Below are positions 1-20,798 of a stretch of 20,798 nt of DNA, one piece after another; positions within the stretch are counted from its first letter, which is position 1; each line of letters begins with the position of its first letter. Source of the DNA: a virus. The position numbers and the translations under genes are program-made. The notes beneath the pieces are model-generated. The model searched no databases. It had not been told where the DNA came from and saw only the letters and a program-made list of their open reading frames with translations. Where the stretch lies: IMG/VR virus record IMGVR_UViG_3300035034_002788, positions 1-20,798 of that record; one strand, written 5' to 3'.

Positions 1-1
1 T

Positions 2-163
2 CTTGACCTGTGGAATGTCTTTCGACGCATGAGCGAGGTTAAGCCCGCGTATTCCCTAAAGCTGGATGATCTCGAACTGTGGACGAAAGTGACGGAACAC
101 CGAGCTATTCAAAATCGCTTGTCGAACATTCCTATTGAGCGCAACTCAGTTGCGCATACTTAA
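2..163 (+). CDS. C-terminal end of an unidentified protein (partial)
   Basis: A reading frame is open from the first bases of the window to a TAA at 161-163, giving 53 residues that begin LDLWNVFRRMSEVKP and end RNSVAHT. The sequence is hydrophilic, with no membrane segment and no motif I recognise. It lies upstream of the primase in the same direction with a 90-base gap, so it is probably another early or replication gene. The last codons include a short perfect hairpin (GCGCAAC, loop TCA, GTTGCGC at 139-155). It has no T-run, so I do not call it a terminator. The N-terminus lies outside the window and the function is unknown. Confidence 0.5.
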   Translation, partial: LDLWNVFRRMSEVKPAYSLKLDDLELWTKVTEHRAIQNRLSNIPIERNSVAHT

Positions 164-253
164 TCAAAAAATTTCCAGAAACCCTTATTAATCCCCGAAT
201 CTTCAAAATATCAAAAAACGTAAAGCGCAACTTGTAGAGAATTTTTAATTACA

Positions 254-1555
254 ATGAACGAACCTAATAATGTCAGTAGAGCTTTAGAAGTGTTAACCCT
301 TTCGGATGTTTGGGAGTTATCACCTGATGGATCGATGGCTCCGATGCGTGATGGGGTGATTCATTCGCCTTTTAGGGATGAGAAGAATCCTAGTTTTTCG
401 GTGAGTAACAATTTGAGAAGTTTTAAGGATTTTACCACTGGAGACAAGCGGATGGGAGTTTGGAAGTTTGTGATGTTGTGTCGGCCAGATTGGGAGAAGA
501 TTGATATCTCTAAATACCTGGTCGAAAAAGCGGGTTTGGAGTGGAAGGAAGCGAGCGATATGAAGAAGCTACCAAAGAAGTCTTTGCATAAGGTTCGCCA
601 GGAGCGCTTAGAGCGTCAGCACAAGATCGAGGAAGATCGTATCCGCAATCGTCGAAAAATTTTGTTTGTGGAAGAGGGAGCGCCATTGAACGCATGGCCA
701 GATTTTGTTCACAATCATTTTTATAAGCACGATGTGGACGAAGCGCGGATGGCTGGACTTGCAAAAAAGCGCGGATGGCCGATTGATTGGGTCGATAATT
801 TAGTTTTGGATGGATCCTTGCGTTTCCCTGAGTTGCCGTGGTCGGATAAACGTTTTCCTGCGTTTACCGTGCAGTTGCATGTCGATGAAAAATTAGATCT
901 TCCAATTGGCTACCACCAGCGGATTTGGACTGAGCAAAAAGGGATCGATTGGATGTTTGTTCCCTGGAGGACGAAGAAGGTATATAATAATTTCACACAG
1001 CGCTTAAAAGACTATTCGGAAACGGTCCTTGCCGAAGGAAGTCTTATTACTCCGTTGCCCTTTGTGTTGGGAGTACCATCGAAAGCTCCGCTATGGATTA
1101 TAACAGAAGGCCAATGGGATGCGGTGACGTTGTTTGGATTGATCGGAGGATTCGAAGAGCGCTTTGATTTCTCATTTGCGGTATTTGGATTAAGGGGGGC
1201 GGGAGCGGGTCCAAGCACTTTCCTTTCGTATTACTCAAAACTAATCCGCCATCATAAACCGCGCTTCTGGTTGTTTCCGGATAATGATTCCGCAAGTGGT
1301 GATTGGGAATATAAGCTTCAAGGAAGCTCAAGGAGTGATCGAGAAAGCAAGAATGGCCGATCCTTTACCCGTTATGCAAAGCCCGCTGAACCAACATTCA
1401 CTGAGCGCCTCCGAGCTGCGATAGGTGTGGATGTTAAAATTCCTGTCACGCGGGTGCCATCCTCGATAGGCAAAGATTTTAATGATTACTACAAAGCCAA
1501 ATCACCATCACGTGATGAGATTTTTCAAGAAATGGAGCGATTGCAGCTATGCTAG
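254..1555 (+). CDS. TOPRIM-domain DNA primase-like protein
   Basis: This 433-residue protein probably makes RNA primers for phage DNA replication. Residues 37-50 (HSPFRDEKNPSFSV) and 57-73 (FKDFTTGDKRMGVWKFV) match the layout of the DnaG-type CHC2 zinc-binding domain, but the metal-binding cysteines are absent. A TOPRIM-like core follows: TEGQWDA with Glu285 and Asp289 as the first acidic site, and FPDNDSASG with Asp343 and Asp345 as the second. These are the usual metal-binding positions of TOPRIM primases. No helicase domain is fused; the ATPase is the next gene, which overlaps this one by 7 bases. The ATG at 254 follows an A/T-rich leader (TTTTTAATTACA) with no Shine-Dalgarno. Seen: the motifs. 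Inferred: primase activity. Confidence 0.8.
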   Translation: MNEPNNVSRALEVLTLSDVWELSPDGSMAPMRDGVIHSPFRDEKNPSFSVSNNLRSFKDFTTGDKRMGVWKFVMLCRPDWEKIDISKYLVEKAGLEWKEASDMKKLPKKSLHKVRQERLERQHKIEEDRIRNRRKILFVEEGAPLNAWPDFVHNHFYKHDVDEARMAGLAKKRGWPIDWVDNLVLDGSLRFPELPWSDKRFPAFTVQLHVDEKLDLPIGYHQRIWTEQKGIDWMFVPWRTKKVYNNFTQRLKDYSETVLAEGSLITPLPFVLGVPSKAPLWIITEGQWDAVTLFGLIGGFEERFDFSFAVFGLRGAGAGPSTFLSYYSKLIRHHKPRFWLFPDNDSASGDWEYKLQGSSRSDRESKNGRSFTRYAKPAEPTFTERLRAAIGVDVKIPVTRVPSSIGKDFNDYYKAKSPSRDEIFQEMERLQLC

Positions 1556-3087
1556 AAACGCATGAAGATACAACTATCCGCGATCGATGCTGGTATCAAC
1601 CTGGTAGCGGTGGAGGCCGCTATTGGCATGAGAATGATTCCAGCCGTTGGGTATTTAAAAACTCAACGCAGTTTACTCGGTGGCTCCAAAGCCAAGGGAT
1701 CACCAAGATGATTCCAGAGGAGCAGCGCAAAAATGGTGTCACGCTTTCAGAGCTCGATGCCTTGCTCACTGAATTGGAAACCGAAAGACTAATCGAATAT
1801 GCTGGTGGCCTCGCAGGATGGAAAGCAGGGGTACATGAGATCAATAAGAATAAGATTCTCGTTACTCATTCGCCTGAACTCATCGAGAAGAAGGAATTCA
1901 CACAAGAGGATCTCGATAATGTTTGGGATATGAAAGCCTACGGATGGCCCGTACTTGGATCATTTCTCTCTAATTTATTTAATGGAATCGAAAGGGAAGG
2001 GGATAAGAGCGAAGTCATCGAACAGCTTCCTCGTTTTATTACTTGGCTTTGGCACTTCATGACCAGCCTCTATGCCTCAAAATACTCAACAGGAATGGCA
2101 TTGGCTATGGCTGGGGAGCCTGAGTGCGGTAAAACGCTTTTGTCTGAGCTAATTAAAACGATGGCCGGAGGTATCGTCGCACGCCCGTATCGGTACATGG
2201 TTGGCCAGGATAATTTCAATGAGGAGTTTCTAGAAGCGGCTTTACTCTTAGTCGATGATGAAAATAGCGATACTCACATCCAGCAGAGATTGAAATTCGC
2301 CAGTGAGCTAAAACAGATCGTAGCGACTAGGGGGACTCGTATCCGCGCCATGCACCAGAAAGCCATGATCCTTCATCCGATTCAGCGATTAATGATTTGC
2401 GTTAACCTGGAGCCAGAGCGCATTCAGGTATTACCTCCCATCGATACAGATATCCGCGATAAGCTTTTAGTCCTCAAGGGATACTCACATGCTATGCCAA
2501 TGCCTACGCGCACCTATCAAGAACAGGAAGCATTCTGGAACACTTTAATGACCGAGCTCCCGCACTTTATTCATTGGCTTCTCGAAGTCTATTCCCCGCC
2601 GCTCGAACAGCTCGGAAGATTTGGTCCCAAAGCATGGCAACACCCTGCCATCCTGGAGGAGTTGAGTAAGCTCAACCCGGAGACCCGCACTGAAGAATTT
2701 ATTCAGCGTTACATGCAATCACAGCAACCGCAGATTCGTGATAATGATCTCGATAAGATGGCTGCCGTCGATCGTGCTAAGATTGCCCCATACATGAGTG
2801 AGGGTTCACTCGGTGGTTTTATTGGTACCATTGGTGAACTTAGAACCCGCCTGATTAGCGATGGAGAATCGGCACCATTAACGATGTTAGAACGCCGTGA
2901 AGTACGTCCTTCCGCCTATCTAGGGAGAGATTTAACCGCGCTGTCACGCAAGTATCCTGATGCAATTTGGCAGACCAGATCACCAGGTAATGGAGCCCGC
3001 AACTGGATTGTTTTACACGATGACTTGCCTTCAAACCGTGACAGCATGACAGAAACCGACAGCAAGGAGTGTAACGATGCAAGCTAG
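1549..3087 (+). CDS. Replicative helicase-like P-loop ATPase
   Basis: This 512-residue protein has a Walker A motif GEPECGKT at residues 189-196 and a hydrophobic Walker B run ending VDDE at 235-238. Further conserved-looking blocks follow (LKQIVATRGTRIRAMHQK, then RLMICVNLEPERIQVLPPID). The order resembles superfamily 3/DUF5906-type phage helicases, which pair with a primase to unwind DNA at the fork. The N-terminal ~130 residues resemble the substrate-binding part of primase-helicases but carry no motif I can name. The start overlaps the primase stop by 7 bases, so the two are probably translationally coupled. The last codons coincide with one arm of a 22-bp inverted repeat (3038-3059), which may constrain the C-terminus. 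Helicase assignment is good; exact family is uncertain. Confidence 0.78.
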   Translation: MLETHEDTTIRDRCWYQPGSGGGRYWHENDSSRWVFKNSTQFTRWLQSQGITKMIPEEQRKNGVTLSELDALLTELETERLIEYAGGLAGWKAGVHEINKNKILVTHSPELIEKKEFTQEDLDNVWDMKAYGWPVLGSFLSNLFNGIEREGDKSEVIEQLPRFITWLWHFMTSLYASKYSTGMALAMAGEPECGKTLLSELIKTMAGGIVARPYRYMVGQDNFNEEFLEAALLLVDDENSDTHIQQRLKFASELKQIVATRGTRIRAMHQKAMILHPIQRLMICVNLEPERIQVLPPIDTDIRDKLLVLKGYSHAMPMPTRTYQEQEAFWNTLMTELPHFIHWLLEVYSPPLEQLGRFGPKAWQHPAILEELSKLNPETRTEEFIQRYMQSQQPQIRDNDLDKMAAVDRAKIAPYMSEGSLGGFIGTIGELRTRLISDGESAPLTMLERREVRPSAYLGRDLTALSRKYPDAIWQTRSPGNGARNWIVLHDDLPSNRDSMTETDSKECNDAS

Positions 3088-3265
3088 ACTACAAGTGACT
3101 TGTGACAGCGTGACAGCACTCTCTCTCCCTTTTTATGTGTGTGCCTGTGTATGTGTGATATATCTATTTATTACTGTCACGCTGTCACAAACAACAAAGA
3201 CCCTTGATAAATACAGGGATCAAACCGTGACGGCATATCCGGATCGGTTTCTGTCATGCTGTCAC
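3038..3265. repeat. Nested inverted repeats built from GTGACAGC octamers
   Basis: Two perfect inverted repeats are nested here. The outer arms (3038-3059 and 3244-3265) match over 22 bases; the inner arms (3100-3116 and 3174-3190) match over 17. Each arm contains the octamer GTGACAGC or a one-base variant. At 3102-3117 the octamer is perfectly tandem, preceded by GTGACTT. The block TCAAACCGTGACRGCAT also occurs as a direct repeat at 3031-3047 and 3220-3236. The space between the inner arms is G/T-rich and then A/T-rich. Repeated binding sites next to an A/T-rich stretch and beside primase and helicase genes suggest a replication origin or an operator cluster; that role is inferred. Confidence 0.85.
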
Positions 3266-3529
3266 AGCATTCAGGCCACCGCTCTAGAGCCCACTATCTA
3301 TGCAGCTTTCAAGGCGGTATCCGCTACACCAGTATCCATGCGACTTCCAATCGCATCGCTTTCAAATCCTACCGCGTCTCAAGCCACTGTTTATGCGACC
3401 TTCAGAGCATCCCTCCGCAACCCACTATCCATGCGGGTTAAAACGGGTCCTTCCCAGCGCATTGCATCAATGCAGGTTCCGCGAGAGGTCGCATTCGCAA
3501 CAAGCGTCAACTTTCAAAAGTTAGGTTAA
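3077..3529 (+). CDS. Doubtful 150-residue reading frame across the repeat region
   Basis: An open frame of 150 codons starts at an ATG with a well-placed AAGGAG (3064-3069) and overlaps the helicase stop by 11 bases, so a gene caller may report it. The translation argues against a normal protein. It reads through both inner inverted-repeat arms, has a Cys/Val/Ile-rich stretch from the G/T-rich DNA (residues about 19-37, possibly membrane-like), then a Ser/Thr/Ala/Pro-rich part following the roughly 38-base DNA repeats. Other frames are also open over parts of the same stretch (3256-3441 and 3300-3524), which suggests stop-poor repetitive DNA rather than selection on one frame. If translated it would be a small protein of unknown function. 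Confidence 0.3.
   Translation: MQARLQVTCDSVTALSLPFYVCACVCVIYLFITVTLSQTTKTLDKYRDQTVTAYPDRFLSCCHSIQATALEPTIYAAFKAVSATPVSMRLPIASLSNPTASQATVYATFRASLRNPLSMRVKTGPSQRIASMQVPREVAFATSVNFQKLG
3281..3492. repeat. Degenerate ~38-base repeats with small hairpins
   Basis: Diverged units start with a version of CCACTATCCATGCG. The ATGC positions are at 3300, 3338, 3393, 3431 and 3470, giving spacings of 38, 55, 38 and 39 bases. Several short perfect stems are interspersed: GCTCTAGAGC palindrome (3281-3290), GCGG-TAT-CCGC (3314-3324), ATGCGA-CTTCCAA-TCGCAT (3338-3356), GCATTG-CAT-CAATGC (3459-3473) and GCGA-GAGG-TCGC (3481-3492). Together with the inverted repeats just upstream they fill the gap between the helicase and the next gene. 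They could be an origin, a structured RNA or a protein-binding array; the sequence does not decide. Confidence 0.55.
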
Positions 3530-3537
3530 GGTTAACT

Positions 3538-4215
3538 ATGCACAATGATCTAGATATTCAGTTTCCTGACTTCGGAAAAGTGACTTTACCGGAGAGCTTT
3601 GACGACATTCAAATCGCAGATCCTCTGCCGCTCAAAGAAAACCGAACGCACCGTGAAGCCAGAAAAAAAAGAATTGGTCCGTCGATCAAGTCGATGGTCA
3701 AACCCGAAAACGTGACGGCTGTCGGAAAACTTCTCTCCTCAGAGGAAAGCGCGCCGCTGCATATCATTTTACGCGGAGACTTTATCCTGGGGGATTTGAT
3801 TGGATGGATTGCCGATCGGGAGCCGGTAAAGTTCTTCACCTGCGCATCGCTTGGAGTCTCAATTAATAATGCTGAAATGTTAGCTCGTTTGATCGGTGAA
3901 GAAAAGCTTCACGGCGTATCATTGCTTCTCAGTCACTACTTCGCCGCTGTCGATAAAGCAGATGTTTGGCTCGCTGTGAAGAATCTCCTTTTACCTCGGG
4001 ATGTTAAAATGGGAATTGGTCGATCCCACGCGAAAGTCTTTTTAATCGAATTCATCGATCCGCAAATCCAACCCATCGTGATCGAAGGAAGTGCGAATTT
4101 GAGAGCGAGTGGCAATATCGAGCAAATAACAGTTTGGAGAGATTCTGAATTACTGGAGTTTCATAAAACGTGGATCAATGAAATGATTCAAAAGATGGAG
4201 GTCGAACGTGATTAA
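3538..4215 (+). CDS. Phospholipase D-like (single HKD-type) protein
   Basis: This 225-residue protein has a C-terminal half typical of PLD-like nucleases. RSHAKVFLIE gives an HxK motif (His164, Lys166) followed by Glu171, and EGSANLRASGNIEQ (Gly184 to Gln196) is the usual GSxN...E block. A single copy suggests a dimer sharing one active site, as in Nuc-type nucleases. The aspartate of HxKx4D is replaced by glutamate. The N-terminal ~70 residues are charged and lack recognisable domains. The gene overlaps the putative small terminase by 8 bases, which hints at a packaging or DNA-processing role. It could also act on host DNA or be an anti-host factor. Family is fairly secure; activity and substrate are inferred. 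Confidence 0.65.
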   Translation: MHNDLDIQFPDFGKVTLPESFDDIQIADPLPLKENRTHREARKKRIGPSIKSMVKPENVTAVGKLLSSEESAPLHIILRGDFILGDLIGWIADREPVKFFTCASLGVSINNAEMLARLIGEEKLHGVSLLLSHYFAAVDKADVWLAVKNLLLPRDVKMGIGRSHAKVFLIEFIDPQIQPIVIEGSANLRASGNIEQITVWRDSELLEFHKTWINEMIQKMEVERD

Positions 4216-5041
4216 CTTCGAAACCATCCGCGCAAAGAATATCGCGAACATCCTTACTCAACTGAAAGAAGGAAAGGTCCTGAACGAGCGGGAGCAACGA
4301 ATCCTCACTGAATACGAAAAAGAGCAATCTCAATCCAAAGCCCTGGATGAAGTATTCGAAGACGGAATCCCCACTAGACTCCTAAAAGAGCATTGGCAAG
4401 TATCCGCTCCATACCTTTCAAAACTCAGAAATACAAAAGGGATGCCCGAATTCAAATCCTTAGCTGATGCAGACAGATGGAGAGAAGAACATGCCCCCGC
4501 GAATGCACGAAGACAGGATGCAGCACTGCGTTCAAAATACCATTCTTCACCTGCTCCGAGTAGCAGCGAAATCAATTTAGATGATACTGAAGAATTCGAT
4601 GGAGATTTTGATGCGTTAGTCGTCATGCAATCTCAACAAGTAACCACGGCGGCCTTCAAGTTGTATATGGATTCGGTGCGCAATGGTAACGATGGCCAGG
4701 TCTCCGTGCGGATCAAGAATTGGGGTGAAGCAGCAAAGCAATCATCCATCGTTCGCGAGAAGTTTCTGACACTTCAAGAACAAGCAGCCATTCTCCTGCC
4801 AATCGATATCGTGATGGATGTAGTAGGCAATCAGTTGCAATCGGTGGTTAGTCGATTGGATTCCATGGGGACTCGGATCGCCAAGAAAGCGAATCCCGAC
4901 AATCCCGAGCTCGCCCTTCAGGTCATTAACGAAGCCACCGATGCAGACAAGAATCTGATCTATGAGGCTCGTGAGCAGGTTAAGGAATCTATTATGAAGC
5001 GCATCGATTACGTTGAACAGAAAGTGGAGGAAAAGGAATAA
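4208..5041 (+). CDS. Putative terminase small subunit
   Basis: A 277-residue protein directly upstream of the large terminase. It starts with GTG at 4208, overlaps the previous stop by 8 bases and is preceded by GGAGG. Residues about 50-90 (TRLLKEHWQVSAPYLSKLRNTKGMPEFKSLADADRWREEH) look like a helix-turn-helix followed by the helical segment seen in Nu1-like small terminases, which recognise the packaging site and recruit the large subunit. The C-terminal half is strongly helical and charged, with a likely coiled coil near the end (KRIDYVEQKVEEKE), suited to oligomerisation. It is longer than lambda Nu1 (181 residues). The call rests on position and the HTH; no diagnostic catalytic residue exists for this family. 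Confidence 0.65.
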   Translation: MINFETIRAKNIANILTQLKEGKVLNEREQRILTEYEKEQSQSKALDEVFEDGIPTRLLKEHWQVSAPYLSKLRNTKGMPEFKSLADADRWREEHAPANARRQDAALRSKYHSSPAPSSSEINLDDTEEFDGDFDALVVMQSQQVTTAAFKLYMDSVRNGNDGQVSVRIKNWGEAAKQSSIVREKFLTLQEQAAILLPIDIVMDVVGNQLQSVVSRLDSMGTRIAKKANPDNPELALQVINEATDADKNLIYEAREQVKESIMKRIDYVEQKVEEKE

Positions 5042-6903
5042 TGCACGCCAATCGCACAGCCATGAGTCGATTCATCGATTCGTCCTTCAGGTACTTCGCT
5101 CCAAAACAGCGAATGACGGCAAGCGAGTGGCTTGAAAAGAACATCTACCTTCCTGCCAACAAAAACGAAACGGAGCCTGGAAGAGTTAAATTCAAATCTC
5201 GTCCTTACCTTCGCGAGCCGATTGATCAGATCCAGAATCCAGAAGTCAGCGATGTCGTATTTGTCGGACCAACTCGTCTCGGAAAGACGTTTCTTCTTCG
5301 TGGTGCATGGGCATATGGGATCGCTGCCGATCCTGGACCCGCAGGATGGTATGATCAGAGTGCCGGAAAAGGTCGAACAATCTCGATCAAGGAATTGCAG
5401 CCACTTGTCGAAGCCAATTCGGTACTTAAGGATTTAAAGCCTAAGAATCGTCACCATTACACCAATACATTCATGCTCTTTCCAGCGGCAGCCTTTGAAA
5501 TCAATGGAGCTCAGACCGCTGGACAGGTTGCCGGTGATACTTACATGAGGGTATTTGGAAACGAAGTCGATAAGTGGGGAGGGGATTCAGACAAAGAAGC
5601 GGCCATTATCGAACTCGTTCGCCACCGGACAGAATCCTATGACGATCGAAGAAAACATTACTTCTCTTCCACGCCCACACTCGAAACGGGACCCATTTGG
5701 GAAGCCTTCATCAGTGCAGATCAAAATTACTTTCAAGTCATTTGTCCAGATTGCGGAACTCCGATCCCTTTAATATGGGATCAAGTAAAATGGGACCAAT
5801 CTGCACAAATTGGCGAAGGAAAATGGAACCTCGAACAAGTTCAGAAAACAGCACACTATCAATGCCAACAATGCCAAAGTGCATGGACGGATAGAATGCG
5901 CCGTCTTGCGATCGAGCATCCAGATTCTCATTACAAGCCCCAAAATCCGAATGGATTGCCAGGCTGGAAGAGTTACCAGGTAAATGGTCTCTATGGTCCA
6001 TTCGATGCCAACACGCCAGCCGCGCTCGCCGTCGATTTCTTCAAATCTCGCAACCTTGGATTTCATGTTGATCGTCAAGACTTCTGGAATTCGCGCATGG
6101 GATTACCCTGGAAAGATGATGTATCCGAAATCACCGTCGAGAAGTTCGCCGCTCGCGAAGCGTCCTGCATCCGTGGCGATCTTCCAGATGGATTCGAAGC
6201 CGATCTCATCATCGTTGAATTCGATGTGCAAACCTACGGGATGCCTTACGTCGTCGAAGCCTTCTCTTTCTCAGGTCCATACCATACGCTCGATCATGGT
6301 ATCGCGGGAAGCTGGGGAGACCTCGAAGAAATCCAAAAGCACTACTCCGAGAAATTCAAAAAGCAAAGCTACTGCATCGGGGATATCAACTTTGAAGACC
6401 GTCGCGGAGAAACGCTTCAAGCCATCTACCTTCGCCAACATCTCGGATGGATGGGAGCCGAAGGATATGAACGTACAAAAGACCTCGTAAAGATCGAGAA
6501 AGCAAACGCCTTCATGGGTGGATTGAAACAACACGAAAGCCTCCTCGTGAACAAGCTCGTGATCTCCACCTATGAATTCAAAGTCGAGCTAGAGAAAGAT
6601 GTCACCAGTGAATCCAAAAACTGGACTACATACCAGCTTCCACTTGCCGCCACTGAATCCGAGATCCGCGAGCAAAAGGATTTCTACAAGCAGCTCATGG
6701 ACGAAAAGCGGATCCCGCGCAAAAGAAAGGCCATCAACAAACCTGCCTTCGAATGGGTATCCAGAAACAAAAATAATCACTTTTGGGACTGCAAGGTCTA
6801 TGGCCGCGCACTCTTCTTCCTGCTCAGTAGAGCCCGCGCACACAAAAGCAAATCAACACCAAAAACCGAAAGAAAGACCGTGGAGGTAACAAACAATGGC
6901 TAA
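5041..6903 (+). CDS. Terminase large subunit, GpA family
   Basis: This 620-residue protein is the ATP-driven DNA packaging motor and headful/cos nuclease. The N-terminal part has the family-typical ASEWLEKNIYLP region, an adenine/phosphate-binding Walker A GPTRLGKT (residues 76-83) and a Walker B-like stretch ending FGNEVDKW (172-179). A zinc ribbon follows with Cys235, Cys238, Cys275 and Cys278, as in lambda GpA. The C-terminal nuclease half includes VEFDVQTYG and IGDINFEDRRGE, whose acidic residues probably bind metal. The length is close to lambda GpA (641). ATG at 5041 shares one base with the previous stop and has GGAGG ten bases upstream; a second in-frame ATG lies at 5062. Confidence 0.94.
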   Translation: MHANRTAMSRFIDSSFRYFAPKQRMTASEWLEKNIYLPANKNETEPGRVKFKSRPYLREPIDQIQNPEVSDVVFVGPTRLGKTFLLRGAWAYGIAADPGPAGWYDQSAGKGRTISIKELQPLVEANSVLKDLKPKNRHHYTNTFMLFPAAAFEINGAQTAGQVAGDTYMRVFGNEVDKWGGDSDKEAAIIELVRHRTESYDDRRKHYFSSTPTLETGPIWEAFISADQNYFQVICPDCGTPIPLIWDQVKWDQSAQIGEGKWNLEQVQKTAHYQCQQCQSAWTDRMRRLAIEHPDSHYKPQNPNGLPGWKSYQVNGLYGPFDANTPAALAVDFFKSRNLGFHVDRQDFWNSRMGLPWKDDVSEITVEKFAAREASCIRGDLPDGFEADLIIVEFDVQTYGMPYVVEAFSFSGPYHTLDHGIAGSWGDLEEIQKHYSEKFKKQSYCIGDINFEDRRGETLQAIYLRQHLGWMGAEGYERTKDLVKIEKANAFMGGLKQHESLLVNKLVISTYEFKVELEKDVTSESKNWTTYQLPLAATESEIREQKDFYKQLMDEKRIPRKRKAINKPAFEWVSRNKNNHFWDCKVYGRALFFLLSRARAHKSKSTPKTERKTVEVTNNG

Positions 6904-7087
6904 ACTACTCACCTGCAAAGAACTCGCATGGGGAATGAATCGAAGCGTCACCTACGTTTACGCAATGCGAAAGGCAGGATTTGAGATGGCCGGAGATCGT
7001 GCCACCTTACCGCAAGCTATCGACTGGCTTAGTGATCACCCGAATTTTCGAAGAAATAAAGTTTGGAATAAGAGTAAAACCGCCTAA
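6896..7087 (+). CDS. Small helix-turn-helix DNA-binding protein
   Basis: A 63-residue basic protein overlapping the large terminase by 8 bases, with GGAGG (about 6882-6886) upstream. LTCKELAWGMNRSVTYVYAMRKAGFEMAGDRATLPQAIDWL reads as a MerR/excisionase-type winged helix-turn-helix: an HTH, a short hairpin and a final helix. It is the last gene before the terminator at 7230-7267. It may act as a packaging accessory, like small HTH proteins encoded beside other terminases, or as a regulator of the structural operon that begins 550 bases downstream. Fold assignment is good; function is inferred only from position. Confidence 0.7.
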   Translation: MAKLLTCKELAWGMNRSVTYVYAMRKAGFEMAGDRATLPQAIDWLSDHPNFRRNKVWNKSKTA

Positions 7088-7149
7088 GTCTACCGCCTTT
7101 CCCACCGTTCTATATGATCTATATGTTCTCGATGTTCAAAATTTATCTT

Positions 7150-7163
7150 GATATGATCATATC
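7150..7163. promoter_or_regulatory. Perfect 14-base palindrome, possible operator
   Basis: GATATGATCATATC is a perfect palindrome. The octamer ATATGATC also occurs 39 bases upstream at 7112-7119 inside a near-palindromic TATATGATCTATAT. Both lie in the A/T-rich gap just after the small HTH gene. Such paired sites suit a dimeric repressor, but no protein can be linked to them from sequence alone. Confidence 0.35.
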
Positions 7164-7182
7164 TCCATGACACAAAAAGAAA

Positions 7183-7206
7183 GAGGGACCGGAAATCCGG
7201 CCCCTC
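7183..7206. other. GC-rich hairpin
   Basis: GAGGG-A-CCGG, loop AAAT, CCGG-C-CCCTC forms a 9-bp stem with one A/C mismatch. No T-run follows on the + strand, so it is not a typical terminator. It sits 24 bases before the strong terminator and may protect the 3' end of the upstream transcript. Confidence 0.4.
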
Positions 7207-7229
7207 GTAAGTATCTCTTTAATACTTTT

Positions 7230-7267
7230 GCGGTGTTGATATTCTAATTATCAACACCGCTTTTTTT
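7230..7267 (+). terminator. Rho-independent terminator ending the replication/terminase operon
   Basis: A perfect 12-bp stem (GCGGTGTTGATA at 7230-7241 with its complement at 7249-7260), a 7-base loop TTCTAAT, then seven T residues at 7261-7267. This is a textbook intrinsic terminator on the + strand. It follows the small HTH gene and separates the early/terminase genes from the structural genes that start at 7634, implying a second promoter in between. Confidence 0.9.
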
Positions 7268-7523
7268 GGACGGTATCGTCTCAACCACTGTCGTACTCGG
7301 TCTTCTCAGAGCGACTTTGACAGGGATGAACTGCCCATTTCGGGCATCTCTACCTATTTTCATCTAGATTTTCTCCAATTTGAGATTTCTACACCCCTAG
7401 AATCATCTAGCATCCTCGACCTTAGACACTACATCTAGCGGTTGAGGGACTGTATAATCACCATATATGGCGTTAACTCGCATTTACTTTTCGAACAGTT
7501 AGGTATTGTGCCAATGGTTTTTG
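7268..7523. other. Non-coding stretch, probable promoter region
   Basis: I see no convincing gene here. It holds three copies of CATCTAG (7361-7367, 7404-7410, 7432-7438), a small stem TGCCC/GGGCA (7332-7346) and a TATAAT (7453-7458) that would suit a -10 box but has no good -35 at the right distance. A TTGACA at 7317-7322 lacks a matching -10. Because it lies between a terminator and the structural operon it probably contains the late promoter, but I cannot place it. Confidence 0.35.
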
Positions 7524-7545
7524 AAGTGCAAAAAGCACTTTTTTT
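7524..7545 (+). terminator. Weak terminator or attenuator hairpin
   Basis: AAGTGC (7524-7529), loop AAAAA, GCACTT (7535-7540), followed by five more T residues to 7545. The stem is only six base pairs and two of them are A-T, so it is weak. It lies about 90 bases before the first structural gene and just upstream of the 10-base repeats, where an attenuator or a terminator for an upstream small RNA would make sense. Confidence 0.45.
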
Positions 7546-7552
7546 GAAGTTC

Positions 7553-7592
7553 GGGAATAAATGGGAACAAACGGGAACAAATGGGAATAATT
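7553..7592. repeat. Four tandem 10-base repeats, GGGAAYAAAY type
   Basis: GGGAATAAAT, GGGAACAAAC, GGGAACAAAT and GGGAATAATT follow one another without gaps. The 10-base period places each GGG on the same face of the helix, as expected for a cooperatively bound regulator or a bent upstream element. The array ends 41 bases before the first structural start codon. The purine-rich GGGAA could also look like repeated ribosome-binding sequence, but it is too far from the start at 7634. Confidence 0.7.
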
Positions 7593-7633
7593 AAAGACTT
7601 CTCAACACCCCTGGTATTTGTGATTTTAATTAC

Positions 7634-7900
7634 ATGCCAACCACTACTGGAGGAGAAACCATATCCGAACGCCTTACTCGTCTTCGCATCGGGCTTACTC
7701 GTGTGCAAGCTACGATTGCGCGTTCAGAAAACAATGGATCATCCTTTAATATCGGTGGAGCGCAAGTTTCTCAAGTTGCTTACGAACATGCCATCCGTCG
7801 TGAAAAGACGTTAGAATCTGAAATCCACCGTTTAGAAGCTCGTCTCACTGGTAGTCGATCAACTGGCCGCCTCGCCCAAACCATCACGCAAATCAATTGA
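7634..7900 (+). CDS. gpW-like head-tail joining protein
   Basis: An 88-residue protein between the terminase and portal genes, the position of gene W in lambda. Two helical, charged segments (SERLTRLRIGLTRVQATIARSE and EHAIRREKTLESEIHRLEARL) flank a short NIGGAQVSQVAYE hairpin-like region, the same helix-beta-helix order as gpW and its relatives. Such proteins seal the filled head at the portal and accept the tail. It is the first gene after the regulatory gap and its stop overlaps the portal start (TGATG). The leader (TTTTAATTACATG) has no Shine-Dalgarno. Confidence 0.72.
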   Translation: MPTTTGGETISERLTRLRIGLTRVQATIARSENNGSSFNIGGAQVSQVAYEHAIRREKTLESEIHRLEARLTGSRSTGRLAQTITQIN

Positions 7901-9447
7901 TGGTATCCGCAGCGAAAAAGCCCAATGCAGCGCTCAACACAGCGCCATCACAGCGCAACACTGTCACGTTCGCGCCTTCCTACTACGATTCTGCCACCAC
8001 TGATGGTACCCGAGATTACGGGTCCTTTGGTTCCTCCGTATTTGAAGACCTTCACTTCACTGGTGCCGTCCGCTCGATGACGATTGCGCGGCTTCGTCGC
8101 GAGATCCGCAACAATCCATATCTCGCCGGTATAGTAAACAAATACCCCGAAGCCGTTGGATTCTCAAGCATGCGTTCGCGCACATCGGACAAAAAGTACA
8201 ACGAACAAAAAGACCTTTTCTGGTATCGCTACTCCAAGCGCGTCACTGCATCTGGAGACTCATTGCGCACTGTCGAAGAAATCATTCTTCGCGAATTGCT
8301 CATTGCTGGTGAAGTATTCTTCATCCTACAACGATCGGGACAAGTTCAAATGGTTCCTTCCGAGTTTTGCGGATCGCCAGTAGATGTTCTGGAGAATAAG
8401 GAAATGAATGGAATCGTTTATAACGATTCCTCCAAGCCAGTAAAATACCGCTTTGGAAGGATGACACCCTTTGGCTCCATCGATTTCTCCGAAGGAAATT
8501 CCACTTTAGTTGATTCGAAGTTTGTGTTTCATATCTACCATAAAGATCGCGTCCTCATGGGGCGCGGTCTTCCCACTTTACTACCATCCCTCCAGACTGC
8601 GCGCGACCTCTACGAAATCACCCGCGCCAAGACTAAGCAGATCAAAGATGTTTCACGAATCACGGGAACAATCACTACGGATATCCAATCGAATGGAAAT
8701 CTAGGAAATTTCAGTTTGCCCAATTTCGATCCTGAAACCGCCCGCGAGCCCACCGCCGAAGATGGCGAGGCACCAGCCGATGCCCAAAACACCGAGCCGG
8801 TCAAAATCGAGCTCAAAGAAAACACCTTCGTCGGACTCGCTCCAGGCGAAAAGCTCGACATCATAAAAAGCGAATACAACGCCAGCGATTACAAAGAGCT
8901 GATCATGCTCATGCTCCATGCCATCGCTTCGCCTGTTGGTCTCCCCGTAGAGCTTTGGTTTAGCGGATTAGGAGATGTCAACTACAGCGGATTCAAAGGA
9001 CTTGGCACCCAATGGAATGGCCGACGTCGCTACCTCCTTCAGCTCATGGAGGAGAAATTCCTTAATCGCCTCCAATTCTGGCGCATCTCCAAAGCGCAAA
9101 ACGAAGGGGATCTTCTCGCAAATCCTGATCAAGATGAAGACCTCATCGAGTGGTCATGGAAACGCACCGCCGTACTCGATGACGAAAAGCAAGCCAAGAG
9201 CAACAAAACCCGCCTCGAAATTGGTCAATCCACCGTCGCTGACCTATGGGAAGAAGATGGTCTCTACGCCGAAGAAGTCTTTGAAAAGCGCAAACAGCTT
9301 TATTTCAAAGCGCTCGTAGCATCCGGAGAACTCGAAGAGGGAGCTGATACTTCAAAAATCAAAGTGCCAATGAGTTTCCTCCTCAAAAACGAAATTTCAA
9401 CCAAACCAAATCAAGGAACGGAACCTGTCCCCGTCAAATCGGAGTAA
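7900..9447 (+). CDS. Portal protein, lambda gpB family
   Basis: A 515-residue portal protein, the dodecameric ring at the capsid vertex through which DNA passes. Family features include IRNNPYLAGIVNKYPEAVG near the N-terminus, the HIYHKDRVLMGRGLPTLLPSLQTARDLYEITRAKTKQIKD segment, and ASPVGLPVELWFSGLGDVNYSGFKGLGTQW, which corresponds to the conserved PYELLLGDxxxxNYSSxR region of lambda-type portals. I prefer the ATG at 7900, which shares one base with the gpW-like stop, over the in-frame TTG at 7897. The C-terminus is acidic and Lys/Glu-rich, as usual. Length is close to lambda gpB (533). Confidence 0.9.
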   Translation: MVSAAKKPNAALNTAPSQRNTVTFAPSYYDSATTDGTRDYGSFGSSVFEDLHFTGAVRSMTIARLRREIRNNPYLAGIVNKYPEAVGFSSMRSRTSDKKYNEQKDLFWYRYSKRVTASGDSLRTVEEIILRELLIAGEVFFILQRSGQVQMVPSEFCGSPVDVLENKEMNGIVYNDSSKPVKYRFGRMTPFGSIDFSEGNSTLVDSKFVFHIYHKDRVLMGRGLPTLLPSLQTARDLYEITRAKTKQIKDVSRITGTITTDIQSNGNLGNFSLPNFDPETAREPTAEDGEAPADAQNTEPVKIELKENTFVGLAPGEKLDIIKSEYNASDYKELIMLMLHAIASPVGLPVELWFSGLGDVNYSGFKGLGTQWNGRRRYLLQLMEEKFLNRLQFWRISKAQNEGDLLANPDQDEDLIEWSWKRTAVLDDEKQAKSNKTRLEIGQSTVADLWEEDGLYAEEVFEKRKQLYFKALVASGELEEGADTSKIKVPMSFLLKNEISTKPNQGTEPVPVKSE

Positions 9448-9451
9448 TATC

Positions 9452-11593
9452 ATGGACCCTAAAAACAAAACTCAATCGCCTTCGAAACAAGAGCCTAAAT
9501 CCTTTCACCTTCAGCCTGGAGTCAAATCCTTCGTCGTAGATCGTGAAAACAACAAACTCACCGAAGTCGTCATTCTTGCGGGAAACCGAGAAGCCAAAGG
9601 CCATGGAATTTATATTGATGCGACCACATTGCAGTCTGCTCTCGATAGTGTCACTGAAAAAGGTGGCCAATTAAAAGCCTACTACACTCACGATCATCGC
9701 GGGGCAGGTGTGTCATGGATTAATAACTACACCGAAGAATCCGCCTCAGAGCTTAAGATCCCTGGCTTCTTCTCTAATTTCCGAATTCAAAACGATCAGC
9801 TCATCGCTGGTGAATTCGAATTCTACGAATCCTTCTCCAATTCCAATCCAGAGATCGTCAGTCAGATCCTCGAAATGGCTGAAAAGACACCTAACCTTCT
9901 CTCGCAATCCATCGAATCTTGGGGATATGCCGTTTACGTAGATACCGATGGCACCGAATACCAAACTCGCCCCGAAGATACCGAGCTTCAATACGAGGGA
10001 ATGCCCGCATTCCGAATCACCGATCTATACTCCTCCGCATTCGTTGCCGATGGAGCTGCCACCGATGGCCTCTTCGCCAAGTTGAGCTCCGCCTTCGGTA
10101 AGAAGAATCGCGAAGAGACTCTTTCCCTCTTCCGCGAAGCGTTTGGTACCTGGGCAAAAGAAAACCAATCCGAATTTTCAAATGAAAACCATAAACCAAA
10201 AAATATAATGAACGAAAAAATCAAAGCCCGCTTTGGGACGGATCGAGACCGCATGGCGCGGGCCTTGATGCTCCATGTAGAAAAACCCGATCTCGACCTC
10301 GATCAGATCGAATCCGCTCTTAAGGAAGAAGACAAAGATAAAGAGATCGCATCTCTGAAATCCAAAATCACTTCCTTAGAAGCCAAAACCAAGGAAGATT
10401 CTTCCAAGGATCACGAGTTAAAACAGCTCCAAGCTCGTTTCGAAAAACTCAAAACATCTGGAACAGAGAAAGAAGTCGATCTCGGTGCAGGTGCCGAAGG
10501 AGGTCAATCGCCTTCCGGAAGAACGTACTCTGGAGTTTCATTGAAGATTGCTCAACAGCGTGCCAAAGAAGGCCGTCAATTTGCCATCACGGGACCAGCC
10601 GATCTTTGGACTCCTGAACAATGGATACAAGGAATGCCTGAAGTATCCTTACGCTCAACAGAATTGATGCGCTCAGGGGTCATTGTTACGGGTGCGCAGT
10701 TTGATAGCATCGCTAATGGTGGAGGCGTTCAAGGGAATGTTCCTTTCTTCGCTGAGCCTGATCACGACGATGAGCCTCAAGTCGCGGGAACAGGTCCTAC
10801 CAAAAACGGGATCACTTCTGGTACGATGATCGCTCCGATCCTCAATCGCGTAAACACAATTGGCGCTGAAGCATTAGCTGGAGCTGTTTCCAATAGTGAT
10901 CCTATCGGATTCGGTATGCAGATCGCCGGTGGCCTTCGCATGCGTAATCGCCAAAAAACTCTTATCAACATCCTTCGTGGATTGTTTGGTGTGGGTTCAG
11001 GTGCATTCGATACATTGCGTCAAGCCAGTTTCGTTGAAACTGTTGGAAGCCAAACTGCTGATCATTTCATCGATCGTGATTTATTCATCGATGCTCAAGG
11101 ATTACTTGGTGAGGCCAAATCCAAGCTTTCAAACGGCGGAGTCATCATGATGCACTCCAACATTGAATCAGCTTTAAGCAAGCAAGATGGCCAGATCACC
11201 ACGATCAAGGATTCTGAAGGCAAGCCAATGCTCAAGCTTTATAACAACTTGATTATCATCCTCAACGATTCCCTTGTCCGAGCAGGAAGCACAAGTGGTT
11301 TAGTTTACGATAGCTACATCTTCGCTCCTGGATCCATTGCAATGGGTGATAAGCCACAGACCAACAAGATTGGAGATGTCGCTCACTTAGTTGCCGATGT
11401 CGATTACAATGCAAACGATGCCACCATCTACGATCGTAATCGTTTCGTTATACATCCAATGGGCGCGAAATGGACAGGTACTCCAGGCGGTCAATCTGCA
11501 AGCAATGCTGAATTAGCCACTGAAGGAAACTGGGATCTTGCTTACGGCGATGTAAAGAGCGCCGGAGTCGTTCAAATCGTCACCAACGGTTAA
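9452..11593 (+). CDS. Prohead protease-scaffold-major capsid protein fusion
   Basis: One 713-residue frame carries three head functions. Residues ~20-220 look like an HK97-type (U35) prohead protease: His80 in YYTHDHRGAG and a serine in LLSQSIESWG (Ser151 or Ser153) are the likely catalytic pair. Residues ~255-345 are a charged coiled coil (for example KDKEIASLKSKITSLEAKTKE), suited to a scaffold. Residues ~350-713 are the coat protein, with FAITGPADLWTPEQWIQGMPE and RRN-like helical and beta segments, ending GDVKSAGVVQIVTNG. An internal ATG at 10208 (codon 253) would yield scaffold plus coat alone. Protease cleavage presumably frees the coat. The fusion is read directly; the residue assignments are inferred. 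Confidence 0.85.
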   Translation: MDPKNKTQSPSKQEPKSFHLQPGVKSFVVDRENNKLTEVVILAGNREAKGHGIYIDATTLQSALDSVTEKGGQLKAYYTHDHRGAGVSWINNYTEESASELKIPGFFSNFRIQNDQLIAGEFEFYESFSNSNPEIVSQILEMAEKTPNLLSQSIESWGYAVYVDTDGTEYQTRPEDTELQYEGMPAFRITDLYSSAFVADGAATDGLFAKLSSAFGKKNREETLSLFREAFGTWAKENQSEFSNENHKPKNIMNEKIKARFGTDRDRMARALMLHVEKPDLDLDQIESALKEEDKDKEIASLKSKITSLEAKTKEDSSKDHELKQLQARFEKLKTSGTEKEVDLGAGAEGGQSPSGRTYSGVSLKIAQQRAKEGRQFAITGPADLWTPEQWIQGMPEVSLRSTELMRSGVIVTGAQFDSIANGGGVQGNVPFFAEPDHDDEPQVAGTGPTKNGITSGTMIAPILNRVNTIGAEALAGAVSNSDPIGFGMQIAGGLRMRNRQKTLINILRGLFGVGSGAFDTLRQASFVETVGSQTADHFIDRDLFIDAQGLLGEAKSKLSNGGVIMMHSNIESALSKQDGQITTIKDSEGKPMLKLYNNLIIILNDSLVRAGSTSGLVYDSYIFAPGSIAMGDKPQTNKIGDVAHLVADVDYNANDATIYDRNRFVIHPMGAKWTGTPGGQSASNAELATEGNWDLAYGDVKSAGVVQIVTNG
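10208..11593 (+). CDS. Probable internally initiated scaffold-capsid protein
   Basis: An in-frame ATG at codon 253 of the fusion gene is preceded by CCATAAACCAAAAAATATA, the same A/T-rich, Shine-Dalgarno-free leader seen before other genes of this phage (254, 11694, 13805, 18785). Translation from here gives 461 residues starting MNEKIKARFGTDRDRMARAL, that is the coiled-coil scaffold plus coat domain without the protease. Making many more coat than protease copies is needed for a capsid; lambda solves it with a nested start (C/Nu3). The leader is seen; its use is inferred. Confidence 0.5.
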   Translation: MNEKIKARFGTDRDRMARALMLHVEKPDLDLDQIESALKEEDKDKEIASLKSKITSLEAKTKEDSSKDHELKQLQARFEKLKTSGTEKEVDLGAGAEGGQSPSGRTYSGVSLKIAQQRAKEGRQFAITGPADLWTPEQWIQGMPEVSLRSTELMRSGVIVTGAQFDSIANGGGVQGNVPFFAEPDHDDEPQVAGTGPTKNGITSGTMIAPILNRVNTIGAEALAGAVSNSDPIGFGMQIAGGLRMRNRQKTLINILRGLFGVGSGAFDTLRQASFVETVGSQTADHFIDRDLFIDAQGLLGEAKSKLSNGGVIMMHSNIESALSKQDGQITTIKDSEGKPMLKLYNNLIIILNDSLVRAGSTSGLVYDSYIFAPGSIAMGDKPQTNKIGDVAHLVADVDYNANDATIYDRNRFVIHPMGAKWTGTPGGQSASNAELATEGNWDLAYGDVKSAGVVQIVTNG

Positions 11594-11616
11594 TCTCTCA
11601 CTACTCCCATATAACA

Positions 11617-11654
11617 CTGGAGCAGGGGGTTCGATTCCCCCGCTCCAGCTTTTT
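11617..11654 (+). terminator. tRNA minihelix-like hairpin with T-run
   Basis: CTGGAGC (11617-11623) pairs with GCTCCAG (11642-11648), and GGGGG (11625-11629) with CCCCC (11637-11641), around a 7-base loop TTCGATT. One A is bulged. Five T residues follow (11650-11654). Functionally it fits an intrinsic terminator or attenuator after the capsid gene. It also matches exactly the acceptor stem plus T-arm of a tRNA: 7 bp, 5 bp and the TTCGAWT loop, with no D or anticodon arm. It may be a captured tRNA or tmRNA 3' end. Confidence 0.75.
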
Positions 11655-11693
11655 AAACGAGCCCGTATATTTTAATTCAAATCTTTCAATCCA

Positions 11694-12038
11694 ATGAGTA
11701 AATCAAACACCAAGGAAAAGCCTTCCAAAAAAGCGGAAACCGCTTCCGAAGAAGGAAATTCCAAAGCGCTCACCAAAGAGCAAAATTACGCAGCCGCGCA
11801 AAAGAAATCCGCTGCGGAAATTGCTAAGAAGAAAGCCGCTTTGGTCAAATTTCGCAGTGAGACCGGTCGAATCAACAAGATCCAGACTCTCAAAGCCCGC
11901 GAAATACGCCTCCGTGCAAAATTAGTCGATCCCGATATCCGTCGCCTTCATGGAGAATTCGTTTCTGCCCAAGCTGAAAACAAAGCCCTCAAGAAGGAAA
12001 ACGCCGAGCTCAAAGCAGCGCTCGAAGCCAAGAAATAA
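11694..12038 (+). CDS. Small basic coiled-coil protein of unknown function
   Basis: A 114-residue, very Lys/Ala/Glu-rich protein. The N-terminal ~30 residues are hydrophilic and probably disordered (KEKPSKKAETASEEG). The rest is predicted helical, and the final segment (VSAQAENKALKKENAELKAALEAKK) is a clear heptad coiled coil. It lies between capsid and connector genes, where many phages encode head decoration, head completion or assembly factors, but I recognise no family. The ATG at 11694 has an A/T-rich leader (TTTAATTCAAATC) and follows the hairpin at 11617-11654, which may lower its expression relative to the capsid gene. Confidence 0.7.
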   Translation: MSKSNTKEKPSKKAETASEEGNSKALTKEQNYAAAQKKSAAEIAKKKAALVKFRSETGRINKIQTLKAREIRLRAKLVDPDIRRLHGEFVSAQAENKALKKENAELKAALEAKK

Positions 12039-12041
12039 TCT

Positions 12042-12350
12042 ATGGACCACGCTGATCTCAAAACCCAAGTCGCTGGCTGTTTAGAATACGCTGGAGAAAG
12101 CTACACTTTCGGAGTGGTTACTTTCTCAGGTGTGCTCAAACGTGTCGCGATCGAGGATTTGGGATTAGAAGTCGATAGTGCTCAAGATGGCTTTATCTTC
12201 ACTTATGCAAAATCCGAATTAGTCACACAGCTCAAAGTCGGATCCATCATCACCTCCGCCGCTGGTACCCGTTACCGCGCAATCAAGCCACCCTCGCTTC
12301 ATCCTACTTCCGAAACAATCGAAGTTGTTATGGAGGAAATCTCACTGTGA
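12042..12350 (+). CDS. Head-tail connector, possibly gpFII-like
   Basis: A 102-residue mostly beta protein. The pattern GVVTFSGVLKRVAIEDLG, then FTYAKSELVTQLKVGSIITSAAGTRYRAIKPPSL, resembles the gpFII/head-tail stopper fold, where a strand-rich core carries a conserved 'L..G..I...G..Y.V' stretch. Such proteins sit between the gpW-like ring and the tail. It lies after the capsid gene and overlaps the next gene by four bases (GTGA), as small connector genes commonly do. Sequence similarity is weak, so the call leans on pattern and gene order. Confidence 0.55.
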   Translation: MDHADLKTQVAGCLEYAGESYTFGVVTFSGVLKRVAIEDLGLEVDSAQDGFIFTYAKSELVTQLKVGSIITSAAGTRYRAIKPPSLHPTSETIEVVMEEISL

Positions 12351-13264
12351 ATATCCGAGGCGAAGTAAAAAGCGCGATGGCCGATTTCGACAATGCGATG
12401 GGAAGCTATATAGCTTTATCGCGGAGATCACCCGCTGAAGTTGTCGCTCAAAAAGGAGGACAAATACTCATGGGTAACAACAATCCACCGTTCCCTGGAT
12501 TATTTGAAACTCTCAAAAAGCTATCGCCGAAAGAGGGAGCGATCACCCAAGATCGTTTATCCGTGCTCGGGACCACAGCGCGGGGAAATCGCCGTCCTGT
12601 CAAAATCCGTCCTCGTTCCTACAAACGTGCCGAAGATCTTCTCGCAGGTCGCAAATCTGCATTAGTGTCCATCGCGCGCCCTGGAGGAAAAGTCTCCGTG
12701 CGGCAGGTGCGTTACCGAAAGCGCGGAACCAAACGGATCACCAATCGTTCCAATCGCGGAGGAATTGTCCGCGTCAATCGCCGTTCCGATGCCCTCGCTG
12801 GCTCCGGAGATCGTTTGCTCAATCTCGTTTCCTTATCCATCGCCCTCGAATTACAATATCGCGAGCAAGGAAGGGGATATATTGCGGTATCATTCCTACC
12901 TAAAAAGTATCGATCGATGCTCGGGAAGGTCCGTGCCGATATTCGTAGAGATGCTGATAGATATCGTCAAAACAAGGTCGATATGAATAAAGCGCTTCAA
13001 GGTGGAATCCAATCCTTCACGAGCAATGAAAGCATGCGTAATGCGAAAGGGGATGAACTCGGTCGCGTCTCATTTACCACAAATGGCCAAGGAGCCGCCT
13101 TGCGCATTCAAGGATTCACACCGCCACAAGAACGCGCCGAAGTAGATTCCGCAGTTGCTCAAGTGTTGCACCACGTTCGCGCTGATACCATGGTGTATAT
13201 CGATCGCAAACTCGCCCGTGATCGCACCCATAGCATGAGTAAACTCAAAGGAGGTTTACGCTAA
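12347..13264 (+). CDS. Putative minor tail / head-tail completion protein (gpZ position)
   Basis: A 305-residue very basic protein (long runs such as RQVRYRKRGTKRITNRSNRG) in the slot of lambda gene Z, between the connector and tail-terminator genes. The GTG start at 12347 overlaps the previous stop by 4 bases and has GGAGG at about 12332-12336. Residues ~100-160 are strongly Arg/Lys-rich and could bind nucleic acid or a negatively charged partner. The C-terminal ~80 residues are mixed alpha/beta (ELGRVSFTTNGQGAALRIQGFTPP). No diagnostic motif identifies it; the role is inferred from order. Confidence 0.5.
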   Translation: MNIRGEVKSAMADFDNAMGSYIALSRRSPAEVVAQKGGQILMGNNNPPFPGLFETLKKLSPKEGAITQDRLSVLGTTARGNRRPVKIRPRSYKRAEDLLAGRKSALVSIARPGGKVSVRQVRYRKRGTKRITNRSNRGGIVRVNRRSDALAGSGDRLLNLVSLSIALELQYREQGRGYIAVSFLPKKYRSMLGKVRADIRRDADRYRQNKVDMNKALQGGIQSFTSNESMRNAKGDELGRVSFTTNGQGAALRIQGFTPPQERAEVDSAVAQVLHHVRADTMVYIDRKLARDRTHSMSKLKGGLR

Positions 13265-13761
13265 TGGACTTCCGAGAAGCATACAATGCCCTCAAAGCCG
13301 CGCTCGTTGCCGATGCATGGATCGTCGCCAATTCCGTACCCGTTATCGATGGGATTCACGCAAACATGGCCATTGATGATTTAGCAAGGGAATACGCCAC
13401 CACTTTTTCAGAAAACAATTTCACCATCGTCATCGAGCACCCTGGAGCCGCCACTTTAGAAGATGCCGAAAGAATCGGATTCTTAGTAAGCAATTTCGCG
13501 ATCATCATGGTCGAGAATCCCGCTTATCGATCGGGAGTATCGCCCATCGATCCATTGGCCGCCGTCTTTGAGGTGGCTTCTGCTGCATTTGGAAAGCCTG
13601 TCGAATCAGGAGGACGCAATGTATTTAAACTAGCTCAGAAATTCTACAGCTATGCCGGAGAAGCCAGAAGTCACCTTTACCACCGTTTCAATTACACCAT
13701 CGGAATTCAGCTTCCCGCCAAGACTCTCTCCGCTACCAGAGCACAACCACAAGCCGTTTAA
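13264..13761 (+). CDS. Putative tail terminator protein (gpU-like position)
   Basis: A 165-residue alpha/beta protein located just before the tail-tube gene, where tail terminator proteins normally lie. These proteins cap the growing tail tube and join it to the head. The sequence has an N-terminal helix (FREAYNALKAALVADAWI), strands such as NNFTIVIEHPGA and NFAIIMVENPAY, and a C-terminal strand NYTIGIQLPA, the helix-strand order of gpU-like folds. The ATG at 13264 shares one base with the previous stop (TAATG) and GGAGG lies about ten bases upstream. Assignment rests on size, predicted fold and order. Confidence 0.55.
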   Translation: MDFREAYNALKAALVADAWIVANSVPVIDGIHANMAIDDLAREYATTFSENNFTIVIEHPGAATLEDAERIGFLVSNFAIIMVENPAYRSGVSPIDPLAAVFEVASAAFGKPVESGGRNVFKLAQKFYSYAGEARSHLYHRFNYTIGIQLPAKTLSATRAQPQAV

Positions 13762-13804
13762 TCAATCTCAACCACATCACCATTTAACTTAAAATAATAG
13801 AACA

Positions 13805-14380
13805 ATGAATACAGCCGCACGCATACTCTCAATACATGCATGGTTTGCTCTAACAGGCATATCATACGTCACTCCATCATCAGGCACAGTTTCCCGCGCC
13901 GTTAAACCGCCTGCCGATGCAGCCGATGCGACACCTCTCGATGTGTGGTTCAATTTAGGAATCATCGAATCAGGTGATACCGAAGCCGGTCCTGGAAATG
14001 TCGTCGAAATCTGGAAGCCAAATCCTGGAAAAAACGTACTTTACCAAGAGATCGAAACAAAGCCACAGATGAAAATCATGCTTACCTGCAAGGAAGGCCA
14101 TGCTCTTTTTTATCAAGCGCTTTATGGTACCCTTGCCCTCTCTCTCGATCCCACCGCTACCGCGATTCAGTTCAATCCGATGGAGGGTAAATTCATTCTC
14201 GAAGGCTGGCTCAAAACCCAAGCCTACGATTCGAATGACGTCCTCGTTGAATCTTGCGATGTCTATGGAGGAATCCGAGTGAGCGCAAGTTTTGGCCGCA
14301 ACGGGGAAAACGTCGATTATAGTTTGGAGCACAAAGTATGGCACTCCGATTATAATACCGGAGTCCTTCTTCCCTCATAA
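13805..14380 (+). CDS. Major tail tube protein
   Basis: A 191-residue beta-rich protein in the tail-tube (gpV) position. The core reads TPLDVWFNLGIIESGDTEAGPGNVVEIWKPNPGKNVLYQEIETKPQMKIMLTCKE, a strand-turn-strand layout like phage tube proteins, which polymerise as stacked hexamers around the tape measure. The C-terminal part (GVYGG-like IRVSASFGRNGENVDYSLEHKVWHSD) adds more strands. It is preceded by a 43-base gap with an A/T-rich leader (TTAACTTAAAATAATAGAACA) and no Shine-Dalgarno, as for other highly expressed genes here. No extra Ig-like domain is present. Confidence 0.68.
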   Translation: MNTAARILSIHAWFALTGISYVTPSSGTVSRAVKPPADAADATPLDVWFNLGIIESGDTEAGPGNVVEIWKPNPGKNVLYQEIETKPQMKIMLTCKEGHALFYQALYGTLALSLDPTATAIQFNPMEGKFILEGWLKTQAYDSNDVLVESCDVYGGIRVSASFGRNGENVDYSLEHKVWHSDYNTGVLLPS

Positions 14381-14409
14381 TCCAATTTTAGTTAAAGCGT
14401 ATAGAAATC

Positions 14410-15477
14410 ATGTCTTGGGATAACACAGCACCATCCTCGATCGACCAGACGACTGCCTTCACAAGTGGCAGTCCGTCTGCCGTCGATGCGGATACCGCAT
14501 TTGATAATGGCAGCCCGTCCGCTATTGATGCGGATACTGCATTCGGTAATGGCTGGCACGCTTCCATTGATGCTGATGTTAATTTTAATAATGGTAGTCC
14601 CGCTTCCATCGATGCCGATGAGCCTTTTGTCGATTTTCCTGCGTTCGCCATTGATGACCTTATTGGAGGATATCTCTATCAATACGATCATCCAGGAGGA
14701 GCCTTGCTTAATACCTATCCGATTTATGGCAATACCGCTCTCGATCAATACAATAATCTTGATATTGCAACAGACGACGATTGGGATCCGGAACCTACCG
14801 ATGACGATGATCATTTCTGGATGCTCGAAGATGCGGATGGGAATTTTTTTCGCGCCGAAGATGTCGATCTCAATACTCCAGGTTCTCCATTTGACGGAAA
14901 TTTCAAGATCCTTGGTGCCGCACATGGGTTAATTTCTCAAGCCGTATCTTTCAACGGATCCGCACCTGCGGAAAAAGATCAAAGCGCTGCCTTTGATAAT
15001 ACCGCACCTTCCGCGAAGGATCAAAGCGCCGCTTTCGATAATACCGTTCCCACCGAGAAAGATCAGGATGTAACTTTTAATAATACGAGTCCCGCTGAAA
15101 TCTCCGCCGAAGCACCGATGGATAATACTACACCCGAGCAAGTGGTTCTCCCAGGAGAAGCCTCGCCCATCGGTCCATCACTTGGACCCACCAGTCCCCT
15201 CGAAGTCGCTCACACGGAGACGCTTCTCAACACACAAAATTACCGCGTTACCGTCGGTTCTCGAGTCGCACCGGTCACAATCACACTTCCCGATCCTCCT
15301 GGAGTCGGTCAATGGATCGAAATTATCGATGCAAGCGAAGATGCAGCAGCATATCCGATCACCGTCGATGCGGGTTCAGAAGAATTCTCAGGATTCGGTG
15401 GCACCACTTACGAAATCGACCGCAATGGAGCGGCATTGGAAATCTACTATACAAATTCAAAATGGAAACCATTATAA
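14410..15477 (+). CDS. Repeat-containing tail/virion protein
   Basis: A 355-residue acidic protein with two arrays of an exact 14-residue period. Array one covers residues 4-73 (units such as DNGSPSAIDADTAF), array two residues 182-237 plus a partial unit (for example DNTAPSAKDQSAAF). The consensus is (D/N)N(G/T)xPSxxDxxxAF. Between them lies an Asp/Tyr-rich region (DNNLDIATDDDWDPEPTDDDDHFW). The C-terminal ~90 residues (NYRVTVGSRVAPVTITLPDPPGVGQWIEIIDAS) look like a beta domain common in phage tail-fibre and appendage proteins. Asp-rich repeats might bind calcium. Host-contact or structural role is inferred from position next to other tail-tip-like genes; I recognise no specific family. Confidence 0.65.
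   Translation: MSWDNTAPSSIDQTTAFTSGSPSAVDADTAFDNGSPSAIDADTAFGNGWHASIDADVNFNNGSPASIDADEPFVDFPAFAIDDLIGGYLYQYDHPGGALLNTYPIYGNTALDQYNNLDIATDDDWDPEPTDDDDHFWMLEDADGNFFRAEDVDLNTPGSPFDGNFKILGAAHGLISQAVSFNGSAPAEKDQSAAFDNTAPSAKDQSAAFDNTVPTEKDQDVTFNNTSPAEISAEAPMDNTTPEQVVLPGEASPIGPSLGPTSPLEVAHTETLLNTQNYRVTVGSRVAPVTITLPDPPGVGQWIEIIDASEDAAAYPITVDAGSEEFSGFGGTTYEIDRNGAALEIYYTNSKWKPL
14419..14628 (+). repeat. Five tandem 42-base coding repeats
   Basis: The first array of the repeat protein: five units of exactly 14 codons with consensus (D/N)NGSPSAIDADTAF. Base identity between units is high in GGCAGTCC/TCTGC and GATGC/GGATAC stretches. Copy number could change by slippage or recombination without breaking the frame. 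Confidence 0.85.
14953..15120 (+). repeat. Four tandem 42-base coding repeats, second array
   Basis: Units of 14 codons with consensus DNTAPSxKDQSAAF, followed by a partial fifth unit (DNTTPEQVV). They share the phase and the N-T/G-x-P...D...F skeleton of the first array, so both probably come from one ancestral unit and later diverged. Confidence 0.82.
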
Positions 15478-15756
15478 ATGTCCTCAGTATCCGTCACCAC
15501 TACATCCGCTAATATCATTCCTGCCACGTCGCGAAAATTCCTCATTTTGCAAAATATCAGTGATGAAGATATTTATATCAATATCAATGGTCCTGTTACT
15601 GTTGCCGATGGTGCCGAAGCCGGTCTTCGCATTAAAGCAGATGGCGGAAGCATGTCTTTCCCCGATCTCATTAGCTCCTCCAGAGCCAACGACTTTTCTG
15701 TCCACGCCATTCACGGTGGCGTCGGATCCAAATCTCTCCGCATCATTGAAGGATAA
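15478..15756 (+). CDS. Small beta-sandwich virion protein
   Basis: A 92-residue protein starting directly after the previous stop. The pattern is SRKFLILQNISDEDIYININGPVTV, then GLRIKADGGSMSF and DFSVHAIHGGVGSKSLRIIEG. Alternating hydrophobic strands and turns of this kind are frequent in small phage tail or capsid decoration proteins, where 'L.L.N.S...IY...G......G..I..G' is a common signature. The same pattern recurs in the next two genes, so all three may share a fold. No catalytic motif is present. The function is inferred from context only. Confidence 0.62.
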   Translation: MSSVSVTTTSANIIPATSRKFLILQNISDEDIYININGPVTVADGAEAGLRIKADGGSMSFPDLISSSRANDFSVHAIHGGVGSKSLRIIEG

Positions 15757-15761
15757 TTACC

Positions 15762-16211
15762 ATGAGTTTTAACATCACAGAACCCATCGATTCAGAAACC
15801 GCCGCCGCTAAAGCCAATAAAGACGGTACTGGCCTCACCAATCTAATCTCAGGTTGGCTCGCAAGCTTGCTCCCTACCAACACTGACCGAGCGGCTTGGC
15901 TAATAGCACTAAACGCACCGCCATTATACACATCAGCCAACATCAGTGCCGCTAAAACAATCGTAGAGACGCCCGTTGAAATATTTGCAGGAGTTAGCCT
16001 ATTGGCTGGTCGCACGTGGTTAGCTATCCGCAATGAGTCTACTGATACACGTATCCGATTCGGTCGATTAACTGCAAACCTGCAACGTGACGGTGAGATA
16101 ATCGAGCCCGGGGCATTTGTCCTCATCCAGTTTTTACCGGGTGTGACTACAGCAATCTACGCCTCGTCTGAAGGGGCGGCTATCAAAGCACACATTACGG
16201 AGGATGTATAA
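15762..16211 (+). CDS. Beta-rich virion protein with extra N-terminal segment (paralogue 1)
   Basis: A 149-residue protein. The first ~60 residues (for example EPIDSETAAAKANKDGTGLTNL and LASLLPTNTDRAAWLIAL) are helical and resemble linker segments of tail-fibre proteins. From residue ~68 (ISAAKTIVETPVEI) to the end it closely matches the next gene: LAIRNESTDTRIRFGRLTANLQRDGEIIEPG here versus LTIRNDSSDTRIRIGRLTTNLQRDGQVIEPG there. Both end with IYAxSEGAAIKxxI. The gene may be a fusion of a tail-derived N-terminus with the duplicated domain. It sits two bases before paralogue 2. Likely a structural appendage of the tail; function inferred. Confidence 0.65.
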   Translation: MSFNITEPIDSETAAAKANKDGTGLTNLISGWLASLLPTNTDRAAWLIALNAPPLYTSANISAAKTIVETPVEIFAGVSLLAGRTWLAIRNESTDTRIRFGRLTANLQRDGEIIEPGAFVLIQFLPGVTTAIYASSEGAAIKAHITEDV

Positions 16212-16213
16212 TA

Positions 16214-16501
16214 ATGATCTTAGAACTATCAGGACAATCCGCAAAAGTAACGGCCACTAAGACAATTGTCGAAACGCCAGCCGAGGCCAATGTGAGCGGG
16301 ACTAATTTAGTTGGTCGCACTAAACTGACAATACGTAATGACTCGTCAGACACGCGTATTCGCATTGGTCGATTAACTACAAACCTTCAACGCGACGGTC
16401 AAGTGATCGAGCCAGGCGACACAATCACATTATTTCCAACTACCACAATTTACGCGTGTTCCGAAGGAGCAGCGATTAAAACAAATATCAGCGAGAACTA
16501 A
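16214..16501 (+). CDS. Beta-rich virion protein (paralogue 2)
   Basis: A 95-residue single-domain copy of the C-terminal part of the preceding gene. About two thirds of positions agree over the core, and the DNA is also similar in places (CGATTAACTRCAAACCT). It lacks the ~60-residue N-terminal segment. The start at 16214 follows GGAGG about eight bases upstream. Together with the upstream copy and the 92-residue gene it forms a trio of probable beta-sandwich proteins next to the DGR target, so they may mount the receptor-binding protein on the tail. That role is inferred. Confidence 0.65.
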   Translation: MILELSGQSAKVTATKTIVETPAEANVSGTNLVGRTKLTIRNDSSDTRIRIGRLTTNLQRDGQVIEPGDTITLFPTTTIYACSEGAAIKTNISEN

Positions 16502-16502
16502 A

Positions 16503-16715
16503 ATGACAAATATTATCACACTACTAAACAACGGGACGGCTCAAATAGACGTCGATTTTACGGACGAATCTGTCGATCTCCAGTCATCCACCACCATAAT
16601 TGGCGATGAACAAAAAGCACTCAATTTCTTGCCAATATTCGAGGCTGATTTGAGATTTAATAATTCACACCTTTTCCCACAGCCGGAACCTATTATTAAC
16701 GAGGAGGGACTATAA
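16503..16715 (+). CDS. Small protein of unknown function before the DGR target
   Basis: A 70-residue acidic protein (MTNIITLLNNGTAQIDVDF to the C-terminal PEPIINEEGL), tightly packed between paralogue 2 and the DGR target gene, one base from each. It has alternating hydrophobic residues but no motif I recognise, no signal peptide and no membrane helix. Dense packing and consistent frame support a real gene. Small acidic proteins in this position may be tail-tip connectors or chaperones for the receptor-binding protein, but the sequence does not show it. Confidence 0.65.
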   Translation: MTNIITLLNNGTAQIDVDFTDESVDLQSSTTIIGDEQKALNFLPIFEADLRFNNSHLFPQPEPIINEEGL

Positions 16716-16716
16716 T

Positions 16717-17913
16717 ATGCATATAGCACAATCAAAAACTAGATCAGTAGCTGATCAATTTAATCGTCTACGTGCGGCGGAAATGAGCGTTGTGCAAGCG
16801 GCGCTTAACAATGGGTATCTCATCACGGATGCACTCACACAGCGAGAACTGCGAGAGCGAGTTGAGACCGCGAGCGATGGTAAAAATACCGTACTCTTCA
16901 CAGATGAAGGAGTGCCAGGAATTTACGTCCGCATCCCAGCAAATGCACTTGCACTTGGAAGTCTCGCCACTGAATTAGGTATATCGGGACTCCTTCACGA
17001 GGCATTTAAAGTTGGGGGAGCGTGGAAGGATGAAATTTTGATAGGAAAATATCAGGGTTTTATGGTCAATCACACCACAGGTGCGAGGATTGATAACGAC
17101 GCCTCCACCGCCATTCCTAACGCTAGAGTTGCGTGCCTCCCCATGACAGCCCCGGGCTATCTGGTTAATTTCGATTTATGCCTAAACTCATGCGCTAATA
17201 ATGGATCAGGTTATCACCTAATCTCAAACCCAGAATGGTCGTATCTGTACCTACTAACGCTCGCAAACGGTCGAGAAGTCCGAGGCAACAACAACAACCT
17301 TGGAGCTGATTATGTCCGCACCGACGAAACCTGCAAATGGGCGACAGGAGACGAATCAAATAAACGCGGGTTAGCAGGATCAGGCCCTGTGTCATGGACA
17401 CACGATGGCACCCCCTATGGCGTATATGACCTCAACGGAAATGTTTGGGAATGGTGTTCTCAACTCCGCCTAAACGCTGGAGAAATCCAGATATTAGAGG
17501 AGTTTACAGGAGACCACACAGCCGTGTCAACGGACTGGAAGACAATCGACTCAACAACGGGTAATATTGTAGCCGCTGGATCGGCAGGATCGTTAAAGAT
17601 TGATAGCATCGCCTCCGTGCCTGTAATTAGCGATACAATAACGTCATCGGCGGCCGCCGCTAGGCATACACAATTTAACGCACTCACGGCAAATATAACC
17701 GTCCCAGCTCGCGCTAAACGCCTTGGACTTTACCCATTAGCAACATCCCCAACAAGAGGTCGATTCTACTCAGTCAATGTAACTGAGCGGCTCCCCGTCC
17801 GCGGTGGCGGTTGGATCAACGCCTCCCTTGCAGGCGTTGCCGCGCTCGGCCTCAACATCCCTCGGTCCAACCGCATCGGCAGCTTTGGGTTCCGTCCCGC
17901 TTTTGCAACCTGA
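16717..17913 (+). CDS. DGR target: FGE/C-type-lectin-fold variable receptor-binding protein
   Basis: A 398-residue protein, probably displayed at the tail tip to bind host receptors. The N-terminal ~100 residues are unique. The rest has the formylglycine-generating enzyme/C-type-lectin fold used by many DGR targets: WKDEILIGKYQGF, GSGYHLISNPEWSYLYLL, GVYDLNGNVWEWC (residues 235-247) and a C-terminus RGGGW...FGFRPAF (362-396). DGR variable proteins end with this W...GFRP pattern, and adenine-specific mutagenesis alters the codons in between. GAGGAGGG lies eight bases before the ATG. The stop overlaps avd. Sulfatase activation is unlikely; a binding role is expected from the DGR context. Confidence 0.9.
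   Translation: MHIAQSKTRSVADQFNRLRAAEMSVVQAALNNGYLITDALTQRELRERVETASDGKNTVLFTDEGVPGIYVRIPANALALGSLATELGISGLLHEAFKVGGAWKDEILIGKYQGFMVNHTTGARIDNDASTAIPNARVACLPMTAPGYLVNFDLCLNSCANNGSGYHLISNPEWSYLYLLTLANGREVRGNNNNLGADYVRTDETCKWATGDESNKRGLAGSGPVSWTHDGTPYGVYDLNGNVWEWCSQLRLNAGEIQILEEFTGDHTAVSTDWKTIDSTTGNIVAAGSAGSLKIDSIASVPVISDTITSSAAAARHTQFNALTANITVPARAKRLGLYPLATSPTRGRFYSVNVTERLPVRGGGWINASLAGVAALGLNIPRSNRIGSFGFRPAFAT
17799..17910 (+). other. DGR variable region (VR) at the 3' end of the target gene
   Basis: Residues 362-398 match DGR variable regions. Positions usually encoded by AAC in a template now read ATC (Ile367), GGC (Gly378), ATC (Ile381), CGC (Arg386), ATC (Ile387), GGC (Gly388) and AGC (Ser389). 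All keep C in the third base, exactly as A-to-N mutagenesis of AAC would leave them; Asn368, Asn380 and Asn385 remain AAC. TTT (Phe390) may derive from ATT. The conserved ends (RGGGW, FGFRPAF) mark the region. No template copy is visible in this window. Confidence 0.82.
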
Positions 17914-17935
17914 TGACTGATAAACTGATGACTGA
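17910..17935 (+). repeat. 11-base direct repeat at the target stop / avd start
   Basis: CTGATGACTGA occurs at 17910-17920 and 17925-17935, separated by TAAA. The first copy contains the target stop and an avd start; the second contains an alternative in-frame ATG. The repeat lies immediately downstream of the VR, where DGRs often keep elements needed for homing. It may be a short duplication with no function. Confidence 0.7.
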
Positions 17936-18215
17936 CACGCCATATAAGGGATTTTTGCTCCAGGATAAAACAATACAGTTTATCCATGAGCTATATATTG
18001 CCCTGAAAATGTACCCCAAATGCGAACGCCACGTGCTTGCGCAAGAAACCCGAATTAGTGCGTATCGAATCCTTAGATACATTATACAAGCATCAAAAAG
18101 CAGAAATAAATCCAGAGCGGTCGAAGCCGCGGATGTCGAAGTCGCACAACACGCCAACCCAAATAAGCTAATCCGCCAAATTTTCCAAAGCTTAACCGCT
18201 AACTCTAATAATTAA
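17913..18215 (+). CDS. avd: Avd-like DGR accessory variability protein
   Basis: A 100-residue basic helical protein starting in the stop codon of the target (TGATG); another in-frame ATG is at 17928. The stretch IQFIHELYIALKMYPKCERHVLAQETRISAYRILRYIIQASKSRNKSR matches the Avd/four-helix-bundle family (bAvd), which typically reads 'Y.L...FPK.ER..L...I......LL..I..A'. Avd pentamers bind the DGR reverse transcriptase and template RNA and are required for mutagenic cDNA synthesis. The C-terminal part (NPNKLIRQIFQSL) fits the last helix, slightly shortened. The neighbouring target strongly supports the call. Its usual partner, the reverse transcriptase, is missing from this window. Confidence 0.8.
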   Translation: MTDKLMTDTPYKGFLLQDKTIQFIHELYIALKMYPKCERHVLAQETRISAYRILRYIIQASKSRNKSRAVEAADVEVAQHANPNKLIRQIFQSLTANSNN

Positions 18216-18225
18216 AGATCTTTAA
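18212..18225. other. 14-base palindrome at the avd stop
   Basis: TTAAAGATCTTTAA is a perfect palindrome containing the avd stop codon. With its flanks it is almost purely A/T-rich. It could end the DGR transcript weakly or be chance; no T-run follows. Confidence 0.4.
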
Positions 18226-18246
18226 AATGAACCAAAACAACTTTAA

Positions 18247-18762
18247 ATGAGCATAATACAGGTCATGGCCGAACTCGGTGGTGTAGGTGCCGCTGCCCCA
18301 TTAGTGGGTGGCCTCTTTTCGAGTGCAATGAATGGATGGCGGGAATCGCTGATCCTCGCTCGCAATCTCAACAAAGAAGCCGCAGACCTCGAAAACGCTA
18401 ACAATGTAATTAAGCTCAAGGAATTAGAATCTGGAAAGCTTGGAAAACAGGTGGTCTGGATGATTGTATTCACTTCACTGGCCGTCCTTTCCGCTGGGGT
18501 GTGGGTTCCTGTGTTGGGAATTCTGATACATATCGTTTATGCTTTATGCGATATCGCGGATCAAGCTCCAACGATTGCCGTAGTGTGGTACTGGCCGACG
18601 CAAGGAAGTTTTTTATTCTTTGAATGGGAAAATCTAAAAACATTCACTGTAGGTCCGAAAAATGCGACCTACACCATAGCAATTCTCCCCTCATTTATTT
18701 CAATGTCCGCAAATGCCGTTTCATTTTTCATGATGAACCGCGTAAGGAAAAAACTTTATTAA
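18247..18762 (+). CDS. Membrane protein, possible holin
   Basis: A 171-residue protein with an amphipathic N-terminus (AELGGVGAAAPLVGGLFSSAMNGW), a charged helix (residues ~38-65) and hydrophobic segments at ~69-100 (WMIVFTSLAVLSAGVWVPVLGILIHIVYAL) and ~143-163, ending in a basic tail (NRVRKKLY). The order of a soluble helix, two or three membrane spans and a Lys/Arg end resembles 3TM/GTA-type phage holins that let endolysin cross the inner membrane. A one-span protein follows, as in holin-spanin pairs. No endolysin gene is visible, so a different membrane role is possible. The leader is A/T-rich without Shine-Dalgarno. Confidence 0.55.
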   Translation: MSIIQVMAELGGVGAAAPLVGGLFSSAMNGWRESLILARNLNKEAADLENANNVIKLKELESGKLGKQVVWMIVFTSLAVLSAGVWVPVLGILIHIVYALCDIADQAPTIAVVWYWPTQGSFLFFEWENLKTFTVGPKNATYTIAILPSFISMSANAVSFFMMNRVRKKLY

Positions 18763-18784
18763 TCTCAAACCAATTAGTTTATAA

Positions 18785-19159
18785 ATGACCGATATCGATC
18801 TTAGCAAAGGCAAACTCCCCGTAACATTAGTGACCTCTAGTTACATGGTGTTAATTGGTATCATCGTTACTATCTATATTTCAAACGAGAAATATAGACT
18901 CAAGGAATATGTCAAAGATCAGATCAAAAATGAAGTAACCGAAGCGATAAAACCAATCAAACTCGGTAACGATCAAATACTCCAACGGCTCAGCGTCGAA
19001 CAGGTCCAAGCGTGGGCATCACAAGATAAGAGAAACGAGTATATCATCGCAAAGAGCGTATGGGAAAGCACCCAAGGTCTCAACCAATGGGATTACCCGT
19101 TCCCCGATCCGAATTATATCCGATCACTGAGAACCGGTGAGGAAAAAGGAAAAAAATAA
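18785..19159 (+). CDS. Single-span membrane protein, possible spanin
   Basis: A 124-residue protein with one N-terminal membrane segment (residues ~13-33, VTLVTSSYMVLIGIIVTIYI) and a charged, helical periplasm-facing or cytoplasmic remainder (RLKEYVKDQIKNEVTEAIKPIKLGNDQILQRLS), ending in a Lys-rich tail. A membrane anchor plus helical domain is how i-spanins (Rz-like) look. No overlapping lipoprotein gene (Rz1-like) with a lipobox is visible in the other frames here. It lies between the possible holin and the tail chaperone genes. Function is inferred from topology and neighbours. Confidence 0.5.
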   Translation: MTDIDLSKGKLPVTLVTSSYMVLIGIIVTIYISNEKYRLKEYVKDQIKNEVTEAIKPIKLGNDQILQRLSVEQVQAWASQDKRNEYIIAKSVWESTQGLNQWDYPFPDPNYIRSLRTGEEKGKK

Positions 19160-19170
19160 AATTTAAAGAT

Positions 19171-19653
19171 ATGGAAAAAAACAACACACCCGAACAAAAC
19201 CTCACCGACATTCTCAAGGAAGGTCGCCAGATCACAATCGAACGCGCCGAAGCGGGTAAACCCGTAACGGAAGAAATTTTCGTCCACGAAGTTACTTATG
19301 AGGATATCGTCGATGGTCCCTATATCAAACTTTTGAAGAATGATATACGCGAGATGTTCGAATGGCTTTTGGATAAACCCAAAGGCTGGACCAAATCCCT
19401 CACCCGAGAGAGTTGGCAATCGCTTCGGGAAACGGAGGAAGCCATAAATTTCGACTTCGCCCTCGCCGAGATCAAAGCAATTCACGATCGGGGAGGGCAA
19501 CTGAAGTTCATCGACGAACAGATCATCGAGCAAGCAAAGATGATGATGTCTTTAGTTCCCTCTGCAACCAACTTGCAGACTACGCCAGGGTACAAAAAAT
19601 CAGTCGTAAGCAATGCCTCAAAGCGACCCCATCCTGGGTTGAAACCGTCCTGA
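19171..19653 (+). CDS. Tail assembly chaperone, gpG-like
   Basis: A 160-residue acidic, helical protein just before the tape measure gene. This is the place of the G gene in lambda-type tails, whose product guides polymerisation of tail tube around the tape measure. The N-terminal ~60 residues hold strands (RQITIERAEAGKPVTEEIFVHEVTYEDIVDG) and the middle is helical (EMFEWLLDKPKGW, IDEQIIEQAKMMMSLV). The C-terminal ~20 residues (KSVVSNASKRPHPGLKPS) are likely filler after the frameshift site. The leader (AAAATTTAAAGAT) has no Shine-Dalgarno. Assignment rests on position, size and the overlapping second frame. Confidence 0.68.
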   Translation: MEKNNTPEQNLTDILKEGRQITIERAEAGKPVTEEIFVHEVTYEDIVDGPYIKLLKNDIREMFEWLLDKPKGWTKSLTRESWQSLRETEEAINFDFALAEIKAIHDRGGQLKFIDEQIIEQAKMMMSLVPSATNLQTTPGYKKSVVSNASKRPHPGLKPS

Positions 19654-19784
19654 AATCGTCCCTTAAATCCGAACGTCGCCAAGCCGCATTTGTAATTCGT
19701 GGCACCTACGAAGCATCTTTCGCGCTTCAAGATAAAAAACATTTTCCAAAATTCGATACCTACCTAAAGAGCCTAAATGAGTAA
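19171..19784 (+). CDS. Probable -1 frameshift product, gpGT-like
   Basis: The frame -1 to G stays open from before 19413 to a TAA at 19782-19784 and overlaps the tape measure start by 8 bases. At 19593-19599 the G frame reads TAC AAA AAA, giving the slippery C AAA AAA. Slipping back one base continues as ISRKQCLKATPSWVETVL and on to FDTYLKSLNE, adding 61 residues for a 204-residue fusion. In lambda and many siphoviruses a -1 shift of this kind makes the GT chaperone, with the T part contacting tube protein. The site is weaker than the classical G GGA AAG. An independent start for the second frame is not evident. Confidence 0.55.
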
Positions 19785-20798
19785 AGAACGCATAGATATC
19801 CTTTTCAAGATGCACGCAGATATCCAAGATATGAAGCGTATGAATAAGGAAGCCGCCACCAGCAAAAAGCGATTTGGTGATATTGGTAAGATGCTCAAAA
19901 GTGGATTAGGGATGGCTATTGGGATCACGTCAATCGGGATGCTCGCGACTGCCGTGAAGAATCTTTCCCGCGAGATGATTACGATGGGAGCCCTCCTTCG
20001 TGATAATGCCAAAGCCTTAGGGGTGAGTGCAGAGTTCCTCCAGGTATGGAGACAAGCCGCCGAACAAAATAGCGTTTCCCAAACTGCTGCTGATACAGGT
20101 CTTCAACGTTTCACCCGCCGTCTCGGTGAAGCCGCACGAGGTCAAGGAGAGTTGCTTAAGGTCGTGCAGGAGTACGATGTCCAGCTCACGAATTCCGATG
20201 GTACCACGCGCACGAGTATCGAAGTGATGGAGGATTTCGCCGAGATCATTAAGAACACGAAGGATCAAAAGGAACGTCTCCGTATTGCATTTAAGCTTTT
20301 CGACTCTGAAGGTGCCAAATTGGTCAATGTCCTTGCCGATGGGAAAGAGGGTCTCGAAGAATATCACGGTCAATTGATCGATAATAATGCCCTCATTCGC
20401 GAAGATACTGTCGAAGCTCTCGGACGCGCTTCCGAGGCAATGACGAATTTCGGGAAAGGCGTTACAACAACGATGGCCGAATCCGTCGCCGCTGTATGGA
20501 CATGGGTGGAAGTTCTCGCGATGGCTGCAGATCAACAGGAGGACGATCAAAAAACGCGCCGCCAAGCGATTCTGCGATTATCCGGAAGGGATGAAAATTC
20601 CTTGGAAGGGAAGAAGGGGAGAGGAGTAAGCCGCGCGCTCGAATTAATGATCCGCGATAATGAATTGTCTCAATCTCAAATCCAAGCGGAAATGGAAAAA
20701 GTCCGCGTGGAACGCATTCAGGAGGAGATTCGCCTTCGTCGTGAGAAGTTGAAAGTTTTAGAAGAGGAGCGGATTAAAGAGAAGGAGGCTGCCGATCA
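19777..20798 (+). CDS. Tape measure protein, N-terminal part (runs off the window)
   Basis: A frame open from ATG 19777 to the window end, at least 340 codons, overlapping the T-frame stop by 8 bases. It begins MSKERIDILFKMHADIQDMK. A hydrophobic patch follows (SGLGMAIGITSIGMLATAV), then long helical stretches and ALGVSAEFLQVWRQAAEQNSVSQTAADTGLQRFTRRLGEAARG, a block typical of phage tape measure proteins. The last ~80 residues are a long Glu/Arg-rich coiled coil (EEIRLRREKLKVLEEERIKEKEAA). The tape measure sets tail length and is extruded into the host membrane. The C-terminus is outside the window. Confidence 0.88.
   Translation, partial: MSKERIDILFKMHADIQDMKRMNKEAATSKKRFGDIGKMLKSGLGMAIGITSIGMLATAVKNLSREMITMGALLRDNAKALGVSAEFLQVWRQAAEQNSVSQTAADTGLQRFTRRLGEAARGQGELLKVVQEYDVQLTNSDGTTRTSIEVMEDFAEIIKNTKDQKERLRIAFKLFDSEGAKLVNVLADGKEGLEEYHGQLIDNNALIREDTVEALGRASEAMTNFGKGVTTTMAESVAAVWTWVEVLAMAADQQEDDQKTRRQAILRLSGRDENSLEGKKGRGVSRALELMIRDNELSQSQIQAEMEKVRVERIQEEIRLRREKLKVLEEERIKEKEAAD

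Follow-up and report, generated by a model that had tools for sequence, protein, structure and literature searches.

The stretch of phage DNA analysed here (the window; 20,798 bases, a linear fragment and the whole of its IMG/VR record) most probably carries a dead diversity-generating retroelement (DGR), which has left a receptor binder frozen. It contains a DGR-type target gene with a variable region (VR), directly followed by an avd open reading frame (ORF) that is truncated and ends in a tail resembling the C-terminus of a DGR reverse transcriptase (RT). The hairpin usual behind the VR is absent, and neither an RT nor a template repeat is present in the 20.8 kb. Rewriting in the reconstituted BPP-1 DGR depends on Avd, the template repeat and the RT, and is severely impaired once the stem-loop is lost (PMC12875486). 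As only a stump of Avd is left, no RT or template repeat is nearby and the hairpin is lacking, we infer from the state of these parts that the receptor binder stays as it was last written. The initial annotation had offered three options, namely that RT and template lie far away, act in trans or have been lost; loss is favoured by the truncated avd with its RT-like tail, whereas a split DGR that still works is disfavoured, since Avd is broken and the hairpin missing. Table 1 lists the features of the locus.

Table 1. Features of the target-avd locus and of the adjoining genes in the window
Feature	Positions	Strand	Basis
70-aa protein, 5' of the target	16503..16715	+	similar small protein precedes the target in L159
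DGR-type variable protein (receptor-binding/tail-tip, TaqVP-like C-type-lectin fold)	16717..17913	+	profile and fold
VR, PVRGGGWINASLAGVAALGLNIPRSNRIGSFGFRP	17794..17898	+	low A, NNC codon excess
Target-avd junction without the usual GC-rich tetraloop hairpin	17899..17955	+	DNA fold, hairpin score
Retained 5' part of avd	17952..18146	+	ORF residues 14-78; helices 1-2, start of helix 3
Candidate deletion scar, RT gene 3' end in frame (VAQHANPNKLIRQIFQSLTANSNN, stop)	18141..18215	+	RT C-terminus profile match
Membrane protein, holin-like by position	18247..18762	+	position and hydrophobicity only

The target gene, its variable region and the adjoining junction

The target belongs to phrog_2889 (E 4e-88), scores above the cut-off for the FGE-sulfatase domain PF03781, and matches TaqVP, the DGR variable protein of Thermus aquaticus (PDB 5vf4), with a profile E-value of 4e-100. 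An AlphaFold (AF2) model of the protein (pLDDT 83, pTM 0.87) was compared with known structures by means of Foldseek; the best matches were three TaqVP chains (E ~1e-33, TM 0.76-0.80), and Mtd and the Treponema variable protein came next with weaker scores. The target is therefore of the TaqVP type by sequence and by fold over its full length, and it carries its VR at the C-terminus of a C-type-lectin-type scaffold. The fold is common to nearly the whole target at 33% identity. TaqVP has been described as a DGR variable protein, whereas the window gene resides in a phage contig without an RT.

The VR is depleted in A (10% versus 29% elsewhere in the target gene), and C occupies the third position in 25 of its 44 codons, compared with 95 of the 355 remaining ones. 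Judged by eye, its codons could have arisen by A-to-N mutation of the template, whose peptide in intact relatives reads P(I/L)RGGNWNN..NAG..(A)LNLNN.RSN.N.NIGFRP. An exact-pattern scan of viral contigs with VR variants or the template returned one unrelated DGR-like locus (L083). The variable pattern reported in the initial annotation for the C-terminus is real and intact, and its gene positions were right as well: the target (16717-17913) shares one base with the avd ORF (17913-18215), and the membrane protein starts 31 bases after the latter, at 18247. Since the VR still looks freshly written, the loss, if real, would be recent, or else the VR has been conserved.

Relatives usually have a GC-rich hairpin 3' of the VR, and its loop is in most cases GATA or GGTA. 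The corresponding junction DNA of the window folds with only -0.6 kcal/mol (z +1.8), and its hairpin score of 12 is close to the median of shuffled sequence (11). Over all 133 compared targets the median is 21, and 118 of them score at least 16. Note that a strong hairpin is also wanting in about 14 of the 132 other targets, some of which have an intact RT; therefore, its absence alone is a weak point that plays a supporting role.

The missing reverse transcriptase and template repeat

The relatives surveyed had homologous targets in 58 viral contigs and in several annotated phages, and 80 further loci were found via Avd. These relatives arrange their genes as target, spacer, avd, template repeat and RT. 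In the Avd survey, the gap between avd and RT was 258-382 nt almost wherever the sequence reached far enough downstream, so that a normally placed RT would be visible in the window; the template repeat was located between the two genes at more than 20 loci. The idea that all DGRs of this target family are split was rejected, because the RT adjoins in nearly all of them. Among the annotated phages, Pseudoalteromonas ACA1 and ACA2, Vibrio VP58.5, Bacillus BalMu-1 and Faecalibacterium FP_Lagaffe share with the window a homologous target with a C-terminal VR, the N-terminal half of Avd and the same order. In contrast to the window, they retain the full Avd, the template repeat, the RT and, where folded, the hairpin.

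No RT was detected in the 20.8 kb record, either with PF00078 or in a sensitive six-frame search with a profile of 38 DGR RTs. The template repeat was sought by scanning both strands for matches to the VR under the rule that any change is permitted at a template A; the best matches in the 20.8 kb were at the level of shuffled sequence or only slightly above it, the latter falling in A-rich stretches and having low plain identity. A similar scan recovered the template repeat in more than 20 DGR-bearing loci. These searches bear out the initial annotation, which had noted neither element in the window: of the parts of a working DGR, RT and template repeat are both absent from the record.

The 20.8 kb are only a part of the phage, and the remainder is the main uncertainty for the reading that the RT has been lost. 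The record starts near a primase and breaks off within the tape-measure gene, which matches phrog_8125 (E 7.5e-21); judged against relatives of 35-38 kb, both flanks are incomplete. It is thus conceivable that the unsequenced part contains template repeat and RT, and perhaps a full avd, which still rewrite the VR. Besides the fragmentary record, the A-depleted and NNC-rich VR would suit such a split but working DGR, and distant second targets do exist: in L024, a second target (19332-20195) lies ~8 kb from an avd, template repeat and RT core, and its VR fits the template repeat of that core with zero unexplained mismatches, which makes it a two-target DGR. We nevertheless regard a split DGR as unlikely in our case, because the local avd is broken and ends in a scar of the RT gene, the VR has no hairpin behind it, the RT adjoins avd in nearly all relatives, and backbone relatives of 34-44 kb lack an RT. 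Accepting loss would imply that no second RT is encoded in the unsequenced part.

These backbone relatives comprise a prophage of Cerasicoccus arenae (Verrucomicrobiota) and contigs that look like prophages and reach 44 kb, with identities of 49-60% for the portal protein (nearer relatives) and of 47-51% for the terminase. The host of the phage is probably a member of the Verrucomicrobia, and the backbone relatives are verrucomicrobial prophages without an RT: among the records examined, including those of 34-44 kb, RT, target and avd are all absent. A search of the backbone relatives with A4, which had no positive control, was empty, and a tblastn search of loci with the target agrees with it. 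As RT, target and avd are missing there, the cassette is a module set into an otherwise DGR-free backbone. The terminase search of genome collections gave just two relatives; avd and the membrane protein, each used as a single query, gave no close ones. The membrane protein also matched no family.

A truncated avd with an RT-like tail

A profile search places the ORF at 17913-18215 in the Avd family, as had been proposed, but corrects the assumption that avd is intact, since the match stops after about 65 N-terminal residues. The Pfam bAvd score (PF22296) is 45.8 bits at a cut-off of 40 and is confined to profile positions 2-65 of 107; the ORF is also assigned to phrog_3206, "Avd protein of DGR". 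With a profile of 49 relatives, residues 14-78 scored 36.7 bits at positions 3-67 of ~108. The invariant residues P35, E38, L42, K66, D74 and E76 are present, whereas the ORF lacks helix 4 together with the conserved GKM.GGW end and does not encode the complete four-helix Avd. A frameshift hiding helix 4 was considered and dismissed, as the other downstream frames gave nothing. The AF2 model of the ORF consists of three helices, the last third being of low confidence.

Beyond the Avd part, the last ~20 residues of the ORF (VAQHANPNKLIRQIFQSLTA) correspond in a profile of the DGR RT C-terminus to positions 42-61; the consensus of this profile reads ..hakHansyrlrkkllnelvl. The score is 7.2 bits within the whole ORF and 8.9-10.2 bits for the tail. 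None of 10,000 shuffles equalled the tail score, and the tail was the best of 469 window ORFs for this profile. Among 3,383 natural ORF tails, 31 score as high, and all 25 among the matches listed are RT tails. In 4,390 ORFs from stretches of DGR-less phages, the sole better score belongs to a genuine relic in Vibrio phage pYD38-B, which is described below. The ORF thus matches the corresponding end of the RT profile above chance. With the first profile, built from 38 RTs, 4 of 3,000 shuffles were as good and the result was merely suggestive; it became clear after the RTs of the 80 further Avd loci had been added. The match rests on ~20 residues, and the idea of a fusion was raised after the tail had been seen.

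A truncated avd ORF whose tail matches the RT C-terminus is what a deletion would leave behind, and this supports the loss of the DGR. The in-frame Avd::RT scar was probably created by a single event. In the ancestor, the target would have been followed by the hairpin, avd, the template repeat and the RT, and the deletion would have run from inside avd, past the codons of helix 2, to a point no more than ~25 codons before the end of the RT gene. Helix 4 and whatever else followed in avd would have gone with the template repeat and the catalytic RT, and the two stumps would have been fused in frame to an ORF of 100 codons; the lost RT would have ended in ...QHANPNKLIRQIF.... The fused peptide is probably a by-product, and the remaining target would still work as a normal receptor-binding protein of the tail, with its variable loop fixed at the last written variant.

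Alternatively, the ORF could encode an Avd-like protein that is short by nature or has been repurposed, its C-terminus having diverged independently of any RT deletion. Its frame is open, it is tightly coupled to the target by the shared base, and K66, D74 and E76 are kept. We consider this improbable: helix 4 and the GKM.GGW end are gone, whereas Avd is of full length in 128 of 128 uncut relatives, the window protein being the sole truncated one; moreover, the tail matches the RT C-terminus just where this is expected, and the three-helix model is of low confidence in its last third. To a similarly small degree we would credit a variant in which the fusion is a kept 100-residue protein, still binding for example nucleic acid or the target transcript, beside a fixed receptor binder once the enzymatic part of the retroelement had gone. 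The avd-RT junction may also be an assembly join.

DGR decay in related phages and the surroundings of the target

The deletion proposed for the window has a counterpart in an isolated phage. When DGR-less phages were used as a negative control for the RT-tail test, there was one match, of 33.7 bits, and it lay right after the target of pYD38-B (NC_021561). Aligned to the DNA of the intact Pseudoalteromonas phage ACA2, pYD38-B matches it over the VR, the hairpin and avd as far as ...TTCCCAAAA; the match picks up again ~1.45 kb later in ACA2, close to the RT 3' end (CAATCGTGG...), and extends into the next gene. The locus (L093:7028-7212) accordingly consists of a 5' stump of avd and a 3' stump of the RT gene, mutually out of frame. 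An avd-to-RT deletion is proven here by DNA alignment, independently of the window. pYD38-B thus carries a dead DGR in a sequenced isolate, and the genes there are annotated as hypothetical proteins only.

Like the window, pYD38-B has a TaqVP-type target, behind which a deletion has linked the 5' stump of avd with the 3' stump of the RT gene, and has lost the template repeat and the body of the RT. Unlike in the window, the stumps are out of frame, the deletion begins earlier in avd, and the hairpin behind the VR is kept. Taken together, the two loci suggest that deletion from avd to the 3' end of the RT gene is a recurrent way in which phages switch off the mutator while keeping one receptor-binding variant. 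DGRs are usually discovered by searching for the RT, and dead ones are therefore easily missed. The scar offers a simple handle for finding frozen variants and for asking when it pays to drop diversification; it also guards against annotating avd stumps as parts of a working DGR.

Other stages of decay were met in the survey. In L011, 990 nt of the RT gene are deleted, and the template repeat and the RT tail are kept. In L110 (6098-6862) and L123 (6556-7320), an ORF for a LAGLIDADG endonuclease (phrog_4645, E 3e-37) takes the place of the RT body, and the C-terminal RT tail persists downstream of it. L159 has a complete avd and no RT in 5.9 kb. L014 and L017, which have the target only, belong to the same clade as the intact L016, L018 and L020; with L011/L080 in addition, this clade displays a graded loss of the DGR among close phages. 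Klebsiella YMC16 and Salicola CGphi29 are complete phages with a target of the same family and no RT annotated alongside.

The closest homologue of the target that was found (43%) is an orphan TaqVP-like protein (L086 / L089:3589-5376) in a prophage of genome G373, which belongs to the class of Cerasicoccus. Its VR looks intact; no avd adjoins it, and an RT match occurs nowhere in the 3.9 Mb genome. This genome also bears on the notion that a host or a co-resident prophage supplies RT and template in trans. Targets remote from the RT within one genome are known from Treponema and cyanobacteria (PMC4891356, PMC7517822). However, the search of two genomes of the host lineage, those of Cerasicoccus arenae and G373, gave no RT match, the VR lacks the hairpin, and a matching template would be required in trans as well, which makes this explanation highly improbable.

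Orphan DGR targets as such are of an already known kind. For Treponema denticola, VR-bearing targets without an RT have been described as DGR remnants (PMC4891356), and for cyanobacteria it has been proposed that the diversifying parts are discarded once an optimal variant exists (PMC7517822). The orphans of T. denticola and Anabaena resemble the window in having a VR-bearing target without RT or template repeat and in being read as remnants; they differ in that they are bacterial chromosomal loci, and the available text of these two sources mentions no avd::RT deletion scar (PMC4891356, PMC7517822). Of the "unusual split or orphan DGR" initially suspected, the split working form is disfavoured, and the orphan form is upheld, although such targets have been described before. 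Within the literature searched, which lacks most subscription papers, the details that seem to be new are the phage-borne avd::RT scar with its open frame, the independent equivalent in pYD38-B and the graded series of decay.

Several minor observations concern the surroundings of the target. The 70-residue protein preceding it (AQIDVDFTDESVDLQSSTTIIGDEQKALNFLPIFEADLRFN) has its equivalent at 2-208 of L159 (TIKVNFTDESIELPGETTVKGGEAEALNYLPTFEADLRRN). The two ORFs further upstream (15762-16211 and 16214-16501) share a 110-nt repeat of 73% identity (16002-16111, 16307-16416), that is, a duplication adjoining the target. A tail-fibre-like protein at 14410-15477 contains tandem repeats of 14 residues (42-nt units), and the Cerasicoccus prophage has a similar repetitive protein at the equivalent position (L085 18554-19621). 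Finally, an inverted repeat (3027-3059 / 3244-3276; 33 nt, 85% complementary, 184 nt spacing) is located near the end of a helicase-like gene.
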